Origin: a virus | DNA: 64,000 nt | IMG/VR virus record: IMGVR_UViG_3300032236_000552 | Coordinates: 1 to 64,000 of that record | Reading direction: 5' to 3' (one strand) | Shown here: piece by piece, positions 1 through 64,000 of the stretch | Position numbering within the stretch: position 1 is the first letter of the stretch | Layout of the letters: every line of letters begins with the position of its first letter | Position numbers and translations under genes: made by a program | The notes under the pieces: model-generated | Databases searched by the model: none | What the model was told of the DNA's origin: nothing | Seen by the model: only the letters and a program-made list of their open reading frames with translations

Positions 1-1
1 A

Positions 2-826
2 ATTGCAATCACAGTTGCAGAACACGGCTACGCAGTAGCAGTTTCTGAGTTGCTCCTTAACGCATCATTCGATGACGTTATGGCATCTGCTTCACGTCTT
101 CTTGGTCGCCACATGGCTCAGTACCTCGACGTACAGGCACGCAACACACTCTCTGCTGCAACCTCTGCAGTCTTCGGATACGACCGCTCAGGCGTGCAAG
201 GTATCAACTCATGGTACGACGAAGGTTCTGCTGCGTCATCTATCCAAGGCCTAACAGGTAACTTCAAGTTGTCTACAGGTGCAATCAAGGATGCTGCTCT
301 TACCCTTGCTGGTAAGAACATCCCTCGCTTGGGTGAGACCTACGTACAATTCGTACACCCTAAGCAGTCTCGTGACCTTCGTTCGAACCCAGAGTTCATC
401 GAAGTAACCAAGTACGCTGCTCCAGGTAACTTCATGCTCGGTGAAATCGGCCGTCTTTACGACGTAGTATTCATTGAGACAACCCAAGTTAAGAAGATTG
501 CTAACAACACAACTGTTAACTACTCTTCTTCAATCGGTGCTCCTTCAGACCAGACTGGTGTTCCAGTTAACGCTAACACAGGCCCAGGCCTCGGCGGTAA
601 CCCAGAAAACCCAGGTCAATCAGCACCTACAGGTACAACCACTGCAGATGTCTACGAATCAATCATGATTGGTGACAACGCATTTGGACACGCTATCTCT
701 CTTCCAGTTGAACTCCGTGACGGTGGCGTTCTCGACTTCGGTCGTGAGCACGCTCTTGCATGGTACGCAATCTGGGGCCTCGGTGTAATCACCGACCAGG
801 CTATCGTCAAGGTTTACACAAACTAA
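2..826 (+). CDS. Major capsid protein, N4-gp56 family (5' end outside window)
   Basis: The reading frame is open from base 2, so the start lies upstream; 274 residues are visible. The visible part has the pattern of N4 gp56-type HK97-fold capsid proteins: a FVHPKQSRDL segment, then a NFMLGEIGRLYDVVF core, then an IMIGDNAFGHAIS strand and a C-terminal ALAWYAIWGLGVI segment. It would form the icosahedral shell. A Gly/Pro/Asn-rich insertion at about residues 185-215 could be a surface loop. The next two genes are small head and connector genes, as expected downstream of a capsid gene. The family call is firm; the missing N-terminus cannot be judged. Confidence 0.88.
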   Translation: MAITVAEHGYAVAVSELLLNASFDDVMASASRLLGRHMAQYLDVQARNTLSAATSAVFGYDRSGVQGINSWYDEGSAASSIQGLTGNFKLSTGAIKDAALTLAGKNIPRLGETYVQFVHPKQSRDLRSNPEFIEVTKYAAPGNFMLGEIGRLYDVVFIETTQVKKIANNTTVNYSSSIGAPSDQTGVPVNANTGPGLGGNPENPGQSAPTGTTTADVYESIMIGDNAFGHAISLPVELRDGGVLDFGREHALAWYAIWGLGVITDQAIVKVYTN

Positions 827-839
827 GACAACTCGATGA

Positions 840-870
840 CTGTGGGCCATACTCCTTCTTTGGCCCACAG
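840..870 (+). terminator. Hairpin after the capsid gene
   Basis: A perfect 10-bp inverted repeat (CTGTGGGCCA / TGGCCCACAG) with an 11-nt loop lies 14 bases after the capsid stop. No T-run follows, so it may be a weak terminator, an mRNA-stabilising 3' structure or a processing signal. Capsid mRNA often needs a separate abundance from downstream genes, which fits, but this is inference. Confidence 0.4.
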
Positions 871-907
871 CCATCACAATTAAAACTAACTTAGGAGAAT
901 AAACACC

Positions 908-1279
908 GTGGCAAACACACCAGTAAGTCCGCTTGACGCAACAGGCCGTGCAGCGGCAGCAGCAACAAAAGCAAACCAGGATGAACTCAAGAAGCGCAAG
1001 GATGAGATTTCCATTGCAGCACAGATTGAGGCAGAGAGTCTAGAGAACGATGTCTTCGACCCAAAGAAGCCAGACGCTCCTCTAGTTCTAGATGAAATCG
1101 AGAGTGTTGGAGTTAGCACTGCTAACGAGCGTGTTGTTATTCGCACGATTACCGACATCGAAGAGATGACCTTTGGAGTAGGAAATCACTACAGTTTCAA
1201 GGCTGGCGTGAAGTACTCCGTATCAAAGGAACTAGCCGATTACCTAGAACAACTCGGATATATTTGGCGACCAAACTAA
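908..1279 (+). CDS. Small head protein, unknown role
   Basis: 123 residues from a GTG start with a good AGGAG ribosome site 8 nt upstream. The N-terminal 50 residues are Ala/Lys/Glu-rich and probably helical. The C-terminus (about 90-123, NHYSFKAGVKYSVSKELADYLEQLGYIW) has the form of a short module seen in small phage structural proteins near capsid genes, with a glycine turn and an amphipathic helix. It sits between capsid and connector genes and is closed by a strong terminator, so a minor head or decoration role is likely. No enzyme motif is visible. Confidence 0.5.
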   Translation: MANTPVSPLDATGRAAAAATKANQDELKKRKDEISIAAQIEAESLENDVFDPKKPDAPLVLDEIESVGVSTANERVVIRTITDIEEMTFGVGNHYSFKAGVKYSVSKELADYLEQLGYIWRPN

Positions 1280-1292
1280 GTCGTCACCAATA

Positions 1293-1346
1293 GTCCGACC
1301 CTCAACTGGTTCCCGCCCTCCTCCCAGTTGGGGGTTGGACCTTTTT
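1293..1346 (+). terminator. Strong Rho-independent terminator
   Basis: A 17-bp stem (GTCCGACCCTCAACTGG with CCAGTTGGGGGTTGGAC, only two G-U wobbles) has a 14-nt loop and is followed directly by CTTTTTATTA. It ends the capsid transcription unit. The next gene begins at 1395, so a new promoter should lie between 1347 and 1380; that stretch is AT-rich, but I could not choose a convincing -35/-10 pair. Confidence 0.88.
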
Positions 1347-1394
1347 ATTAGCAATTATTAAGACATAATTGCATAACAGTATTTCGGAGGTTAC

Positions 1395-2444
1395 GTGGCT
1401 ACTCTCAGCAGTTTGGCAGACCGTTTACGGTTTGAAATTGGCGATATCGGTAAGTCCTTTGCTTGGCAGACTGTTGCTGACGGCATCACCAATCGCTACC
1501 TCGTACCTTACTCACCTATCGATGGTGCAAGCCTAGTTGTCCATGTTGGTGGAACAGACGTTTCCAGCCATGTTGAAGTAGAAGAACTAACTGGCTACCT
1601 AACCTTTGACACAGTACCTGCAGCCAATGCAGTGATTATCGTTTCTGGAACATACTTCCGTTACTTCCTTAACTCTGAGATTTGCAACTTTGTAGATACT
1701 GCTTTTGGGCAACACATTGCCAACCACGCTGATGCGTATGGTCGTGGCTACTCATATACAAGCCTTCCTGGTATCGAAGAGTATCCAGTAGTTGTGTACG
1801 CCTCTACATTGGCGCTTTACACACTTGCTACTGATGCGTCATTTGATATTGACATTACCGCTCCTGATGGAGTGGCTATCCCACGGTCTGAGCGCTATCG
1901 CCAACTCATGCAGATGATTGAAGAGCGCAAGAACCAGTATAAAGAACTTTGCTCAATGCTCGGTATCGGTATGTACAAGATTGACGTGTTCACATTGCGC
2001 CGTACATCTAAGACGACTAACCGTTACGTACCTGTCTATCTTCCTTCAGAAGTGGACGACCGCTCCATGCCACAGCGTGCTCTCCTATCTATGCCAAGTT
2101 ACGGAAGCGCTATCTCTCCTTCAGATGTGCCTTCTTACGACCTTACAATGTACCAAGGAGACTCGTTCGAAGTTGAGTTGGACTTCCCATTCGACATCAG
2201 TGGTTATACCTTCAACTCACAGATTCGTATGCAGCCAGCAGACCCAACTCTTCTTGCTACATTTACTATCACCCCTGTTTCTGGAAACAATCAGAAGTTG
2301 ACCTTGTCACTTACCAGTGACCAAACAACCATGCTTCCTGAGCGTTCGTACTGGGATATCCAAGCAACATCAAGTGACGACCCTAACTACCAAAAGACTT
2401 ACATGCGTGGAACAGTGTTCAACACTCGTGAGGTGACAATGTGA
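1395..2444 (+). CDS. Head-tail connector fused to BppU-like domain
   Basis: 349 residues, GTG start with a CGGAGG ribosome site. Residues 1-200 look like a head-tail adaptor or joining protein: a helical N-terminus (LADRLRFEIGD), a beta segment, then helical YRQLMQMIEERKNQYKELC. Residues 245-345 form a separate beta domain opening with YDLTMYQGDSFEVELDF and DISGYTFNSQIRM, the pattern of the BppU N-terminal / phage Ig-like domain usually found on baseplate or fibre proteins. The gene overlaps the next one by 4 nt. A neck protein with such a domain may carry neck or collar fibres. The connector role is moderately sure, the BppU-like domain more so. Confidence 0.55.
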   Translation: MATLSSLADRLRFEIGDIGKSFAWQTVADGITNRYLVPYSPIDGASLVVHVGGTDVSSHVEVEELTGYLTFDTVPAANAVIIVSGTYFRYFLNSEICNFVDTAFGQHIANHADAYGRGYSYTSLPGIEEYPVVVYASTLALYTLATDASFDIDITAPDGVAIPRSERYRQLMQMIEERKNQYKELCSMLGIGMYKIDVFTLRRTSKTTNRYVPVYLPSEVDDRSMPQRALLSMPSYGSAISPSDVPSYDLTMYQGDSFEVELDFPFDISGYTFNSQIRMQPADPTLLATFTITPVSGNNQKLTLSLTSDQTTMLPERSYWDIQATSSDDPNYQKTYMRGTVFNTREVTM

Positions 2445-2857
2445 CAACCTGTAGTTGCGAGAATAACTGCACCTGCGGAACTCAGAGCATCACAGTCCAG
2501 GCTAAAAACCCTATTGTTATCCAGGTAGTTCCTCCTACCGCCGCACAATCCACGCAGTCAACAGTGGTTGTAGGCCCTGGTCAGGGAGGCGCTCGTGGTC
2601 CTCAAGGCCTACAGGGTGTACAAGGACCTCAAGGTGTACAGGGAACTTCTGGATTAACACTAACCATTGCATACAGGCATGTGCAGGGTTCTCCATCTGC
2701 TATATGGAGTGTCCCGCATAACCTTAATTTCTTTCCAAACGTCACTACACTTGACTCATCTGGTGCAATATGTGAGGGCGAAATCTACCACCGAGACCCG
2801 AACTACTTGGAAATAACTTTTTCAGCATCGTTTAGCGGCGTTGCGTTCTTGTCATAA
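2441..2857 (+). CDS. Short collagen-like fibre protein
   Basis: 138 residues, GTG start inside the previous stop (ATGTGA). The N-terminus has a Cys-rich patch (CSCENNCTCG, residues 4-13). Residues 45-71 are Gly-X-Y triplets (GPQGLQGVQGPQGVQG) that would make a short collagen triple helix. Residues 75-138 form a compact beta domain of the YRHVQGSPSAIWSVPHNL / SGVAFL type that often caps phage fibres and trimerises them. The Cys patch may crosslink the trimer; that is inference. It is the first gene of the fibre region. Confidence 0.6.
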   Translation: MTTCSCENNCTCGTQSITVQAKNPIVIQVVPPTAAQSTQSTVVVGPGQGGARGPQGLQGVQGPQGVQGTSGLTLTIAYRHVQGSPSAIWSVPHNLNFFPNVTTLDSSGAICEGEIYHRDPNYLEITFSASFSGVAFLS

Positions 2858-2863
2858 GGAGAC

Positions 2864-4993
2864 ATGATGGCCCGTAAGTTTTATACACCAATCAGTTTAA
2901 CTGGTCTTGAATTAACCAATTTTAAGATTCAGAATCTTCCAGATAACCCAGCCCCTTACGGTGCAGGTCACTCTTACTACAACACCACAGCAAAAGAACT
3001 CCGCATCTATGATGGCAATAACTGGGTGCCAGTTGGTGGCTCTGTTGAGTACGGCACCTATTCCGCTCTTCCTACTCCAGGAAACAACGGACGTGTCTAT
3101 GCTACAACTGACACACAAACTCTTTACTTAGACTACAACGGTGCTTGGTTACAAGTCGGAGCATCAGGAACTGCTTCCTACGTAAACTCTGTAAACGGTA
3201 CCTCTAACCAAATATCCGTTAACCAAACAACTGGTGATGTAACCGTAAGTCTTCCATCATACATTGATGTTACTAATGGTGAATTCCACCTTGCTAAAAA
3301 CGAATACTGGCGTGATGGAACTCAATTCGGTGTTGTGGTTGCTAACCAATACAGCGGTCACTTTAACGTTGTTGCCGTTGACCGTGCTCTTGAACTTGAG
3401 ACACAAATAAGTGGAGACATTATCCTTAACCCAGCATCTGGTGTTATTGATGGTTACGGTAATGAACTTCACATTGGTAAAACAGAGTACTGGCTTAATG
3501 GCGATATCTCTGGTTCACGCTTAGGCGTTATTGTTGCTCATCCTTCAGACGGCAGTTTGACGATTGCAGCAAGCAATCAACTTAATATTGAAGCACACAG
3601 TGGAGAGATTAACCTTGCTCCATCTAACGGTGTCATCAACGGTAATAACAACGAGATGCACCTTCGCAAGACTGAGTACTGGTATGGCGGAGATAATGGT
3701 GGTACTCAAGAAGGTATTGTTGCTGCAATCTCTGATGGAACATTCCATGTAACTGCAACAAACGGTAATCTTGTTCTTGAGTCTAACAACAATTGGTTAA
3801 CACTTTACGGCGATAGTGGAGTTAAATCTCTATCTAACTTCTACTCTGATAATGGCTACAGCATTACTTCTGGAAATAATCTTTATGTAAAGAACGGCAT
3901 TTACGCTGGTGGTACCGATACTGGAACAGATGGATACGTTTACGTTCAAGACGCTTCTGGCAATAACCTTGTAACACTTGGCGGTGGTTCTGGTTCTGGC
4001 CTCATTGAAACCCACGGCGCTGTAAACCTATATCGTGCATACGGTGACGGCGGAAATCTATACGGACAGTTCTTTAGCGATGGCGACAATAATTTCCTCA
4101 TAAACGCTAACTACAATAACCTTATTCTTCAAGCCGATTCTAGTAAGGCTTACATCGGTTCTGTTACAGATGGTAACCGAATTGCAACGATGTCAGACGT
4201 CAATGCTGCTGCACAAGGTCTCTATGTCCTTGGTTCAGTCCGCACTGCAACAGACTCAAACATTGACATTACTGCCAATGCTTCTGCCCCAATCAGTGGC
4301 GTTACGCTTGTAAACGGTGACCGTGTTCTCGTTAAGTCACAGTCAACTGCGACTGAAAACGGAATTTACATTTACAACTCTGGGTCTCAGACACTTGTTC
4401 CATCTACAAATCCTGTAGATTCAGATATCAAGGAAGGTTCCTACGCTCTCGTAGAAGAAGGAACCTACGCTGCACAGGGTTGGATTGTTACAGCGTTCTC
4501 TGCTGGAGCGTCAACCTGGACACAGTTCTCAGCCGCTGGTGAGTACACCGCAGGTTATGGAATTGACATCTCTGGTGGCTCTATCTCAGTAAAACTTGAC
4601 TCAGATAGCCTTTCAGAATCGGGTTCTGGCCTAAAGGTTAACTACCACACAGACGGCGGTTTGGATAACGATAGCGGTCTATATGTAAAGACTGCTAATG
4701 GCGTAAAGATTGATAGCAGCGGAAACGTCACAATTGATACCTCTGTTGTAGCACGCCGTTACGCTTCTACCATCACACCAGTCGCTCCATTTACCGCCTT
4801 TGATTTCCCAATCAATCACGCACTAGGAACCGACGTAATTGTTCAGGTATGGGATACCTACTCAAACGGTGGAGCAAATCAACTTGTAGATGTTGATTAC
4901 TACAACATCCCTGATAACGGCGGAACAACTGTTGTTGAGTTTGCTGTACCTCCAACTGACGGTCAGGTATATCGTGTAGTGGTGGTTGGCTAA
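2864..4993 (+). CDS. Tail fibre, 709 residues, with internal repeats
   Basis: The first 59 residues (RKFYTPISLTGLEL ... YYNTTAKELRIYDGNNW) match the N-terminal attachment module of the next gene, so both probably bind the same virion site. Three repeats of about 61 residues start near 139, 200 and 262 with the signature NE(F/L/M)H(L/I)xK(T/N)EYW. Residues 446-570 hold a module with DSNIDITANA and GDRVLVKSQSTATENGIYIY; a relative recurs in the gene at 5013. Residues 630-709 are a beta-rich cap ending GQVYRVVVVG. No enzyme active site is evident. It is likely an elongated trimeric fibre for host binding. Confidence 0.65.
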   Translation: MMARKFYTPISLTGLELTNFKIQNLPDNPAPYGAGHSYYNTTAKELRIYDGNNWVPVGGSVEYGTYSALPTPGNNGRVYATTDTQTLYLDYNGAWLQVGASGTASYVNSVNGTSNQISVNQTTGDVTVSLPSYIDVTNGEFHLAKNEYWRDGTQFGVVVANQYSGHFNVVAVDRALELETQISGDIILNPASGVIDGYGNELHIGKTEYWLNGDISGSRLGVIVAHPSDGSLTIAASNQLNIEAHSGEINLAPSNGVINGNNNEMHLRKTEYWYGGDNGGTQEGIVAAISDGTFHVTATNGNLVLESNNNWLTLYGDSGVKSLSNFYSDNGYSITSGNNLYVKNGIYAGGTDTGTDGYVYVQDASGNNLVTLGGGSGSGLIETHGAVNLYRAYGDGGNLYGQFFSDGDNNFLINANYNNLILQADSSKAYIGSVTDGNRIATMSDVNAAAQGLYVLGSVRTATDSNIDITANASAPISGVTLVNGDRVLVKSQSTATENGIYIYNSGSQTLVPSTNPVDSDIKEGSYALVEEGTYAAQGWIVTAFSAGASTWTQFSAAGEYTAGYGIDISGGSISVKLDSDSLSESGSGLKVNYHTDGGLDNDSGLYVKTANGVKIDSSGNVTIDTSVVARRYASTITPVAPFTAFDFPINHALGTDVIVQVWDTYSNGGANQLVDVDYYNIPDNGGTTVVEFAVPPTDGQVYRVVVVG

Positions 4994-5012
4994 CAACTAG
5001 TAAAGGGCGTAC

Positions 5013-8000
5013 ATGAGCCGTAGGTTTTTAACACCGCTTAACGTACTGCATTTGGCCTCTGCGCCAAGCAGTCCGTCTATTGGCGATGTCTACTTTAATA
5101 CTACGGATAAACTCCTTTACACTTGGGATGGAACTCACTGGGTTGGCTCTGGATTACAAGGCGCCCAAGGAACCACAGGCTCAACAGGACCACAGGGAAC
5201 TACGGGTTCCCAAGGATTAACAGGAAGCCAAGGCGCTACAGGTTCGCAGGGTTCTGTAGGAACTCAGGGAACCACTGGCGCTACTGGCTCACAGGGAACT
5301 ACTGGCTCTACTGGTTCTCAAGGTCTACAGGGCTTTACTGGACCGCAAGGTAACGATGGTGCACAAGGTACAACTGGTATCCAAGGTGCTGTTGGACAAA
5401 CTGGTTCTCAAGGAACTACGGGTAGCCAAGGTGCTACAGGCTCTCAGGGCGCAACAGGAACCCAAGGTACTACTGGAGCAACTGGTTCCCAAGGTACTAC
5501 AGGAGCGCAAGGTTTTACTGGTTCCCAAGGTTTAACTGGAGACGTTGGCCCAACTGGTAGCCAAGGTGCCACAGGTACACAAGGCGCTACAGGAACAACT
5601 GGTGCACAAGGAACTACGGGAACAACTGGTGCACAAGGCGCACAGGGAACTCAAGGCTACACAGGTTCTATAGGTGCTCAAGGTGCAGTTGGTTCAACAG
5701 GAACTCAAGGAACTACTGGCACACAAGGAGCAGTAGGCTCTACTGGAGCGCAAGGAACTACAGGTACTCAAGGTTCAATTGGTACACAAGGAACTACAGG
5801 TACTCAAGGCGCAATCGGTTCACAAGGCACTCAAGGAACCCAGGGTACTCAGGGAACGCAGGGTACCCAAGGTATTCAAGGTATTCAGGGTCCTGCAAAC
5901 TTAAACAACTCTCACCTTTCAGTTTCTTTAGCAACTGCAGCAGTTCTTCCAAACTCACCTACTTACACCGCAGGAACTACTGACTCTGCTGGTGGCACTG
6001 GTATTGGCGCTTATTTACAGGCAACAACTTTTGGCGCACTTGTAGTTGACGGTGTAACAGTCACTTCAGTTGGTCAACGTATTTTGGTTAAAGACCAAGT
6101 AACAACAACCAATAATGGACTTTATGTAGTAACTACTATTGGTAATAGTTCTACTTACTGGAAACTTACTCGTGCGTCTGACTACGACGATAGCAGCACA
6201 GGAGAAGTTCAATACGGTGACTTTGTTCTTGTAGTTTCAGGAAACACACACTCAGGACAGTCTTGGATTCAATACGCCACTGGTTCACTTTCTGGTGGGG
6301 CAATCAAAATTGGCACAGATGCAATCCTTTGGACACAGACTACTGGTACAGGTGCTCAAGGTGCTCAGGGAACAACTGGTGCTGGTGGAACTATTGCTTA
6401 TTGGGGTTCTTTCTGGAATACAACAAACGACGTTATCTCCAGTTCAACAACAGCGTACCCATTACCACTTAACTCTTCGGACCCTAATAACTTTGGAGTT
6501 TCTGTACTAAACAGTAGCCAAGTTAAGTTCTCTTATGCTGGCGTTTATAACATTCAGTTCTCTGCACAATTACAAAACATAGATACTCAAATCCATGATG
6601 CAAGTTTTTGGATAAGATTAAATGGAGTAGATGTTGCAGATACTCGTGGTCAAATTGCCGTAACATCCTCTCACGGAAATGTTAACGGCTACACCCTTGC
6701 TGCGTGGAACTACGTACTTAAATTAGCCGCTAATGATTATGTAGAACTAGTATGGCAGTCAGAAAGCACACAAGTCTCATTAGCAACACTAAGTGCTGGA
6801 ACAACTCCTACTTCTCCAGAATCTCCTTCTCTTATCCTTACAGCAACACAAGTTGCGTACGCTATTCAAGGAACTCAAGGTCTTCAAGGTGCAACAGGAA
6901 CTCAAGGTGCAACTGGAGCGCAAGGAACTGCAGGTTCTAATGGGTCCAATGGTACTCAGGGAACCACGGGTGCTCAAGGCGCAATCGGCGCTACTGGTTC
7001 ACAAGGAACCACAGGTACAACAGGAGCGCAGGGCTTTACTGGAACACAGGGTGCTGTTGGTTCTACTGGAACACAGGGTACAACAGGTACTACTGGTGCT
7101 CAGGGAACGCAGGGTACGCAAGGTATTCAAGGTCTTAACGGTGGAATGCTCACCGCTGCTAACTACACGGCAAATGGACGCTTGGCTAATGACCAAACTG
7201 TTACTGCTAATGCGGATGCTCTTATTAACTTTGTTGATGACTTTGACCCACAGAACTGGTGGGACCCAACTGCACACCAATTTAAGCCAACTATTGCTGG
7301 TTACTACCTCATTAACTTTGATGCGTGGTGGGCTTCAGGTTCATTGAGCACTGCTCAGACAAATACTCAGGTTAGAAAAAATGGCGGAACAATAGCCATT
7401 TACCAAACACCTGTTCAAACAAGTAATGGGTACACCCAAGGTGGCTCTAAGGTTATTTACCTTAACGGCTCTACTGACTACTTAGATTTCACTGCATATA
7501 CAAGTAACACAACTTCTCAAGTTCTTCAGTATGGCGGTGGCACAAGCGGTCAGGGAACTTACTTCTCAGCAACCCTTATTACTAGCGGAACTGTTCAAGG
7601 AACTACTGGAGCCACTGGTGCTCAGGGAGCCACTGGTGCTACAGGTTCAGCAGGAGCCACTGGAGCGCAGGGTGCACAAGGTTTCCAAGGATTTACAGGC
7701 TCTACTGGTGCTCAAGGAGCGACAGGTACCACAGGTTTAACTGGTGCTCAGGGAGCCACTGGTGCCCAAGGAGCAACGGGAGCACAGGGATTTACAGGTG
7801 CGACAGGTTCTCAAGGTGCCACAGGAACACAGGGACTTACTGGCTCTCAAGGTGTCCAAGGCTCGATTGGTGCTACTGGTTCGCAAGGCGCACAAGGTAC
7901 GCAGGGCATACAAAGCCCACAAGGTGTGCAGGGCGCTACAGGACCACAAGGTGTCCAAGGACCTGCAGGAACTAGCCCTTCAATTACCGCAGTAGATGGT

Positions 8001-8084
8001 GGTACGTTTGATAGTATTGCACCATACAACGGCGGTTACCCCGATACAGTTGCTACCAACATACTAGAAGGTGGAACACCGTGA
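5013..8084 (+). CDS. Giant collagen-like / C1q-like tail fibre
   Basis: 1023 residues. Order: attachment module 1-47 (as in the gene at 2864); collagen-like Gly-X-Y block about 48-297; globular module 300-440 (QRILVKDQVTTTNNGLYV); short Gly-X-Y; C1q/TNF-like beta domain about 460-620 (FSYAGVYNIQFSAQ); collagen 620-710; second C1q-like domain 711-865 (FKPTIAGYYLINFDAWW); collagen 866-990; short C-terminal tail. Y positions are very often Thr or Gln (GAQGTTG), not hydroxyproline sites. C1q-type trimers separated by collagen rods give a beaded fibre. Thr-rich collagens are O-glycosylated in some bacteria, which is worth noting because a sugar-active-type gene follows at 8795. Confidence 0.72.
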   Translation: MSRRFLTPLNVLHLASAPSSPSIGDVYFNTTDKLLYTWDGTHWVGSGLQGAQGTTGSTGPQGTTGSQGLTGSQGATGSQGSVGTQGTTGATGSQGTTGSTGSQGLQGFTGPQGNDGAQGTTGIQGAVGQTGSQGTTGSQGATGSQGATGTQGTTGATGSQGTTGAQGFTGSQGLTGDVGPTGSQGATGTQGATGTTGAQGTTGTTGAQGAQGTQGYTGSIGAQGAVGSTGTQGTTGTQGAVGSTGAQGTTGTQGSIGTQGTTGTQGAIGSQGTQGTQGTQGTQGTQGIQGIQGPANLNNSHLSVSLATAAVLPNSPTYTAGTTDSAGGTGIGAYLQATTFGALVVDGVTVTSVGQRILVKDQVTTTNNGLYVVTTIGNSSTYWKLTRASDYDDSSTGEVQYGDFVLVVSGNTHSGQSWIQYATGSLSGGAIKIGTDAILWTQTTGTGAQGAQGTTGAGGTIAYWGSFWNTTNDVISSSTTAYPLPLNSSDPNNFGVSVLNSSQVKFSYAGVYNIQFSAQLQNIDTQIHDASFWIRLNGVDVADTRGQIAVTSSHGNVNGYTLAAWNYVLKLAANDYVELVWQSESTQVSLATLSAGTTPTSPESPSLILTATQVAYAIQGTQGLQGATGTQGATGAQGTAGSNGSNGTQGTTGAQGAIGATGSQGTTGTTGAQGFTGTQGAVGSTGTQGTTGTTGAQGTQGTQGIQGLNGGMLTAANYTANGRLANDQTVTANADALINFVDDFDPQNWWDPTAHQFKPTIAGYYLINFDAWWASGSLSTAQTNTQVRKNGGTIAIYQTPVQTSNGYTQGGSKVIYLNGSTDYLDFTAYTSNTTSQVLQYGGGTSGQGTYFSATLITSGTVQGTTGATGAQGATGATGSAGATGAQGAQGFQGFTGSTGAQGATGTTGLTGAQGATGAQGATGAQGFTGATGSQGATGTQGLTGSQGVQGSIGATGSQGAQGTQGIQSPQGVQGATGPQGVQGPAGTSPSITAVDGGTFDSIAPYNGGYPDTVATNILEGGTP

Positions 8085-8101
8085 TTAAGGAGAATATCTA
8101 A

Positions 8102-8776
8102 ATGGCAGTCCAAACACAGATTCAATTCCGACGTGGAACAGCGTCGTCATGGACTTCTACCAACCCTACACTTGCCGCTGGTGAGTTGGGTTACGAGACT
8201 GACACAGGTCTCTTCAAGATTGGTAACGGCTCTACTGCTTGGACTTCTTTAGGATACGCAGCAAGCGGCGCAAGTTACACAGCAGTTGCTACCATCAACG
8301 GTACAACTACACTTACTGTTTCTAGCACAACCACATGGAACTTTACTGGAACATCAACACAGACCGTTCTTCTTCCAGCAGTAAGCACCCTTCCACTTGG
8401 TTGGTCATACCAGATTCTTAACAACTCTACAGGTAACGTTACTGTCCAATCTTCTGGCGCAAATAACGTTCTTGTTCTTGTTTCTGGAACCAGCGCATTG
8501 TTTACCTCTGTTGCTACAACAGGCACAGGCGCAAGTGTATGGGATTACCAATACTCAGGATTTGACGCCATTACAGGTACAGGCTCAGTTGTCCTTGCAA
8601 CTAGCCCAAGCATCTCTGCGCCAACAATCACTAACGGTGTGTTGTCAGGAACTCTTACTGCTAACTCATCTGCTGGTACAAGCGGTCAAGTATTGTCCTC
8701 AACAGGTACAGGCGTACAGTGGGTTGCAGCAGGTACAGGAGCAGCCTTCAGCGAATTCCTCTTGATTGGCGCATAA
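8102..8776 (+). CDS. Fibre/adhesin with Mtd-type N-terminal domain
   Basis: 224 residues after an AAGGAGAAT ribosome site. Residues 1-50 (IQFRRGTASSWTSTNPTLA, then GELGYETDTGLFKIGNGSTAWTSL) match the N-terminal domain of the major tropism determinant family, which anchors receptor-binding proteins to tail fibres. The rest is Ser/Thr-rich beta sequence with a terminal GTSGQVLSSTGTGVQWVAAG, the repeat type found on phage fibres. No C-type-lectin variable domain or template repeat is seen, so it is a fibre that shares only the anchoring domain with the retroelement-driven Mtd. Confidence 0.68.
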   Translation: MAVQTQIQFRRGTASSWTSTNPTLAAGELGYETDTGLFKIGNGSTAWTSLGYAASGASYTAVATINGTTTLTVSSTTTWNFTGTSTQTVLLPAVSTLPLGWSYQILNNSTGNVTVQSSGANNVLVLVSGTSALFTSVATTGTGASVWDYQYSGFDAITGTGSVVLATSPSISAPTITNGVLSGTLTANSSAGTSGQVLSSTGTGVQWVAAGTGAAFSEFLLIGA

Positions 8777-8781
8777 TACGC

Positions 8782-8787
8782 TAGACT
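8782..8787 (+). promoter_or_regulatory. -10-like box TAGACT, probable leaderless promoter
   Basis: TAGACT lies 7 nt before the ATG at 8795. No Shine-Dalgarno sequence is present in the short gap. In Actinobacteria a TANNNT box at this distance puts the transcript start at or next to the start codon. The same hexamer stands before the genes at 36284 and 58100. Confidence 0.45.
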
Positions 8788-8794
8788 AACCCGC

Positions 8795-9796
8795 ATGAAT
8801 CTGGTCCAACAATCGGTACAGCAAGGCGGTAAGTTAGCGCCACTCATCATTCCATCAGAAGTAACTGGTGGTACAGGATTACTCAACCCATCCATCTTTA
8901 TAGATGATGATGGTGATATTCTCTGCATCCTCAGACATATCAACTACACCCTTTACCATTCTGAAAATGACCAACGCTTCCCCAGTATTTGGGGACCACT
9001 CTCATACCTACACCCAGAAGAAGACCAGCATCTTCGTACCACTAATTACCTTTGTAGATTAGACAAAGACTACAACATCATTAACTACTGCTTAATTGAG
9101 ATGCTAAACCTACATGAGCCTATTTGGGACTTTGTAGGGTTGGAAGATGCTCGTCTAGTTAAATGGAACGGTAAATATTACGGCACTGGTGTGCGTAGAG
9201 ATACAACCACTAACGGTCAAGGCCGCATGGAGTTGTCAGAGTTAGAGATTGATAAAGAAGCCTGGACTGCTAAAGAAATATCACGTGTACGAATCCCTGA
9301 ACCAGGTGCTGACCTTGGGTACTGCTCCAAGAACTGGATGCCCGTTCTAGATAAGCCCTACTTCTACATTAAATGGACATCACCTACTGAGGTTGTTAAG
9401 GCTGCACCAGGCGTTCCAACCTGCGAACAAGTTGCTGTAGTAGAGGGAATCACACCTCCAACTGAACAGCGTGGTGGGTCACAACTCATACGCTGGGGCG
9501 ATATGTACGTAGCCTTTACGCATGAGGTTGTTCTTACTAAAAACTATATGGGACAGAAAGACGGCGTCTATCGTCACCGCATGTGTGTATGGAACAAGTA
9601 CTTCAAACTTATCGGAATCTCACCACAAGAGTGGTCATTCCTAGATGCCAAGATTGAGTTTGTTTGTGGAGCCGCTGTCTACAATGACAACCTGCTACTT
9701 TCTTTTGGGTTCCAAGACAATGCGGCATTTATCTTAGAACTACCCAAGCACGTCGTAGACAACATGGTTTCGGAGGCATTGTTCGGTGGAAATTAA
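8795..9796 (+). CDS. GH130-like five-bladed propeller protein, putative glycan-active
   Basis: 333 residues. It has the motif set of the GH130 / mannoside phosphorylase-like propeller superfamily: LLNPSIFIDDDGDIL near 27, VGLEDARLVKWNGKYYGT near 113 (Asp of G-x-E-D-x-R is the family's catalytic acid) and SKNWMPV near 178. Such enzymes cleave or phosphorolyse beta-mannosides and related glycans, but phage and giant-virus members are uncharacterised. It overlaps a TPR gene and lies inside the fibre region, so it could modify virion glycans or act on host surface sugar. It starts without a ribosome site, behind a TAGACT box. The fold is fairly sure; the substrate is unknown. Confidence 0.55.
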   Translation: MNLVQQSVQQGGKLAPLIIPSEVTGGTGLLNPSIFIDDDGDILCILRHINYTLYHSENDQRFPSIWGPLSYLHPEEDQHLRTTNYLCRLDKDYNIINYCLIEMLNLHEPIWDFVGLEDARLVKWNGKYYGTGVRRDTTTNGQGRMELSELEIDKEAWTAKEISRVRIPEPGADLGYCSKNWMPVLDKPYFYIKWTSPTEVVKAAPGVPTCEQVAVVEGITPPTEQRGGSQLIRWGDMYVAFTHEVVLTKNYMGQKDGVYRHRMCVWNKYFKLIGISPQEWSFLDAKIEFVCGAAVYNDNLLLSFGFQDNAAFILELPKHVVDNMVSEALFGGN

Positions 9797-10364
9797 AGAC
9801 CTGATAGTTCAACTATCTAACGACCCATTCAATCCAAACCTCAACCTACAGATTGCCAGTGAGTATGACCGCATCGGTCAGACTGCATCTGCCGTCTCGT
9901 TCTATTTGAGAACAGCCGAGTACGGCTACTACACCCACTATGAGCACGTGTATGCGGCGCTCTTGAAATCGGCCCAATGCTTTAGCCATCAAAAGAACCG
10001 TGAGCATACAGTCCAAAATCTGTACTACAAGGCTATTGCTTACTTGCCTCAAAGACCTGAAGCATGGTTCCTCTTTTCTCGGTACTATGAACAGAATAAA
10101 AAATGGCAGGAATCCTACACCTTTGCAGAGGTGGGGTTGTCCCTTCCTCCAATAAAACTTGCGCCTCTTCCTATCGACGTAGACTATCCAGGGCAATATG
10201 GACTGACCTTTGAGAAGGCAGTCAGTGCTTGGTGGGTAGGACGCCAAGATGAGTCATTAGACCTCTTTAAGACGTTAGAGGCTAATCCAGAATTAACTGA
10301 GGCATATAAAGCCTCTGTTCAGAACAACCTTGCTAGTTTAGGACACGCAACCCCTACTACATAA
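9786..10364 (+). CDS. TPR-like helical repeat protein, partner of the GH130-like gene
   Basis: 192 residues, GTG start overlapping the previous gene by 11 nt, so the two are probably translationally coupled. Helical repeats are visible: PNLNLQIASEYDRIGQTASAV, HVYAALLKSAQCFSHQK, YYKAIAYLPQRPEAWFLFSRYY and WQESYTFAEVGLSL. The last part, with LPIDVDYPG, resembles the TPR tail often attached to glycosyltransferases in phages and large viruses, though no glycosyltransferase domain is present here. It probably scaffolds or presents a substrate for the upstream protein. Confidence 0.5.
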   Translation: MEIKDLIVQLSNDPFNPNLNLQIASEYDRIGQTASAVSFYLRTAEYGYYTHYEHVYAALLKSAQCFSHQKNREHTVQNLYYKAIAYLPQRPEAWFLFSRYYEQNKKWQESYTFAEVGLSLPPIKLAPLPIDVDYPGQYGLTFEKAVSAWWVGRQDESLDLFKTLEANPELTEAYKASVQNNLASLGHATPTT

Positions 10365-10403
10365 GGATAATAGCCATATCACCAGCCTCAAGGAGTTCAT
10401 TCA

Positions 10404-10775
10404 ATGGCAGCAGCATACAAAGTTTTAGGTATGACAGGCGCAGCAGGCGCTACAGGAAACGGCTCACAGCAACTTGCAGCAGCCAATACCAACTACAACC
10501 TTTACACAGTTCCTAACAGCCCAACACTGTCGGCTGTTGTTTCTACAATCACTATTTGCAACCAGGCTTCAACCGCAGCGACATTCAACATTGCGATTCG
10601 ACCAGCAGGTGCAACTCTTGATACCCGCCATTACATTGCATACGGAACTCCTATTGCAGGTAACGACACAATTGCTTTGACTCTTGGTGTAACAATTGCT
10701 ACCACCGATATCATTACAATTAACGCTTCGGCAACTACGCTTTCATTTGCAGCATTCGGTTCTGAAATTTCCTAA
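10404..10775 (+). CDS. Small virion beta protein (recurrent phage family)
   Basis: 123 residues after an AAGGAG site. The pattern LYTVPNSPTLSAVVSTITICN, then TFNIAIRPAGATLD, then AAFGSEIS belongs to a compact beta-sandwich family I recognise from many environmental phages, usually near fibre genes. It lacks the glycine-rich tip of its neighbours. A fibre-associated or decoration role is likely from position only. Confidence 0.5.
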   Translation: MAAAYKVLGMTGAAGATGNGSQQLAAANTNYNLYTVPNSPTLSAVVSTITICNQASTAATFNIAIRPAGATLDTRHYIAYGTPIAGNDTIALTLGVTIATTDIITINASATTLSFAAFGSEIS

Positions 10776-10789
10776 AGGAGGACTGACTT

Positions 10790-11350
10790 ATGTCAGTTAG
10801 TCGTCTATCTAAGCAAAGCGTTCAGGCTGGTTTTCCTAAGCAGCAAACTGTTTGGGACCAAACCACTGGTGCTGTTGCCATGGACTGTTTAGGGTCTATT
10901 ACCCTTGCTGGAACATCGTCCTCTATAGTGTTCCAAAGTATCCCTGCAACTTACACGCACCTACAGTTGCGTACTTATGGGCTTAGTTCTAACACTGATG
11001 CTTACATGTACTTTAACACTGATACAACAAATACAAATTATCGTCGTGCTGGTTTCATGGGCGATGGAGGCTCAGGTACCGTGTTCAATGACAACGCCCC
11101 TTACACGGATGCTGGTAACGTGCAGTCTTACGCACAGTTACTTATTTACGATATTTTAGACTACACAAACCCTAACAAAAACAAAATGGCGAAAATTTTA
11201 TTTGGACAAGATAACAACGGTTCTGGTCGTGTTGGACTTGAGTCTATTACTTGGTACGGTGGAGGAACCTCTGCAGTAATAAACAAGATAACTCTTTCTG
11301 GTCGTTCATATACTGCTGGTACTAACGTTTCTTTGTATGGGATTCGATAA
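10790..11350 (+). CDS. Adhesin-array member 1 (no glycine-rich tip)
   Basis: 186 residues with a GGAGG ribosome site. The segment LGSITLAGTSSSIVFQSIPATYTHLQLR is the first of six copies of one module in this region (the others begin at 11350, 12759, 14807, 15436 and 16782). The module ends with NVSLYGIR, matching the SLYGI/LYGL endings of its paralogues. Its opening (SVSRLSKQSVQAGFPKQQTVWDQ) resembles that of the gene at 14807, so both tipless members may share an attachment role. The stop overlaps the next ATG by one base. Confidence 0.5.
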   Translation: MSVSRLSKQSVQAGFPKQQTVWDQTTGAVAMDCLGSITLAGTSSSIVFQSIPATYTHLQLRTYGLSSNTDAYMYFNTDTTNTNYRRAGFMGDGGSGTVFNDNAPYTDAGNVQSYAQLLIYDILDYTNPNKNKMAKILFGQDNNGSGRVGLESITWYGGGTSAVINKITLSGRSYTAGTNVSLYGIR

Positions 11351-12759
11351 TGGCGACAAACGTACCCATTCAATCAACTACTCTTACCACTAGTCAGTCT
11401 AGTTACACTTTTTCTAACATTGACCAAACGTACACAGATTTAACATTAGTAATCTCTGGTGTTGCTGGTGGAGGTACTGGCGGTAACATCTGGATTCAAT
11501 TTAACGGTGACACTTCTTCTGGACTTTACTCACGTACACGTGTGCTAGGTGACGGTTCTAACATGAGCAGTGAGCGTCAGGCTAACCAAAACTGGGTAAC
11601 CATTGGGGATGCTGCAAACGGTGAGCAGATTGGCTTAACTATTTGGATACCTCAATACTCAAACCCAAATGTGACTAAGTCTGTACTTTCTCGTTCTTAC
11701 TCTTCAAACTATGTGAGTGCTTATGCAGGATTGTGGAGAAACAGTTCTCCTATTACAAGTATTACCTTTACTATGGGTGCTTCGCAGAGCATCGGTGCAG
11801 GAACTACTCTTTCTCTTTATGGTGTTGCTGCTGGAAGTCCTAAAGCATCTGGTGGAAACACCTACACAGATGGAACCTACTGGTATCACCTATTTACATC
11901 TTCTGGAACTTTTACCCCTGCACTCTCTAGCCTCTCATGTGACATCTTGCAGGTAGCAGGCGGTGCAAGTGGAGGCGCAGGTTTTGGAGGCGGTGGTGGT
12001 GCGGGAGGAGTTCTCCTTACACAGTCCTATTCCCTTCCTTCTCTTCCCCATCAAATACTTGTAGGCGCAGGAGCCGCTTGGAACTCAATCCAATCTGGCG
12101 GATTTTCTGCTGGAACAATTGCCCCTGGTTCTAACGGCAATAACTCTTCTATTGGAAGAAATGGTACTCCATTACTTATTGCTTACGGTGGTGGCGGTGG
12201 AGGTTCCTACGGAAGTAGCGCAACGCAAATTGGTCGTAATGGAGGTTCTGGTGGAGGCGCTGGTGGAGGAAGTCCAGTAGCAAACGCTTCTGGAGGAACA
12301 GGAACTGCAGGTCAAGGCAACAACGGTGGTAACGGAACACAGTCTGGAAACAACTACACCTATGCAGCCTCTGGAGGCGGAGGTGCTGGAGGAAATGGTA
12401 TCGGTAACTCAGCAAATACTGCAGGTAACGGCGGTATCGGAGTAACAAGCATCACTATCAGCCAGTTTGCATCTGCTACTGGTACAGGCGTAAATGATGG
12501 TTCAGGTAACTACTACTTTGGCGGTGGAGGTGGCGGAGGAACTGCTGACCTTGCAAACTCTACCCGTTCTTCTGGTGGTTTTGGAGGAGGAGGCGCTGGT
12601 GAAAGAGCGTACTCAAATAACTCTGACAGCGTTGCTGGTTCCGCTTTTACAGGAGGCGGTGGCGGTGGTGGTTCTTACGCTTCTACTTCTGGTTCTGGAA
12701 ATACTGGTGGAGGAAAAGCAGGCGGCTCTGGTCTTGTGATTGTGAGGTACTTGGTCTAA
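11350..12759 (+). CDS. Adhesin-array member 2, glycine-rich tip
   Basis: 469 residues. Residues 1-160 are the shared beta module (YTFSNIDQTYTDLTLVIS ... LSLYGVAAG). Residues 173-200 carry the joint TDGTYWYHLFTSSGTFTP. Residues about 200-460 are extremely glycine-rich (GFGGGGGAGGV, GGGGGGSY) and end GGSGLVIVRYLV. Such glycine-rich domains ending in GSGxVIVRY resemble tip adhesins in which polyglycine helices pack in a sandwich and loops contact the receptor. It is likely a receptor-binding tip. Start and stop overlap the neighbouring genes by one base. Confidence 0.6.
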   Translation: MATNVPIQSTTLTTSQSSYTFSNIDQTYTDLTLVISGVAGGGTGGNIWIQFNGDTSSGLYSRTRVLGDGSNMSSERQANQNWVTIGDAANGEQIGLTIWIPQYSNPNVTKSVLSRSYSSNYVSAYAGLWRNSSPITSITFTMGASQSIGAGTTLSLYGVAAGSPKASGGNTYTDGTYWYHLFTSSGTFTPALSSLSCDILQVAGGASGGAGFGGGGGAGGVLLTQSYSLPSLPHQILVGAGAAWNSIQSGGFSAGTIAPGSNGNNSSIGRNGTPLLIAYGGGGGGSYGSSATQIGRNGGSGGGAGGGSPVANASGGTGTAGQGNNGGNGTQSGNNYTYAASGGGGAGGNGIGNSANTAGNGGIGVTSITISQFASATGTGVNDGSGNYYFGGGGGGGTADLANSTRSSGGFGGGGAGERAYSNNSDSVAGSAFTGGGGGGGSYASTSGSGNTGGGKAGGSGLVIVRYLV

Positions 12760-14129
12760 TGAATGAGACTATGGTAAAGATTGCTTCGTTTACCGTCCCT
12801 TCTGGCGGACAAGCAAGCGTAACTTTTACAAACATTCCGCAAAACTTTACTGACTTAAAACTTTATGTATCTGCTCGTACAGGTCGCACCACTGACTACC
12901 TAGACGATATGGACATACAGTTTAACAATGATAGCAGTGCTAGTTATAGCACTGTAACAGTGCAAAACAACCAAGGTTCTACTCAGTCATTGAGAAACAC
13001 TGGTCAAACATCCGCTATTAGAAACACTGTAAACTCAAATACCTCAACAAGCGGTAACATGAGTTGTACAGAGATTTTAATTACCAACTATACTTCTTCA
13101 ATAGCAAAACTTATTCAAACAGATACAACGGCAAACGACAACAACGGTCACGTATATGCTGGTCTTGCATCCTCTGTCTATACTGGAACTTCTCCTATTA
13201 CTCAGATTAAAATTACAGGAGACCAATCTGGATTCCTTGTGAACTCTGAGTTCACTCTTTATGGATTGAAGAACCAAACAAAGACAGCAAACAACTACCT
13301 AAAGGCTACTGGTGGCACCGTTACAACAGATGGCACTTATATTTACCATACGTTTACTTCTACAGGAACATTCCAACCAAATAACAAACTATTGGTAGAG
13401 TCCTTAGTGATTGCTGGTGGTGGAGGTGGCGGCTCTCAAGACGGCGCTGGTGGTGGTGCTGGAGGAATTTTGTACGTTCCACCTATCACTATGTTTAACC
13501 AAGGAACATCTTATGCTGTAACCGTGGGCGCAGGTGGTTCTGGAGGTACTTCTGCTGGGGCAGGAACTCAGGGAAACAACTCAATAGTAAACGGTCTTAC
13601 TGCAATCGGTGGTGGTGGAGGTGCTGGTCGTGGCACTGCTCCAACTACTGGAGGCTCTGGTGGAGGTGGAAACACTAACGGTGGAGCACAAGGCCCAGCA
13701 TCCGCTACTCAAACCAGCACTAACGGAGGCATTGGTTATGGAAACGCTGGAGGAGGAAACGGCGGAGTTGCAGGCTCTGGAGGTGGCGGTGGTGCTGGTG
13801 CAGTAGGCGGAGCAGCAGTGTCTGGACAAGGCGGTAATGGTGGCGCTGGAACAAGCGTGTTTAGCCAATGGGGATTGGCAACCAACACAGGCCAAAACTC
13901 TGGAAGTCTCTTCTACTACGCTGGTGGTGGCGCTGGTGGCTATGAAGTCGGCCCTTGCGGATACGGCGGTATAGGTGGCGGAGGAGACGGTAGATTAGTT
14001 TCAGCAGCAAACTCAGGAACATCCAACACTGGCGGTGGTGGAGGCGCAGCAGGTTGGAGTGGTTCTGGAACAGTTTACGCTGGTGGCTCTGGCGGTTCTG
14101 GTTTAGTTATTCTTAGGTATAAGGCATAA
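12759..14129 (+). CDS. Adhesin-array member 3, glycine-rich tip
   Basis: 456 residues starting at TAATGA. Shared module at 5-170 (PSGGQASVTFTNIPQNFTDL ... FTLYGLKNQ), joint TTDGTYIYHTFTSTGTFQP near 188-206, then a glycine-rich domain (SLVIAGGGGGGS near 213) ending GGSGLVILRYKA. The central YYAGGGAGGYEVGPCGYGG loop is close to YYGGGGAGGYEVNGGG in the member at 15436, suggesting recent duplication. Likely a receptor-binding tip. Confidence 0.6.
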   Translation: MNETMVKIASFTVPSGGQASVTFTNIPQNFTDLKLYVSARTGRTTDYLDDMDIQFNNDSSASYSTVTVQNNQGSTQSLRNTGQTSAIRNTVNSNTSTSGNMSCTEILITNYTSSIAKLIQTDTTANDNNGHVYAGLASSVYTGTSPITQIKITGDQSGFLVNSEFTLYGLKNQTKTANNYLKATGGTVTTDGTYIYHTFTSTGTFQPNNKLLVESLVIAGGGGGGSQDGAGGGAGGILYVPPITMFNQGTSYAVTVGAGGSGGTSAGAGTQGNNSIVNGLTAIGGGGGAGRGTAPTTGGSGGGGNTNGGAQGPASATQTSTNGGIGYGNAGGGNGGVAGSGGGGGAGAVGGAAVSGQGGNGGAGTSVFSQWGLATNTGQNSGSLFYYAGGGAGGYEVGPCGYGGIGGGGDGRLVSAANSGTSNTGGGGGAAGWSGSGTVYAGGSGGSGLVILRYKA

Positions 14130-14179
14130 AACAACTAACAACTGTTTATCATTAGACAATCAAGCAAGGAGAAAAATCT

Positions 14180-14548
14180 ATGGCACATTGGGCCGAAATT
14201 GACGAGAACAACATTGTTACTCGTGTACTTGTCGTTGCAGATGACAAGACAGATGGTCAAGCATTTTTAGCCGATGAACTTGGCTTGGGTGGAACGTGGA
14301 AGCAAACTTCCTACAACACCTCTGCTGGAGAACACCGCAATGGCGGTACTCCTTTCCGCAAGAACTATGCTGGGATTGGGTTTACCTACGACTCTGTCCG
14401 TGATGCGTTCATTCCTCCAAAGCCATTTGCTTCTTGGACATTAGACGAAGAAACCTGCATTTGGGCAGCACCAACTCCTATGCCTACAGACGGCAAGATT
14501 TACACATGGGACGAAGCAACTACTTCATGGAAGGAAGTAACTGAATAA
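14180..14548 (+). CDS. Conserved small phage protein (AEIDENN family)
   Basis: 122 residues after a GGAGAAA site. The pattern AHWAEIDENNIVTRVLVV, then LGGTWKQTSYNT, then FRKNYAGIGFTYDSVRDAFIPPKPF and YTWDEATTSWKEV is a widespread protein of environmental phages, typically beside fibre genes. It is small, Trp/Tyr-rich and probably soluble. A role in fibre assembly or as an accessory baseplate protein is a guess from location. It overlaps the next gene by one base. Confidence 0.5.
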   Translation: MAHWAEIDENNIVTRVLVVADDKTDGQAFLADELGLGGTWKQTSYNTSAGEHRNGGTPFRKNYAGIGFTYDSVRDAFIPPKPFASWTLDEETCIWAAPTPMPTDGKIYTWDEATTSWKEVTE

Positions 14549-14784
14549 TGTCTGATACACCTACAAAGATTATCGTTGACTGTGCTACTGGAGAGCAACA
14601 TGTGGTTCCTCTAACAGCGCAAGAAATCGCACAACGTGACCAAGATGCAGCAGCAGCGGCTGATGCAGCAGCGGCACGTGAAGCAGAAGCCGAGCGCATT
14701 GCTGGCCTAAAAGCGTCTGCAAAGGCTAAGTTGATTGCTGGCACACCGCTGACAGCAGATGAAGCAGCAGTACTAGTTCTCTAA
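14548..14784 (+). CDS. Small Ala-rich helical protein, fibre region
   Basis: 78 residues, starting inside TAATG. After a short N-terminal strand (TKIIVDCATGEQHVVPL) comes one long Ala/Glu helix (DAAAAADAAAAREAEAERIAGLKASAK) and a short tail LTADEAAVLVL. The shape resembles small tail-fibre accessory or assembly proteins that often follow genes of the AEIDENN type. No specific function can be shown. Confidence 0.4.
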   Translation: MSDTPTKIIVDCATGEQHVVPLTAQEIAQRDQDAAAAADAAAAREAEAERIAGLKASAKAKLIAGTPLTADEAAVLVL

Positions 14785-14806
14785 TTTTCCCAAAGGGGAG
14801 TCATTC

Positions 14807-15436
14807 GTGTCTATTAAAAGATTTAATGGTGCTGGCCTATACGGGTCAAAAGCCACTAAAGTGTGGGACCAGTACACGACACTTAATGACTACCAGTCTA
14901 TTGCTACGGTAGTTGTCCCTTCTGGTGGTTTAAGCACAATCACATTCAATAATATTCCGCAAAATTTTACCCATCTTCAAATCCGATACAGTGCCCAAAA
15001 CAACCGTGCGTCATTTGCTACCGATGATGTAATCATGTACTACAACGGAGATAACACAGCATCTCGTTACCAATCTCACCGCATATACGGACAAGGCGCA
15101 TCTACCCCAGCCTCTGATGGTCCAAATGGAGTTGCTGGTGGGTTGGCTGGGTTTATGTACTCAACTACTGGAGGAATAACGGGAAACTTTGGTGCTGGAA
15201 TAATCGACGTTTTTGATTACGCAAGTCTTTCTAAAAACAAAGTAAGTAAAGCAGTTAGTGGTGCGGACAACAACGGCGGTACTGGTTCTGGTGCGGGACA
15301 GATTGGTATTTCGTCTTCACTTTGGACTCCAACATCTATTACAAATATTTACTCAATAACCTTTACTCCTGGTAACGGTACTTTATACTCCCAATTTTCT
15401 AAGTTTGCTTTGTATGGAATAAAGGTGGCTTCCTAA
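14807..15436 (+). CDS. Adhesin-array member 4 (no glycine-rich tip)
   Basis: 209 residues, GTG start with AAAGGGGAG upstream. The opening (SIKRFNGAGLYGSKATKVWDQ) parallels that of the gene at 10790; then comes the shared module (VVPSGGLSTITFNNIPQNFTHLQI) and the ending KFALYGIKVAS. The array therefore looks like two successive sets: a tipless member followed by two tipped members. The stop overlaps the next ATG by one base. Confidence 0.5.
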   Translation: MSIKRFNGAGLYGSKATKVWDQYTTLNDYQSIATVVVPSGGLSTITFNNIPQNFTHLQIRYSAQNNRASFATDDVIMYYNGDNTASRYQSHRIYGQGASTPASDGPNGVAGGLAGFMYSTTGGITGNFGAGIIDVFDYASLSKNKVSKAVSGADNNGGTGSGAGQIGISSSLWTPTSITNIYSITFTPGNGTLYSQFSKFALYGIKVAS

Positions 15437-16782
15437 TGGCAACTAATGGCTCTACTTACAACTTTATTGCTTCTCAAACAGCAAGCGGTTCATCCTCTTC
15501 TGTTACATTTAATAACATCCCTCAAAACTACACCGATTTTCGGGTAGTAGTTAACGCACGGTCATCTCGTTCTTCTAACTGGAGTTCTTTATCTGTTAGG
15601 TTTAATGGGGACGCAAGTTCTGCTTACTCAGATACCTTTATTCAAGCAAACAGTTCATCTGGAATCACTAGTGGCAAAGAATCGAATGTATCAACTTCCT
15701 TTGTAGGAAATATACCTGCGGCAAGCGCTACATCTGCTGCTTACGGAGTTATAATTTTAGACATATTTAATTACAGTTCGCCTAATATGTATAAGACATA
15801 CAACAGTAAAACGGGTGCAATATTAGACGGAAGCACACAAGATTTTGAAACTAACACTGGTTTATGGAGAAGTACCAATAGCATTACCTCTATAACACTT
15901 TACGATGTTTACGGAAACTTTACTTCAGCAACAACCTTTTCTTTATACGGCATTAAAGCGGCGGATACTGGTGCAACTATCCCAACAAAAGCCCTTGGTG
16001 GAGATTACATATCTACTGATGGTACATACACTTACCACACCTTCTTAAACTCAGGAACGTTTACACCTTCAGGCACTCTTACTTGTGACCTTCTCATGGT
16101 TTGTGGAGGAGGTGGAGCGGCTAACCAAGGCGCTATCGGTGCTGGTGGTGGTGGAGGTTCTGTTTACTACAACACCTCTCTAAGCCTTTCTGGTCCTCAA
16201 ACTGTTCTTGTAGGAGCAGGAGGCGCTCCAGATAATACCTCTTCTGGCCCTGGTCAAAATGGTGGTATTAGTTCTCTTGGTTCTTACACTTTTGCTTCCA
16301 ATGCAAACGCTGGCGTGAACAACGGTAGTAGTGGAAGCAACGGAGGTAACGGTGGAGGCTCTCAAAGCGTTATCTCTGGAACAACCACAAGTTACTCAGG
16401 AGGAAGCGGTTCTGGACCTTCAGGTTCTCGCAGAGGTGGCGGCGGTGCAGGTGCAGGTGCAAACGGTTCTGGAATCAACCCTGGTGCTGGCCTTAACACG
16501 TATGCTTCATGGGCATTAGCAACTAACACGGGTGACAACGGTTACTACGGCGGTGGCGGCGCTGGAGGCTATGAAGTAAACGGCGGTGGAACCTGGACTA
16601 GTGGAGGCGCAGGTGGTGGAGGAAAGGGCGGTTACGGAACCACGTCCCCATTCTATAACGGAACTGCAGGACTACCTAACACGGGCGGTGGCGCAGGAGG
16701 TTGCGGTGGTTACACAGGAGTTATTGGCGGTTCAGAAAGCAACGGTGGTTCAGGAATCGTTATTGTGAGGTACGCATCCTAA
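15436..16782 (+). CDS. Adhesin-array member 5, glycine-rich tip
   Basis: 448 residues. Module 1-175 (SSSSVTFNNIPQNYTDFRVVV ... FSLYGIKAAD), joint STDGTYTYHTFLNSGTFTP near 195-213, then the glycine-rich domain (LLMVCGGGGAANQGAIGAGGG) ending GGSGIVIVRYAS. The YYGGGGAGGYEV and GGGAGGCGGY stretches match its paralogue at 12759. Starts at TAATG, one base overlap at both ends. Probable tip adhesin. Confidence 0.6.
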   Translation: MATNGSTYNFIASQTASGSSSSVTFNNIPQNYTDFRVVVNARSSRSSNWSSLSVRFNGDASSAYSDTFIQANSSSGITSGKESNVSTSFVGNIPAASATSAAYGVIILDIFNYSSPNMYKTYNSKTGAILDGSTQDFETNTGLWRSTNSITSITLYDVYGNFTSATTFSLYGIKAADTGATIPTKALGGDYISTDGTYTYHTFLNSGTFTPSGTLTCDLLMVCGGGGAANQGAIGAGGGGGSVYYNTSLSLSGPQTVLVGAGGAPDNTSSGPGQNGGISSLGSYTFASNANAGVNNGSSGSNGGNGGGSQSVISGTTTSYSGGSGSGPSGSRRGGGGAGAGANGSGINPGAGLNTYASWALATNTGDNGYYGGGGAGGYEVNGGGTWTSGGAGGGGKGGYGTTSPFYNGTAGLPNTGGGAGGCGGYTGVIGGSESNGGSGIVIVRYAS

Positions 16783-18137
16783 TGGCTAAAACATACTCTG
16801 CTATTCAAACAGTGACTGCTGCTGGTGGTGAGTCTTTACTTACTATTTATAACATCCCACAAAATTACAACGACTTAAAAATTGTGCTGTCATTACGTGG
16901 TGGAACGGGTGTAAACTCTGTTCTCTACTTTAACGGTGTATCAACTAGTTTTACTGGACGCTATGTTGATGGTGTAGGTTCTGGTAGTGCAACTAGTGGT
17001 TCTCTTGCTAACTTTGTAGGAAATATAGAAAGCACAAGTCAAACTGCTAACACATTTTCTATTCATGAAGTTTATGTTCCTAACTATGCACAGGCTGTTG
17101 CTCACCCGTTTTTTGCAGACGCCGCAACCGAAAACGCAAGTTCTTCGGCTTACATGGATTTTGCTGCTGGTATTTGGAACCCAGGAACTTTTGCTGCCAT
17201 TAACTCTGTAGGTATTGGGTTAAGTTCTTCCACGTTTGTTGCTGGCTCTACAATGACCGTTTACGGTATAGGTTCAGGCGCTAAAGCAACTGGTGGAACT
17301 GTAGTAGGTTCTGGTAACTTCATGTATCACACATTTACTTCTTCGGGAGCATTTACTCCAACAGAACAAATCAAAAACGCCGAAGTTCTCCTTGTTGGCG
17401 GCGGAGGTGGAGGCGGAGGAGACATCGGTGGTGGAGGCGGTGCTGGTGGAGTGGCGTACTTCCCTAACCAAACTCTTACAGCAGGCACTACCTACTCGCT
17501 AACTGTAGGAGGTGGCGGTGCTGGTTCAGCAAGCAGCGTTAACCGAGGTTCAGTAGGAACAGACTCATACTTTGGCTCATTAGCCCACGCCCTTGGTGGA
17601 GGGTATGGCGGAGGTTACAACGGTAACGGTCAGGGTGGTCCAGGAAGCACAGGCGGTTCAGGTGGCGGTGCAGGAGCATCTATAGGAACTCTTGCATCTG
17701 CTTCAGGATTGCAACCATCATCAACTCCAGGTGGAGTTGGTTATGGAAACACTGGTGCTGGCTCTACAGGTTTTGGCTCTGGCGGTGGCGGAGGCGCTGG
17801 CGGTGCAGGAACAACTGCTTCTGGCGGTTCTGGCGGTGGCCTTGGTGGTACAGGTACTTCAGCATTCTCAAACTGGCATTACGCAACACAAACGGGCGTT
17901 AGTTATGGTGGAATCTACTACATCGCTGGTGGTGGAGGTGGAGGACAACAGTCTGGTGACACATACACTGGACAAGGCGGTAACGGTGGAGGAGGCCGTG
18001 GTGGTGCGTATCCTTCAACTGCTGCAATTGCAGGAACTACAAATACTGGCGGTGGCGGTGGCGGAGGCGGACAGACCATATCCACTGGTTTTGCTGGAGG
18101 CTCTGGCTTAATTATCGTTCGTTACCCAATTAACTAA
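16782..18137 (+). CDS. Adhesin-array member 6, glycine-rich tip
   Basis: 451 residues from the ATG at 16782, which overlaps the previous stop (CTAATGG). An open frame continues upstream to 16701 but only antisense-like Arg/Trp-rich sequence is added, so I reject the longer form. Shared module 1-170 (LLTIYNIPQNYNDLKIVLS ... MTVYGIGSG), joint GNFMYHTFTSSGAFTP, then the longest polyglycine runs in the set, ending GGSGLIIVRYPIN. Probable receptor-binding tip. Confidence 0.6.
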   Translation: MAKTYSAIQTVTAAGGESLLTIYNIPQNYNDLKIVLSLRGGTGVNSVLYFNGVSTSFTGRYVDGVGSGSATSGSLANFVGNIESTSQTANTFSIHEVYVPNYAQAVAHPFFADAATENASSSAYMDFAAGIWNPGTFAAINSVGIGLSSSTFVAGSTMTVYGIGSGAKATGGTVVGSGNFMYHTFTSSGAFTPTEQIKNAEVLLVGGGGGGGGDIGGGGGAGGVAYFPNQTLTAGTTYSLTVGGGGAGSASSVNRGSVGTDSYFGSLAHALGGGYGGGYNGNGQGGPGSTGGSGGGAGASIGTLASASGLQPSSTPGGVGYGNTGAGSTGFGSGGGGGAGGAGTTASGGSGGGLGGTGTSAFSNWHYATQTGVSYGGIYYIAGGGGGGQQSGDTYTGQGGNGGGGRGGAYPSTAAIAGTTNTGGGGGGGGQTISTGFAGGSGLIIVRYPIN

Positions 18138-18146
18138 GGAGACGCC

Positions 18147-18680
18147 ATGCGTGGAAGCAAAGTCCAGGGGCGTTTTAAGATTGACTACGAAGCCATCTCT
18201 ATGGATGAGGGAATCGTTGATGAACTTCGTGACCCAGTAGGTACCTCTGTATCATGGTGGCAATGGGACGATAACGCCTTAGCCGCAGATTACGACAACT
18301 GGGTAGACCCAATCTACGACGTATCCAACCAAGAGGCTGGCAAGGGCCGTCGTTGGAACGACCCCTTTGATGTGCCTGTCATTATGGCCCAGCAACTTCG
18401 TGGTACCAACATTATGAACGAGCGTGGTTTCTACACCGTAGATACTTTGCGCCTTGTAATTGCTGTAGCAGATGTAGCCCGTCTTCTTCCAGCACTGATA
18501 GACAACCCTAACGTCCACATTAAAGACCGTGTGGTATTCCAGGGTGAAGCCTTTGTTCCTACCCGTGTTTTACCACGTGGAAGGTATAAAGAGCGGTATT
18601 CTGTGGTGACTCTGGATTGCAACCAACTCAACCCCGAAGAGATGGTCAACGACCCACAGTTCCAATTCCTCACTAATTAG
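18147..18680 (+). CDS. Neck / head-tail connector protein
   Basis: 177 residues after an AAGGAG site. It is a mixed alpha/beta protein with a Trp-rich acidic segment (SVSWWQWDDNALAADYDNWVDPIYD) and the VHIKDRVVFQGEAFVPTRVLPRGR strand pair typical of head-closure (stopper) type proteins. It follows the adhesin array and precedes the charged micro-protein cluster and tail completion genes. The connector role is inferred from shape and position. Confidence 0.45.
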   Translation: MRGSKVQGRFKIDYEAISMDEGIVDELRDPVGTSVSWWQWDDNALAADYDNWVDPIYDVSNQEAGKGRRWNDPFDVPVIMAQQLRGTNIMNERGFYTVDTLRLVIAVADVARLLPALIDNPNVHIKDRVVFQGEAFVPTRVLPRGRYKERYSVVTLDCNQLNPEEMVNDPQFQFLTN

Positions 18681-18691
18681 AAAGGCTCCAC

Positions 18692-18880
18692 ATGACCGAC
18701 GAGACAACTCCTGTAGAAGATACAGTTACAGAAGAAGTAGAAACACCAGAAGTCGATGCGCCAGAAGTAGACGCAGAAGACGATGCAGACATCGACCTTG
18801 ATGACGAAGACCTCCTCGATGAGGACCTCTTTGACGAAGACTTCGATGACGAAGATTCAGAAGAAGACGACGAAGAATAA
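18692..18880 (+). CDS. Extremely acidic 62-residue protein
   Basis: More than half of the residues are Asp or Glu, with the C-terminal half nearly all acidic (DDADIDLDDEDLLDEDLFDE). Ribosome site AAAGG lies just upstream. It directly precedes a set of lysine-rich micro-proteins, so it could be a DNA mimic, a chaperone for the basic proteins, or a virion component neutralising them. Predicted disordered. No family recognised. Confidence 0.55.
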   Translation: MTDETTPVEDTVTEEVETPEVDAPEVDAEDDADIDLDDEDLLDEDLFDEDFDDEDSEEDDEE

Positions 18881-18892
18881 GAAAGGCTAAAA

Positions 18893-19075
18893 ATGCCAAA
18901 GACACCAATGCCTAAAAAGGGCAACGGCAAGGTAGAGAAGGTAATGAAGGAGTACTCTAAAGGTACCCTTCACACTGGAAAGAAAGGCCCAGGCAAAGGA
19001 CCTGTTGTAACAAAGAAGTCCCAAGCCGTGGCTATCGCTTTGTCTGAAGCAGGAAAGTCTAAGAAGAAAAAGTAA
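18893..19075 (+). CDS. Small basic protein, DUF6496-like
   Basis: 60 residues: VEKVMKEYSKGTLHTGKK, then KGPVVTKKSQAVAIALSEAGKSKKKK. This matches a small phage/bacterial family (DUF6496 type) with the core KVMxEYKxGTLHSG and KQAVAIALSEA. It ends in a lysine run, as several neighbours do. Function unknown; nucleic-acid binding is plausible from charge. Confidence 0.55.
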   Translation: MPKTPMPKKGNGKVEKVMKEYSKGTLHTGKKGPGKGPVVTKKSQAVAIALSEAGKSKKKK

Positions 19076-19076
19076 C

Positions 19077-19286
19077 GTGGCAAATTTTCTTACCCGCCTT
19101 AAACCAGCACCATTGAAATATCCCAATGGGGGAGGACTCGCAGCAATGGCTAAAAAAGCACCAGACTCTCAACGGTTAGAAGTTGAAGCGCTTAAGAAGA
19201 AGCATGAGGTAGAACTCGCTAAACTTCAAGAGAAGCACGCTGCTGCTAATAAACCAAAGGCACCTACAACAAAGGCGGTTAAGTAA
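19077..19286 (+). CDS. Small basic coiled-coil protein
   Basis: 69 residues from a GTG that follows the previous stop by one base. N-terminal FLTRLKPAPLKYPNGGGL, then a Lys/Glu helix (LEVEALKKKHEVELAKLQEKH) likely to form a coiled coil, then a Lys/Pro tail. An ATG at 19146 within the frame is a possible later start. No family recognised. Confidence 0.42.
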   Translation: MANFLTRLKPAPLKYPNGGGLAAMAKKAPDSQRLEVEALKKKHEVELAKLQEKHAAANKPKAPTTKAVK

Positions 19287-19589
19287 ATGGCATCTGAAGC
19301 ATGGCAAAAGAAGGCAGGAAAGAATCCGAAGGGTGGCCTTAACGAAAAGGGCCGCAAGTCCTACGAGAAGGCCAACCCTGGTTCTGACCTAAAGCCACCA
19401 GTTAAGAAGGGTGACAATCCTCGTCGTGCATCATTCCTTGCACGTATGGGTAACATGCCTGGACCAGAGCGTAAACCTAACGGCGAACCTACTCGTCTTT
19501 TGCTTTCTCTACAAGCATGGGGCGCATCTTCTAAAGCAGATGCTAAGAAGAAAGCCGCTGCTATGTCTAAGAAAAAGAAGACTAAGTAA
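19287..19589 (+). CDS. Small basic protein, DUF6321-like
   Basis: 100 residues beginning right after the previous stop. The sequence AWQKKAGKNPKGGLNEKGRKSYE, then DNPRRASFLARMGNMPGPER and LLSLQAWGASSKADAKKKA belongs to a widespread phage family (DUF6321 type) of unknown role. It ends MSKKKKTK. Probably nucleic-acid associated given its charge and its neighbours. Confidence 0.55.
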   Translation: MASEAWQKKAGKNPKGGLNEKGRKSYEKANPGSDLKPPVKKGDNPRRASFLARMGNMPGPERKPNGEPTRLLLSLQAWGASSKADAKKKAAAMSKKKKTK

Positions 19590-19780
19590 TGGCAAAGAAG
19601 ATTAAGGCTGATGGAGAAATCCATACAGTAAAGAAGAATAAAAAGGGAGACGTTATTGTCGACCACCCTGGTAACAAAGGCCCATGGGACAAGATTAATT
19701 TGACCAAGAAGGCTGGAGCCAAGACTCTTCAGCAAGGTGTGAAAGCCGTAAAGAAGTATCATCGGACGACAGGAAAGTAA
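19589..19780 (+). CDS. Small basic protein, unknown
   Basis: 63 residues, starting at TAATGG. Lysine-rich, with a conserved-looking core VDHPGNKGPWDKINLTKKAG and a C-terminal helix TLQQGVKAVKKYHRTTGK. No Cys and no signal peptide. It continues the one-base-overlap chain of the cluster, so it is very likely translated. Confidence 0.45.
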   Translation: MAKKIKADGEIHTVKKNKKGDVIVDHPGNKGPWDKINLTKKAGAKTLQQGVKAVKKYHRTTGK

Positions 19781-19945
19781 ATGGCAAGTAAGCCAGTATG
19801 GGAAAAAAAGAACCCAAAGAAGAAGTCAACACCTTTGTCCTCTGGGGCAAAGAGTGCTGCTAAAGCCCGTGCTGAAAAGGCAGGGCGCCCGTACCCAAAC
19901 GCTGTAGATAACATCTGGGCGTCCCGACAATCGAAAGGAAAGTAG
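19781..19945 (+). CDS. Small basic protein, AGRPYPN family
   Basis: 54 residues, immediately after the previous stop. The core GAKSAAKARAEKAGRPYPNAVDNIWA is a recurrent small phage motif (AGRPYPNxVDN). The N-terminus is VWEKKNPKKKS. Function unknown. Its place in an unbroken chain of basic micro-genes supports it. Confidence 0.5.
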   Translation: MASKPVWEKKNPKKKSTPLSSGAKSAAKARAEKAGRPYPNAVDNIWASRQSKGK

Positions 19946-19946
19946 C

Positions 19947-20033
19947 ATGTGCAAATCATGTGGATGTGGCTGTTCCAAGCCTAATTGCAAGGGCGCTTGC
20001 AAGAAGAAGCCTTCTACTAAGAAGGGCAAATAA
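19947..20033 (+). CDS. 28-residue Cys/Lys micro-protein, metallothionein-like
   Basis: MCKSCGCGCSKPNCKGACKK followed by a Lys tail: six Cys in the first 18 residues, spaced as C-x2-C-x-C-x-C-x4-C-x3-C, then eight charged or small residues. The spacing would bind zinc or another metal in a thiolate cluster. It starts two bases after the previous stop and its stop overlaps the next ATG (TAATGA), so it is set in the operon chain like a real gene. Confidence 0.5.
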   Translation: MCKSCGCGCSKPNCKGACKKKPSTKKGK

Positions 20034-20215
20034 TGAAGAAGACATCTGATAAAGCACAAGATGCGAAGGTCATGAAGAACATGACCCCAGCACAAATGGC
20101 TGAGTTCAAAAAGAAAGATAAGAAGATGGACAAGGATAAAACCTTGAGCCGTGCTGAGGACACCAAGAAAGATAAGGCCTTAGCAAAGAAGATTAAAGAC
20201 AAGAAAAAGAAGTAA
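20033..20215 (+). CDS. Very basic helical protein, 60 residues
   Basis: Almost half of the residues are Lys. One long helix is expected (MTPAQMAEFKKKDKKMDKDK, then TKKDKALAKKIKDKKKK). The segment MTPAQMAEFKKKDKK recalls small phage proteins that coat nucleic acid, but I do not recognise a named family. It is the last gene before a clear terminator. Confidence 0.45.
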   Translation: MKKTSDKAQDAKVMKNMTPAQMAEFKKKDKKMDKDKTLSRAEDTKKDKALAKKIKDKKKK

Positions 20216-20222
20216 CATTTTA

Positions 20223-20246
20223 GGGCCTGGAGACAGGCCCTTTTTT
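20223..20246 (+). terminator. Rho-independent terminator closing the micro-protein cluster
   Basis: A perfect 7-bp GC-rich stem (GGGCCTG / CAGGCCC) with a GAGA tetraloop is followed by six T. It ends transcription of the connector and charged-protein unit. Confidence 0.9.
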
Positions 20247-20247
20247 G

Positions 20248-20253
20248 TACTCT
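20248..20253 (+). promoter_or_regulatory. -10-like box TACTCT before the HNH gene
   Basis: TACTCT lies 6 nt before the ATG at 20260 and directly after the terminator T-run. No Shine-Dalgarno sequence precedes the ATG, so a leaderless transcript is likely. Confidence 0.35.
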
Positions 20254-20259
20254 TTTCTT

Positions 20260-20643
20260 ATGGGTACTTGGGTTCATAGGCTGTCTGAAGTTGACGCAGA
20301 AACCCGCTCTGCCATCTGCTCCGAGTGTGGGCCAGTGTCTTTACGTGCGATTGGCTACAGCAAAAAGGGCAACAAAATGTGGAGATGTAAAAAGGCTAGG
20401 GTTATAGAAAAAAAGAACCGTGAAAGGCCTTGGTCTTTGTTTAGAGGTGAGGTTTGTGAACGATGCGGGTTTGTACCTGAGCATATCTCCCAACTTGATG
20501 TTGACCATAAGGATGGAAATAAATCCAACAACGACCCTTCCAACCTCCAAACGCTTTGTGCAAATTGCCATAGATTAAAAACCTATCAAAATAGAGACTG
20601 GGAAAACAAAGTTCTTTTAGTTAACCCTTTAGAAACCCCATAA
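20260..20643 (+). CDS. Free-standing HNH endonuclease
   Basis: 127 residues from the ATG at 20260; an upstream TTG at 20245 would lie inside the terminator T-run and is rejected. Two Cys pairs (CSEC near 24; CERC near 67) and the core LDVDHKDGNKSNNDPSNLQTLCANCHRLKT (HNH with C-x2-C) define an HNH nuclease with zinc-binding Cys. It is typical of selfish homing endonucleases. It has its own putative leaderless promoter and sits between the connector cluster and tail completion genes, consistent with a later insertion. Confidence 0.82.
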   Translation: MGTWVHRLSEVDAETRSAICSECGPVSLRAIGYSKKGNKMWRCKKARVIEKKNRERPWSLFRGEVCERCGFVPEHISQLDVDHKDGNKSNNDPSNLQTLCANCHRLKTYQNRDWENKVLLVNPLETP

Positions 20644-20725
20644 GTTCTTTATCCTTAGCAGTATCGGGAAGTCGTGCGACTCCTGTGTAGTACCCACTAC
20701 CTGCGCTTTATAAGGGGATTTAATC

Positions 20726-20764
20726 ATGCTGCTTACGCCTACCCAATTGGTGGCTATCGTATGA
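20726..20764 (+). CDS. Possible 12-residue leader peptide or gene remnant
   Basis: MLLTPTQLVAIV, with an AAGGGG ribosome site 8-9 nt upstream; its TGA overlaps the ATG of the next gene (ATGA). The next gene lacks a good site of its own, so translation of this mini-ORF may deliver ribosomes to it. The peptide also reads like the first residues of a connector protein, so it could be the stub left beside the HNH gene. Confidence 0.3.
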   Translation: MLLTPTQLVAIV

Positions 20765-21078
20765 AAGAAATCCACGCATTCAAAAGCGCATTACACCAAG
20801 CCAGCCATGAAACAACTCGGCTGATGTCTGCCCAATTACGAACCGAAGCCAAAGCAAGTGGATGGCCTCATCACGTCGTTCGCAACATGGGCGTTACCTA
20901 CGGACCTAATGGCTTTGAAGCCCACGTCCATGATGCTCATAAGGCAGAGGCAGAAGACCTTGAGTACGGCACTCCTAGCCAACGTCCTACGGCTGCAGTT
21001 CGCCGTTTTGCTAACCGCACTAAAGAAGCCGAAGACTTCCTCGTTGGACGTATGTCCAAGATGTTGGGTGACCTATGA
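20761..21078 (+). CDS. Tail completion protein, HK97 gp10-like
   Basis: 105 residues from ATG 20761. The same frame is open back to 20674, but that stretch lacks a ribosome site and reads unlike phage protein. The helical N-terminus (FKSALHQASHETTRLMSAQLRTEA) and the motif DLEYGTPSQRPTAAVRRFANR match the gp10/minor tail completion family, where LEYGT and RPT mark the conserved core. It lies just before the terminator and sheath genes and overlaps the next start by 4 nt. Confidence 0.62.
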   Translation: MKEIHAFKSALHQASHETTRLMSAQLRTEAKASGWPHHVVRNMGVTYGPNGFEAHVHDAHKAEAEDLEYGTPSQRPTAAVRRFANRTKEAEDFLVGRMSKMLGDL

Positions 21079-21764
21079 CCTTCCTGCTTTCTGAAGATAA
21101 CGCTATTCGTGACCTCATGAAGGGCATGGTCGTTACTGACCAAAAGTCCAACTCTGCTGGTCCAACAACCCGTAATGTCAGCGTGTATTTTGGTCAACCT
21201 GACCAGGAAATCCGTGCACAGGCATACCCATATATCACTATTGACATGATTGATATTGCTGAAGATTTTGCCCGCTCAATGCGTGGAATGGTAAAGCCAA
21301 TGTACATGTCAGACCCAACCAATATGGTTGAGGCTACCAATACTGACCCTGCCGTTCCTTATGACCCAACAACAAATGACTGGTCTATTCACTGGCCTAT
21401 CCCAGTGAATATCGATTACCAGATAACCACATACGCTCGTCAACCACGGCATGACCGTGAGATTTTGGCGCAGATTATGTACACAAAGATTCCACTACGG
21501 TTCGCCATATTGGAACCAGACGACAACACCGTTCGTCGTTTGGATGTTCTGGATATCTCCAAGCGAGATGTGACAGAGCAAGGAAAGCGTTTATTCGTAA
21601 ATGCTTTCACTGTGCGTGTCTCAAGTGAGATAGCACCAGAAACCTACAACAATGTTTACAAGGCGTTGGAACTTACGGTCTCAGGCACAGAAGGAACATT
21701 CGTACAAGGAAGTACGTCTTATCCATTTACTGCCGTTGATACGTTTACTAAATCGGCACAATAA
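21075..21764 (+). CDS. Tail/sheath terminator candidate
   Basis: 229 residues. An alpha/beta protein with a central VNIDYQITTYARQPRHDREILAQIMYTKIP, the pattern of tail terminator proteins: a Y-x-I strand, then a helix with an Asp/Arg pair for neighbouring subunit contacts. The position directly before the sheath gene supports this. A long loop (SDPTNMVEATNTDPAVPYDPTTNDW) is inserted before the core. Confidence 0.5.
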   Translation: MTFLLSEDNAIRDLMKGMVVTDQKSNSAGPTTRNVSVYFGQPDQEIRAQAYPYITIDMIDIAEDFARSMRGMVKPMYMSDPTNMVEATNTDPAVPYDPTTNDWSIHWPIPVNIDYQITTYARQPRHDREILAQIMYTKIPLRFAILEPDDNTVRRLDVLDISKRDVTEQGKRLFVNAFTVRVSSEIAPETYNNVYKALELTVSGTEGTFVQGSTSYPFTAVDTFTKSAQ

Positions 21765-21795
21765 GGAACCTCTACCCCACTAGTTAGGAGAAGAA

Positions 21796-23322
21796 ATGGC
21801 ATATAGCCGTCCAGGTGTTTACATTACCGAACGCCTACTACCACCAGTACTTCCTAATGGTGTGTCAGCAAACGCCGCAGGCGCAGTTGTCGCTCCATTT
21901 GCACAAGGCCCAGAAGCCGTAACTCTCGTCCAATCATGGTACGAGTTCACCAAGAACTTTGGTGGTTACAACGCTGCTTTCCCAGCAACCTTCCAGGTCG
22001 CTCAATTCTTTAGCAACGGTGGACGTGAACTCTACGTCAAGCGCTTGCTACACACCGATGCTGTTGCAGCATCAGTCAACCTCGTCACCTCTTCAAGCGC
22101 TACAGTTGCTACTGTAACCTCAAAGAACGCTGGCGCAGATGGCAACAAGTTGTACGTTGTACTTTCTGCAGGAACAGTCTCAGGAACCTACACCCTTACC
22201 CTTTACAAGGATTCAGGCGTTGTAGATACCTTCAGCCCATCTGTAACAGGAACAGGCGATGACATCCTTCTTGAGCGCTATGAGAACATCGTATTTGGCG
22301 ACCCAACCTCAAGTGACTTTGCTGAAACAGTAATCAACACTGTTTCTCCAAACATCGCTATCAGCAACTCTGCTACAGGTACACCTGTACTCACAAACCC
22401 ATACCCACTATCAAGTGGTAACGATGGAACAGCAACCGTTGCTGCTGACTACACCGCTTACAAGGGCGGAAGCGCTTCAGTATTTGAAGACTTCTCAACC
22501 TTCACACGCCCATTGGTCGTGTTCTTGCCAGCAGTCCAATCACTTGGTTCTGGTATCGCAGGTGTTTACAACGCTGCTATCTCATGGGCAGAAGCAAACA
22601 ACGGCTTCGTTGTTGCTGAAACTCCAAAGGGACAAACAGTTGCAAACGCACTTACTTACTCAGCAAGCCTAACTTCTTCTAGCAACGCTGCTGTGTACTA
22701 CCCATGGACCTACATTGCAGACCCAATTGGTCGTGGCACAGGCGCTCTCCGTTTGATTGGACCTTCTGGTGCAGTCGTCGGTCTCTACCTTGCAACAGAC
22801 TCAAGCCGTGGTGTCTTCAAGGCTCCAGCAGGTATCGGTGCAACTGTCTCAAACGTTGTATCAATTGAAAAGGCATTTACTTCTGCTGACCTTGACGCAA
22901 TGAACTCAAGCAACGCACCTGTAAACCCACTTCGCCAAATTCCTGGTGCTGGTCTTTCTGTCATGGGTGCTCGCACACTCAAGCAAGATGGCACAGCAAA
23001 CAAGTATGTAAATATGCGTCGTTCGCTTATCTACATCAACAAGCAACTGAACAACCTTACTCAGTTTGCAATTTTTGAGAATAACGATGAGGCGTTGTGG
23101 GCACGTATCCGCACTGCTCTTGCTGTGTTCTTGAACGAATACCGAAGCCAAGGTGGTCTTCGTGGAGCAACTGCTTCTCAGGCGTACTTCATCAAGTGCG
23201 ACGGAGAAAACAACACTGCTGCATCAATCGCCAACGGTGAGGTCCATATTCAAGTCGGTGTGGCTTTGCAGTATCCTGCTGAGTTCATCGTCATTGACCT
23301 AAGTCAAAAGACTTTGGTCTAA
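21796..23322 (+). CDS. Contractile tail sheath protein
   Basis: 508 residues after a TAGGAGAAG site. The N-terminus SRPGVYITERLLPP is the sheath signature, followed by a variable domain (about 90-260) and a C-terminal domain with RGVFKAPAGIGATV, PLRQIPGAGLSVMGARTL, YVNMRRSLIYINKQL and an end strand ALQYPAEFIVIDLSQ. It polymerises around the tube and contracts on infection. It is the key evidence that this phage is a myovirus. Confidence 0.95.
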   Translation: MAYSRPGVYITERLLPPVLPNGVSANAAGAVVAPFAQGPEAVTLVQSWYEFTKNFGGYNAAFPATFQVAQFFSNGGRELYVKRLLHTDAVAASVNLVTSSSATVATVTSKNAGADGNKLYVVLSAGTVSGTYTLTLYKDSGVVDTFSPSVTGTGDDILLERYENIVFGDPTSSDFAETVINTVSPNIAISNSATGTPVLTNPYPLSSGNDGTATVAADYTAYKGGSASVFEDFSTFTRPLVVFLPAVQSLGSGIAGVYNAAISWAEANNGFVVAETPKGQTVANALTYSASLTSSSNAAVYYPWTYIADPIGRGTGALRLIGPSGAVVGLYLATDSSRGVFKAPAGIGATVSNVVSIEKAFTSADLDAMNSSNAPVNPLRQIPGAGLSVMGARTLKQDGTANKYVNMRRSLIYINKQLNNLTQFAIFENNDEALWARIRTALAVFLNEYRSQGGLRGATASQAYFIKCDGENNTAASIANGEVHIQVGVALQYPAEFIVIDLSQKTLV

Positions 23323-23344
23323 GGCCGAAGGAGAAAGATAAACA

Positions 23345-23965
23345 ATGGCAACAATCAAAAATCCTCGCTCAACGTTAGCCACAGACCCAGTACGTAACTT
23401 TCGGTTCTTGGTAACGTTCCAGCCACAAGACACCTCAAATAACCTTTTGGGTAAGGTGACTATCCCTATGGGCTTTACTTCGGTATCAGGATTGTCTGTA
23501 ACCACAGACTCTATTCCTTACCGTGAAGGTGGCTACAACACGACTGTTCACCAGATTCCTGGTCAAACGTCGTTCACCCCACTTACCTTGCAACGTGGAG
23601 TAATCCTCGGAAGCAAGCAGAACTGGGATTGGATGAAGCAGTTGTTCGCAACAATCCAAGGAACTTCAAACCTAGACCCAGGTAAGAACTTCCGTTGCGA
23701 TATCGAAATCGCTGTTCTCAACCACCCAGTCCCATCTTCAGTAGCAGATGCCGTTCAAACAAGCGGCACAACATCAAATGATGAAGTAGCAATGCGTTTT
23801 AAGGTTTTCAACGCATGGCCTACAACTGTTGCGTACTCTGACCTCAATGCTGGAGACAACGCTCTCTACGTTGAGCAAATGACCCTAGTACACGAAGGCT
23901 TTGACCTAAACTGGGGCGAGTACAAAGATAGCAAGTTCACTTCAGCAGCAAACTTCACCGACTAA
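23345..23965 (+). CDS. Tail tube protein, T4 gp19 family
   Basis: 206 residues after AAGGAGAAAG. The pattern DPVRNFRFLVTFQP, then GFTSVSGLSVTTDSIPYREGG, then LTLQRGVILGSKQNWDWMKQ and YVEQMTLVHEGFDL is diagnostic of gp19-like tubes. It forms the inner tail tube, directly downstream of the sheath gene as in most contractile phages. Confidence 0.94.
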   Translation: MATIKNPRSTLATDPVRNFRFLVTFQPQDTSNNLLGKVTIPMGFTSVSGLSVTTDSIPYREGGYNTTVHQIPGQTSFTPLTLQRGVILGSKQNWDWMKQLFATIQGTSNLDPGKNFRCDIEIAVLNHPVPSSVADAVQTSGTTSNDEVAMRFKVFNAWPTTVAYSDLNAGDNALYVEQMTLVHEGFDLNWGEYKDSKFTSAANFTD

Positions 23966-23982
23966 TTAACTAAAGGAATAAC

Positions 23983-24792
23983 ATGACGCAAACAATTAGT
24001 GCAGCGGCTAATCCCGCTTTGGCAAACAACAAGATTCAAGAAGTGATGGCTGAAAAGCCTGTACAAAAAGAAGTAAAGGTAATCCCTCCTTCGGATACCA
24101 CTGTGGCCCTTCCTGGCGGATACATCAACTCCGCTGGGGAGGTTGTCACAACAGCCGAAGTACGTGAGTTGACAGGAAAAGATGAAGAAGCAATTGCTCG
24201 CACATCAACTGTGGGTAAGGCTCTCTTGACCATCTTGCAACGTGGCGTAGTCACCGTTGGTGACGAAGAGGTTACCGACAAGATGCTTGACCAAATGTTG
24301 TCTGGAGACCGAGACATGCTTATCCTCGGAATCTTTAAGGCAACCTTTGGCAACATCTCTACCTCTCAAACTTTCTGCCAAACATGTGCGGAGGTTAAGG
24401 AAGTAGATATTGACATCAATGAAGATATCAAGATTAAGGTCCTTAATGACCCAGTTAATGACCGAGTCTTTACTGTTTCAGGAAAAAACCACGAGTACAC
24501 AGTTCAACTTCCAACTGGTGTTACCCAGAAAGAACTGTTCCTAAATACAGATAAGACAAGCGCAGAATTAAACACCATTCTTCTTGAAAACACCGTAATC
24601 AAGATTGATGGCACTCCCGTGTACAGCAAGTTGCAGGTTCAGAACCTTGGCCTTGTTGACCGTAAGAAGATTGTCGATGAGATTAATAAAAGAATATGCG
24701 GTCCACAGTTTGATGACCTAGTCCTCGACTGTCCAGACTGTGAAGGTGAGGTACGTGTTCCTATTAGTTTAGGCAACCTGTTTCGCTTCTAA
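23983..24792 (+). CDS. Tail assembly chaperone / T4 gp26-like, zero-frame product
   Basis: 269 residues with AAAGGAAT upstream. The core TTAEVRELTGKDEEAIAR, then LLTILQRGVVTVGD and MLSGDRDMLILGIFKATFG matches the T4 gp26-like/tail chaperone family. Two CxxC pairs (CQTC near 132; CPDC near 250) probably bind zinc. The gene lies between tube and tape measure genes, where tail chaperones with programmed frameshifts are typical. The protein ends abruptly at LGNLFRF, and a +1 frame continues open to 24940 (separate entry). Confidence 0.68.
   Translation: MTQTISAAANPALANNKIQEVMAEKPVQKEVKVIPPSDTTVALPGGYINSAGEVVTTAEVRELTGKDEEAIARTSTVGKALLTILQRGVVTVGDEEVTDKMLDQMLSGDRDMLILGIFKATFGNISTSQTFCQTCAEVKEVDIDINEDIKIKVLNDPVNDRVFTVSGKNHEYTVQLPTGVTQKELFLNTDKTSAELNTILLENTVIKIDGTPVYSKLQVQNLGLVDRKKIVDEINKRICGPQFDDLVLDCPDCEGEVRVPISLGNLFRF
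24773..24792 (+). other. Candidate +1 ribosomal frameshift site (TTT CGC)
   Basis: The +1 frame becomes open at 24773, just after its TAG at 24770, and the zero frame stops at 24790-24792. Inside this 20-nt window lies CTG TTT CGC TTC TAA. At TTT (24781-24783) the Phe tRNA can slip one base to TTC, its better match, while CGC waits in the A site. The UUU-C geometry is a known +1 slip type. The -1 frame closes within about 15 codons. Confidence 0.55.
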
Positions 24793-24940
24793 CAGGCTTC
24801 CGTACCAGTTGCTTATGGAAGAGTGGCTGGTAGTAACTGATTTGTACCCTAGTTGGACTCTAACCGAGATACAAAACCTATCTTGGAGAGAGCGTAAGAA
24901 TTGGATAGAACTCGTACAGTTGAAAGTAAGAAAGGCGTGA
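24785..24940 (+). CDS. Frameshift extension of the tail chaperone
   Basis: Read in the +1 frame this adds 51 residues (ASNRLPYQLLMEEWLVVTDL, then YPSWTLTEIQNLSWRERKNW and a short tail) to residue 267 of the upstream protein, giving about 318 residues. An internal ATG at 24815 would give a free 41-residue protein, but no ribosome site precedes it. The LTEIQ...WRERKNWIE ending is of the kind that ends full-length gp26-like or chaperone proteins. It stops one base before the tape-measure start. Confidence 0.58.
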   Translation, partial: ASNRLPYQLLMEEWLVVTDLYPSWTLTEIQNLSWRERKNWIELVQLKVRKA

Positions 24941-24941
24941 T

Positions 24942-27398
24942 GTGTCAGTTGTAAACAACCTCCAAGCCATGTCCACTGGCATTGGAGACTTAACCAAGCG
25001 CATCAACGAACTTCATGCTGCCATAAAGTCAACAGGCAGTGAAGTCAATACTACTTTCAGCACCTTAAAGGCTGCCCTCGGTAACGGGGGCCAGCGTGGT
25101 CTTATGTCTGGCGGACAAGGCAACTCAATGTTTGGGTCTTTGTCTACCTTCTCTACACAGGGGCAAAGCGGTGGTGTAGGACCGTATCGCCCAACATCTG
25201 CAAACCAAATGGAGAGCGCTACCTTCTCTGGTCAATCCACTTACACTCAACAAGCAGCCCAAGCGCAAGTAGGGTCAGGCATCGTACAAGCAGGTGTAGG
25301 GCTTGTTCAAATGGCAGCAGCACCAGTTATCGGTGCTTACGGCATGACCATGGATTCTTCTGGAATCGTAAACCGTGCTGGTGCTTATTACCAAGCAGCA
25401 TTGCGTTCTCCAGGAATGAATCGTCTTAGCCTTGAGAAGGCAACCTTTAGCGCCCTTAATGGCGGTATGACAAGCATTGGTTCAGACGCTGCGGTAGCAA
25501 ACACCTTGGTCAATGCTGGATATGTTCCAGGAAGCCAAAACTACATTAACGCTGTTAAGCAAGTTGGTGGCGCTGCTAACTACCTAGGCATGGCAAACCA
25601 AAATGCTGCAACTGCAATTGCTGGTTTGCAAAGCGGAACCATGGGAGCCAATCTTTATCAATACGGCATTACTACCATGGATACAAGTGGAAACAGCAAG
25701 AGCGTAGGAGACATCGCTCAACAGTTATACAAAGTAATGTTTCCTAACGGCGGAACAAAAGAAAGTATTCAAAAGTCCATCCAAAGTGGTTATGCTGGGT
25801 TAAACCTACAGGGTTTGAACATGTCCCCTGACCAACAACAGATGATTACACAGGCTTTAATTGACATCTCTGCTGGAAAGAATCCAGACCTTGCTTCTGC
25901 AAAGTCCGCTAAAGGAAACATGAATCCATTTAGCGCCATGTATAAGATGAACAATTCTCAAACGAGTATTCAACAATCTTCAGAAACAAGCACACTCAAT
26001 GGCCTCAATGCTGCTGCAGACACAGTCGTTGCCTTCAACAATGCACTTCGTCCAGTAATCGACTCCCTTGCTTTATTTAAGGGATACCTTGATGGCATGA
26101 GCGGCACAAACGTGGGACGAGGAATAAAGGCTGGCTCAAAGTCATTCATGAGTGGAGTAAGCAACTTCATCAGTGGAGCAGCAGGAGTACTTGCGGGAGT
26201 TGCTCTGCTAGGAGGCGGTACTCCAGGTTACGGCGGTAAGTTCTCTCGTTCTGGACCAAAGGGTGGAGGAACACCTGGAGGTGGAGCAGCCAATGCACTC
26301 ATCTCCGCTACCTATGGTGCAACAGATAGTTCGGGTATTTGGGCGTCAACGGGAAACACTCACCAGGGAACTGACTACGACGTTCCTTTGAGTACCCCTG
26401 TTTACGCTACACAAGACGGTTATGTTTCTGGAAAAACACTAAGTAGCGATTATGGTAACGCTGTAATCATTGACCATCCAGGTGGATACTCAACTATTTA
26501 TGCTCACCTTAGCAACAAAGAAGTTAGCCCTGGAGACCGTGTATTCAAGGGAACAGAAGTTGGTAAGTCAGGAAAGTCTGGAAATACAACTGGCCCTAGC
26601 CTTCACTATGAGGTGTGGCACGGAGATAACAACCCAGTAAGTCCTACTGAATTGCAGGGCGCTGGTGACCCTGTTATGGCGGGTATTGGCGGAGGCTCTA
26701 CATCTTCTGCACTTTTGCAGCAGCAATCATTGGCTAACCAAACGGGTTCTGCTAGTTCCAACCCAAGCCTTGGAGCAGCAAACAACTCTAACCTTGGTTC
26801 AGCAGCAGAAAAATCTTGGGCAACAAGTTTCCTAACTGCTATGGGCGCTCCAGTAAATGACGCAAACGTTCGTGCCGTATCGACATGGGCGCATTTTGAA
26901 GGCGGGTTAAGTCACAATAATCCATTAAACACTGGCTTAAAGATGCCTGGTTCAACAGACTTCAATACTAGTGGTATACAGACTTACGGAAGTTTAGACC
27001 AAGGTACGCAAGCAATTATCCAAACCCTTGAAGGTAACCAGGCAGATACTCGTGGTTACAAAAAGATTGTTGAAGACCTTATGGCGGGCGCTCCTACGGG
27101 TACCACCCTTAACGATATTAACAACTCTGCATGGCGTTCAGGAAAAACAGGGGACCCTGGATACAACTTCCCTAAAGGTGGAGGAACACCAGGATATGGT
27201 GCAAATCTTCCAGACCCAACGTCTTCCGCTGCCGCAAGTGTTCAGGCTGCATCAAACTTAGTTAACAATAGTGGAAACACCGTAAATGTTTACTTGACTA
27301 TTGCACAAGCATCAGACTCAGAAGCGATACTCTTTGCAAAGAAGGTTGAGTCTTACCTTAATAACAACAGTAATATAACGACGATTGGTAGTGCATGA
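24942..27398 (+). CDS. Tape measure protein with M23-like and lysozyme-like domains
   Basis: 818 residues, GTG start with AAAGG upstream. The N-terminal part (1-420) is helical and Gly/Ala/Gln-rich, as in tape measures; position after the chaperone supports that call. Residues about 454-576 are an M23 (LytM) peptidase domain: THQGTDYDV supplies His and Asp zinc ligands and YAHLS a further His. The usual HxH reads SLH (GPSLHYEV), so one catalytic His is replaced by Ser. Residues about 624-747 (AVSTWAHFEGGLSHNNPLNT ... YGSLDQGTQAIIQTL) resemble a lysozyme-like tail domain. It would set tail length and help cross peptidoglycan. Confidence 0.72.
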   Translation: MSVVNNLQAMSTGIGDLTKRINELHAAIKSTGSEVNTTFSTLKAALGNGGQRGLMSGGQGNSMFGSLSTFSTQGQSGGVGPYRPTSANQMESATFSGQSTYTQQAAQAQVGSGIVQAGVGLVQMAAAPVIGAYGMTMDSSGIVNRAGAYYQAALRSPGMNRLSLEKATFSALNGGMTSIGSDAAVANTLVNAGYVPGSQNYINAVKQVGGAANYLGMANQNAATAIAGLQSGTMGANLYQYGITTMDTSGNSKSVGDIAQQLYKVMFPNGGTKESIQKSIQSGYAGLNLQGLNMSPDQQQMITQALIDISAGKNPDLASAKSAKGNMNPFSAMYKMNNSQTSIQQSSETSTLNGLNAAADTVVAFNNALRPVIDSLALFKGYLDGMSGTNVGRGIKAGSKSFMSGVSNFISGAAGVLAGVALLGGGTPGYGGKFSRSGPKGGGTPGGGAANALISATYGATDSSGIWASTGNTHQGTDYDVPLSTPVYATQDGYVSGKTLSSDYGNAVIIDHPGGYSTIYAHLSNKEVSPGDRVFKGTEVGKSGKSGNTTGPSLHYEVWHGDNNPVSPTELQGAGDPVMAGIGGGSTSSALLQQQSLANQTGSASSNPSLGAANNSNLGSAAEKSWATSFLTAMGAPVNDANVRAVSTWAHFEGGLSHNNPLNTGLKMPGSTDFNTSGIQTYGSLDQGTQAIIQTLEGNQADTRGYKKIVEDLMAGAPTGTTLNDINNSAWRSGKTGDPGYNFPKGGGTPGYGANLPDPTSSAAASVQAASNLVNNSGNTVNVYLTIAQASDSEAILFAKKVESYLNNNSNITTIGSA

Positions 27399-28795
27399 TG
27401 GCGGGTCCTAAAAACACAGCAAATAATTACACTGACCAATACACAAAAACAAAAGCAAAGTCTGATGCTGCTAAAAAGGCTAAGTCTGATGCCCATGCTA
27501 TAACAGCATACAAAGACCAAATCGGTTTGTTGACTCAAGATATAAAGAGTGCTACAACAGCGATGGCAGACCCACAGTCCCAACTCGCTCAATTGCAAAA
27601 AGATTTGAAACTTCTCCTTGATGATGGTCATGGTCATACGCTTCCTCCACCCTGGAGTCCTAGTATTACCTCTCAATATGAGACTAACAAACGTGACCAA
27701 CAGACCTATATCAATCAAATCAATGGGTATCAAACACGCATTGATAGAGACAACAAGCAAATTGCTGATTATCAAAAAAAGATTGCTGCTCTAACAAAAC
27801 CTACTCAGAACTCAGGTAACACTCAAACAAAAGGTGGAGGTGGAGGTGGAGGTGGTGGTGCAACCTCTACAGATACAGGCGGGTTTAAGTACAACGCACC
27901 TATGGTAAGCACTGCCTACTTCAACTCTCTTGCTGGAGCAGACAACATCAGAACTAACTATGAAGCCAACCCATCCTTTAAGAAAGGACGTGGGGGCGTA
28001 CCTGTTGCATACCACAAGGCGCAAACAGTTGACGGTCTTTATCACTTTGTTGACATCGGAAACTTTACCGATGCAAAACAAGCCTGGTCTATCAATAGCA
28101 ATGGTCAAATTGCTGGAGGTAAAGGTTCGTTTCAGATGGACCGAGTCGTCAACACCGCTGCCGCTATTGCCACTGCACAAAAGGCGTATGCAAAAGCACA
28201 CCCTAATGATGCGTCAAAGTTTGACAAAAGAATGTATGGATTCAAGTTCCTATACAACCCAACTTCTATAGACATGAGTTGGGGCGCTATTTTAGGAGCG
28301 AACCCAGTATTTGAGTCTATGGGCCAAGACCCTGCGGTTCCTCTTGCTGCAAACCTTCTTTCAAGCACGTTGTCCTTTGACATTGTCCTAAACAGAATTC
28401 AGGACTTTGAAGTTATTGAAAGTCCAGGAATCCTTCGTCCTTATAATAAATACCCTTACCCATCTCCAGTAGACCCTGCTGATATTAAAGAGATTTATGA
28501 AAAAGGAACTATGTACGACATTGAGTACTTGTTCAAAACTATGCACGGATTTGATGGGTTTACTAACTACCAGAGTAGTTTGATGCAAAATACAAACGAC
28601 CCTGGTTGGTTGCCTGTACGTCCCGTTGAACTACACCTTGGTAACAAGTTACGTTATCGAGTACGCATTACTGGCATGTCTGTAAAGCACTCTATCTTTA
28701 ACAGTCGAATGGTTCCAATCCTTTCTACCGTGTCGTTCACATGTGCCCGTTACTGGGATGGCCCTACTACACCTGCGTCAACTAAGAAGAAATAA
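27395..28795 (+). CDS. Baseplate/tube-adaptor protein (CIS-tube-like)
   Basis: 466 residues, overlapping the tape measure stop by 4 nt. Residues 40-135 form a coiled coil (ITAYKDQIGLLTQDIKSATT ... QINGYQTRIDRDNKQIADYQ), residues about 147-156 a run of nine or more Gly, then a globular C-terminal domain with YGFKFLYNPTSIDMSWG near 282 and LRYRVRITGMSVKHSIFNS. The NP-x-S core recalls the tube-like adaptor proteins at the baseplate of contractile systems. It probably joins tube and hub; the coiled-coil arm is unusual. Confidence 0.5.
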   Translation: MMAGPKNTANNYTDQYTKTKAKSDAAKKAKSDAHAITAYKDQIGLLTQDIKSATTAMADPQSQLAQLQKDLKLLLDDGHGHTLPPPWSPSITSQYETNKRDQQTYINQINGYQTRIDRDNKQIADYQKKIAALTKPTQNSGNTQTKGGGGGGGGGATSTDTGGFKYNAPMVSTAYFNSLAGADNIRTNYEANPSFKKGRGGVPVAYHKAQTVDGLYHFVDIGNFTDAKQAWSINSNGQIAGGKGSFQMDRVVNTAAAIATAQKAYAKAHPNDASKFDKRMYGFKFLYNPTSIDMSWGAILGANPVFESMGQDPAVPLAANLLSSTLSFDIVLNRIQDFEVIESPGILRPYNKYPYPSPVDPADIKEIYEKGTMYDIEYLFKTMHGFDGFTNYQSSLMQNTNDPGWLPVRPVELHLGNKLRYRVRITGMSVKHSIFNSRMVPILSTVSFTCARYWDGPTTPASTKKK

Positions 28796-28797
28796 CT

Positions 28798-29073
28798 ATG
28801 ATATATCTAGATAGCAGATATGCAGATGGTCCTTTGTTCAAAGCGTTTGAGCCAAAAACGCAAACATATCAACAGACGGTCTTTCGTGCTTTCCCTACGT
28901 ATCATGTCCAGTTCTATTGGTACACAGTGACAGAGATTGACCGCATGGAAAATATTGCTGTAAAAACTTTGGGTAACCCAGAGTTGTGGTGGCAAATTAT
29001 GGATATCAACCCTGAGATTATCAACCCATTTGAAATCGCTCCTGGAACACAACTGAGGATTCCAAATGAGTAA
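28798..29073 (+). CDS. Baseplate protein, gp53 / tail X (LysM-like) type
   Basis: 91 residues. The pattern YWYTVTEIDRMENIAVKTLGNPELWWQIMDINPEIINPFEIAPGTQLRIP is the gp53/tail-protein-X signature: a LysM-like fold in which WW and PGT-x-LRIP are conserved. It would bind the hub or wedge. It overlaps the hub gene by 8 nt. Confidence 0.72.
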   Translation: MIYLDSRYADGPLFKAFEPKTQTYQQTVFRAFPTYHVQFYWYTVTEIDRMENIAVKTLGNPELWWQIMDINPEIINPFEIAPGTQLRIPNE

Positions 29074-30322
29074 CTATTCAACACTGAATAGATATGGAAC
29101 AGATTTCTCTGTTACGTTTCCTGATTTTCCTGGGTTTAATTCAGCACCCCATTGGTTTAGGCTGTATCAAGAACAGGGTAAACAAGACGTTATAGAAATT
29201 TCCTACCCAAGTTTTAGCATGTACTTTTACAAGACGTTAAAGACAGGTGTGCCAGTTCAAGTAACTTGGACTAACGAACTTAGCAAAGGCGAATTTGTAG
29301 GTTACGTTTATAACGTATCTATGACTACTCAAGCCACTGTAAAACGTAACATAACTATCAGAGCAGTAGGCGCTTCCTTTGTTCTTAAAGAAGGTGGCAG
29401 TAAAATTTGGACAAACAAAACTGCTCCTGAGATTGTTGCGGATATCTGCAAGACCTTTAAGTTAAAGGCCGTATGCACACCGCACACCACACGTTTTAGC
29501 CAACAATCAATGGTTGGTCATACATATTGGGAAAAGATTCAAGAACTTGGGCAACGCATTGGTTATGTTGCTCAAATGATTGGTACAGAACTTCATTTCC
29601 ACCCTATCGATAACATGATAAACCAATTCAGCACATCTATTCCAGTACTGGCTTATGTGGATGGAGACATCAACGCAGGTGGGGTATACGAGGCGCAAAC
29701 CTTAGATAAGTTTAAGCCAACTGTCGGTGACATACACGAGCACGGCGGTCATACAAAGAAAACTAAAGTAATTTCAGGAATTGACCCTATTACTGGTAAA
29801 ACTTACAAAGCAACTTCTTCACCAACGACTGTAGCAAAAACAGTAAGAGCAAGTACTTCTGACCCATTGTTTAACCACATTATCCCTACCCGTGTAACAG
29901 ACACACCAAATATGGCTAAAGCGATGGCAGACGCTTTTGCACAATTGGCTCGGTTTAACGTCACTGCCGAAGGCGCTGGTCAAGGAGATTCCAGAATCTC
30001 TCCTTATCGGTTGATTGAGATAAATGGAACTGGTGACACTACGGATGGGTTCTGGATAGTAAACAAAGCCGTTCACTTTGTTACTTACGATGGACGTTAC
30101 ACCGTTGAGTTCACCTGTATGACAGACGGCACTGACACAAACAAGCCCTCAGCATTTAGACCTACTAAAGCAGGGGTAGTTCCTGCAAGAAATATTGCAC
30201 ATGAGGCTACTACAGGGGCCGTAAGTAAACCCACTACTAGTAAACTTAACACAAAGCAGGCAATGATAAAGCAGACTGCCTCTGGGTTTAAGGTAACACC
30301 AAGACGATGGGTTGGTAAATGA
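29066..30322 (+). CDS. Baseplate hub protein (gp27 / gpD-like)
   Basis: 418 residues. Beta-rich N-terminus (VIEISYPSFSMYFYKTLKTGVPVQVTWTN), then TNKTAPEIVADICKTFKLKA and HTYWEKIQELGQRIGYVAQM, the order found in late-control-D/gp27 hubs: swapped beta domains and a helix that reads small-LysM-like. The C-terminal region has the DGFWIVNKAVHFVTYDGRYTVEF strand. It follows the tail X gene and precedes the wedge gene. It would carry the spike encoded at 32270. Confidence 0.7.
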   Translation: MSNYSTLNRYGTDFSVTFPDFPGFNSAPHWFRLYQEQGKQDVIEISYPSFSMYFYKTLKTGVPVQVTWTNELSKGEFVGYVYNVSMTTQATVKRNITIRAVGASFVLKEGGSKIWTNKTAPEIVADICKTFKLKAVCTPHTTRFSQQSMVGHTYWEKIQELGQRIGYVAQMIGTELHFHPIDNMINQFSTSIPVLAYVDGDINAGGVYEAQTLDKFKPTVGDIHEHGGHTKKTKVISGIDPITGKTYKATSSPTTVAKTVRASTSDPLFNHIIPTRVTDTPNMAKAMADAFAQLARFNVTAEGAGQGDSRISPYRLIEINGTGDTTDGFWIVNKAVHFVTYDGRYTVEFTCMTDGTDTNKPSAFRPTKAGVVPARNIAHEATTGAVSKPTTSKLNTKQAMIKQTASGFKVTPRRWVGK

Positions 30323-30720
30323 TGGAAGTCGCTATCTCTTTACCATTTGCTATTGACCAATATGGAAAGGTTACGGACACTACTGACCAGTCTAAGATTT
30401 GGTCAGACCGAGTACGTTCTGTTATTGGAACCAATCTTCGTGAAAGATTGATGAACCCAGACTTTGGAACTTTGGTTCCTACGGCTTTTATGGAGACTGA
30501 TGAAGCAGCCTCTTCTATGGTCTCTACAGAAGTTGAGCGGGCTTTTACTACTCAACTTAGCCTACTGAAGTTACAGTCTGTCGATTCAACGTTTGATGAG
30601 TACACAGGCAGCCTAAATATCGACATCATTTACGACCTACCTAACAACACCCAAGTAAACACAACGGTTTCGATTGTTTCAATCAGTGGAACCAACCAAC
30701 CAAATGAGGAGTTACTATGA
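30319..30720 (+). CDS. Baseplate wedge protein, gp25-like
   Basis: 133 residues, ATG overlapping the hub stop. Core DRVRSVIGTNLRERLMNPDFGTLVPTAFME is the gpW/gp25 family signature (multimerisation and E-R-x-x-P-D-x-G). The protein completes the wedge and primes sheath assembly. It overlaps the J-like gene by 4 nt. Confidence 0.85.
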   Translation: MMEVAISLPFAIDQYGKVTDTTDQSKIWSDRVRSVIGTNLRERLMNPDFGTLVPTAFMETDEAASSMVSTEVERAFTTQLSLLKLQSVDSTFDEYTGSLNIDIIYDLPNNTQVNTTVSIVSISGTNQPNEELL

Positions 30721-32270
30721 CCGTTGCGTCAGTATCCGATATTCCAATTTCGATTAACTACACTGGTCGTGACTATTACGCCATTCGTGAGCAACTAATT
30801 GCACGAATTCAGAACAGAATTCCTGCTTGGACTGGTACTAACCCAGCCGACTTTGGCATTGCTTTGATTGAAGCCTTTGCTTACATGGGCGACTTGATGT
30901 CCTATTACATCGACCGAAACGCAAACGAAAGTTTTATCGCTACAGCAACCCAACGTGATAGCGTCGTTAACATTGCTCAAGCCTACGGTTATATACCCGC
31001 AGGATACCGTGCAGCAAACGTTACTCTAACCTTCTCTAACTCCTCAACAGATACTTCGGTAACAATCCCAGCAGGAACAGTTGTGTCTGGTGATGTAGTT
31101 ACTAACGATGTAGTTAATACGGTTTACTTTACTACAGTATCTGATGTAGTCAGCAACGTAGCGGATAACAACGGAACCGTTACAGTAATTGCTACAGAAG
31201 GACAGAATGTTCAGCGTGTTTCTAGTCAAGCAAACATTTACGGAGAACTTCTTGGAAGTTCACTCGGAACACCAAACCAATCTTTTGAACTACTTGAAAA
31301 CCCAGTCGTAGATGGTAGTGTCTCCATTAACGTACTTGAGGGAGACAACTACTCCTCATGGAAACAGGTTCAACACCTAATTGATTACGGTCCTTATGAC
31401 CAAGTGTTTGCTATCACAACAGACGCAAACAACAACGTATTTGTTAACTTTGGCGATGGCGTATCTGGTCAAATTCCAACTAACCTCGCAGATATCAGAG
31501 CAGACTACACTGTTGGTGGCGGAGTTTTAGGTAATATCAAAGCATTAACAATTACAAACATTGTATACATGCCAGGCGTTAATTCTAATACATTGACTGC
31601 TTTGCAAAGTTTCCTTACAGTAACTAACGAAACAGAAGCAATTGGTGGTTCAGAACCTGAAAGCCTTGAAGAGATTCGTTATGCAGCGCCTCTAACTCTA
31701 CGAACAAATAACCGTGCTGTAACTCTAGAAGACTTCAAGAATATTGCTAAGAGAGTTACTGGAGTAGGAAAAGCAAACGCAACTGCTTCCACCTGGACTT
31801 CAGTTACCATCTACCTTGCCCCATCACGGTCTGCATCAGACACCGATTTACAGCCAGGATTAGATGACTCTGGTACACCAACATCTGAATACAACACTCT
31901 TGCAACAGACGTTAAGTCTGCTTTGTCTACTTCTTCCCTTATCGGTACGTCAGTAACCACACAGGCCCCTACTTATGTAGACGTTATCCTTGCTATCCAA
32001 TATGCAAAGCGTCCTCAATACACAGACGCTCAAGTAGAAGCCGATATCAAGTCTAAGATTATTACCGACTATGGTTACATTAACTTAGACTTTGGTGATG
32101 TCATCTACCCTCAAGATGTCGAACAATCTTTGAATAGTCTTTCCTCTATTCGTGTGGCGACTGTTACCGCTATGTTCCGACAAGGTGGCTCAGGCCAAAA
32201 TACCTTGACTGCTTCTGTTGGTGAAATATTCCGTTTTCAAGAGTCGAACATAAGTATCAGTAGCCTCTAA
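30717..32270 (+). CDS. Baseplate J-like protein
   Basis: 517 residues. The pattern YTGRDYYAIREQLIARIQNR, then DFGIALIEAFAYMGDLMSYYIDRNANESF and GYRAANVTLTFSN defines the J-like/gp6 baseplate family; EAFAYMGDLMSYYIDR is particularly diagnostic. The C-terminal RYAAPLTLRTNNRAVTLEDF and LNSLSSIRVATVTAMF match the family's dimer domain. It forms the baseplate inner ring with the gp25-like protein. Confidence 0.9.
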   Translation: MTVASVSDIPISINYTGRDYYAIREQLIARIQNRIPAWTGTNPADFGIALIEAFAYMGDLMSYYIDRNANESFIATATQRDSVVNIAQAYGYIPAGYRAANVTLTFSNSSTDTSVTIPAGTVVSGDVVTNDVVNTVYFTTVSDVVSNVADNNGTVTVIATEGQNVQRVSSQANIYGELLGSSLGTPNQSFELLENPVVDGSVSINVLEGDNYSSWKQVQHLIDYGPYDQVFAITTDANNNVFVNFGDGVSGQIPTNLADIRADYTVGGGVLGNIKALTITNIVYMPGVNSNTLTALQSFLTVTNETEAIGGSEPESLEEIRYAAPLTLRTNNRAVTLEDFKNIAKRVTGVGKANATASTWTSVTIYLAPSRSASDTDLQPGLDDSGTPTSEYNTLATDVKSALSTSSLIGTSVTTQAPTYVDVILAIQYAKRPQYTDAQVEADIKSKIITDYGYINLDFGDVIYPQDVEQSLNSLSSIRVATVTAMFRQGGSGQNTLTASVGEIFRFQESNISISSL

Positions 32271-32773
32271 TGGACAACATTAAGACCCTGCACGGTTTTT
32301 ATCGAGGAGTCGTTACAAATAATAAAGACCCCTTAAACCAAAACCGTCTGCAATTGCAGATACAGACTTCACCTGGAGAGGTGACTTCTTGGGCATGGTC
32401 TATGGAGCCTGCAAACATCCACACCCCAGCACCTGCAATAGGTCAAGGAGTATGGGTTCATTTTATAGCGGGTGACCCAGAGTTCCCTGTTTGGTTTGGA
32501 CAGTTTGGAACACACCAAGCAAAAAGCAAAAAATTATTGGTGGCACCTTTAGCAAACACAGTTTCTTTAACTGGGTTGACCCCGTACCTAAAGATTGTTA
32601 CTCAAAAAGATGGAACTCAAGAGGTTGACCTTATGGCTACTTTAGTTGCCGTTGCCGCAAAACTTGTGGACCATGAAACACGCATACATAGCCTAGAAAC
32701 CCAATTAACCACTTTACACAACACATTGGCTACAAGAACCTCGCCAAGCCACACACACGGAATCAATGGCTAG
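32270..32773 (+). CDS. Baseplate spike, gp5/gpV-type OB-fold protein
   Basis: 167 residues, start overlapping the previous stop by one base. Residues 1-85 are an OB-fold (GFYRGVVTNNKDPLNQNRLQLQIQ ... WVHFIAGDPEFPVWFGQF) like the gp5/gpV N-terminus. Residues 120-150 contain a short helix (LVDHETRIHSLETQLTTLHN) and the end TSPSHTHGING is His-rich, compatible with metal at the spike tip. No lysozyme domain is inserted, unlike T4 gp5. Confidence 0.72.
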   Translation: MDNIKTLHGFYRGVVTNNKDPLNQNRLQLQIQTSPGEVTSWAWSMEPANIHTPAPAIGQGVWVHFIAGDPEFPVWFGQFGTHQAKSKKLLVAPLANTVSLTGLTPYLKIVTQKDGTQEVDLMATLVAVAAKLVDHETRIHSLETQLTTLHNTLATRTSPSHTHGING

Positions 32774-32840
32774 TAGTTAAGGCAGTAAATGGGGGGCAAA
32801 AAAGAGAAAATAGACCGACAGGTTTGAGAGGATAAGCCAC

Positions 32841-33362
32841 ATGGCAAATGCAACGCCGTTATACCCAGGTCAAGTACGTAGTTTTGGAAACGACGTAGTT
32901 GACTTTAGCGACACCATCCTCGCTCAACACGTCAACTATCTTCGTGCTGAAGTTAACTCAATTGAGACAGTACTTGGTACGTACCTAACTACCAGTTCTG
33001 GGTTCTCTGGGTCCTTTGTACAGCAACCAATTACTTATGTTTGGAACACACTGAAAGACCGTTTGGCAAACATTGAGTACGGACTAAGCACTGCCTACAG
33101 TGCCAAGACTCCTGCTGGAGGAACAAGTGGTCAACTTCTTGTAAAGAACTCTAGTAGCGATTACGATTTTTCTTGGACAACCGTTAGTTTCTTACCGTCA
33201 CAATCTGGAAACAATGGTAACTTCTTAACTACTAACGGAACGTCAGCAACATGGGCAGCCATTAGTCAGGTACCTTCACAATCTGGAGCAACAAATAAGT
33301 TCTTAAAATCTAACGGAACAACTGCCTCATGGAGTAACTCCATCGATGGTGGTACTCCCTGA
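32841..33362 (+). CDS. Small fibre/trimerisation protein with two end repeats
   Basis: 173 residues after GAGAGGAT. Residues 1-90 are a mixed domain (YPGQVRSFGNDVVDFSDTIL). Residues about 100-172 hold two copies of a repeat of the type PSQSGNNGNFLTTNGTSATW and PSQSGATNKFLKSNGTTASW, the known phage fibre repeat that forms beta-trimers. It is placed between spike and P2-I-like genes, so it may attach a fibre to the baseplate. Confidence 0.55.
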   Translation: MANATPLYPGQVRSFGNDVVDFSDTILAQHVNYLRAEVNSIETVLGTYLTTSSGFSGSFVQQPITYVWNTLKDRLANIEYGLSTAYSAKTPAGGTSGQLLVKNSSSDYDFSWTTVSFLPSQSGNNGNFLTTNGTSATWAAISQVPSQSGATNKFLKSNGTTASWSNSIDGGTP

Positions 33363-33376
33363 CCAAGGAGTTGTAA

Positions 33377-35392
33377 ATGTCTAAATACGGTGACGTAATC
33401 TATGGAGGTAGCCGATACGGTGCTACTCCTAAACTCTCTTACTCTGTTGAACCAATGTCTTTGGACGTGGTTCAGTTTGGCGTTGTAAACGCATACTTCC
33501 AAGCACCCGCTGGAACATTCACCCGTGTTCGTCTTGTAAGAAACCAAAGCGGATTTCCTGAGACAGCAGAAGACGGCGTCATTGTTTTTGAACAAGGGTC
33601 TATGGACGGAAGTTCTTTAGAGGGCCATATCAACCTTCCGTATGTATCTTCTTTAGGCCATGAGTTTAGAGACGGTATCGATAACCCAGACCAACCAGCG
33701 ATAGCGTCTGGTAAAAACATTTACTACTCAGTGTTTCTATACACAGGTAATCAAATTTGGGTTAATGCTGGAAACATTACCGACGTTATTCCTGCAAACA
33801 GCGGTGTAACAGACAAGATGATTAACCTCATGCCTCGTGTGTTAACTAGTTCTGAACTAACACCACTAGGTGTCGTTGATGAAAACTCAGACCTGTACAA
33901 ATTCTTAGACGGTTTTGGCTTTACCTATGAAGAGTGGCTAACACGCATTGCTCTTATCCGACCATCTCATAACCTTGAAGAATCTAACTACTCAACCATC
34001 CCTGGTGAGTTCTTGAACTTAGGTCTTACTCCAGAACCAAACTTACCCGTAGTTAATCAACGTCGACTTATTCGTGAAGCAATATACCTTTACAGCCAAA
34101 AGGGAACTAAGGCTGGATTATCAAACTATATCGAATCTTTAACTGGATTTGCACCAACAATCTCTTTGTCAGTTAACCAAATGCTTTCTATTCAAGACTC
34201 CACCTTTTTTCAAGGAATTGGAAACTGGACTGGAACAAACGCAGTTATTGAATCCTCTACACCTAATGGCGGAGCACGAATAGTAGACGGAGTTATTGAT
34301 ACGACTTACGCAGGAAAGGTAACCACGTCTGCAAGTAACGCAGTTATTAAACTTGGAGTAGACAGCCCTTTAACAAAGGGAGTTGTAGTAAACCCCAACG
34401 TTATTACATCGTATTCCTGCGTAGTAATGTCTCCTACCAGTGCTGGAGATGTAACTCTTTCCTATGAGTTCTATAACAAAGACGCTAATTTGTTAAACTA
34501 CACATACGGATACATGACAGTCTCTGCAACACCAACATGGAAAAGTGTTCACACAATCTCAACAACTTCTTCTCCATTCGATGCCGCTTATGCGGTGTTA
34601 AAAGTCACCTTCAGTAACCCTGGAGTCTATTATGTAGACCAGTTCTGTGTTCAAGATGGGAGTGGTGGTGGAAACCCCCCAGTGTATGACGAAGCACGTG
34701 CTGTAAACATTGTTCTTGCTCCAAAGAAGACCAACTACATAGAGAACCCATCTTTTGAAGTCGATGCTTCAGGTTGGACTTTGACAAACCTTACATTTTC
34801 TCAAGACCCAACTAACTACCCAATGGAAGGTTACCCAAGTCTAAATAGTGGAAAGTTCACCATGGTAAGCGATGGTGTTTGGGTTTTGGCTAACACCTCA
34901 AAGATTCCTGTTGACCCAGGAACTTGGTTCAATGTTTCCATGTTTGCGTACTCCATGGACCTTCCTGGTATGGATATGTACATCGACGTGTATGACGCTG
35001 ATGACAACCTACTAACCTCCTTTAGCGACTCACACATGATGGGCATGATGTGGATGCGTCACTTTGTTCGTGGACTAATTGACTTAAAGGGAACTGCTGA
35101 CCATGCCCATGTTCGGTTTACAGGAACAGGACTTGCTGGACAGTCTTTTGCATTGGACATGATTCAAGCAGAAGACACCTACAGCCCAACAGATTACTTT
35201 GACGGTTCTATGCCAGTAGTTACAGGCGCACTTTGGGCAGGAACGGCTAACGCCTCAGTTAGTTACCTGTACCCAAACAAAGAGGTCAAGTTCACCCGAC
35301 TAAAGCAAACCCTAAACTATTGGATGCCGCCTAACATGTTCTGGCGGGTAAGCACACCTGCGGGATTGGAATACAACAGCCAAACCGTGTAA
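33377..35392 (+). CDS. P2 gpI-like baseplate protein with jelly-roll domains
   Basis: 671 residues, with AAGGAG upstream. Residues 1-140 are a beta domain. Residues about 148-262 (MINLMPRVL, DENSDLYKFLDGFGFTYEEW, RLIREAIYLYSQKGTKAGLSNYI, then LTGFAP) carry the P2 I-like signature. Residues about 285-445 and 470-640 look like two carbohydrate-binding jelly rolls (YVDQFCVQDGSG; YIENPSFEVDASGWT; FALDMIQAEDTYSPTDYFDG). It closes the baseplate and would add sugar-binding surfaces; most P2 I-like proteins are much shorter. Confidence 0.68.
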   Translation: MSKYGDVIYGGSRYGATPKLSYSVEPMSLDVVQFGVVNAYFQAPAGTFTRVRLVRNQSGFPETAEDGVIVFEQGSMDGSSLEGHINLPYVSSLGHEFRDGIDNPDQPAIASGKNIYYSVFLYTGNQIWVNAGNITDVIPANSGVTDKMINLMPRVLTSSELTPLGVVDENSDLYKFLDGFGFTYEEWLTRIALIRPSHNLEESNYSTIPGEFLNLGLTPEPNLPVVNQRRLIREAIYLYSQKGTKAGLSNYIESLTGFAPTISLSVNQMLSIQDSTFFQGIGNWTGTNAVIESSTPNGGARIVDGVIDTTYAGKVTTSASNAVIKLGVDSPLTKGVVVNPNVITSYSCVVMSPTSAGDVTLSYEFYNKDANLLNYTYGYMTVSATPTWKSVHTISTTSSPFDAAYAVLKVTFSNPGVYYVDQFCVQDGSGGGNPPVYDEARAVNIVLAPKKTNYIENPSFEVDASGWTLTNLTFSQDPTNYPMEGYPSLNSGKFTMVSDGVWVLANTSKIPVDPGTWFNVSMFAYSMDLPGMDMYIDVYDADDNLLTSFSDSHMMGMMWMRHFVRGLIDLKGTADHAHVRFTGTGLAGQSFALDMIQAEDTYSPTDYFDGSMPVVTGALWAGTANASVSYLYPNKEVKFTRLKQTLNYWMPPNMFWRVSTPAGLEYNSQTV

Positions 35393-35395
35393 TGT
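35366..35395 (+). promoter_or_regulatory. Putative promoter TTGGAA-18-TAATGT, leaderless
   Basis: TTGGAA (35366-35371) and TAATGT (35390-35395) are spaced by 18 nt, and the -10-like box lies 6 nt before the ATG at 35402. A GAGGG stretch exists but is one base from the ATG, too close for a ribosome site. Would separate the membrane/replication genes from the structural unit. Confidence 0.4.
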
Positions 35396-35401
35396 GAGGG
35401 C

Positions 35402-35674
35402 ATGACTAGTCTCCTCATATCCGTAATTCTTGCAGGTTCTGCAACTACCTTCATCGTTGAGTTCGTTGCTCTTTGGGCAACTCTCTTTTTCAAAAAAGAA
35501 TCAATCTATGTAGCCCTGTCATTGCCGCTTAGTTATGGCGCCCTTTATCTACTAGGGTGTTCAGGTAAGTCACTGGGTGTTTCTATTCCAGCATCAGCCT
35601 TCGTAGCCCTTATGCTCAACAAGTATCTTAACAAGCCAACCCCATCTACATTCCAACGTTTGCCACGACTCTAG
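35402..35674 (+). CDS. Small membrane protein, possible holin-like
   Basis: 90 residues. Two or three hydrophobic segments (about 3-27 ISVILAGSATTFIVEFVALW, 36-55 VALSLPLSYGALYLLGC and 58-73 GVSIPASAFVALML) and a basic C-terminus (KYLNKPTPSTFQRLPRL). Size and topology suit a holin, but no endolysin gene is adjacent. It also recalls small phage inner-membrane proteins of unknown role. It stands between baseplate genes and replication genes. Confidence 0.45.
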   Translation: MTSLLISVILAGSATTFIVEFVALWATLFFKKESIYVALSLPLSYGALYLLGCSGKSLGVSIPASAFVALMLNKYLNKPTPSTFQRLPRL

Positions 35675-35683
35675 GAGGGTCTT

Positions 35684-36274
35684 ATGAAACTTGCCATTAT
35701 CTCTTTTGAAGATGTGGACGTCACACGTGGCCTCAACGCCATTTTGGACCACTATGCAGATAAATCGCCCGAAGTATTTTTTCCAGTATCACCCGACGAG
35801 GAAGACTTTTCCCAATCAGTTCTCCGTGTCTGCATAGACCGTAACGTTAAAGTTACAGCCTTCTTCGACAACGTATTTGGCGTTGACCACATTCTCAATC
35901 AGGCATCGGACACCGTCATCACTGACGACCCTGTCGGTGAGTTACTTCGACAGTTGAACACAGGCGACGCCATTGGCATCGTATGGAATGACGAGATTGA
36001 AGAACACCACGTTGTCCATTCGGTAGAAGACCTAGCGTTGGACACATGGGACATTACTGAAGGACTCGATAAGATTCAGATTGACGATGACTTCAATGAC
36101 TTAGGTAGCGATGAGTTGCACGACGCTCTTATGAAGCACCTCGGCATGTTCGTCGATTTGCTGGCAGCGTTCGTGGCTTCTACTGTGATGGAGTCGCTCT
36201 CGCAGGCAGTAGCCGAGCACCTTGCTAACGAAATAGGCAAAAAGGACATTTTCCCCAAGCGAGATGATGAGTAG
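35684..36274 (+). CDS. Unknown protein, Rossmann-like N-terminus
   Basis: 196 residues with AGGAGGG upstream. Alternating strand-helix pattern at the start (KLAIISFEDVDVTRGLNAIL, RVCIDRNVKVTAFFDNV, GDAIGIVWNDE) suggests an alpha/beta nucleotide-type fold. The second half is acidic and helical. I do not recognise a family and see no catalytic motif. It may share a unit with the membrane protein just before it. Confidence 0.4.
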   Translation: MKLAIISFEDVDVTRGLNAILDHYADKSPEVFFPVSPDEEDFSQSVLRVCIDRNVKVTAFFDNVFGVDHILNQASDTVITDDPVGELLRQLNTGDAIGIVWNDEIEEHHVVHSVEDLALDTWDITEGLDKIQIDDDFNDLGSDELHDALMKHLGMFVDLLAAFVASTVMESLSQAVAEHLANEIGKKDIFPKRDDE

Positions 36275-36277
36275 ACT
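36272..36277 (+). promoter_or_regulatory. -10-like box TAGACT, probable leaderless promoter
   Basis: TAGACT stands 6 nt before the GTG at 36284 and overlaps the stop of the previous gene. No Shine-Dalgarno sequence lies between. Identical hexamer to those at 8782 and 58088. It would start the replication gene unit. Confidence 0.45.
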
Positions 36278-36283
36278 GCTCCC

Positions 36284-37246
36284 GTGAAAATACCTGTAGA
36301 AGCCTATTCCGCCAACCTTACGGATTACCAGTTCCGACTACTGGCTGTTTTATGCCATTTAGCGGGCGCCAGAGGCCCTGTAAAGGCTTCAGCAGCCGAG
36401 TTGGGTATACAGACTGGCAATGTGCATGAGAAGACGGTTCGTAGAGGCCTCAAAGCCCTTGAGGAGGCTGGCTTCATTAAGCGCACTCCTACCAAGAAGG
36501 CTGGCGGTATGCGAGGCGTTGACCGTGTGGACATTTGTGTCCAGGCGGTAGGGGACGCTAATGTCCGCACAACAGGTGATAAGGTGACTAATAGTTACAG
36601 TAGCCAAATAGTAGATAAGCCATTAGTACCTAATAGCCAAGATAGTTATAAATTAAAAGAATCTGAAACCGAAGGTTTCACAAAGGAGATTAAGGTTCCT
36701 ATGAGAAAATGGGAAGATGATGGAGACGATTTGGCGGGCTTTGGACTTGTCGAGGAGCGAGACGCACCACAGCCAAAGATTCGTAAGTCAGACCCCAAGA
36801 CTCGTGGAAAGCGACCAGAGCACGAGTGGACAGCGATGGACGTTGCTGCTGAGTTTAGTTACCAAGTTGGCAGGAAGTACCCGCTACTTCCAGGAACTGT
36901 CAATGTCAAGGAACTATCAGGAGCGCTCCGCAAGTTCCGAACACAGTACGGAACAACCCCGCTCGTAGAGTTAGAACTGCTCCGCCTGTTCATGCAGGAC
37001 GAGCGTAACTTCCGTGACATCGGGGATGAAGCCCCTCACCTTTACAAGAAGTACCTTGCCTCCTTTGGCAAGAAGATGAACCAAGCACGGGAGAACCTTG
37101 GACTGAACAAGGTCACTGCGAAAGTTGAAACTGCCCAGACATCTGATAGGCTCGTTGCTAGCGATGGTCGTTCATTCCAGAACTCGCTGTCTGGACGTGC
37201 ACAACTAAAGCGGCACGAAGAACGATTAAAGGGCGTTAACAAATGA
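36284..37246 (+). CDS. Winged-helix replication-initiator-like protein
   Basis: 320 residues, GTG start. Residues 12-72 form a winged helix (LTDYQFRLLAVLCHLAGARG, LGIQTGNVHEKTVRRGLKALEEAGFIKRTP). An unstructured polar linker follows, then a helical C-terminal domain (ELSGALRKFRTQYGTTPLVE ... LYKKYLASFGKKMNQARENLG). The build (winged helix plus helical tail) and the position before a helicase loader and helicase recall DnaD- or RepA-like initiators. It may bind the origin; no origin was identified. Confidence 0.5.
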   Translation: MKIPVEAYSANLTDYQFRLLAVLCHLAGARGPVKASAAELGIQTGNVHEKTVRRGLKALEEAGFIKRTPTKKAGGMRGVDRVDICVQAVGDANVRTTGDKVTNSYSSQIVDKPLVPNSQDSYKLKESETEGFTKEIKVPMRKWEDDGDDLAGFGLVEERDAPQPKIRKSDPKTRGKRPEHEWTAMDVAAEFSYQVGRKYPLLPGTVNVKELSGALRKFRTQYGTTPLVELELLRLFMQDERNFRDIGDEAPHLYKKYLASFGKKMNQARENLGLNKVTAKVETAQTSDRLVASDGRSFQNSLSGRAQLKRHEERLKGVNK

Positions 37247-37383
37247 CAGAAGATGAACTCAACGAAGCACTGACGACTTTGTTAGACCTTGGTCTTATCA
37301 GTGTAGAGTACGACGAGAATCTTGAAGCACACTTCTCTCTAACTGAAGAGGGAATTCAAGAAGCAAAAAGAAGGGGAATGTAA
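37243..37383 (+). CDS. 46-residue acidic protein, unknown
   Basis: MTEDELNEALTTLLDLGLIS followed by VEYDENLEAHFSLTEEGIQEAK and a short tail. The arrangement (helix, helix, beta wing, LTEEG helix) is that of half a winged-helix domain, so it may be a mini DNA-binding or adaptor protein. Its ATG overlaps the previous stop by 4 nt and its stop overlaps the next ATG (TAATGA). No named family. Confidence 0.4.
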   Translation: MTEDELNEALTTLLDLGLISVEYDENLEAHFSLTEEGIQEAKRRGM

Positions 37384-37478
37384 TGAGATTAATTCTCGGC
37401 ATAGTAATCGTGGTAATCAGTACTGCGACTAGTGCAAACATCATCCTAGGAGGATATAAAAAATGGCAAAGAAAGTAA
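37383..37478 (+). CDS. 31-residue single-span membrane micro-protein
   Basis: MRLILGIVIVVISTATSANI and a short basic tail (GGYKKWQRK): one hydrophobic helix or signal-like segment. It starts at TAATGAG and its last 16 bases overlap the next gene, whose AGGAGG ribosome site lies inside this coding region. The overlap could couple the two. Confidence 0.38.
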   Translation: MRLILGIVIVVISTATSANIILGGYKKWQRK

Positions 37479-37741
37479 CTTACTCTGTCGATGCCCAAGC
37501 CCGTAAGAACACCGAAAAGGGTGGAGCATGGCTTGCGACATTTACACTTCGTAACGAAGACGAACAAGAAGTAGTCTTCGAAACAACTACTGCGTGGACA
37601 AATGCTAATGCTTGCAAGCGTTGGTTGAAGTCGGTAGTTGTAGAACGCACCACACGCAAGAGCATCAAGATGTCTGTAACCGCTACAGACGCAAACGACA
37701 AGGCAACAGTTGTTGTAGGAACATTGGTATTCAAATCATGA
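37463..37741 (+). CDS. 92-residue beta-rich protein, unknown
   Basis: Strong AGGAGGA site 9 nt before ATG. Beta pattern (KVTYSVDAQARKN, GAWLATFTLRNEDEQEVVFET, KATVVVGTLVF) with a Trp/Lys central helix (NACKRWLKSVVVERT). No family recognised. Overlaps the next gene by 4 nt within the pre-replicative cluster. Confidence 0.45.
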   Translation: MAKKVTYSVDAQARKNTEKGGAWLATFTLRNEDEQEVVFETTTAWTNANACKRWLKSVVVERTTRKSIKMSVTATDANDKATVVVGTLVFKS

Positions 37742-37875
37742 GACTCGTATATCCAACAGACAATAAGTTTCTCCGTTTCCTCGGAGACGTACTCCTTACC
37801 TTCGGTTCTTGGTTAGTAACCAAGGGCGAGAAGTGGGGCGGACTCTACGAACTAGAACTCGGTGACGACGAATAA
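37738..37875 (+). CDS. 45-residue protein, unknown
   Basis: ATG 37738 overlaps the preceding stop (ATGA); the longer upstream frame back to 37612 is antisense-like and rejected. RLVYPTDNKFLRFLGDVLLT, then FGSWLVTKGEKWGGLYELEL: an amphipathic stretch, partly hydrophobic, perhaps membrane-peripheral. Its stop abuts the helicase loader ATG directly. Confidence 0.42.
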   Translation: MRLVYPTDNKFLRFLGDVLLTFGSWLVTKGEKWGGLYELELGDDE

Positions 37876-38598
37876 ATGTACGACATCAATGAGTTGTCTC
37901 CTCTCAAGAAGTCATGGTTACTCCGTACTTCTAACATCCCACGTCGATTCCTCGGACTAGAACCACAGGACATTATTGACCGTGCTGGTTCTTTCCCTAG
38001 AGAGGTCAGTGACTGGATTGAGGACGTTGCCAACAAGCAAGTTATCAAGCAGATTGGTCACATCGGTACAAACGGTGTTGGCTTGTTGTTTGATGGCGGC
38101 CCTGGCATTGGAAAGACAACTCATGCTGTTGTGGCAGCGATGGAGATAATCCGTCACCTGCCAGAGGACGAGGCCCTAGCCAGCAATGTGCTGGGGCTAA
38201 ATCCCAAAGACTTTGGACTCAAGATGCGTCCTGTGTATTACATGACCTATCCAGAGTTCCTCTCCAAAAAGAAGTCCACCTTCGATATGGAAGGCGAGGA
38301 CAAGCGAGAGATGATGTACGAATTGGACGGTCTTCACGGTCGCTCTAAGTTTGACTGGCTTAATGTGCGTGTCTTGGTTATTGATGACCTGGGCAAGGAA
38401 TATGGTTCTAAATACGACGATACTTCTTTTGACGAGATTTTGCGCCTTCGCTATGACAAAGGCCTTCCGACTATCGTTACCACCAACGTGCGCCTAGAAA
38501 ATTGGGAAGCACAATACGGAGAAGCCATGGGCAGTTTCGCCAATGAAGCCTTCGTTAGAGTTCCTATAATTGGTTCAGACCTACGTGGTGCACAGTGA
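37876..38598 (+). CDS. AAA+ helicase loader, DnaC-like
   Basis: 240 residues. Walker A FDGGPGIGKTT at about 72-82, Walker B RVLVIDDLGKEYG at about 164-176 and the arginine-finger region DEILRLRYDKGLPTIVTTN near 188-206 place it among DnaC/IstB-type ATPases. It would load the helicase encoded at 39451. The ATG follows the previous stop directly with no clear ribosome site, so it is probably coupled. Confidence 0.78.
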   Translation: MYDINELSPLKKSWLLRTSNIPRRFLGLEPQDIIDRAGSFPREVSDWIEDVANKQVIKQIGHIGTNGVGLLFDGGPGIGKTTHAVVAAMEIIRHLPEDEALASNVLGLNPKDFGLKMRPVYYMTYPEFLSKKKSTFDMEGEDKREMMYELDGLHGRSKFDWLNVRVLVIDDLGKEYGSKYDDTSFDEILRLRYDKGLPTIVTTNVRLENWEAQYGEAMGSFANEAFVRVPIIGSDLRGAQ

Positions 38599-38609
38599 AA
38601 GGACAACCC

Positions 38610-38903
38610 ATGACAACACCGTGGCGAACGGTGCAGCAGTTTATCTCTGCACAGGGCGTGGGAGTCTTTGACGTAGAAGTCGATACTGAAACAAAAGACA
38701 CCCGATGCAACTGCCCCGTGTACGACAAGCAGGGTTCATGTAAGCACGTGCGGTATGTCAATATGAAGATTAAGCATAATGAAGGTCATTACTCCATCAT
38801 GGTTCCTAATGAGGTGCCAGAGGAGATGGCTGCAGATGCTCACGATGACCCTGAGAAGTTCCGTGAGTTCGTTGTTAAATATGCAAAGATAGAAGTCCTA
38901 TGA
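38610..38903 (+). CDS. Small SWIM-type zinc-finger protein
   Basis: 97 residues from ATG 38610, which has AAAGGA 6 nt upstream; a GTG at 38595 overlapping the loader stop is possible but lacks a site. Residues about 33-46 (CNCPVYDKQGSCKH) give C-x-C-x8-C-x-H, the SWIM zinc-finger spacing. SWIM domains bind DNA or protein partners and occur with SNF2 ATPases and recombination factors; a SNF2-type ATPase is encoded at 41808. The C-terminus is acidic. Confidence 0.6.
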   Translation: MTTPWRTVQQFISAQGVGVFDVEVDTETKDTRCNCPVYDKQGSCKHVRYVNMKIKHNEGHYSIMVPNEVPEEMAADAHDDPEKFREFVVKYAKIEVL

Positions 38904-39316
38904 AAGGCGGGGACATCTCGAATGTCTCCTCACCACAGGCCATCGTTGTTACAGACGTCATCGTTGGATTAAAGACGATTGAAGAGCGGGTCATTCTCAA
39001 AAAGAAGATTACTCATACCATTGGTGAACTAGACAAACTATCTGCAAACAAGTTGTGGGTTCTTTCCAACAACTACGGACTTTCTTTAGAACTTGCTGGC
39101 TTTGAAGAAGAAGGCTGGACAGAAGAGTTACTAGACAAAGCGTTCAGTAAGTTAGAGCGTCAAGTTGTCAACCCGTTCAACTACTACCAGTTGTACGAGA
39201 ACGTGGACGAGTTGGTAGGAGCACTGCCATATCGTGCTAATCTTAAGGCAGTAATAGATGTCCCAGGCCGAGTTGCCAGGTATGGGTCAGCGGGTGTAGA
39301 ACTAGGCAATATCTAG
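38900..39316 (+). CDS. Helical protein of the replication cluster, unknown
   Basis: 138 residues, ATG overlapping the previous stop by 4 nt. Mostly helical (VIVGLKTIEERVILKKKITH, then LDKLSANKLWVLSNNYGLSL) with a C-terminal VDVPGRVARYGS-like basic segment. No motif recognised. The conserved position between SWIM protein and helicase suggests a replication accessory. Confidence 0.42.
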   Translation: MKGGDISNVSSPQAIVVTDVIVGLKTIEERVILKKKITHTIGELDKLSANKLWVLSNNYGLSLELAGFEEEGWTEELLDKAFSKLERQVVNPFNYYQLYENVDELVGALPYRANLKAVIDVPGRVARYGSAGVELGNI

Positions 39317-39333
39317 TCCTTGAGGGAGGGCGT

Positions 39334-39450
39334 ATGTTTTCAGTAGCAAATACCAATTGTCCGATGTGCCATGCTCACACGGTTGAAAGAATTTATGTAA
39401 ATGGCAATTCGTATTTACAATGTCAGGCATGTGGAGAGCGGTGGAAATAA
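39334..39450 (+). CDS. 38-residue zinc-ribbon protein
   Basis: Ribosome site GGGAGGG precedes the ATG. Two Cys pairs, CPMC and CQAC, about 18 residues apart, form a minimal zinc ribbon (NCPMCHAHTVERIYV ... YLQCQACGERWK). The stop abuts the helicase ATG. One of several tiny zinc-binding proteins in this half. Confidence 0.55.
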   Translation: MFSVANTNCPMCHAHTVERIYVNGNSYLQCQACGERWK

Positions 39451-40698
39451 ATGGCAGCAGATAACGAGCATCGTTTACTTAGCAAGATAATCAAGGACAG
39501 AGAATTAACTCCTGCCCTACAACGTGGTATCACCGATGCTTGGTTTCTGGATGATGACAATAAGCGTGTATGGAACTTTGTTCGCAATCATTACAGCGAG
39601 TACAGCGAAGTACCTACTGCCGTAACTGTTCTTGACCACTATCCCAATTACAAAGTCCTTAATGTAGAAGACAACATCGATTACTTGCTCGACACGATGG
39701 TGGACTTCCGCCGTCGCTTGCTTACTCGTCAGGGTTTAGAGGCTGCGGTTGAGCAACTACAACTCAACGAACATGAGTCAGCGCTTCTTGCTATGGAAGC
39801 GACCATCACCAAAGTTAACTCGCAAGGAGTTCTTGGTACTCATGAGATTGACCTCACAAAGAACACCGAGGAGCGCTACAAGGATTACCAATCAGTTCAG
39901 AACGAAGAGTTCTTAGGTATTCCTACAGGATTCAAAGACATTGACGAAGCAACTGCAGGACTGCAAGGCGGGCAGTTAGTTACCATCATTGCACCACCTA
40001 AGACTGGTAAGTCACAGGTAGCGTTGCAGGTAGCAATCAACACGCACCTGTTGGGCAAGACGCCTATGTTCCAATCATTCGAAATGAACAACCACGAACA
40101 GCAGCAGCGTCACGACGCTATGCGTGCACACATTGACCACGGACGTTTGCGTCGTGGAAAGTTATTACCAGAAGAAGAAAACCGTTACATAGATATGCTG
40201 AACAAGATGGAGACAGAACACCCATTCCACCTTGTTGATGCCGTTAACGGAATCACGGTCTCTGCACTAGCAGCCAAGATTGAGCAGTTAAAGCCAGACA
40301 TTGTTTTTGTAGACGGTGTGTACCTGATGATGGATGAACTATCTGGCGAGATGAATACACCAGCAGCGATTACCAACATCACTCGTGCACTCAAGCGGTT
40401 AGCCCAGCGCATTGACTTGCCTATCGTCATTACCACTCAGACGCTTTTGTGGAAGATGCGAGCAGGTAAGGTCACAGCAGACTCCATCGGTTACTCATCT
40501 TCGTTCTTCCAAGACTCGGACGTTATCTTGGGTCTAGAGCCTGTAGAAGAAGACGACACGGTTCGTTTGCTCAAGGTTGTTGCCTCCCGTAACTGCCCAC
40601 CTAAAGAGACTTCTCTGACATGGCGTTGGGAGACAGGTTGCTTCCACGATGAAGCAGAGATGATGAAGTGCCCTTACTGCTCTAACTGGGGACACTAA
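39451..40698 (+). CDS. Replicative DNA helicase, DnaB/RecA-fold type
   Basis: 415 residues. N-terminal helical domain (HRLLSKIIKDRELTPALQRG), linker, then the RecA-like core: LGIPTGFKDIDEATAGLQGGQLVTIIAPPKTGKSQ (Walker A near 180-188), Walker B IVFVDGVYLMMDE near 285 and an ITTQT-type motif near 330. The C-terminus ends CPYCSNWGH, a likely zinc knuckle not usual in DnaB. Its length is close to phage DnaB-like helicases. It should unwind the fork with the loader and primase on either side. Confidence 0.82.
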   Translation: MAADNEHRLLSKIIKDRELTPALQRGITDAWFLDDDNKRVWNFVRNHYSEYSEVPTAVTVLDHYPNYKVLNVEDNIDYLLDTMVDFRRRLLTRQGLEAAVEQLQLNEHESALLAMEATITKVNSQGVLGTHEIDLTKNTEERYKDYQSVQNEEFLGIPTGFKDIDEATAGLQGGQLVTIIAPPKTGKSQVALQVAINTHLLGKTPMFQSFEMNNHEQQQRHDAMRAHIDHGRLRRGKLLPEEENRYIDMLNKMETEHPFHLVDAVNGITVSALAAKIEQLKPDIVFVDGVYLMMDELSGEMNTPAAITNITRALKRLAQRIDLPIVITTQTLLWKMRAGKVTADSIGYSSSFFQDSDVILGLEPVEEDDTVRLLKVVASRNCPPKETSLTWRWETGCFHDEAEMMKCPYCSNWGH

Positions 40699-41639
40699 TG
40701 GTTGATGTAGAGAAGGTTCTTCTTAACCTTGACATACCTCTCGTTGCCCAGCGAGGCGAAGAGGTTCAGGGTCTATGCCCTATGCACAAAAAGCGCACGG
40801 GTAAAGAAGACCACAATCCATCTTGGTGGATTAACTCTGTAACTGGAGCACACATTTGTTTCTCGTGTGGATACAAGGGAAACATATTTACGTTAGTCGC
40901 TGACCTGAAGGGCATTGATTACTTTGACGCTAAAGATTACGTCAATTCCAGTGCCGAACTAGATGTAGACGTACTGTTAAGGCGTATCAGAGAGTTGCCA
41001 CAGTACGTCTCTACTACCGAAGAACCGCTCGCAATGTCAGAAGCACGGTTAGCCGTGTTCACAGACCCACCAGAAATCGAACTAAAGAAAAGGTTCATCA
41101 ATGTCGAATCAGCAAAGCACCACGGAATTCTCTGGGACAATAACAATAGTGCATGGATACTCCCTATCCGTGACCCGAACGATTACTCTCTATGGGGATG
41201 GCAAGAAAAAGGAGCACGTGGTCGTTTCTTCAGAAACCAACCACAAGGTGTCAAAAAATCCAGAACCGTCTTTGGTGTAGAAGTTATGAGTACGGAGACG
41301 CTGGTTGTTGTTGAGTCTCCACTTGATGTACCACGACTTGCTTCTGCTGGAGTAGAGGGTGCTATCTCCACATACGGCGCACTGGTTAGTGAAGAGCAAG
41401 CAAAGATTATGCGCCGTGCAAAGAAGGTTATTGCAGCATTCGATAAAGATGATGCGGGGCGCCATGCCAACGAACTTATGCGTGGGTTTGCCAGGAAGTA
41501 CGGCATTGAGTTGTCCTTCTTTAACTACACGGACATAGATGTTAAAGACCCAGGTGATATGACTGCTGCAGAGATTGCTCGTGGCATAGAGACTGCTCGT
41601 GACATGATTTACGGTAAAGCCGCATACACATGGTCTTAG
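40698..41639 (+). CDS. DNA primase, DnaG-like
   Basis: 313 residues, start overlapping the helicase stop by one base. Zinc-binding domain CPMH (near 27) and CFSC (near 54) with GYKGNIFTLVADLKGIDYFDA; TOPRIM region with VVVESPLDVPRLASAGVEG near 203 and AFDKDDAGRHAN near 247. The primase-core and TOPRIM acids are present. It is short, lacking a C-terminal helicase-interaction domain. The zinc domain is CHC2-like, with the second pair spelled CxxC. Confidence 0.82.
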   Translation: MVDVEKVLLNLDIPLVAQRGEEVQGLCPMHKKRTGKEDHNPSWWINSVTGAHICFSCGYKGNIFTLVADLKGIDYFDAKDYVNSSAELDVDVLLRRIRELPQYVSTTEEPLAMSEARLAVFTDPPEIELKKRFINVESAKHHGILWDNNNSAWILPIRDPNDYSLWGWQEKGARGRFFRNQPQGVKKSRTVFGVEVMSTETLVVVESPLDVPRLASAGVEGAISTYGALVSEEQAKIMRRAKKVIAAFDKDDAGRHANELMRGFARKYGIELSFFNYTDIDVKDPGDMTAAEIARGIETARDMIYGKAAYTWS

Positions 41640-41818
41640 ATGCTCGTGGTGTTCCCACCCATGCCTGCCCTAACTGTGGTCATTTAATATTCAAGATAAA
41701 AGCCATGTTCTCTAACTACGATATCGCCATGTGGTTTACTGACGCAGAATGCGATGACTGTGGGACTTTGCTGACTGCACCCACACCAGTAGATGGGCCA
41801 GAGTTCAATGGCATTTAA
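41630..41818 (+). CDS. 62-residue zinc-ribbon protein
   Basis: Overlaps the primase end by 10 nt. CPNC (near 13) and CDDC (near 44) pairs: ACPNCGHLIFKIKAMFSNYD then DAECDDCGTLLTAP. A rubredoxin-like or ribbon fold is likely. Its 3' end overlaps the next gene by 11 nt. Confidence 0.5.
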   Translation: MVLDARGVPTHACPNCGHLIFKIKAMFSNYDIAMWFTDAECDDCGTLLTAPTPVDGPEFNGI

Positions 41819-43421
41819 GGGAACACTCAAGCCTTATCAGCCAGAGGCAGTAGACCGTATGGTTGAACGCAAAGCCATGCTTGTTGCTTATGAGATGGGC
41901 TTAGGCAAAACCTGTATGACCATCGCAGCCTTAGAGACTCTACGAGAGAACAAAGAGTTAGATGGACCAGTATTAGTCATTGCACTTTCTAGCCTGAAGT
42001 ACCAGTGGGAAGCAGAGATAAAGAAGTTCAGTGACTCCACCACAACGGTTGTAGATGGTTCTCGTTCCAAGAGACTTGAGCAGTGGCAGATAGAAACTGA
42101 TTACACAATCTGTAATTACGAGTCTGTTGTAAACGACTGGGAGTTCTTTGTTAACTCCCGCAACTGGGGCGCCATCGTATGCGACGAGGCTACTGCCATT
42201 AAGAGTTTTCGTTCTAAGCGTTCTAAGAAAGTAAAGGAACTTGCTAGGAGTATCCCGATTAGATTTGCACTGACAGGAACACCGATTGAAAATGGTCGTC
42301 CTGAAGAGGTGTACAGCATTATGCAGTTTGTCGATTCAAAGGTCCTTGGACGCTTTGATTTATTTGACCAAACCTTTATTGTACGTAACCACTTTGGTGG
42401 AGTTCAGCGTTACAGAAACTTGCCGATGTTCCACACAAAGATGAAAGAGTCGTCGGTACGCAAGACTCAAAAAGACCCAGACGTGGCACCCTACTTGCCA
42501 GAGACTATCCACCTAGAACCTTTGAAGATTAAGTTTGACCGCAAGGCTAGTGACCTTTACTGGAAGATTGCCTCAGACTTACAGCAAGAACTATTAGAGG
42601 CGCAAGAACTATTGGGTTCTTCCTTTTCTCTTGAAGCGCACTATGGACAAGCACACCAAGCAGGAAGTCCTGCAGACATGATGCGTGGGTCAATTATGTC
42701 CAAGATAACTTCTTTAAGGATGTTGTGTGATTCCCCGATGTTATTAGTTGAAAGTTCAAATAAGTTTCATAATGGCTGGCAAGACGTAGACGGAGAGCAA
42801 GTCAACTTTGAAGGCTCTCGTGGTGGCAGTGCTTATGTGGCTGGCTTACGTGATGCGGGTCACCTTGATGGGATTACCAAGTCGCCAAAGTTGGAAGCCG
42901 TTATCGACTTTGTGGTTCAACACCTAGAGGTTGAGGAGACCCACAAGGTGGTTATCTTTACTTGCTACCTGGGTATGTTGCCATTAATCCAGGAAGCACT
43001 TAGTCAAAAGAAGATTGAGTCACGAACATATTCGGGCCTTATGGACGCAAAGTCTAAAGAAGAAGCCAAGGTTGAGTTCCAAACGTCTTTAGATGTACGG
43101 GTACTTATCTCCACTGATGCAGGCGGCTATGGCGTCGATTTGCCCCAAGCCAATCTTTTGGTAAACTATGACTTGCCGTGGTCATCAGGCACAGCAGTTC
43201 AAAGAAACTCTCGAATTCGTCGGGCTTCCAGTACATGGAAAAGCGTTGTAATTCAAGACTTCTTGGTAGAGAAATCTATCGAAGAACGTCAGTACGAGAT
43301 GCTACAACAGAAGAACGCTGTGGCTGATGCCGTGATGGACGGCACTGGCATTAACACCAAGGGCGGTGTTGACCTAACAGTAGGTAGTTTGCTAGGCTTT
43401 ATACAGAACACAAGGGGGTAG
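41808..43421 (+). CDS. SNF2-family helicase-like ATPase
   Basis: 537 residues from ATG 41808 (an ATG at 41793 would add five). Motif I YEMGLGKTC near 28-36, motif II CDEAT near 125, motif III LTGTPIEN near 155, motif V STDAGGYGVDLPQANLLVNYD near 440-460 and motif VI QRNSRIRRASS near 465. These place it in SF2 SNF2/Rad54-like translocases. Phage members probably remodel protein-DNA complexes or forks. It overlaps the zinc ribbon gene and precedes a coiled-coil gene. Confidence 0.86.
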   Translation: MAFKGTLKPYQPEAVDRMVERKAMLVAYEMGLGKTCMTIAALETLRENKELDGPVLVIALSSLKYQWEAEIKKFSDSTTTVVDGSRSKRLEQWQIETDYTICNYESVVNDWEFFVNSRNWGAIVCDEATAIKSFRSKRSKKVKELARSIPIRFALTGTPIENGRPEEVYSIMQFVDSKVLGRFDLFDQTFIVRNHFGGVQRYRNLPMFHTKMKESSVRKTQKDPDVAPYLPETIHLEPLKIKFDRKASDLYWKIASDLQQELLEAQELLGSSFSLEAHYGQAHQAGSPADMMRGSIMSKITSLRMLCDSPMLLVESSNKFHNGWQDVDGEQVNFEGSRGGSAYVAGLRDAGHLDGITKSPKLEAVIDFVVQHLEVEETHKVVIFTCYLGMLPLIQEALSQKKIESRTYSGLMDAKSKEEAKVEFQTSLDVRVLISTDAGGYGVDLPQANLLVNYDLPWSSGTAVQRNSRIRRASSTWKSVVIQDFLVEKSIEERQYEMLQQKNAVADAVMDGTGINTKGGVDLTVGSLLGFIQNTRG

Positions 43422-43424
43422 GGA

Positions 43425-43865
43425 ATGGCACGAGTAGCCAATACAGAAATCCGCAATGGTGATGAGAATGACCTCATCAATCAAGCAAAGCAATATTCAT
43501 TTATCAAATCGCAATTAGATTATCTAGAGAAGCAACAGAAAGAACTTCGTGCAAAGTTGTTTGAAGTTCTTGATGAAAGCGGAGAACTAGATGACAAGGG
43601 CAATGTCATTGTAGAACTGCCACAAGAAGTTGATGGTTATGTTTCTATTGTTAAGCAACGTCGTGTATCTCGTAAGATTGATGAGACTGTTGCTGCAGAT
43701 GTTATTGCTGAACATGGACTTGAAGATTCTCTTTACAAAACAATCAAGGTCATTGATGAAGATGCGTTGATGGCTGCTTTGTACGAAGATGTTTTGACTG
43801 AAGAAGAAATCGATAAGATGTACCCACAAACAATTACGTGGGCACTAATTTTGAGTAAGAAGTAA
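43425..43865 (+). CDS. Coiled-coil protein, unknown
   Basis: 146 residues, with GGTAGGGA just upstream. A helical N-terminus (FIKSQLDYLEKQQKELRAKLFEVL) then a beta hairpin (NVIVELPQEVDGYVSIVKQRRVSRKID) and acidic helical end (DEDALMAALYEDVLTEEEID). The middle pattern resembles small phage proteins found beside ssDNA-binding or recombination genes. No catalytic motif. Confidence 0.42.
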   Translation: MARVANTEIRNGDENDLINQAKQYSFIKSQLDYLEKQQKELRAKLFEVLDESGELDDKGNVIVELPQEVDGYVSIVKQRRVSRKIDETVAADVIAEHGLEDSLYKTIKVIDEDALMAALYEDVLTEEEIDKMYPQTITWALILSKK

Positions 43866-43866
43866 T

Positions 43867-44343
43867 ATGGCTGGTCTACGTAGCGACGATGAAATCGAGA
43901 AATCATTTGCTGACCTCGAATACATCCCTGGCTCTAAGAAGAAGCGTCGTGAGGCAGACCCAAAGGTTTCCCGTCGTAAGGCGGGAGAAAGCAATGGTTG
44001 GGATGAAAAGCCAATCATTAAAACATTAGGTGGAAAAGAAACAGAAGTCTTTACAATCGGTGCATTAGCACACGCATTGGAAAAGTCGATTGTCTCTGTT
44101 CGCCTATGGGAGCGCAAGGGGTACATACCTCGTGCACCTTATCGACTTCGGGCTAAGACCGTAAAAGGTCAGAAGACTGGAGGAAATCGGGTGTACACCA
44201 GAGCGCTCATTGAGTCCGCTGTTGATGAATTCAACAGACGTGGCTTACTCGGTTCTGCTCGTGTAGAGTGGAACCAACACGAAGACCTTACAGAGGCTTT
44301 AGTAAAGCGCTGGAAGGACATCACATCCACCGAGAGCCAATAG
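43867..44343 (+). CDS. MerR-like DNA-binding protein
   Basis: 158 residues. Basic N-terminal arm (KKKRREADPKVSRRKAG), then a MerR-type winged helix at about 60-112 (FTIGALAHALEKSIVSVRLW, then ERKGYIPRAPYR and NRVYTRALIESAVDEFNRR). No effector-binding domain is present, so it may act as a regulator or DNA-binding accessory factor. It stands directly before the putative ssDNA-binding protein. Confidence 0.6.
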   Translation: MAGLRSDDEIEKSFADLEYIPGSKKKRREADPKVSRRKAGESNGWDEKPIIKTLGGKETEVFTIGALAHALEKSIVSVRLWERKGYIPRAPYRLRAKTVKGQKTGGNRVYTRALIESAVDEFNRRGLLGSARVEWNQHEDLTEALVKRWKDITSTESQ

Positions 44344-44365
44344 GCCTCATTACCGAAAGAAACAC

Positions 44366-45016
44366 ATGCCAATTACAAAACCGTCAGTTGATGCTGACAC
44401 ATATCTCACTGAAGACAGTGAGAACATCCAGCCAAAGGTTGGAACAACAGTGCAAGAAGGCTGGGATGCAGCCGAGTCACTTCTCAAGGTAGAAACATCA
44501 GAGTTCCCAACGGATTTCCGTTTCTCTGATGAACCACAACTTGTGAAGTTTTTGCAGGACCGTCCATTCGCAACATACGAGCAACATTGGATTGAACGCC
44601 CAAAGGGTAAGAAGTCCTTCGTTTGCATTGGCGATACCTGCCCACTTTGCGATGTCCTTGGCGATAAGCCTCGTGGCAAGTTCGCATTCAACGTACTCGT
44701 ACTTTCTGGTGACAACCAGGGTGTACAGGTACTCACAGCCCCTCCTTCACTCGCACGTCAAATCAAGAAGGCTCACGATGATGAGCGCAAGGGACCTCTT
44801 GATAAAGAGTTCTGGGAGATTTCTCGACTAGGCACAGGCCCAACAACGCAGTACACCCTCAACTTCGTTCGTGGTCGTGACCTTGCCGAGGAGTGGAAGT
44901 TGTCGCAAGACGACGTCAACGAACTCGTAGCGAATGCTGTTCCCTTCACAGCAGATGAAGTAGTACGTGAGACCCCTCGCTCCGAACTATTAGAAATCGC
45001 TCGTTCGATAGCGTAA
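44366..45016 (+). CDS. Putative ssDNA-binding protein, gp32-like with zinc site
   Basis: 216 residues with AAAGAAA upstream. A central zinc-type motif CIGDTCPLC (near 87-95) followed by DKPRGKFAFNVLVLSGD and QVLTAPPSLARQI gives the OB-fold-like core of gp32-type proteins. N- and C-termini are charged, the latter short (SELLEIARSIA). The place between a MerR-like gene and the polymerase fits. The binding role is inferred; no direct family signature is certain. Confidence 0.5.
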   Translation: MPITKPSVDADTYLTEDSENIQPKVGTTVQEGWDAAESLLKVETSEFPTDFRFSDEPQLVKFLQDRPFATYEQHWIERPKGKKSFVCIGDTCPLCDVLGDKPRGKFAFNVLVLSGDNQGVQVLTAPPSLARQIKKAHDDERKGPLDKEFWEISRLGTGPTTQYTLNFVRGRDLAEEWKLSQDDVNELVANAVPFTADEVVRETPRSELLEIARSIA

Positions 45017-45026
45017 GTACTTCCAC

Positions 45027-45065
45027 AGTAGGAGAGGCCTGTTTTCCGTTTCCAGGCCTCTCTTA
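45027..45065 (+). terminator. Long perfect hairpin without T-run
   Basis: GTAGGAGAGGCCTG pairs with CAGGCCTCTCTTAC (one G-U), 14 bp with an 11-nt loop. No T-stretch follows; it may end transcription, process the mRNA or protect it. It separates the ssDNA-binding gene from the polymerase gene, whose own ribosome site (AGAGGGG) begins 9 bases after the hairpin. Confidence 0.5.
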
Positions 45066-45085
45066 CACAACCAGAGGGGTTATAC

Positions 45086-47083
45086 ATGAACATCATTACA
45101 ACTAAGAAACAGTTAGACGACCTTGTTGAGTTTTACTCCAAGGTAGATGGATTCGCATTCGACGTCGAAACAGTTGGTGAGAACCGCATCCAACCTGTAG
45201 TCAACGACGTACTATGGATATCACTAGCGACAGATGGTCGCACCGATGTTATTCCCATGGGTCATCCCAACGGTGACTTCCTGCATTGGGATAAAGAACT
45301 TCTCCTTAGTGGTCAACGTAAGGCCGCAGCAGGTAAGCCACTAACAGATGCTGACTACTCCAAGAACCAAGCCAAGTGGAAACCAGTCTTTGATACACCA
45401 CCAGCACAGTTACTTCCTGGAGATGTATTCAAAGCATTAAAGCCATTGTTCTTTAGCGACAAGTTAAAGGTTGGTCACAACGTTAAGTTCGACCTCAAGT
45501 CAATTGCCAAGTATTACCGTGGCGTTGTTCCTAACAAGCCTTACTTTGACACCATGATGGCTGCGTTCGTTATTGACAACCGCAGTCGTGGCAAACTTGG
45601 ACTCAAGGATTGTGCAGAACGATTCCTTCAGATAAAGGTTGAAAAGGGTATTGGAGCAATGGTTGAGGTTCACTCCTTCAGCGATGTTGCACACTACTCA
45701 GGCTTCGACTCAGAAGTAACGTGGAAGTTGTACAAAGCATTAGAGCCTAAGTTGCAGGGAAGCCTAAAGCAGGTGTGGGCATTGGAGATGGATGTCATTG
45801 CTGCACTCTGTGACATGGAGTTAGCAGGAGCAAACATCGATGTTGAGGAACTAAAGAAGTTAAAGAAGCGCCTTGAGATAGACATTGATGAGACTAAGGC
45901 TCGTGCATGGAAGTTGGCTGGTAAAGCCTTCCCCATGAACTCAGTGCCAGAAAAGCAAAAGATTTTGTTCTCACCAAAAGAAGAAGGCGGTCGTGGCATT
46001 AAGCCAAACCTCAAGATTAAGATTGCCCTTACTGGAAAAGGACAAGACACCGCTGCAGCAAACCAGCCGTTAAGCATAAGCCATTACTCTGTATCATCAG
46101 ATGCGTTGGAGTTCTACCGTTCTAAAGACGAGTTGGTAGATGCCATCCTTGATTACCAAGACTTAAACAAGTTGATGACTACCTATGTAATGCCTTATTT
46201 GGGTGGCGAGATTACTCGTACCACTATGGGCAAAGAGCGCATTGTAGAGAAGAAGAGCCTAATGATTAACGGGCGTGTACATACAAACTTCAAATCACAC
46301 GGCGCCGAAACAGGACGTTTCTCCAGTAGTGACCCAAACCTACAGAACATTCCTAGTAGTGGACAGTACGGTAAGTTGATTCGTAACCTGTTCGTTGCAC
46401 CTCCAGGATACAAACTGGTAGTTGCTGACTACTCACAGATTGAGCCACGAGTTATCGCAGCCCTATCAGGTGACCCCATCATGGTGGATAACTACCTAAC
46501 TGGTGGCGATATCTACACCACCATCGGTAACACGATGGGCGTAGACCGTAAGGCAGGTAAGGTTTTAGTTCTGTCGATTGCCTACGGTGTTGGTCCAGAT
46601 AAGATTGCTCAACAAGTGGGCTGTACTCCTACAGAGGCCCGTAAGTTGTTGGACGACTTCACTAAGAAGTTCCATGACATCTCTAAGTACAAGGCTAAGG
46701 TTGTCCGTATGGCAAAGGCTGGCTCACCTCCTTATGTGGAGACCATCTTTGGTCGTAGACGGTACATCCCAGACCTTAAGAGCACCGACAAGGGGTTATT
46801 CGCTAGGGCTGAACGTCAAGCGTTTAACACCGTTATCCAAGGTTCTGCAGCCGATATTATGAAACTCGCCATTGTTAGAGCACACTCCTGCTTTATCGAC
46901 GAGCCAGATGTTAATGTGGTATTGACTGTGCACGATGAACTCGTTACTGTTGCTCGTGAAGATTTAGCAGAAGAAACAGCCGAAGCCATTCGGGATTCTA
47001 TGGAAGGTATCAAACTTCCACAGATTACTGTTCCACTAATAGCCGATGTAAAAATCGTAGACAAATGGGGAGAAGCCAAGTGA
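45086..47083 (+). CDS. DNA polymerase I (family A) with 3'-5' exonuclease
   Basis: 665 residues. Exonuclease motifs: FAFDVETVG near 23-31 (Asp-x-Glu), GHNVKFDL near 130 and YSGFDSEVTW near 204. Polymerase motifs: A VVADYSQIEPR near 445-455, B DRKAGKVLVLSIAYG near 486-500 and C VLTVHDEL near 611-619. No 5'-nuclease domain. In motif B the residue equivalent to E. coli Pol I Phe762 is Leu. The gene replicates the phage genome with the upstream helicase and primase. Its stop overlaps the next start (AAGTGA). Confidence 0.93.
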   Translation: MNIITTKKQLDDLVEFYSKVDGFAFDVETVGENRIQPVVNDVLWISLATDGRTDVIPMGHPNGDFLHWDKELLLSGQRKAAAGKPLTDADYSKNQAKWKPVFDTPPAQLLPGDVFKALKPLFFSDKLKVGHNVKFDLKSIAKYYRGVVPNKPYFDTMMAAFVIDNRSRGKLGLKDCAERFLQIKVEKGIGAMVEVHSFSDVAHYSGFDSEVTWKLYKALEPKLQGSLKQVWALEMDVIAALCDMELAGANIDVEELKKLKKRLEIDIDETKARAWKLAGKAFPMNSVPEKQKILFSPKEEGGRGIKPNLKIKIALTGKGQDTAAANQPLSISHYSVSSDALEFYRSKDELVDAILDYQDLNKLMTTYVMPYLGGEITRTTMGKERIVEKKSLMINGRVHTNFKSHGAETGRFSSSDPNLQNIPSSGQYGKLIRNLFVAPPGYKLVVADYSQIEPRVIAALSGDPIMVDNYLTGGDIYTTIGNTMGVDRKAGKVLVLSIAYGVGPDKIAQQVGCTPTEARKLLDDFTKKFHDISKYKAKVVRMAKAGSPPYVETIFGRRRYIPDLKSTDKGLFARAERQAFNTVIQGSAADIMKLAIVRAHSCFIDEPDVNVVLTVHDELVTVAREDLAEETAEAIRDSMEGIKLPQITVPLIADVKIVDKWGEAK

Positions 47084-47211
47084 GTAGTTTTCTTTGTAAA
47101 GTATTTGGTCACAAGATGTACAGCATTTCGTGGACACAACAAGACTTCACTATTTTGTGCACTCGTTGTGAGAAGCGTTGGGAAAGCAAGGGTGTGATTA
47201 CACATGAGTAG
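47080..47211 (+). CDS. 43-residue zinc-finger protein
   Basis: GTG overlapping the polymerase stop. SSFLCKVFGHKMYSI, then DFTILCTRCEKRWESKG: C-x4-H plus CxxC, the pattern of small phage zinc fingers of the LCxFGHKW/CTRCG type. Its end overlaps the next gene by 8 nt. Confidence 0.48.
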   Translation: MSSFLCKVFGHKMYSISWTQQDFTILCTRCEKRWESKGVITHE

Positions 47212-47620
47212 TGCAGACTGGTGGGCTAAACAACTAGGTGCAAAGCCCCAACAACAAGCACCAGCACCTCGTCCAGCAGCAATGCCAATGCCACCATCGC
47301 AGCAACCTATGACTCCGTATCAAGCGCCACAACAACAGGCGCCAACTACAAAAGCGCAAAGCGTTTCTCAGACTCAACCATGCCCTGAGTGTTACGGTAA
47401 CAACTACATGTCTATTGGAAAGATACAGGGACCAAGCGGTCTAGTAGAGACATGGCGTTGTTATGACTGTGGCTACCCCAACATGCAATCAGGTAGTTCT
47501 CATGGAGCATTGACTGGGGCAAAGATTGAAGGCTCTGCAAAGCCAGCCATCGGAAATGATGTGCAAAGTGGATGGAGTCCAATGCCAGCAGGTTACAACC
47601 CTGATGGAACCAAGCAATGA
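47204..47620 (+). CDS. Pro/Gln-rich protein with zinc ribbon
   Basis: 138 residues. N-terminus SSADWWAKQLG, then a disordered Pro/Gln stretch (about 14-56), a zinc ribbon CPEC ... CYDC at about 60-88 (PCPECYGNNYMSIGKI and ETWRCYDCGYP), then a Gly/Ser tail. The N-terminal WWAKQLG helix could be a partner-docking peptide, for example to polymerase. It overlaps the following nuclease-like gene by 4 nt. Confidence 0.45.
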   Translation: MSSADWWAKQLGAKPQQQAPAPRPAAMPMPPSQQPMTPYQAPQQQAPTTKAQSVSQTQPCPECYGNNYMSIGKIQGPSGLVETWRCYDCGYPNMQSGSSHGALTGAKIEGSAKPAIGNDVQSGWSPMPAGYNPDGTKQ

Positions 47621-48042
47621 TTAAACCTTTTGACCAAACCCTTTATCAAGAAAACGATGATGCAAAGCATCAAGTGATTGAGTGGTTGTCTAAAGAAGGC
47701 TTTGATGCTTTTGTAAACCCCGACCAATACGGCATAGATATCTTGGCTGACAAAGATGGCGACCGTTATGAGGTAGAGGTTGAAGTCAAACATAACTGGG
47801 TAGGAGAACGGTTCCCATTTGGTGAGGTTCACTTTCCAGCCCGTAAAAAGAAGTTTGCTAGGAAGAGTGAGTTTGTTTGGTTCTTTATGTTAAACCACGA
47901 AAGAACCCACGGACTGATAGTAGACGGATTCGATTTTGTAAATGGCACCACAGTACGGAAGAATACGTCAGAGATGGACGGGGATTTCTTTGTGGAGATT
48001 CCGACATTTAATTGCAAGTTTGTAAAGATGGAGAGTGAGTAA
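47617..48042 (+). CDS. PD-(D/E)XK nuclease-like protein
   Basis: 141 residues. The core HQVIEWLSKEGFDAFVNP, then YGIDILADKDGDRYEVEVEVKHNW gives D-x(n)-E-x-E-x-K on a hairpin as in restriction-like and resolvase nucleases; a later VWFFMLNHERTHGLIV strand completes the fold. It may cut or process DNA ends beside RecA. The active site appears complete, but the substrate is unknown. Confidence 0.5.
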   Translation: MIKPFDQTLYQENDDAKHQVIEWLSKEGFDAFVNPDQYGIDILADKDGDRYEVEVEVKHNWVGERFPFGEVHFPARKKKFARKSEFVWFFMLNHERTHGLIVDGFDFVNGTTVRKNTSEMDGDFFVEIPTFNCKFVKMESE

Positions 48043-49085
48043 TGAATGATGAAGCCCGCAAGGTTATGGCGCAACTTAACAAGCGCTTTGGAGAGAATGT
48101 GGTGGTTATCGCTTCTGATATCCGTGGTGACCTTATTCCTCGCATTACTTCAGGGTCGACTACTTTGGATTATGTGCTGGGTGGTGGGTTTCCTGGTAAT
48201 CAATGGAACGAACTAATCGGAGAACCTTCACACGGTAAGACCGCTCTCGCTCTAAAGACCATCGCAGCAAACCAAGCAAAGAACCCAGAGCACACAACCG
48301 TATGGGTTGCAGCAGAGCAGTGGGTTCCAGAGTATGCAGAGATGTGTGGAGTAGATACTTCACGAGTTATTGTTATTGAAACTTCCATCATGGAAGAGGC
48401 GTACCAAGCAGTCATTCAGTTTGCAGAGTCTAAGTCTGTAGATGCGATTGTTATTGACTCACTACCAGCGTTGTCCCCTGCTCCTGAGATGGAGAAGGAC
48501 ATGAGCGAAATGACTGTTGGTAAGGGAGCGTTGCTCACCAATAAGTTCTTCCGTGTAGTCGGTACCGCAATGAAGCGTTCTCTTGTAGAAGATGAGCGCC
48601 CTGTACTAGGTTTAATCATCAACCAATACCGCATGAAGATTGGCGTCATGCACGGAGACCCACGCACTACTCCTGGCGGTGAAGGTAAGAACTATGCGTT
48701 CTTTACCCGCTGTGAAGTACGTCGTGATGAATGGATTGAAGTTGGCTCAGGAACTAACAAAGTTCGAGTTGGTCAACGAATTAAAGTCCGAACACTGAAG
48801 AACAAGACTGCACCACCACAACGTGTTGCATACTTTGACTTCTACTTTGCTGAAGGCGGAGCCTGTGCTCCTGGTGAGTTTGACTTCGCTAAAGAGGTTG
48901 CCTCACTCGCTGTAGTAATGGGAATTGTCGACCGTAAGGGTGGATGGTTCTATTACGGTGAGCGCAAGTGGCAAGGTATTGATTCAGTCATCGCTAGTAT
49001 CCGTGAAGAAGTTGACCTCAAAGAAGCAATTGAAAAGGCTGTATTTGAGTCAAACGAATTACCGATTAGCGCTGAAGAAGAATAA
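48042..49085 (+). CDS. RecA-like recombinase
   Basis: 347 residues, start overlapping by one base. LIPRITSGSTTLDYVLGGGFPGNQWNELIGEPSHGKTAL (Walker A near 60-68), VDAIVIDSLPALSP Walker B near 138-150 and GLIINQYRMKIGVMHGDPRTTPGGEGKNYA near 190-215 (L2-like with the recombinase Gly pair). It would catalyse strand exchange. The P-loop reads GEPSHGKT rather than GPESSGKT. RuvC-like and Cas4-like nucleases follow. Confidence 0.85.
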   Translation: MNDEARKVMAQLNKRFGENVVVIASDIRGDLIPRITSGSTTLDYVLGGGFPGNQWNELIGEPSHGKTALALKTIAANQAKNPEHTTVWVAAEQWVPEYAEMCGVDTSRVIVIETSIMEEAYQAVIQFAESKSVDAIVIDSLPALSPAPEMEKDMSEMTVGKGALLTNKFFRVVGTAMKRSLVEDERPVLGLIINQYRMKIGVMHGDPRTTPGGEGKNYAFFTRCEVRRDEWIEVGSGTNKVRVGQRIKVRTLKNKTAPPQRVAYFDFYFAEGGACAPGEFDFAKEVASLAVVMGIVDRKGGWFYYGERKWQGIDSVIASIREEVDLKEAIEKAVFESNELPISAEEE

Positions 49086-49089
49086 CCGA

Positions 49090-49095
49090 TAGAGT
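49090..49095 (+). promoter_or_regulatory. -10-like box TAGAGT, possible leaderless promoter
   Basis: TAGAGT lies 6 nt before the ATG at 49102; the ATTGCA gap holds no ribosome site. It follows the RecA stop by 4 bases. It may give the downstream nuclease and WhiB genes separate expression. Confidence 0.38.
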
Positions 49096-49101
49096 ATTGC
49101 A

Positions 49102-49419
49102 ATGAGAACCGAAGGCCAGAAGCAATCCAGAAAGCATGAGGACCGCCTCGCTAAGAAAGTAGGCGGGTCACGTACTGCGGCCTCTGGAGCATTTTGGTCA
49201 AGAAAAGGCGATGTGCGGTCAGACGACCTTCTGATTGAGCACAAGTTTACTGGTAAGAAACAGACAACTGTAAAGTCTGATGTTCTCAAAAAAATTACGA
49301 GAGAGGCAATCCTTGATGGACGTATGCCCGTACTGGGCGTCCATTTGGACGGGGAGAATTACGTGATTCTCCTTGAAGACGATTTCTTAGAGATGAGGGA
49401 CCGACTAAAGGATGCCTAA
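49102..49419 (+). CDS. Putative Holliday-junction-resolvase-like PD-(D/E)XK protein
   Basis: 105 residues. QSRKHEDRLAKKVGGSRTAASGAFWSRKGDV then SDDLLIEHKFTGKKQTTVK: Glu, Asp and E-x-K in the order of small archaeal-type resolvases and phage endonucleases, with RKGDVR typical. The gene follows RecA and precedes WhiB. A resolvase role is likely but could overlap with the RuvC-like protein. Confidence 0.55.
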   Translation: MRTEGQKQSRKHEDRLAKKVGGSRTAASGAFWSRKGDVRSDDLLIEHKFTGKKQTTVKSDVLKKITREAILDGRMPVLGVHLDGENYVILLEDDFLEMRDRLKDA

Positions 49420-49422
49420 CAC

Positions 49423-49737
49423 ATGGAAGAACCAGAGCACACTTGGCGATATGAGGCCCGTTGCCAAGGCGAAGACACGGATACTTTCTATCCGCCAAGA
49501 GATAAAGAGCAGTACAAAATCATTGCTACTCAAGCAAAGTCATTTTGCTTTGGTGACAATCGCAAGAATCCTTGCCCAGTTCAAAAGCAATGCTTATGGG
49601 ATGCGGTAAGTAGAGAAGAGCCACACGGTATATGGGGTGGCTTGAGTCACAGAGAAAGAAATGCTTTAATACGTAAGTGGCAAAAAACCTACAAAAAGAA
49701 GATGACCTTGAAGGAGTTCATTTTCAGTAAGGACTAA
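49423..49737 (+). CDS. WhiB-family Fe-S regulator
   Basis: 104 residues from ATG 49423. W-x3-A-x-C (Cys14), FYPPRD, then Cys42, Cys51 and Cys57 (CPVQKQCLWDA) and the GIWGGLSHRER turn near 69-79, all in WhiB order. Four Cys would bind a 4Fe-4S cluster; the protein would act as a sigma-factor partner. The second and third Cys are C-x8-C rather than the usual C-x2-C. It is a strong sign of an actinobacterial host. The C-terminal basic helix (KWQKTYKKKMTLKEF) probably contacts DNA. Confidence 0.88.
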   Translation: MEEPEHTWRYEARCQGEDTDTFYPPRDKEQYKIIATQAKSFCFGDNRKNPCPVQKQCLWDAVSREEPHGIWGGLSHRERNALIRKWQKTYKKKMTLKEFIFSKD

Positions 49738-49740
49738 GAA

Positions 49741-50583
49741 ATGGAAAACGACCTAAAGCGCTTTTTAGATGCTAAGAAGCGAGAGCCACGTTTGATTGGT
49801 GATGTAGAGCGACACTTAATGCGTCGTCCTCTAGGAGACCGTTCAACGACAGTTCTACACCCATCGGAAATCATTAAGAACGATTTCTGCTACAAGTACT
49901 CGTACTACTTGATGACTGGCGGAGTATCGAAGAAAGAGAAGCCAAACCTTCGTTTGCAATCTATCTTTGATGAAGGCCATGCAATCCATCATAAGTGGCA
50001 GAACTGGTTCCATGAGATGGGCGTCCTTTACGGTCGTTTCCAGTGCAATCATTGCGGTGAGTCTGTAACAGGCATTTCTCCAACTGTCTGCGAAAAGTGT
50101 GGGGACACCCGCATGGAGTACAAGGAAGTTACCCTTGTGGATAACGACCTAAAGATTGCGGGTCACACCGATGGTTGGATTAAGGGAATTGGAAACGATT
50201 GCCTTATTGAAATCAAATCCATTGGTTCAGGTACATTCCGTTTTGAAGCACCTGACCTTCTTTTGGATGCAGATGGAGACATCTTTAAGGCGTTCAATAG
50301 CATCAAGCGCCCATTCCGTAGCCACTTACTCCAGGGACAGATGTACCTAGAGTTATCACGCCGCATGTTCGGTGATGAAGCCCCTACTGAAATCGTGTTC
50401 CTATATGAACTAAAGGCTGACCAGTCATACAAAGAGTTCACTGTTAAAGCAGATTACGAAACTGTAGACCGTATCTTCTTTAAGGCTAAGAAAGTAAACG
50501 ATGCAATTAAGGCTGGTGTAATGCCAGAGTGTAATATTGACCCAGACAACGGTTGCAAGCAATGTAACCTGATTGGGGAGTAA
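49741..50583 (+). CDS. Cas4-like PD-(D/E)XK exonuclease with Fe-S Cys set
   Basis: 280 residues. Cys at about 52 (KNDFCYKYSYYLMTGG), an inserted zinc ribbon CNHC ... CEKC (about 101-120), nuclease core IAGHTDGWIKG near 139 and CLIEIKSIG near 154-162, QGQMYLE near 200, and three C-terminal Cys (ECNIDPDNGCKQC near 264-275). The first and last three Cys match the Cas4/AddB cluster. No Cas1 or Cas2 is present, so a recombination or end-processing role is more likely. The zinc ribbon insertion is unusual. Confidence 0.78.
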   Translation: MENDLKRFLDAKKREPRLIGDVERHLMRRPLGDRSTTVLHPSEIIKNDFCYKYSYYLMTGGVSKKEKPNLRLQSIFDEGHAIHHKWQNWFHEMGVLYGRFQCNHCGESVTGISPTVCEKCGDTRMEYKEVTLVDNDLKIAGHTDGWIKGIGNDCLIEIKSIGSGTFRFEAPDLLLDADGDIFKAFNSIKRPFRSHLLQGQMYLELSRRMFGDEAPTEIVFLYELKADQSYKEFTVKADYETVDRIFFKAKKVNDAIKAGVMPECNIDPDNGCKQCNLIGE

Positions 50584-51071
50584 TGTTAATCCTTGGAGAC
50601 GCATCAAAGGTAGCCGTAGACTTAATGAGCCAACAGAACATCAACATGTGGCCTGAGCAAAGCAAGCAACCTGTTATGCCCAAAGACATCTCGGTTCTAG
50701 ATAGTGAAGAACTTAGTGAGTTGTTTACCCGCTTAACTGCATGGTCAAACTATGTAGCAGGTCAGTTGGCAGCAGCACAGGTTGATGAGAAGTTTCTGGA
50801 AAAGAAACTCTCTAACTCAGAGGCACAGTTGTTCTTGGCTAAAGACACCAGCAAGGTTAAGGGAGAGCGTGTAACGCTTATCAAAGCCCAAGTTGCTGCT
50901 GACCCAATGATTATTGAACTAGAAGAAAAGTTAATGAGCGCATACGCATACCGTAAGATGGTTGAAGTTGTAGCCAGTAACTTTGAGCGAGATGTAGCGT
51001 TAGTATCTCGTGAGATAACACGACGCACTAACGACTTCCGCTCTAACCGTAAGGACAAATACTCACTGTGA
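50583..51071 (+). CDS. Helical coiled-coil protein, unknown
   Basis: 162 residues, start overlapping the exonuclease stop by one base. One long helical run (SEELSELFTRLTAWSNYVAG, VDEKFLEKKLSNSEAQLFLA, MIIELEEKLMSAYAYRKMVE, FERDVALVSREITRRTNDFR) with a basic end. It resembles the small helical proteins found next to actinophage recombination genes, but no family is certain. It overlaps the kinase gene by 4 nt. Confidence 0.42.
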   Translation: MLILGDASKVAVDLMSQQNINMWPEQSKQPVMPKDISVLDSEELSELFTRLTAWSNYVAGQLAAAQVDEKFLEKKLSNSEAQLFLAKDTSKVKGERVTLIKAQVAADPMIIELEEKLMSAYAYRKMVEVVASNFERDVALVSREITRRTNDFRSNRKDKYSL

Positions 51072-51610
51072 TTATTGGACTATCAGGCTACGCTCAATCT
51101 GGAAAAGATGAAGTAGCCAAGATTCTCGTATCGGAATACGGATTCACACGAGTAGCGTTTGCTGACAAAATTCGTGAACTTCTGTATGAGATGAACCCAG
51201 ACTTTAGAGACACGCTGTTGCAACAAGCGGTAGACCGTCTTGGTTGGGATGAAGTTAAGAAAGACCAAGCAGTTCGTCGCATGATGCAGAACCTGGGCGT
51301 TGGTGCACGAAAGATGTTTGGCGACGGATTTTGGGTAGCACAGGTATTCAACGGTTATGACTGGGATATTCCAACGGTCGTTACTGATGTGCGGTTTCAG
51401 AACGAAGCAGAATTGTTAAAGAAGTGGACTCCTGATGACACACAGATTTGGCGTGTAAAGAGGCCAGGAGTTGAAGCAGTCAACGGACATATATCAGAGC
51501 ATGATTTGGACGATTACAAATTTGACCAGATACTAAAGAACGAGGGAACTTTAGAGGACCTAACAAACATGGTCCGTAGACGTATGGAGTTTACCCTCAA
51601 TGCCAACTAA
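51068..51610 (+). CDS. Deoxynucleoside monophosphate kinase, T4 gp1-like
   Basis: 180 residues, GTG start overlapping the previous stop (GTGA). P-loop LSGYAQSGKDEVA near 5-17, FADKIRELLYEM near 31, NLGVGARKMFGDGFWVAQVF near 75 and VTDVRFQNEAELLK near 106 match phage dNMP kinases. It phosphorylates dNMPs released from host DNA and works toward dNTPs together with the ribonucleotide reductase at 62117. Confidence 0.8.
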   Translation: MIIGLSGYAQSGKDEVAKILVSEYGFTRVAFADKIRELLYEMNPDFRDTLLQQAVDRLGWDEVKKDQAVRRMMQNLGVGARKMFGDGFWVAQVFNGYDWDIPTVVTDVRFQNEAELLKKWTPDDTQIWRVKRPGVEAVNGHISEHDLDDYKFDQILKNEGTLEDLTNMVRRRMEFTLNAN

Positions 51611-52190
51611 GTTAATTGACGGCGGTTTAGATAAACGTGGTGAGATTACTATTGGTATTGACCAATCACTCACGGGATTTGCACTAACGGCGCTCCTTGT
51701 AAACGAACCAAAGAAGCATCTTACGTGGGTGTATAAGTCTCCTTATTTCGGTATTGAGAGACTGGCAGATATACGCCAATGGTTGCAAGATACATTCTCA
51801 TACCTAGAAGATGAACAAGAGTTCACTATCAAGGATGTAGCCATGGAAGGAACAGTGTTAGCCAGTAATGCAGCACTCGTCCTTGGAGAGTTATCAGCCA
51901 CAGTCCGTCTTACTATTTTTGACTTCTTTGATGAAGGCGATGCCCGTAAATATCCACTTAAAGTTCCGCCAATGACTCTAAAGAAGTATGCAGCAGGAAA
52001 AGGCAATGCCAAGAAACAAGAGATGCTGTTACAGATATACAAGCGTTGGGGTGTGGAGTTTAACGATGACAACGCTGCTGATTCCTATGCACTAGCCAGA
52101 CTAGCCTCTGGCAATGCTGACGGCGCTATTGAAGCAGCGATTATTGCTCAGATGTCAGACCCTAAATACAGAGACCAACCAAGGATTTAG
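51600..52190 (+). CDS. RuvC-like Holliday-junction resolvase
   Basis: 196 residues, overlapping the kinase by 11 nt. Metal acids in RuvC order: ITIGIDQSLTGFA near 16-26, VAMEGTVLAS near 80 and NDDNAADSYALA near 155-166, with VPPMTLKKYAAGKGNAKKQEML as the conserved DNA-binding loop. It would resolve recombination or replication intermediates before packaging. Confidence 0.82.
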   Translation: MPTKLIDGGLDKRGEITIGIDQSLTGFALTALLVNEPKKHLTWVYKSPYFGIERLADIRQWLQDTFSYLEDEQEFTIKDVAMEGTVLASNAALVLGELSATVRLTIFDFFDEGDARKYPLKVPPMTLKKYAAGKGNAKKQEMLLQIYKRWGVEFNDDNAADSYALARLASGNADGAIEAAIIAQMSDPKYRDQPRI

Positions 52191-52243
52191 CCTTATCCTT
52201 TAGTTCGGGAGTGGCGCACCAACTCGAACCAAAGGACCAACAA

Positions 52244-52534
52244 TTGACTAACACACCAGAAGTATCTGCTGAAGAACCGTTTTTACGAGTCAGCGCATCC
52301 TCCAATCCCCAGAGCGTTGCATCAGCAATCGCCCATGCCTGCTACGACAAGCGTGAGGTTAAACTCCGTGCCGTAGGTGCTGGAGCAGTAAACCAAGCAG
52401 TTAAAGCCATCGCTATTGCCCGTGGATACGTGGCACCTCGTGGTATGGATTTGACCGATAAGCCAGGGTTTACAACCATCGAAAGCCGTGACGGAGAGAT
52501 TTCCGCCATCGTATTTCACATTACAGCGTCCTAA
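52244..52534 (+). CDS. SpoVS-family protein (Alba-like)
   Basis: 96 residues from TTG 52244, chosen because AAAGGA stands 7 nt upstream; a GTG at 52211 would add 11 residues without a proper site. The core FLRVSASSNPQSVASAIAHA, then LRAVGAGAVNQAVKAIAIARGYVAPRGMDL is the SpoVS signature nearly throughout. SpoVS proteins have an Alba-like fold that binds nucleic acid and regulate sporulation or cell development. In a phage it may reshape host nucleoid or RNA. A TATCCT box at 52194 may be its -10. Confidence 0.82.
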   Translation: MTNTPEVSAEEPFLRVSASSNPQSVASAIAHACYDKREVKLRAVGAGAVNQAVKAIAIARGYVAPRGMDLTDKPGFTTIESRDGEISAIVFHITAS

Positions 52535-52571
52535 TAAAGACGTATCCTTGTACCTAGAGTAAGGAGTCACA

Positions 52572-53021
52572 ATGGCATCTTGGACATCATTAGGTCATGC
52601 CATGCGTCGTCGCATGGGTGCACCATCAAACCATCTAGAGTCAGCAGGTAAATCTATGGCACGTAACATTTCAACCCCAGAGGAAGTTATTGCTTCTGCA
52701 GAGCACGCTAACAGCCCACGTAAGTATGTTGGTCAATCAACAGGCTTCGAGGCAGTAAAGCCAGAGCGTGGAACGCTTGTTGCTAAGAAGAACACACAAG
52801 CATCTAACCCAACCGCTGGCGGAAAAACAAACAAGAAGAATGTTCTTGCAGGAAATGCAGCAGCATCAGAGCGCATGGGTGCACGCTATTCAACAAGCGT
52901 CAAGTTCCCAGCAGGAACTGAGCCAGCAGCAGCGCCAACAATGCGTAATGCAAAGACGGTTCCTTCAGTTGCTGGACGTCAAGCACCTAACTTTGATAGC
53001 GGGATGAATAGCGTTCTCTAA
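52572..53021 (+). CDS. Small Ser/Gly/Ala-rich protein, late-block member 1
   Basis: 149 residues with AAGGAG upstream. Low-complexity and basic: a helical start (SWTSLGHAMRRRMGAP), then a Ser/Asn/Lys linker. Motif ISTPEEVIASAEHANSPRKY may be the only folded part. First of a run of twelve small genes joined by one-base or short overlaps. No family recognised. Confidence 0.42.
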   Translation: MASWTSLGHAMRRRMGAPSNHLESAGKSMARNISTPEEVIASAEHANSPRKYVGQSTGFEAVKPERGTLVAKKNTQASNPTAGGKTNKKNVLAGNAAASERMGARYSTSVKFPAGTEPAAAPTMRNAKTVPSVAGRQAPNFDSGMNSVL

Positions 53022-53278
53022 TGTCTATTCTCTCTGACAACCAGTTTCATGAGAGTGTAACGCCTGAACAGTCACATGTTGAGGCGCCACTCTCATTGAG
53101 TTCATCCACAAACAATTCCGCTGCACAGGCAACTGCGTGGCGTAACTCTTCTTTGGGTGGAGGACGTCCTCTCTCGTTCTCATCAAAGACACGTGGTACA
53201 ACGTTTAACTGGGATGACGCACCAAAGGCATCACTGCCATCATCAGACACGGGCGCATCGTTCGGAGGCAAAGAATGA
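53021..53278 (+). CDS. Small Ser-rich protein, late-block member 2
   Basis: 85 residues, start overlapping by one base. Ser/Asn-rich and disordered (LSLSSSTNNSAAQATAWRNS), with FSSKTRGTTFNWDDAPK in the second half. No Cys, no membrane segment. Ends inside the next start (ATGAG). Confidence 0.38.
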   Translation: MSILSDNQFHESVTPEQSHVEAPLSLSSSTNNSAAQATAWRNSSLGGGRPLSFSSKTRGTTFNWDDAPKASLPSSDTGASFGGKE

Positions 53279-53889
53279 GTCAAGAACACCTCAGCCACTC
53301 AGAGTTTGCTGATGTAGTAAACAAAGAAGGTGGCGCAAGCCGTAACTTCCAAACCAGTGCACCTGCAAAAGGTCCTGGTGTTATGGTGTCTATCCCTGGT
53401 GCAGAGAAGATTACAAACGCTCCTCTTACTGCAGACCAAGCAAAGTCATTCCGTAGAGACCACGATGCCATGGCAACGGGAAGTGACTACCACGGTGCTT
53501 GGAAATCTGGCGACAAAGTTTTCCAAGATGTTAGTCGTAAGCACACCGATTTAGACAGCGCACGTAAGGCTGGAGAGCGTGACAAGCAAATTGCTGGTTA
53601 CGATTTAGGCGGAACTGATGAGCGTCGTCCAGAAGGTGGCGAAGTATTCTTTGGTCGCCATGTTCCAGGAATTGAAAGCAACGAAGAGTTCAAGGGCGGA
53701 AAGAACAAGACAAGCCAACAAGAGCGCATGTCTCCAAAGCCAAGTAGCCGTTCACAAGAGTTTGCAGAGCAATCACATATTAGCCGTGGTGCAACTGTAG
53801 GCAAGCGTGGTGGCAAAGGTACAAAGAAGATTTCTATTAACGAAGTTTACGCAACAATCGCAAAGAACCGCCGAAACAGAGGCGTCTAA
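53275..53889 (+). CDS. Basic hydrophilic protein, late-block member 3
   Basis: 204 residues, ATG overlapping by 4 nt. Region 25-60 (GPGVMVSIPGAEKITNAPLT, FRRDHDAMATGSDYHGAW) looks foldable; the end (VGKRGGKGTKKISINEVYAT) is basic. A repeated polar style shared with its neighbours suggests that they are made together, but no function is visible. Confidence 0.42.
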   Translation: MSQEHLSHSEFADVVNKEGGASRNFQTSAPAKGPGVMVSIPGAEKITNAPLTADQAKSFRRDHDAMATGSDYHGAWKSGDKVFQDVSRKHTDLDSARKAGERDKQIAGYDLGGTDERRPEGGEVFFGRHVPGIESNEEFKGGKNKTSQQERMSPKPSSRSQEFAEQSHISRGATVGKRGGKGTKKISINEVYATIAKNRRNRGV

Positions 53890-54422
53890 TGGCAGGGGCC
53901 ACTAATAACTTTTCGCCACAACAAAACTGGCAATCGCTAGGTGGTAATGGTTTTTATGGCTACAACAACCAGGGCGGTGCTGGTACACCTGTAGCACGTG
54001 ACCCACTTGACGCTACCCGTATTGGTGTAGGCCGTGTTCCTTCTGCAGAATATCCTGACGGTTATCTCGGAACGATTCGTTCACGTCGTGATGACCGCCT
54101 ACTTGATTCCATCAAAAGCCGTGTCAACCAGAAAGCCTATCAACGTGGTGTACACAAGGGTGAGCGCATTGAGCCATCCATGTACTTTTGGCCTGACAGC
54201 ATCAACCCTATGATGGGTATTCAACGCCAGATGGCAGCGACCGTAGACAAGTCCAACGGAGTTACCGTTTATCGCACACTTCGTAACGCCCCACAAGTTG
54301 CCCTTACTCCTGCCCCTCACCTTGTTAATGATGGCAAGGCAAACACTGTTGCAGAGGAGCCAGGTCAAATTAACGAACGTCGTCAGGCGATGCTCGCTTA
54401 CTTGAAACCAGCGTGGCGCTAA
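53889..54422 (+). CDS. Basic Tyr/Arg-rich protein, late-block member 4
   Basis: 177 residues, start inside TAATG. N-terminus aromatic and Gly-rich (WQSLGGNGFYGYNNQGGAGT), then an Arg-rich core (YLGTIRSRRDDRLLDSIKSR, then VNQKAYQRGVHKGER). The shape would suit an internal virion or scaffold protein. No family recognised. Confidence 0.42.
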   Translation: MAGATNNFSPQQNWQSLGGNGFYGYNNQGGAGTPVARDPLDATRIGVGRVPSAEYPDGYLGTIRSRRDDRLLDSIKSRVNQKAYQRGVHKGERIEPSMYFWPDSINPMMGIQRQMAATVDKSNGVTVYRTLRNAPQVALTPAPHLVNDGKANTVAEEPGQINERRQAMLAYLKPAWR

Positions 54423-54784
54423 TGACGCAAACGTTTGACGGCAATTACGATTACACCAAGCCTTGGCGTGCACCGTTACAGCCTGACCAGATTGCTAAGA
54501 AGTGGCAGTACAACGGCCCATGGGCAACCAACATGGAGCGCCTAACTTCTCAAGCGTTGATGGTTATGTCTATCCCAGGTGCAGAACTGCAGGCAATGGT
54601 ACGCCCACCTATGCCACAGATTCGTTTGTTTCCAGACCGATATGGCTATGGAGACCGTTCACAACCTGGCATCGAAGATGTCGTGAGTGTAGACCGTAAT
54701 TATCACGAACCTCGTGTATCTTGGTTCTCTGGTGGAGTTGCTGGTTACGAGGCAGCCTCCCGTAATGATTTGGGGAATAACTAA
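54422..54784 (+). CDS. Late-block member 5, unknown
   Basis: 120 residues from ATG 54422 overlapping the previous stop; a GTG at 54413 in frame would add three residues. Trp/Tyr/Pro-rich (YTKPWRAPLQPDQIAKKWQY, NGPWATNMERLTSQALMVM), ending in an acidic/aromatic tail. One folded domain is likely. No family recognised. Confidence 0.42.
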   Translation: MTQTFDGNYDYTKPWRAPLQPDQIAKKWQYNGPWATNMERLTSQALMVMSIPGAELQAMVRPPMPQIRLFPDRYGYGDRSQPGIEDVVSVDRNYHEPRVSWFSGGVAGYEAASRNDLGNN

Positions 54785-54984
54785 TGTACAGCCCTCTTAG
54801 TTCACTTCAGCATTCGATGTTTAGAAAGCAACATCGCACGTTTGTAAAGAACCAGAAGCATCCTGTTGTGCCTAACCGTGCATCTGCCTATACAGCATAC
54901 CCAACAGGCGCTGGCTCTAACCACACTAGCAAAGAACTGAACGTAAGTAACATGCGTTCATGGCACGCTGGAGGTGCAAACTAA
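54784..54984 (+). CDS. Late-block member 6, 66 residues
   Basis: Starts at TAATG. Basic and polar (MFRKQHRTFVKNQKHPVVPN), with His-containing ends. Too short for a confident fold. The one-base overlaps at both sides support translation. Confidence 0.38.
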   Translation: MYSPLSSLQHSMFRKQHRTFVKNQKHPVVPNRASAYTAYPTGAGSNHTSKELNVSNMRSWHAGGAN

Positions 54985-55193
54985 TGTCAGGTAACTATGG
55001 TGATGGCGCAGAGCCAATGGAATGGCAAGCCAAGACAATTGCCGAAAACGCAATGCGTTATAACGGTTCAGCCCCATGCCCAACATGCGGCGTTATTATG
55101 AACCCAGTTGAATTTCTCAGCAACCGTGGACACTGTCTAGCCTGCACCACACAGATGAAGGCTAAGCGAGCACAGAACAAGATGGTGCGATAA
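54984..55193 (+). CDS. Zinc-ribbon protein, late-block member 7
   Basis: 69 residues from ATG 54984 (overlapping stop); a frame open upstream to 54960 adds a few residues and is unnecessary. CPTCGVIM near 32 and HCLACTTQM near 54 give two Cys pairs, with basic ends (KAKRAQNKMVR). A small zinc ribbon of unknown partner. Confidence 0.5.
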   Translation: MSGNYGDGAEPMEWQAKTIAENAMRYNGSAPCPTCGVIMNPVEFLSNRGHCLACTTQMKAKRAQNKMVR

Positions 55194-56107
55194 TGGCAAA
55201 GAAAAAAGCCAGCGATAAGGTTGGTATGACGCCTGAACGTCGTTCAGAGATTGATGCAGAGACAGCAAAGGCACTGGAAAGCGCTAGAGCGTCAGAAGAA
55301 GCACGTCGTGCCCGTAAGACCTCTACTTCGGTAAAAGGTCCTGACAGAATTTCTTTAGAAGAATCAAAGGCAGCGGTTAAGAAGCGTAGTGCAAGCCGAC
55401 CAACCGTTAAGCGAGACGAATCAACTGGCAAGATTGTTTCAGCAAAGCCGCCAAAAGCGCCAATGACAGGCACTCCTGTTACTGTAGACGCCAAGACTCG
55501 TATCCTTCACTCAAAGACTGGCACAGTCGTTGCTAAGCCACGTAAGAAAACTCGTACTGGCAAGAAGTTAGACAAAGCCACAGGAAAGATTGCAATACCT
55601 ACAGTAAAACGTGGTGAAGACGGCAAGGCTGTAGCAATCCCTAAAGAAGAACGTGTATCCCCTGTCACTCAGTTACCTACAGCAGGTCCTGATGTAATGG
55701 CGCCAAAGGGTCCAGCAGCACCGCTTGCTGGTCCACGTGGCGGAGTAAAGCCAAACAAGAAGAACCTCAACAACCGAGGTAACCTCAAGGGGTTTGCTGT
55801 CTCCCACAAGATTGTGGCTGCAGCAGCAAATGCGGCAATGGGTCACCTACGTGCCATGCACCAAACCCACGGCACCTCAGCCTTCCACGAACATCATGAG
55901 GTTTTTAACCTTATCCACGCCAATATCGCCAAGATGTCTCCAGATATCCACGCCATGTTAGGTCAGGGTCGCCACGAAGTGATGAACCCAGGTCCTGAAA
56001 CTGGTAAGCGATTAAACGATGTAGAAAAGGCTGTAAACGATAGAATTACTATAGGCAAACAAGCGCAAGAGGCTCGTGCTCGGCGCCAAGACGAATCAAG
56101 AGGTTAA
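55193..56107 (+). CDS. Lys/Ala-rich histone-like protein, late-block member 8
   Basis: 304 residues, start inside TAATGG. The first 200 residues are Lys, Ala, Thr and Pro-rich, without clear fold (SRPTVKRDESTGKIVSAKPP), like basic nucleic-acid-binding tails. The final 100 residues are helical with many His (HKIVAAAANAAMGHLRAMHQTHGTSAF). It could compact DNA or coat it in the virion. Charge opposes that of the acidic protein at 18692. Confidence 0.45.
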   Translation: MAKKKASDKVGMTPERRSEIDAETAKALESARASEEARRARKTSTSVKGPDRISLEESKAAVKKRSASRPTVKRDESTGKIVSAKPPKAPMTGTPVTVDAKTRILHSKTGTVVAKPRKKTRTGKKLDKATGKIAIPTVKRGEDGKAVAIPKEERVSPVTQLPTAGPDVMAPKGPAAPLAGPRGGVKPNKKNLNNRGNLKGFAVSHKIVAAAANAAMGHLRAMHQTHGTSAFHEHHEVFNLIHANIAKMSPDIHAMLGQGRHEVMNPGPETGKRLNDVEKAVNDRITIGKQAQEARARRQDESRG

Positions 56108-56111
56108 TATC

Positions 56112-56318
56112 ATGGCAGTTAATTCATCCCGTTCGATGAACAACTCTCTTAACGAGGGCGCAACAGACGGTAAGTACCGCAAGGTTCGTCCAAACACTGA
56201 AGTCATGCCAGGACTTGGTGACTCAGCAACTGCTGACAACCGCCAATCACTCAACCCATTCTGGGGTTACGGTTTCCTTACATCTGATTATCCAAACAAA
56301 GTGAATCCAGGTAAGTAA
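56112..56318 (+). CDS. Late-block member 9, 68 residues
   Basis: ATG 56112 chosen; a frame open from 56076 overlaps the previous gene heavily. Polar (SRSMNNSLNEGATDGKYRKV), with an aromatic end LNPFWGYGFLTSDYP. No family recognised. Confidence 0.38.
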   Translation: MAVNSSRSMNNSLNEGATDGKYRKVRPNTEVMPGLGDSATADNRQSLNPFWGYGFLTSDYPNKVNPGK

Positions 56319-56320
56319 TC

Positions 56321-56689
56321 ATGGCAATTATCCGCAAAGGCGATGCACAAGCAACTCGTGAATTAGCAAAACGAGCAATCAAGCAACAATCTGCTCGTAG
56401 TCGTGCCTCTAAGAAGTCATTAAACGAGGCTGGGTTAGTAGACAACTACTTAAATGAGCGTAGTGTCATGGTTAACCCAGACGGAACTGCAACAGCAAAG
56501 AACCCTCGTACTGGACGTCGTGAAGCATTTGAAGGTCCTATCAGCGGTAGCAACACTATGCTAAACAAGAAGATGGTAAAAAGAAATCGTCAAACATTAG
56601 GTTCTGGGGTTATTAAAGCAGGAAAAGTTGTAAAGGGAAGCGCTTCACTGTTAAAAAAACCACAACCTAAAAAAACAACAGGTAAGTAA
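56321..56689 (+). CDS. Basic protein, late-block member 10
   Basis: 122 residues, Lys/Arg/Asn-rich: AIIRKGDAQATRELAKRAIK, then RSRASKKSLNEAGLVDNYLN and a lysine tail ending KKPQPKKTTGK. The C-terminal TTGK recalls the gene at 19589. The N-terminal 35 residues look helical. Unknown role, likely nucleic-acid binding. Confidence 0.42.
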   Translation: MAIIRKGDAQATRELAKRAIKQQSARSRASKKSLNEAGLVDNYLNERSVMVNPDGTATAKNPRTGRREAFEGPISGSNTMLNKKMVKRNRQTLGSGVIKAGKVVKGSASLLKKPQPKKTTGK

Positions 56690-56691
56690 TC

Positions 56692-56886
56692 ATGGCAACA
56701 ATGGTTCCAGACCGTGGAGATAGCCCAAAGCGTAAAGTTCGTTTTTATGACGAAAAAAGCGGTAAGTCACACACTGCTGATGTTCGCTGGGTAGGGAAGA
56801 AAACCCAAAAGCCACATGCAGGTGACATCAAAAAGAACATGAAGCATTATGGACAGACTAACTCAGGATGGGAAGTACAAGACTAA
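56692..56886 (+). CDS. Late-block member 11, 64 residues
   Basis: Basic beta-like: RKVRFYDEKSGKSHTADVRW, then KNMKHYGQTNSGWEVQD. Pattern of a small two-strand hairpin domain. No family recognised. Its stop overlaps the next ATG. Confidence 0.4.
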   Translation: MATMVPDRGDSPKRKVRFYDEKSGKSHTADVRWVGKKTQKPHAGDIKKNMKHYGQTNSGWEVQD

Positions 56887-57218
56887 TGGCTAAAGCACGC
56901 AGAGTTACACACAAGACAGTCGGTGAAGCCGTTGTTAACCGTGAGCGTTTTGAAGGCCCATCTAGCCGTGGTGGAGCACCAGAAGAAGTAGGTACCTCAC
57001 GAGGTCGACTATCTTCTGAAGAATCAGCAGTCATGGATGCTCACAAGCCCAACTACGTGGTTAAGTCCTACGACACCCCAGTCGCATGGCACTCAGACGA
57101 GCATGGCTGGCACGTACCTGCTGATAAGCACAGCCCCACAACCTCACGTTTACAGAATAACATTCGTCGTTCACTGAACGGTCACTTCACTGCAGGTCAT
57201 CAAGGAGCACGCTCTTAA
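56886..57218 (+). CDS. Late-block member 12, 110 residues
   Basis: ATG 56886 overlaps the previous stop (CTAATGG); an open frame from 56868 is rejected. VTHKTVGEAVVNRERFEGP, then SEESAVMDAHKPNYVVKSYD and a Trp/His-rich AWHSDEHGWHVPADKH segment that could bind metal. It closes the overlap chain; the next gene starts after a 35-nt gap. Confidence 0.42.
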   Translation: MAKARRVTHKTVGEAVVNRERFEGPSSRGGAPEEVGTSRGRLSSEESAVMDAHKPNYVVKSYDTPVAWHSDEHGWHVPADKHSPTTSRLQNNIRRSLNGHFTAGHQGARS

Positions 57219-57253
57219 TCTGCTAAGATACTCGGACTACTACAAGGAGCATA

Positions 57254-57805
57254 ATGAGTAACGTACCTTTACTGGGACAAAAAGATGTACCACAGAACGA
57301 GCCTATGTTTCGTTTGTTGTACTGTCTTGTATGCCAAACCCTAGATGAGTTGCCACCCTATGATGGCGTTCCTGAGCAAGACCACCTACTCGCTATTGCG
57401 GTAGAGACTCACGTATTTCCATCAGGAGAGCCACACAAGGGTAAGTTGTTCGTCCTTCCCTTACGAGCATGGGCAAAGCCAGAATCTAAGAAAGAAATCA
57501 TTCGCCAGATTAAAGGCGGAGGTTCTGCTGGTCTTGCAGAGATTGACGATAGTTTTTACGACTCACGTTCGACCTTCATGGAAGGTGCGATGGAGTGCTA
57601 CGGACGTCACAACAAACCTAAAGAAGGTTGTTCTGACTGGCATAGCAAAGAGAAGTTGCTCATACCTAAGACTGTTAAAGAACGTAAAGCAGAGGGTATG
57701 GCACGTTACCAAGATGAAGCAGGACCAAAGACATACCTATGCGATTTCTGCCCTGTGGCAATCGGCGTAGCCCAACGTAAACAAAAACTGTTAGGAATGA
57801 ACTAA
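57254..57805 (+). CDS. Cys-containing protein, possible metal binder
   Basis: 183 residues with AAGGAG upstream. CLVC near 24-27 at the start and a late pair CDFC near 162-165 could bind zinc between the ends. The centre is mixed (LFVLPLRAWAKPESKKEIIRQIKGG). A TAAGAT box at 57225 may be a -10 element. Unknown function. It starts a new sub-block. Confidence 0.45.
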   Translation: MSNVPLLGQKDVPQNEPMFRLLYCLVCQTLDELPPYDGVPEQDHLLAIAVETHVFPSGEPHKGKLFVLPLRAWAKPESKKEIIRQIKGGGSAGLAEIDDSFYDSRSTFMEGAMECYGRHNKPKEGCSDWHSKEKLLIPKTVKERKAEGMARYQDEAGPKTYLCDFCPVAIGVAQRKQKLLGMN

Positions 57806-58080
57806 TGACGCTCTTTTCTTATTTAGTAACCGCTCAAGAAGACGGAACTATCACAACCACACCTACTGAGGCATCAGAGGACGTAACCCGCAAGGCTACG
57901 ACATTTGATATCTACCAGACCAGCAAGGAATTGGTAAACGATATTGAGTCTCAGATGCTTGCTGACCGTGTTGCCCGCTATGTAGTAGCACGTATGCAGC
58001 CAAAAGACAACTCAGAAGAGATTAAGGCAAAGATTATTAACGCCTTAACTGATAGGGGCATAGACACCCCACAGGAGTAA
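57805..58080 (+). CDS. 91-residue acidic helical protein
   Basis: Start at CTAATGA overlap. Strand first (LFSYLVTAQEDGTITTTP), then helices (FDIYQTSKELVNDIESQMLA, then DRVARYVVARMQPKD). No family recognised. Its stop is 19 nt before the next start, which has its own putative promoter. Confidence 0.4.
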   Translation: MTLFSYLVTAQEDGTITTTPTEASEDVTRKATTFDIYQTSKELVNDIESQMLADRVARYVVARMQPKDNSEEIKAKIINALTDRGIDTPQE

Positions 58081-58087
58081 TTCCTAA

Positions 58088-58093
58088 TAGACT
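58088..58093 (+). promoter_or_regulatory. -10-like box TAGACT, probable leaderless promoter
   Basis: TAGACT stands 6 nt before the ATG at 58100, with no ribosome site. Same hexamer and distance as at 36272, and the same hexamer at 8782. Confidence 0.45.
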
Positions 58094-58099
58094 ATATCC

Positions 58100-59032
58100 A
58101 TGATTAGTCCATTTGGGAGTAACGCTCAACCCGTCCATATTCAGGGTTCCGCTACCTCCTACTTCTCTGCCCCTGAGCAAGAGTTAGACCCAACTCTGTT
58201 CGATGGCGAGAAGATAAAGGGCTGGGTACGTAACGGAATCCTGCAACTTCTTTTTGGGTTTCTCAACGAGACATACCGCAACCCTGACCTATGGGCACAC
58301 GTATGGATTGCTGGTTCAGGAGTCTCCTACCAGTGGTCTGCTGCTCGTCAGCCAGGAGACTTAGACGTCTTAATCGGCGTTAACTACATTCAGTTCCGTC
58401 GAGTACAGCCAGAGTACGCTGGTCTATCTGATGTTGAAATCAGCAAGATGTTGAACGAAGATTTCCGTGAGCACCTACAACCAGACACAGAAAACTGGAA
58501 TGGTTATGAGGTCACGTTCTACGTGAATCCAGGCGCCACAGACATAAAGACGATTAACCCTTACGCTGCCTACGACCTTACACACGATGACTGGACAGTC
58601 CGACCTTCTAAAGAAGGTGCACCACACAATGCAGTGTGGGACATGATGGCCCAACGGGACTTGTCTATGACCACAGATATCGTGAGCCGTTACACACAAG
58701 CCATTACCGAGATGCAAGCGGCTCAGAACGACGCCGCACGACGTAACGCCGAATTCCGTATGCACTCTGCACTCATGCAGGCATCAGCACTTTACGACGA
58801 TATCCACCACGCACGTAGATATGCGTTCAGCCCAACAGGTAAGGGCTATGCAGACTTCTACAACTACAGGTGGCAAGCAGGCAAGAAGTACGGAAGCGTA
58901 CCTGCCTTACGTAAGATGTCTGAGTACTGGTCAGCCTACAAAACACAACAAGCAGACGATACCTACGGTGTTGAACTGCCAGATACTCAGACCCTCATTC
59001 GACGGGCGGCAACATATAGGGCGCATGGATAA
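58100..59032 (+). CDS. Nucleotidyltransferase-fold protein
   Basis: 310 residues. VWIAGSGVSYQWSAARQPGDLDVLIGVNY near 67-95 has the NTase pattern: G-S turn, then D-x-D on the next strand. A further acid in ENWNGYEVTFYVNPGA may be the third. The rest is helical with Tyr/His-rich ends. Such proteins adenylate or uridylate RNA, proteins or antibiotics. It may modify a host target or tRNA; the substrate is unknown. It stands one base upstream of the candidate ADP-ribosyltransferase. Confidence 0.6.
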   Translation: MISPFGSNAQPVHIQGSATSYFSAPEQELDPTLFDGEKIKGWVRNGILQLLFGFLNETYRNPDLWAHVWIAGSGVSYQWSAARQPGDLDVLIGVNYIQFRRVQPEYAGLSDVEISKMLNEDFREHLQPDTENWNGYEVTFYVNPGATDIKTINPYAAYDLTHDDWTVRPSKEGAPHNAVWDMMAQRDLSMTTDIVSRYTQAITEMQAAQNDAARRNAEFRMHSALMQASALYDDIHHARRYAFSPTGKGYADFYNYRWQAGKKYGSVPALRKMSEYWSAYKTQQADDTYGVELPDTQTLIRRAATYRAHG

Positions 59033-59937
59033 TGGCGTCACTAAACGGAAGCCAATTTAGCGGGCTACACGCCCCATCCATGTCTACAGGGGTCAGTCAA
59101 ACTGCCTCAATGTCCAATCCTCCAACGACCATGACTGGTCAAGTATCTACACCAGGTAGTGCAAGTGCGATAACAAACGCAGTTAAACAAACCACTGGCG
59201 TTAGTGATTTTCAGGCTGCTAGTCGTTCGTTTGCTAAAGGCGGATTTGGCAACACAATGGCTGGTATTGGTCACTCTATCATGGGTGGAATTAACGCTGC
59301 CTCTACAGCGTCGATGGCAATTCCTGGAGTTGGTGAAGGAATTAAGGGTGCAGACATTGGATTGAATCTTGCAATCAAAGGCGGAGACGTCTTTAAGGCT
59401 GCAGATGCAACGATGGCTGCTGAAAAAACAGGAACAGCCGCAAAGGTTGTTTCTAAAGCAGCGGACACACACCTAAGCCCATCACAGTTTACGCACGAAA
59501 CCCCTACTCTTTATCACGGTACTGGTGCAAGCATAAAGCCTGGAGCCGTAGTTGCACCTAAGCCAACAGGTGTAGCAGGAACAGACGCTGCATGGGCTAC
59601 CCCAGTGGGCAGTCTTGCAGAAAGGCACGCAGCGGCTCATGCGATGGGACTAGGAGCCGATAAGCAAATGGCATTTTGGTCTCCTGTTTATAAGGTTTCC
59701 CCAGTAGATGCCGCTGAGATGTCAAAGACCACAAGCGCATTTGCTAAGAACCCAGCGATACCTCACGGTGATATAAAAATGGGAGTTACAGAGTTTGCGT
59801 CTAAAAAAGGGTTTACAGTCGATAAGGTAAGCCATCTAGTTGAGAATCCTGAACTAACAAAACCTGCAGTACCACAAGTTTCACCTCCTAAGCCTACTGC
59901 ACCAAGACTCTCCTCTAACACAAGGGTGCTCGATTAA
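59032..59937 (+). CDS. Candidate ADP-ribosyltransferase with hydrophobic N-terminal region
   Basis: 301 residues, start overlapping the NTase gene by one base. Residues 1-65 are Ser/Thr/Gly-rich; 65-125 are a Gly/Ala/Ile-rich helical region (GFGNTMAGIGHSIMGGINAA) that could insert in membrane. Residues 158-270 hold TLYHGTGASIKPGAV, then DAAWATPVGSLAERHAAAHA and WSPVYKVSPVDAAEM: an Arr-type ADP-ribosyltransferase order (H-G-T, aromatic-x-T with A-x(n)-A, VY-x-V-x-P). It might modify host protein or RNA. The fold is plausible, not proven; a Trp stands where Tyr is typical. Confidence 0.45.
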   Translation: MASLNGSQFSGLHAPSMSTGVSQTASMSNPPTTMTGQVSTPGSASAITNAVKQTTGVSDFQAASRSFAKGGFGNTMAGIGHSIMGGINAASTASMAIPGVGEGIKGADIGLNLAIKGGDVFKAADATMAAEKTGTAAKVVSKAADTHLSPSQFTHETPTLYHGTGASIKPGAVVAPKPTGVAGTDAAWATPVGSLAERHAAAHAMGLGADKQMAFWSPVYKVSPVDAAEMSKTTSAFAKNPAIPHGDIKMGVTEFASKKGFTVDKVSHLVENPELTKPAVPQVSPPKPTAPRLSSNTRVLD

Positions 59938-59949
59938 CTAAAGGACTAC

Positions 59950-60438
59950 ATGAACATACTTCTATCACTAGACGGCGTACTAAGTTCGGAATCAGGGGAA
60001 CCAATCCGAGCAGGAGTCGCTCTTTACTACGCCCTAAACATTAACAACCGAGTCGCACTTATGACTGCCCGTGGCGAAGAAGACGCCAAACATTGGTTAC
60101 AGTCGCACGGAATCATTAACTACGATGACTTGATTGACTCTTCTTTTGCCCTAGAAGGCGAAGACCTAAAGAAGAGACAGTTCACTGTTAGTCGTAGCCG
60201 TGCCCCGATTGAGATGTACGTAGACTCAGACCCAACCATGTGTGCATGGGTATTTGAGACTCAGAACGTCCCTTCTGTCCTGTTCGCTCACCCAGCCTAC
60301 CTACGAGTAGAGAACCGCCCAGATGCCCCTCGTAAGGTTCGTAAGTGGTCAGACATTGAGGACTCGATTACTCGTGTAAACATTGCTAGGTCAATAGATG
60401 CCCAGAAGCCTAGAGACCTAGAGTTCTGGGAAGACTAA
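59950..60438 (+). CDS. HAD-like phosphatase-type protein, probably altered
   Basis: 162 residues with AAAGGA upstream. NILLSLDGVLSS (motif I), VALMTARGEEDAKHWL (motif II) and EMYVDSDPTMC (motif IV-like) follow the HAD order. The usual nucleophile Asp of DxD reads Ser here (SLDG), so normal phosphatase chemistry would be lost unless another residue serves. It could bind a nucleotide or act as a regulator. It overlaps the next gene by one base. Confidence 0.5.
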   Translation: MNILLSLDGVLSSESGEPIRAGVALYYALNINNRVALMTARGEEDAKHWLQSHGIINYDDLIDSSFALEGEDLKKRQFTVSRSRAPIEMYVDSDPTMCAWVFETQNVPSVLFAHPAYLRVENRPDAPRKVRKWSDIEDSITRVNIARSIDAQKPRDLEFWED

Positions 60439-61943
60439 TGAGAATCGTCTTTAGCGGAGCCGAGGTAGGCTCTAACCGTACCCTTTTGGAAGGTCAGAAA
60501 GTTGAGTTGATGGGACTCAACTTTTGGGGCTTACGCAAAAGAGGTTTGCCCAAGAATAAGATTTGGCTGATATCAGAGCACTTCCATGAGGACACCAAAG
60601 TCATCATTGAGTCTGGAGCGGCCCAGGCAGATAAGGCAGGACTCTCTAAAGAAGAGTTACTTTCTTTAGCAGCCGAATACCAGGAGTTCCTGGTCAATAA
60701 CGCAGACAGGGCCACAGCGTTTACTGAGTTTGACTCCCTAGTTTTGGGAAAGGACTGGGTAGAAGCCCAGCGCCCCTTCTTTGAGAACGACCCAAAGTAC
60801 TGGGTGGTCTGGCATGAGGAGTACGGTCTGCCAGCCCTCAAAGCGCTCTCTGAGGACTACGAGAACGTCGTTATACCCAACGCCGAGATTGAGTCTGTAA
60901 CCAGCCTCTCAGCCCTCACAAGGGCGTATGAACGTCAATTCGGAACACGGTTCCACGCCCTTGCCTGTGCCAAGCCAGACAACCTACGACAGATACCATT
61001 TGTGACCGCCAGCACATTGTCATGGCTATCTCCCATGCGGAGAGGCGAAACAATCGTCTGGGATGGAACCAAGTTGAACCGCTATCCCAAGCGGATGAAA
61101 GACCAAGCCAGACCTCGATACAAGGCTATTGTGGAGAAGGCTGGACTGGACTATTTAGAGTTTAGTAAAGATAGTACCCTCGAAGCGACTAGAGTTGCAG
61201 TCTGGTCATACCTACAGATGGAGTCCTCCATGGATAAGAAAACCCCCAACTTCCACATCATCGAAGGCGGCAAAACCCCCAACTTATCTGATAACAGCGA
61301 GGATACCCTATATAGCAGTTTGATGGATTTAGGGGGGGTACCATCTGATAACAGTGGTGTTGAGATGCGGAAAAATTCGCCAACTGAACTGGTAGAACGT
61401 GACGCTTCTGAGAAGGTAAACCTCCCTGTTTTCGGCTACAAGATGAAGACTGTGGTGGAAACCAACGAGGACGGTAAAGACGTTCTCATGGACGTCCCTG
61501 TTGTTCAGACTCAGCAATCTTCTTTACGCCAGTGCGATACCTGCTTTGTGGCATCGAACTGCCCAGCCTTCAAGCCGCAAAATACCTGTGCCTTTAACCT
61601 GCCGATTGAGGTCAAGACCAAAGACCAACTCAAGGCTCTCATGGTCTCAATGATTGAAATGCAGGGTCAAAGAGTCGCTTTTATGCGTTTTGCTGAAGAA
61701 ATGAACGGTGGATACGCTGACCCTAACGTCTCTCAGGAGGTTGACCGCCTCATTAAAATGGTCAAGGAAATCAACGACATGAACTCTGATAAAGAGTTTG
61801 TTCAGATAACCGCCAGCCGTCAATCCTCTGGTGGAGTCCTGTCTGCTATCTTTGGTGACAGGGCACAAGCCCTAAAGGAACTCCCAGAGTCCCTGAAGGA
61901 AGACACTGTTACAAAGATTATCAAGTCTTCTATAGAAGATTAG
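60438..61943 (+). CDS. Two-part protein: TIM-barrel-like plus Cys-rich helical domain
   Basis: 501 residues. Residues 1-260 look like a TIM barrel of the tRNA-guanine transglycosylase type (VIIESGAAQADKAGLS, AAEYQEFLVNNADRATAFTE, YWVVWHEEYGL, IPFVTASTLSWLSPMRRGE). A low-complexity linker at 270-310 follows. Residues about 364-383 (CDTCFVASNCPAFKPQNTC) hold four Cys and precede a long helical domain. The linker DNA contains repeated motifs (separate entries). No family is certain; base modification for DNA or tRNA is one possibility. Confidence 0.42.
   Translation: MRIVFSGAEVGSNRTLLEGQKVELMGLNFWGLRKRGLPKNKIWLISEHFHEDTKVIIESGAAQADKAGLSKEELLSLAAEYQEFLVNNADRATAFTEFDSLVLGKDWVEAQRPFFENDPKYWVVWHEEYGLPALKALSEDYENVVIPNAEIESVTSLSALTRAYERQFGTRFHALACAKPDNLRQIPFVTASTLSWLSPMRRGETIVWDGTKLNRYPKRMKDQARPRYKAIVEKAGLDYLEFSKDSTLEATRVAVWSYLQMESSMDKKTPNFHIIEGGKTPNLSDNSEDTLYSSLMDLGGVPSDNSGVEMRKNSPTELVERDASEKVNLPVFGYKMKTVVETNEDGKDVLMDVPVVQTQQSSLRQCDTCFVASNCPAFKPQNTCAFNLPIEVKTKDQLKALMVSMIEMQGQRVAFMRFAEEMNGGYADPNVSQEVDRLIKMVKEINDMNSDKEFVQITASRQSSGGVLSAIFGDRAQALKELPESLKEDTVTKIIKSSIED
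61284..61298 (+). repeat. TTATCTGATAACAGC repeat, copy 1 (in coding sequence)
   Basis: Contains the dyad TTATC-T-GATAA plus CAGC. Encodes LSDNS in the linker of the large protein. Two further copies follow at 61343 and 61944. Confidence 0.6.
61343..61354 (+). repeat. ATCTGATAACAG repeat, copy 2 (in coding sequence)
   Basis: Shares 12 bases with copy 1, about 59 bases on, and encodes PSDNS. The left arm is changed (CC in place of TT). A G-run (AGGGGGGGTACC) lies just before it. Confidence 0.55.
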
Positions 61944-61958
61944 TTATCTGATAACAGC
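61944..61958 (+). repeat. TTATCTGATAACAGC repeat, copy 3 (non-coding)
   Basis: Identical to copy 1 over 15 bases. It starts on the base after the stop codon of the large gene. Because this copy is not coding, protein repetition alone cannot explain the sequence. Confidence 0.6.
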
Positions 61959-62116
61959 AGGGGGAGCAGTGTGGAGCAAGGTGGATAGTAGTTTAACCTT
62001 TCCTCCCACCCCTTCCCAGTAAACAAAGTTAGCAAGTGCATGATAGGTTTCGACCCGTCACAATAGTCCTCCCCACATAGGGGTATTTAGATAAAAGTAG
62101 AAATGGTGATTAGGAA
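61944..62116 (+). other. 173-base gap before the ribonucleotide reductase gene
   Basis: The largest non-coding stretch of the window. It holds repeat copy 3, G-rich and C-rich patches (AGCAGGGGGAGCAG; CCTCCCACCCCTTCCC), a GGTTTCGACCC segment, a short CCCCACATAGGGG hairpin and AT-rich ATTTAGATAAAAG near 62088. It is a plausible control region for the reductase gene. No tRNA or riboswitch could be folded by eye. Confidence 0.5.
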
Positions 62117-64000
62117 ATGGGATTGTTCTCGTTTGAACTAGCAGGGGAATTCGTTGAGTCATACAAGGGTAAGAAGGCTCCCTTTGGGTATAGGGATGCC
62201 GCTGGAAACTCTGTGGGGGAAATCACATTCCTCCGTACCTATTCTCGCCTAAAGGCAGATGGTACTAAGGAGACATGGGTGGACGTTTGCCAGAGAGTTA
62301 TCAACGGCATGTACTCCCTCCAGAAAGACCACGCCAAACTCAACCGTCTTCCATGGTCGGACGCCAAGGCAGCAGCCTCGGCTAAAGAAGCCTTCGACCG
62401 TCTTTTTAACTTGAAGTGGACTCCACCAGGACGAGGCTTGTGGGTCATGGGAACCCCACTCGTAAATGAGCAACGCAACTCAGCCGCTCTACAGAATTGT
62501 GCCTTTGTATCAACAGGCTCGATGACCAAGACAGACCCAGCCAAACCGTTTGCCTTTCTCATGGAAGCCTCAATGCTCGGAGTGGGCGTTGGGTTCGATG
62601 ATAAGGGTGCAGATAAGGACTTTACAATCTATGAGCCAGTACAAGGTGATACCTATGTTGTCCCAGACACAAGAGAAGGATGGGTTGACTCAACAGCGAC
62701 CCTCCTCAATGCTTACCTACGACCAGATTCGAAGGTACCAGTATTTGACTACCAAGAGATTCGCCCAGCAGGAGCACCAATCAAAACCTTCGGTGGCACC
62801 GCAGCAGGACACGAACCTCTAAAGAAGTTACATGACTTCATTAACGACATGTTCAAGGGCCGTTCTGGTCAGAAGTTAACTCGTCGTGACATTGCAGACA
62901 TTGGTAACGTCATTGGCGTTTGCGTTGTCTCAGGCAACGTCCGTCGTTCAGCCGAACTTCTTATGGGACGCTTGGACGACCAAGACTTCTTAAACCTAAA
63001 GAACTATGAGAAGTACCCTGAGCGTATGTCTCATGGATGGATGTCCAATAACTCTGTTGAGGTATCCGTAGGACAAGACCTATCTCCAATCATTGACGGT
63101 ATCGCCCGCAACGGTGAGCCTGGAGTTATCTGGATGGACGTGTCTCGTCAGTATGGTCGACTTGCTGACCCAATCAACAATAAGGACTGGCGCATCGCTG
63201 GTTACAACCCTTGTGCTGAGCAGTCACTAGAGTCTTATGAGTGCTGTACATTGGTTGAGACTTATCTCAATCGCCATGATTCTTTAGAAGACTTCAAAAG
63301 AACTTTGAAGTTTGCTTACCTCTATGCCAAGACTGTGACTTTGATTCCTACCCACTGGCAAGAGACCAACGCCATCATGCAACGTAACCGCCGTATTGGA
63401 ACCTCAATCTCAGGTGTGGCTAACTTTGCAGACAACAACGGCTGGTCTGTTTTGCGTACATGGATGGACGAAGGCTATCGAGTCATCAAGGGTTACGACG
63501 TGAACTACTCAGAGTGGCTCGGTATTCGTGAGTCCATAAAGACGACTACCGTTAAGCCTAGTGGCACAGTTTCAATCCTTGCAGGTGAGTCCCCAGGCGT
63601 TCACTGGGCTTCAGGTGGCAAGCACTTCCTTCGTGCGATTCGATTCAGCAACAACGACCCTATGCTTCCGCTATTTAAGATGGCGCAATATAAGGTTGAA
63701 CCTGCAAATGAGTCGCCAGAGACTACGAGTGTTGTCTTTTTCCCTGTAGAGACTAATGCTAAGAGAGCCGAAAAAGAAGTTTCAATCTACGAGAAGGTTG
63801 CTTTGGCAGCGGCAGCACAACGCTACTGGTCAGACAACTCTGTATCTGTGACTGTTACCTTTGACGCTGACAAGGAAGCAGAGAACATTGAGTCTGTACT
63901 GCACATGTACGACGGTCAGTTAAAGACGATTAGTTTCCTTCCTATGGGCAACATGGTCTACCCACAGATGCCATACACCCAAATCACTGCCGAAGAATAC
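62117..64000 (+). CDS. Class II (B12-dependent) ribonucleotide reductase, 3' end outside window
   Basis: 628 codons are visible, open to the end of the window. N-terminus GEFVESYKGKKAPFG, then ITFLRTYSRLKADGTKETW as in monomeric adenosylcobalamin-dependent ribonucleoside-triphosphate reductases. Catalytic Cys: LQNCAFV near 127, NPCAEQSLESYECC near 365-378. RNRRIGTSISGVANF near 415 and VKPSGTVSIL near 480 also match. It reduces NTPs to dNTPs and needs cobalamin but no oxygen or second subunit. The ribosome site (TTAGGAA) is weak and very close to the ATG. Confidence 0.88.
   Translation, partial: MGLFSFELAGEFVESYKGKKAPFGYRDAAGNSVGEITFLRTYSRLKADGTKETWVDVCQRVINGMYSLQKDHAKLNRLPWSDAKAAASAKEAFDRLFNLKWTPPGRGLWVMGTPLVNEQRNSAALQNCAFVSTGSMTKTDPAKPFAFLMEASMLGVGVGFDDKGADKDFTIYEPVQGDTYVVPDTREGWVDSTATLLNAYLRPDSKVPVFDYQEIRPAGAPIKTFGGTAAGHEPLKKLHDFINDMFKGRSGQKLTRRDIADIGNVIGVCVVSGNVRRSAELLMGRLDDQDFLNLKNYEKYPERMSHGWMSNNSVEVSVGQDLSPIIDGIARNGEPGVIWMDVSRQYGRLADPINNKDWRIAGYNPCAEQSLESYECCTLVETYLNRHDSLEDFKRTLKFAYLYAKTVTLIPTHWQETNAIMQRNRRIGTSISGVANFADNNGWSVLRTWMDEGYRVIKGYDVNYSEWLGIRESIKTTTVKPSGTVSILAGESPGVHWASGGKHFLRAIRFSNNDPMLPLFKMAQYKVEPANESPETTSVVFFPVETNAKRAEKEVSIYEKVALAAAAQRYWSDNSVSVTVTFDADKEAENIESVLHMYDGQLKTISFLPMGNMVYPQMPYTQITAEEY

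Follow-up and report, generated by a model that had tools for sequence, protein, structure and literature searches.

A gene encoding 269 amino acids, located between the tail tube and tape-measure genes of this virus, overlaps an open reading frame (ORF) in the +1 frame. This arrangement raises the question of whether ribosomes change frame within the overlap to produce a longer protein. We analyzed a stretch of 64,000 nt (hereafter, the window), which corresponds to positions 1 to 64,000 of the IMG/VR record IMGVR_UViG_3300032236_000552. The relevant features, all on the + strand, are the following:

21796..23322, +, tail sheath protein (phrog_23)
23345..23965, +, tail tube protein (phrog_4542), directly upstream of the 269-aa ORF
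23983..24792, +, zero-frame ORF of 269 aa, putative gp26-like hub/tail assembly chaperone (short form), PF12322
24770..24772, +, +1-frame TAG that bounds the shift window on its upstream side
24778..24789, +, shift site CTG TTT CGC TTC, with the sole re-pairing codon of the overlap; TTT C[GA]N in 104 of 104 loci
24790..24792, +, zero-frame stop TAA, two codons past CGC
24785..24940, +, +1-frame extension of 51 aa plus TGA, three predicted helices, inferred to correspond to the C-terminus of T4 gp51
join(23983..24783,24785..24940), +, inferred long form of 318 aa, which aligns as a single protein with its relatives
24942..27398, +, tape-measure-type protein carrying an M23 peptidase domain, GTG start at 24942, immediately downstream

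Reading frames and gene context in the window

The zero-frame ORF terminates with ...GGC AAC CTG TTT CGC TTC TAA, and the +1 frame is open from position 24773 to a TGA stop at 24938-24940. The gene order is tail tube, 269-aa ORF and tape measure, with a single base separating the stop of the extension from the GTG start of the tape-measure gene. The first-pass annotation, made from the sequence alone, had described an ORF at 23983-24792 overlapped by a +1 ORF open over 24773-24940, and this description was exact to the base. It had also placed a shift at TTT CGC, yielding a fused protein of 318 residues with an F267/A268 junction and an extension of 51 residues; these coordinates held when we translated the sequence again. 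The room available for a shift in the window, from the +1-frame TAG to the zero-frame stop, is ~17 nt. Within this overlap, the TTT codon at 24781-24783 is the only one that can re-pair with its own tRNA in the +1 frame (TTC at 24782-24784; one Phe tRNA). All the remaining codons present mismatches at one to three positions, the nearest alternative being AAC to ACC, which is mismatched at the middle position. Reading TTTC as one Phe gives the 318-residue protein, in which F267 is followed by A268.

It had further been claimed that the -1 frame closes quickly and that the extension lacks a ribosome site of its own. The -1 frame does close, at ~24832. The second claim needs a small correction, since the +1 frame of the window contains TTG and ATG codons (codons 9, 11 and 20 of the extension); none of them has a Shine-Dalgarno-like sequence, and their positions are not conserved. 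The site of the window does not belong to the -1 class with an XXXYYYZ heptamer: its extension is in +1, and the -1 frame is closed. Across 27 relatives, 8-10% of codons are stops when the region holding the extension is read in its two remaining frames; 51 open codons would therefore be expected by chance in ~1% of cases for this single sequence. Taken alone this is weak evidence, but the evidence is decisive across relatives, since the same frame relation and TTT-C were found in 104 of 104 loci.

Other features of this contig were noted. The M23 peptidase domain of the tape-measure-type protein is located at positions 26358-26642 of the window (residues 473-567), and the homologue of this protein in the Streptomyces phage BRock is annotated as an endolysin. 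Two neighboring ORFs, at 15436-16782 and 16701-18137, share ~80 nt in different frames, and each has a Gly_rich_2 domain at its end. The 99,864-base contig contains a single tRNA, Gln-TTG, which lies outside the window (L226:16118-16189; contig positions 80118-80189). We found no link between this tRNA-Gln (TTG) and the shift site.

Conservation of the frame relation and of the slip codon

Searches for relatives, started from the fused protein, from an alignment and from the BRock homologue, yielded ~100 contigs as well as the Streptomyces phages BRock, LuckySocke, Alone3, pSt2308 and GiJojo. All loci were scanned with two profiles and, after filtering, 104 loci were retained, represented by 40 sequences at 90% identity. 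The extension was found in the +1 frame in all 104 loci holding both parts, down to ~29-37% identity. Every one of these loci presents TTT with CGN, CAA or CAG as the next codon, and the zero-frame stop comes two or three codons later. Among the 40 representatives, the codon after TTT is CGC (13), CGA (8), CGT (5), CGG (5), CAG (5) or CAA (4), i.e., CGN in 31 and CAA or CAG in nine. The first-pass annotation had compared the site to the UUU-CGN geometry, and this must be refined to include CAA and CAG as A-site codons in relatives. The codon preceding TTT encodes Leu in 39 representatives and Met in one. The zero-frame stop is found two codons on in most freshwater phages and three codons on in the Streptomyces phages. 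What separates CGN from the stop differs in both sequence and number of codons (TTC; CTC; GAA CTC; GGT ATC; none). The +1 relation and TTT-C span the Streptomyces phages (~37% identity), a locus on a Streptomyces chromosome and a contig at 29% identity. These loci share ancestry and are not independent trials, yet their divergence is large (pS ~0.67).

The fused 318-residue translation aligned as one protein with the proteins of its relatives. In BRock, LuckySocke, Alone3 and GiJojo, the extension is annotated as a separate 'hypothetical protein', and it is omitted from the annotation of pSt2308. Two bacterial chromosomes also carry related genes. In Streptomyces diastatochromogenes (L105:4920-5931), the same gene presents CTG TTT CGC GAT TTC TAG and all its other Phe codons are TTC; this locus is likely a prophage or a tail-like element. 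The homologue of Streptomyces sp. AP-93 (L106:4989-5660) has neither the TTT site nor a recognizable extension.

The extension evolves under purifying selection. Across 27 freshwater representatives, its dN/dS is ~0.21, relative to 0.17 for the zero-frame part, and the other two frames of the extension contain 132 and 109 stops. We then considered potential start codons. In 13 of the 40 representatives, the +1 frame holds no ATG, GTG or TTG between 20 codons upstream and 25 codons downstream of the site. Where such starts occur in this set, their positions differ and almost none is preceded by a Shine-Dalgarno-like sequence. This rules out a separate start as the general way in which the extension is expressed.

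Elsewhere in these genes, TTT accounts for 78% (freshwater) and 46% (Streptomyces) of the Phe codons. When Phe precedes CGN elsewhere in these phages, TTT is used in 30% (freshwater) and 6% (Streptomyces group) of cases, versus 100% at the site. A strong depletion of TTT relative to TTC is seen in these phages ahead of codons with C or T as first base, and not just ahead of CGN. We rejected the shortage before CGN as specific evidence of slipperiness, since CTN, CAY and T-initial codons show it as well. Finally, we found no conserved RNA pairing downstream of the site across 27 sequences, and the RNA fold of the window showed no unusual stability (z -0.67). In the absence of a conserved stimulator, the efficiency of the shift cannot be judged.

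The gp26/gp51 family and the joint in distant phages

The 269-aa ORF matched Pfam PF12322 (T4_baseplate; 36.6 bits for a cut-off of 24.5) and phrog_150 (baseplate hub). T4 gp26 (215.6 bits) and residues 1-201 of T4 gp51 (177.5 bits) both match PF12322 and are therefore paralogues, gp51 carrying a C-terminal addition. The first-pass annotation had named the gene a tail chaperone; we refine this to a hub chaperone of the T4 gp26/gp51 type (PF12322), a role that is inferred. The C-terminal half of T4 gp51 and the short gp51 of cyanophages share phrog_634 (hub assembly catalyst). Using hhalign, the extension of the window group matched the cyanophage extension at 87% alone and 95% when fused, and the fused profile of the window group matched the fused profile of the SP-15 type at 98%, extension included. 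The direct comparison of the window group to T4 gp51 was weak (6-8%). The extension appears to correspond to the gp51 C-terminus, but this inference is linked via the cyanophage extension.

A structure model of the 318-aa protein (mean pLDDT 88.2) was built using plain translations of both the zero and the +1 frame from relatives, together with the fused protein of the window itself. Three helices are predicted for the extension, with lower confidence (53-81 per ten-residue block). When compared to PDB structures with Foldseek, the only sensible match was the HK97 tail assembly chaperone 2ob9, and this match was weak (prob 0.94-0.95; TM by target 0.49-0.54; E 0.18-0.30). A resemblance to the HK97 chaperone is possible, but it rests on a predicted model and is no more than suggestive. 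A sequence search of the PDB with the fused protein gave no match. Against viral models, the fused model matched T4-like hub proteins, including that of SP-15.

For distant members of the family, we read past the zero-frame stop to find the frame of the extension. This frame is +1 in SP-15 (TTT TTT CAC), LIS04 (TTT TTT AGT), GXN1 (TTC TTT CGT), the huge phage LR756508 (TTT CTA), as well as Mel-JY01 and marine contigs (TTT TGG). It is -1, at T_TTT_TTC, in KVP40, Bellamy, Atu_ph07, PA5oct, LR756511, Aeromonas phages CC2 and 65, Citrobacter phage Ci1 and Desulfovibrio phage 7757. In the Aeromonas phages CC2 and 65 (L221:1929-2117 and L222:1962-2141), the -1-frame gp51-like extension following T_TTT_TTC is missing from the annotation of the former and only partly called in the latter.

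In the cyanophage-type contigs, the heptamer was found in 78 of 80 contigs (32 of 32 representatives), with the slip U_UUU_UUC. The Ser or Gly codon that precedes it always ends with T, relative to 64% (Ser) and 40% (Gly) elsewhere. Cyanophages also keep an ATG ~7 codons into the extension, although none of the 32 representatives presented a Shine-Dalgarno-like sequence before it. Both KVP40 and the cyanophages are annotated with two genes, yet they carry the -1 heptamer. One cyanophage-type contig (L127:1501-2145) was excluded from the slip-site counts due to an apparent indel, which interrupts its gp26 ORF well upstream of the heptamer. In another (L199:1501-2394), a single ORF (SFWLGMAH...) joins gp26 in frame to the gp51-like extension, and apparently lacks two bases that relatives have at the heptamer. 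Finally, the second part is a separate gene started by ATG in Vibrio phage YC (TAATG overlap) and in the contigs L213 and L216, and T4 possesses two paralogous genes (gp26 and gp51).

Alternative explanations and the proposed mechanism

The extension could represent a separate small gene translated by reinitiation after the zero-frame stop. It is annotated as a separate gene in BRock, LuckySocke, GiJojo, KVP40 and cyanophages, and both the ATG of the cyanophages and the TAATG overlap of Vibrio phage YC are compatible with this view. However, about a third of the representatives (13 of 40) have no candidate start around the site and the other starts are not fixed. This hypothesis also leaves the invariant TTT-C unexplained and, in cyanophages, the ATG lacks a Shine-Dalgarno-like sequence while the -1 heptamer is invariant. 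We consider it very unlikely for the window. The first-pass annotation had stated that homologues with a separate second gene would refute the frameshift. Some distant relatives (Vibrio phage YC, L213 and L216) do express the second part as an ATG-started gene, which counts against the +1 case, but all of them fall outside the clade of the window.

It had likewise stated that an extra or missing base producing a single ORF in relatives would refute the frameshift. A sequencing or assembly indel is conceivable, since a one-base difference would fuse the two frames, but 104 loci, drawn from many metagenomes as well as from finished phage genomes, share this arrangement; around the site they differ by substitutions and by no indel. 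None of the 104 relatives presented the single ORF, the natural in-frame fusion being that of the cyanophage-type contig L199. An indel is therefore all but excluded. A third possibility is a real frame change that takes place at the stop codon (TTC TAA) or through a -2 slip. Frame arithmetic permits a -2 slip. The known +1 site of prfB involves a stop codon, and so does the +1 site of phage PSA (PMC5009743). Nevertheless, there is no cognate re-pairing for TTC to TCT nor, by inspection, for a -2 slip, and TTT-C is constant, unlike the codons that separate CGN from the stop. This too appears very unlikely.

The programmed +1 frameshift at TTT CGC that had been claimed is strongly supported by comparison, because the arrangement is found in every close relative and in most distant ones, the codon re-pairs, the extension is under purifying selection and a third of the representatives lack usable starts. 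The position of the gene between tail tube and tape measure, the good model of the fused protein with its weak resemblance to the HK97 chaperone and the natural fusion in L199 also count in its favor. A +1 shift at UUU-CGC in vivo is very likely, but it is inferred by comparison and frameshifting itself was not measured. In the proposed mechanism, most ribosomes would translate 23983-24792 and release the 269-aa gp26-like chaperone. With the Phe-tRNA (anticodon GAA) in the P site on UUU and an empty A-site CGC, a minority would move +1 onto UUC and continue in the +1 frame, yielding a product of 318 aa with a predicted helical domain in its last 51 residues. The short and long forms would probably both be needed, at a fixed ratio, for the assembly of hub, tape measure and tube, as for lambda gpG/gpGT. 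This function as a G/GT-like pair of chaperones is likely and constitutes our best reading, although it is inferred, as are the ratio and the role of each form.

Frameshifts in tail assembly chaperones are classic and usually -1. In lambda, the programmed frameshift of the G/GT genes (Xu, Hendrix & Duda 2004, per PMC5009743) also involves overlapping ORFs between tail tube and tape measure, a short and a C-terminally extended form, and a helical extension. The gene described here differs by its +1 direction, the absence of an XXXYYYZ heptamer and its first ORF (PF12322, 269 aa). A +1 shift was suggested for the tail chaperone of the myovirus HSTV-2 (PMC5009743), and a TTT-CGC motif was proposed for +1 shifting in HF1-like haloarchaeal myoviruses (PMC7230728), likewise upstream of the tape measure and likewise only inferred. 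These viruses infect archaeal hosts. The first CDS of HF2 belongs to another family (phrog_14268, 156 aa), and we therefore rejected homology with the HF1/HF2 chaperones, and the shared TTT-CGC motif looks convergent. The UUU_CGN shift is also known from influenza PA-X and plant amalgaviruses (PMC5052127), where the efficiency of the influenza site is ~1-2% in rabbit reticulocyte lysate (PMC5052127). The P-site/A-site geometry, the move of Phe-tRNA from UUU to UUC and the lack of an obvious stimulator are similar, but those shifts occur on eukaryotic ribosomes and in unrelated proteins, and nine of our 40 representatives use CAA or CAG.

Within the family, the short form resembles gp26 (domain only) and the long form resembles gp51 (domain plus C-terminal extension), but T4 encodes them as two separate paralogous genes rather than as one gene with a frameshift. 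The cyanophages, KVP40 and Aeromonas phages CC2 and 65 share the gp26/gp51 pair, the joint, the overlapping frames and a slip on UUU codons; theirs is a -1 shift at U_UUU_UUC and the second part of the cyanophages also keeps its ATG. A two-gene form of G/GT was proposed for phage 0305phi8-36 (PMC2147016), which offers a precedent for this reading of T4. We lean slightly towards a bolder interpretation: across T4-type and other myophages, gp26 and gp51 would be a single tail assembly chaperone in its short and long versions (the pair of T4 being T4's G/GT), the long form being made by +1 (UUU_C or UUU_U) or -1 (U_UUU_UUC) frameshifting, by in-frame fusion or, in T4, by gene duplication, and the short gp51 of cyanophages would be the frameshifted tail of gp26. 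We found no description of gp26/gp51 frameshifting in the open-access literature searched; subscription journals were mostly not covered and novelty is unproven.

The scope of this phenomenon is wider than the first-pass annotation had seen. A +1 shift at TTT-CGC was already proposed for the unrelated halovirus chaperones. The +1 site TTT-CGN/CAR does not vary between freshwater and Streptomyces phages and offers a natural series, from bacteria, of a motif known best from viruses of eukaryotes. T4 gp51 was described as essential and of unknown function in a 2010 review (PMC3004832), and our interpretation offers a testable role for this protein. The gp51 of cyanophages and vibriophages lacks the first ~200 residues, as noted by Sullivan et al. 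2010 (PMC3037559); a -1 shift from gp26 would supply these missing residues and explain the truncation. The C-terminal domain is missing from many phage annotations. By comparison, this probable trick is widespread, though largely unannotated, and it connects gp26 with gp51, two classic tail-assembly proteins of T4.
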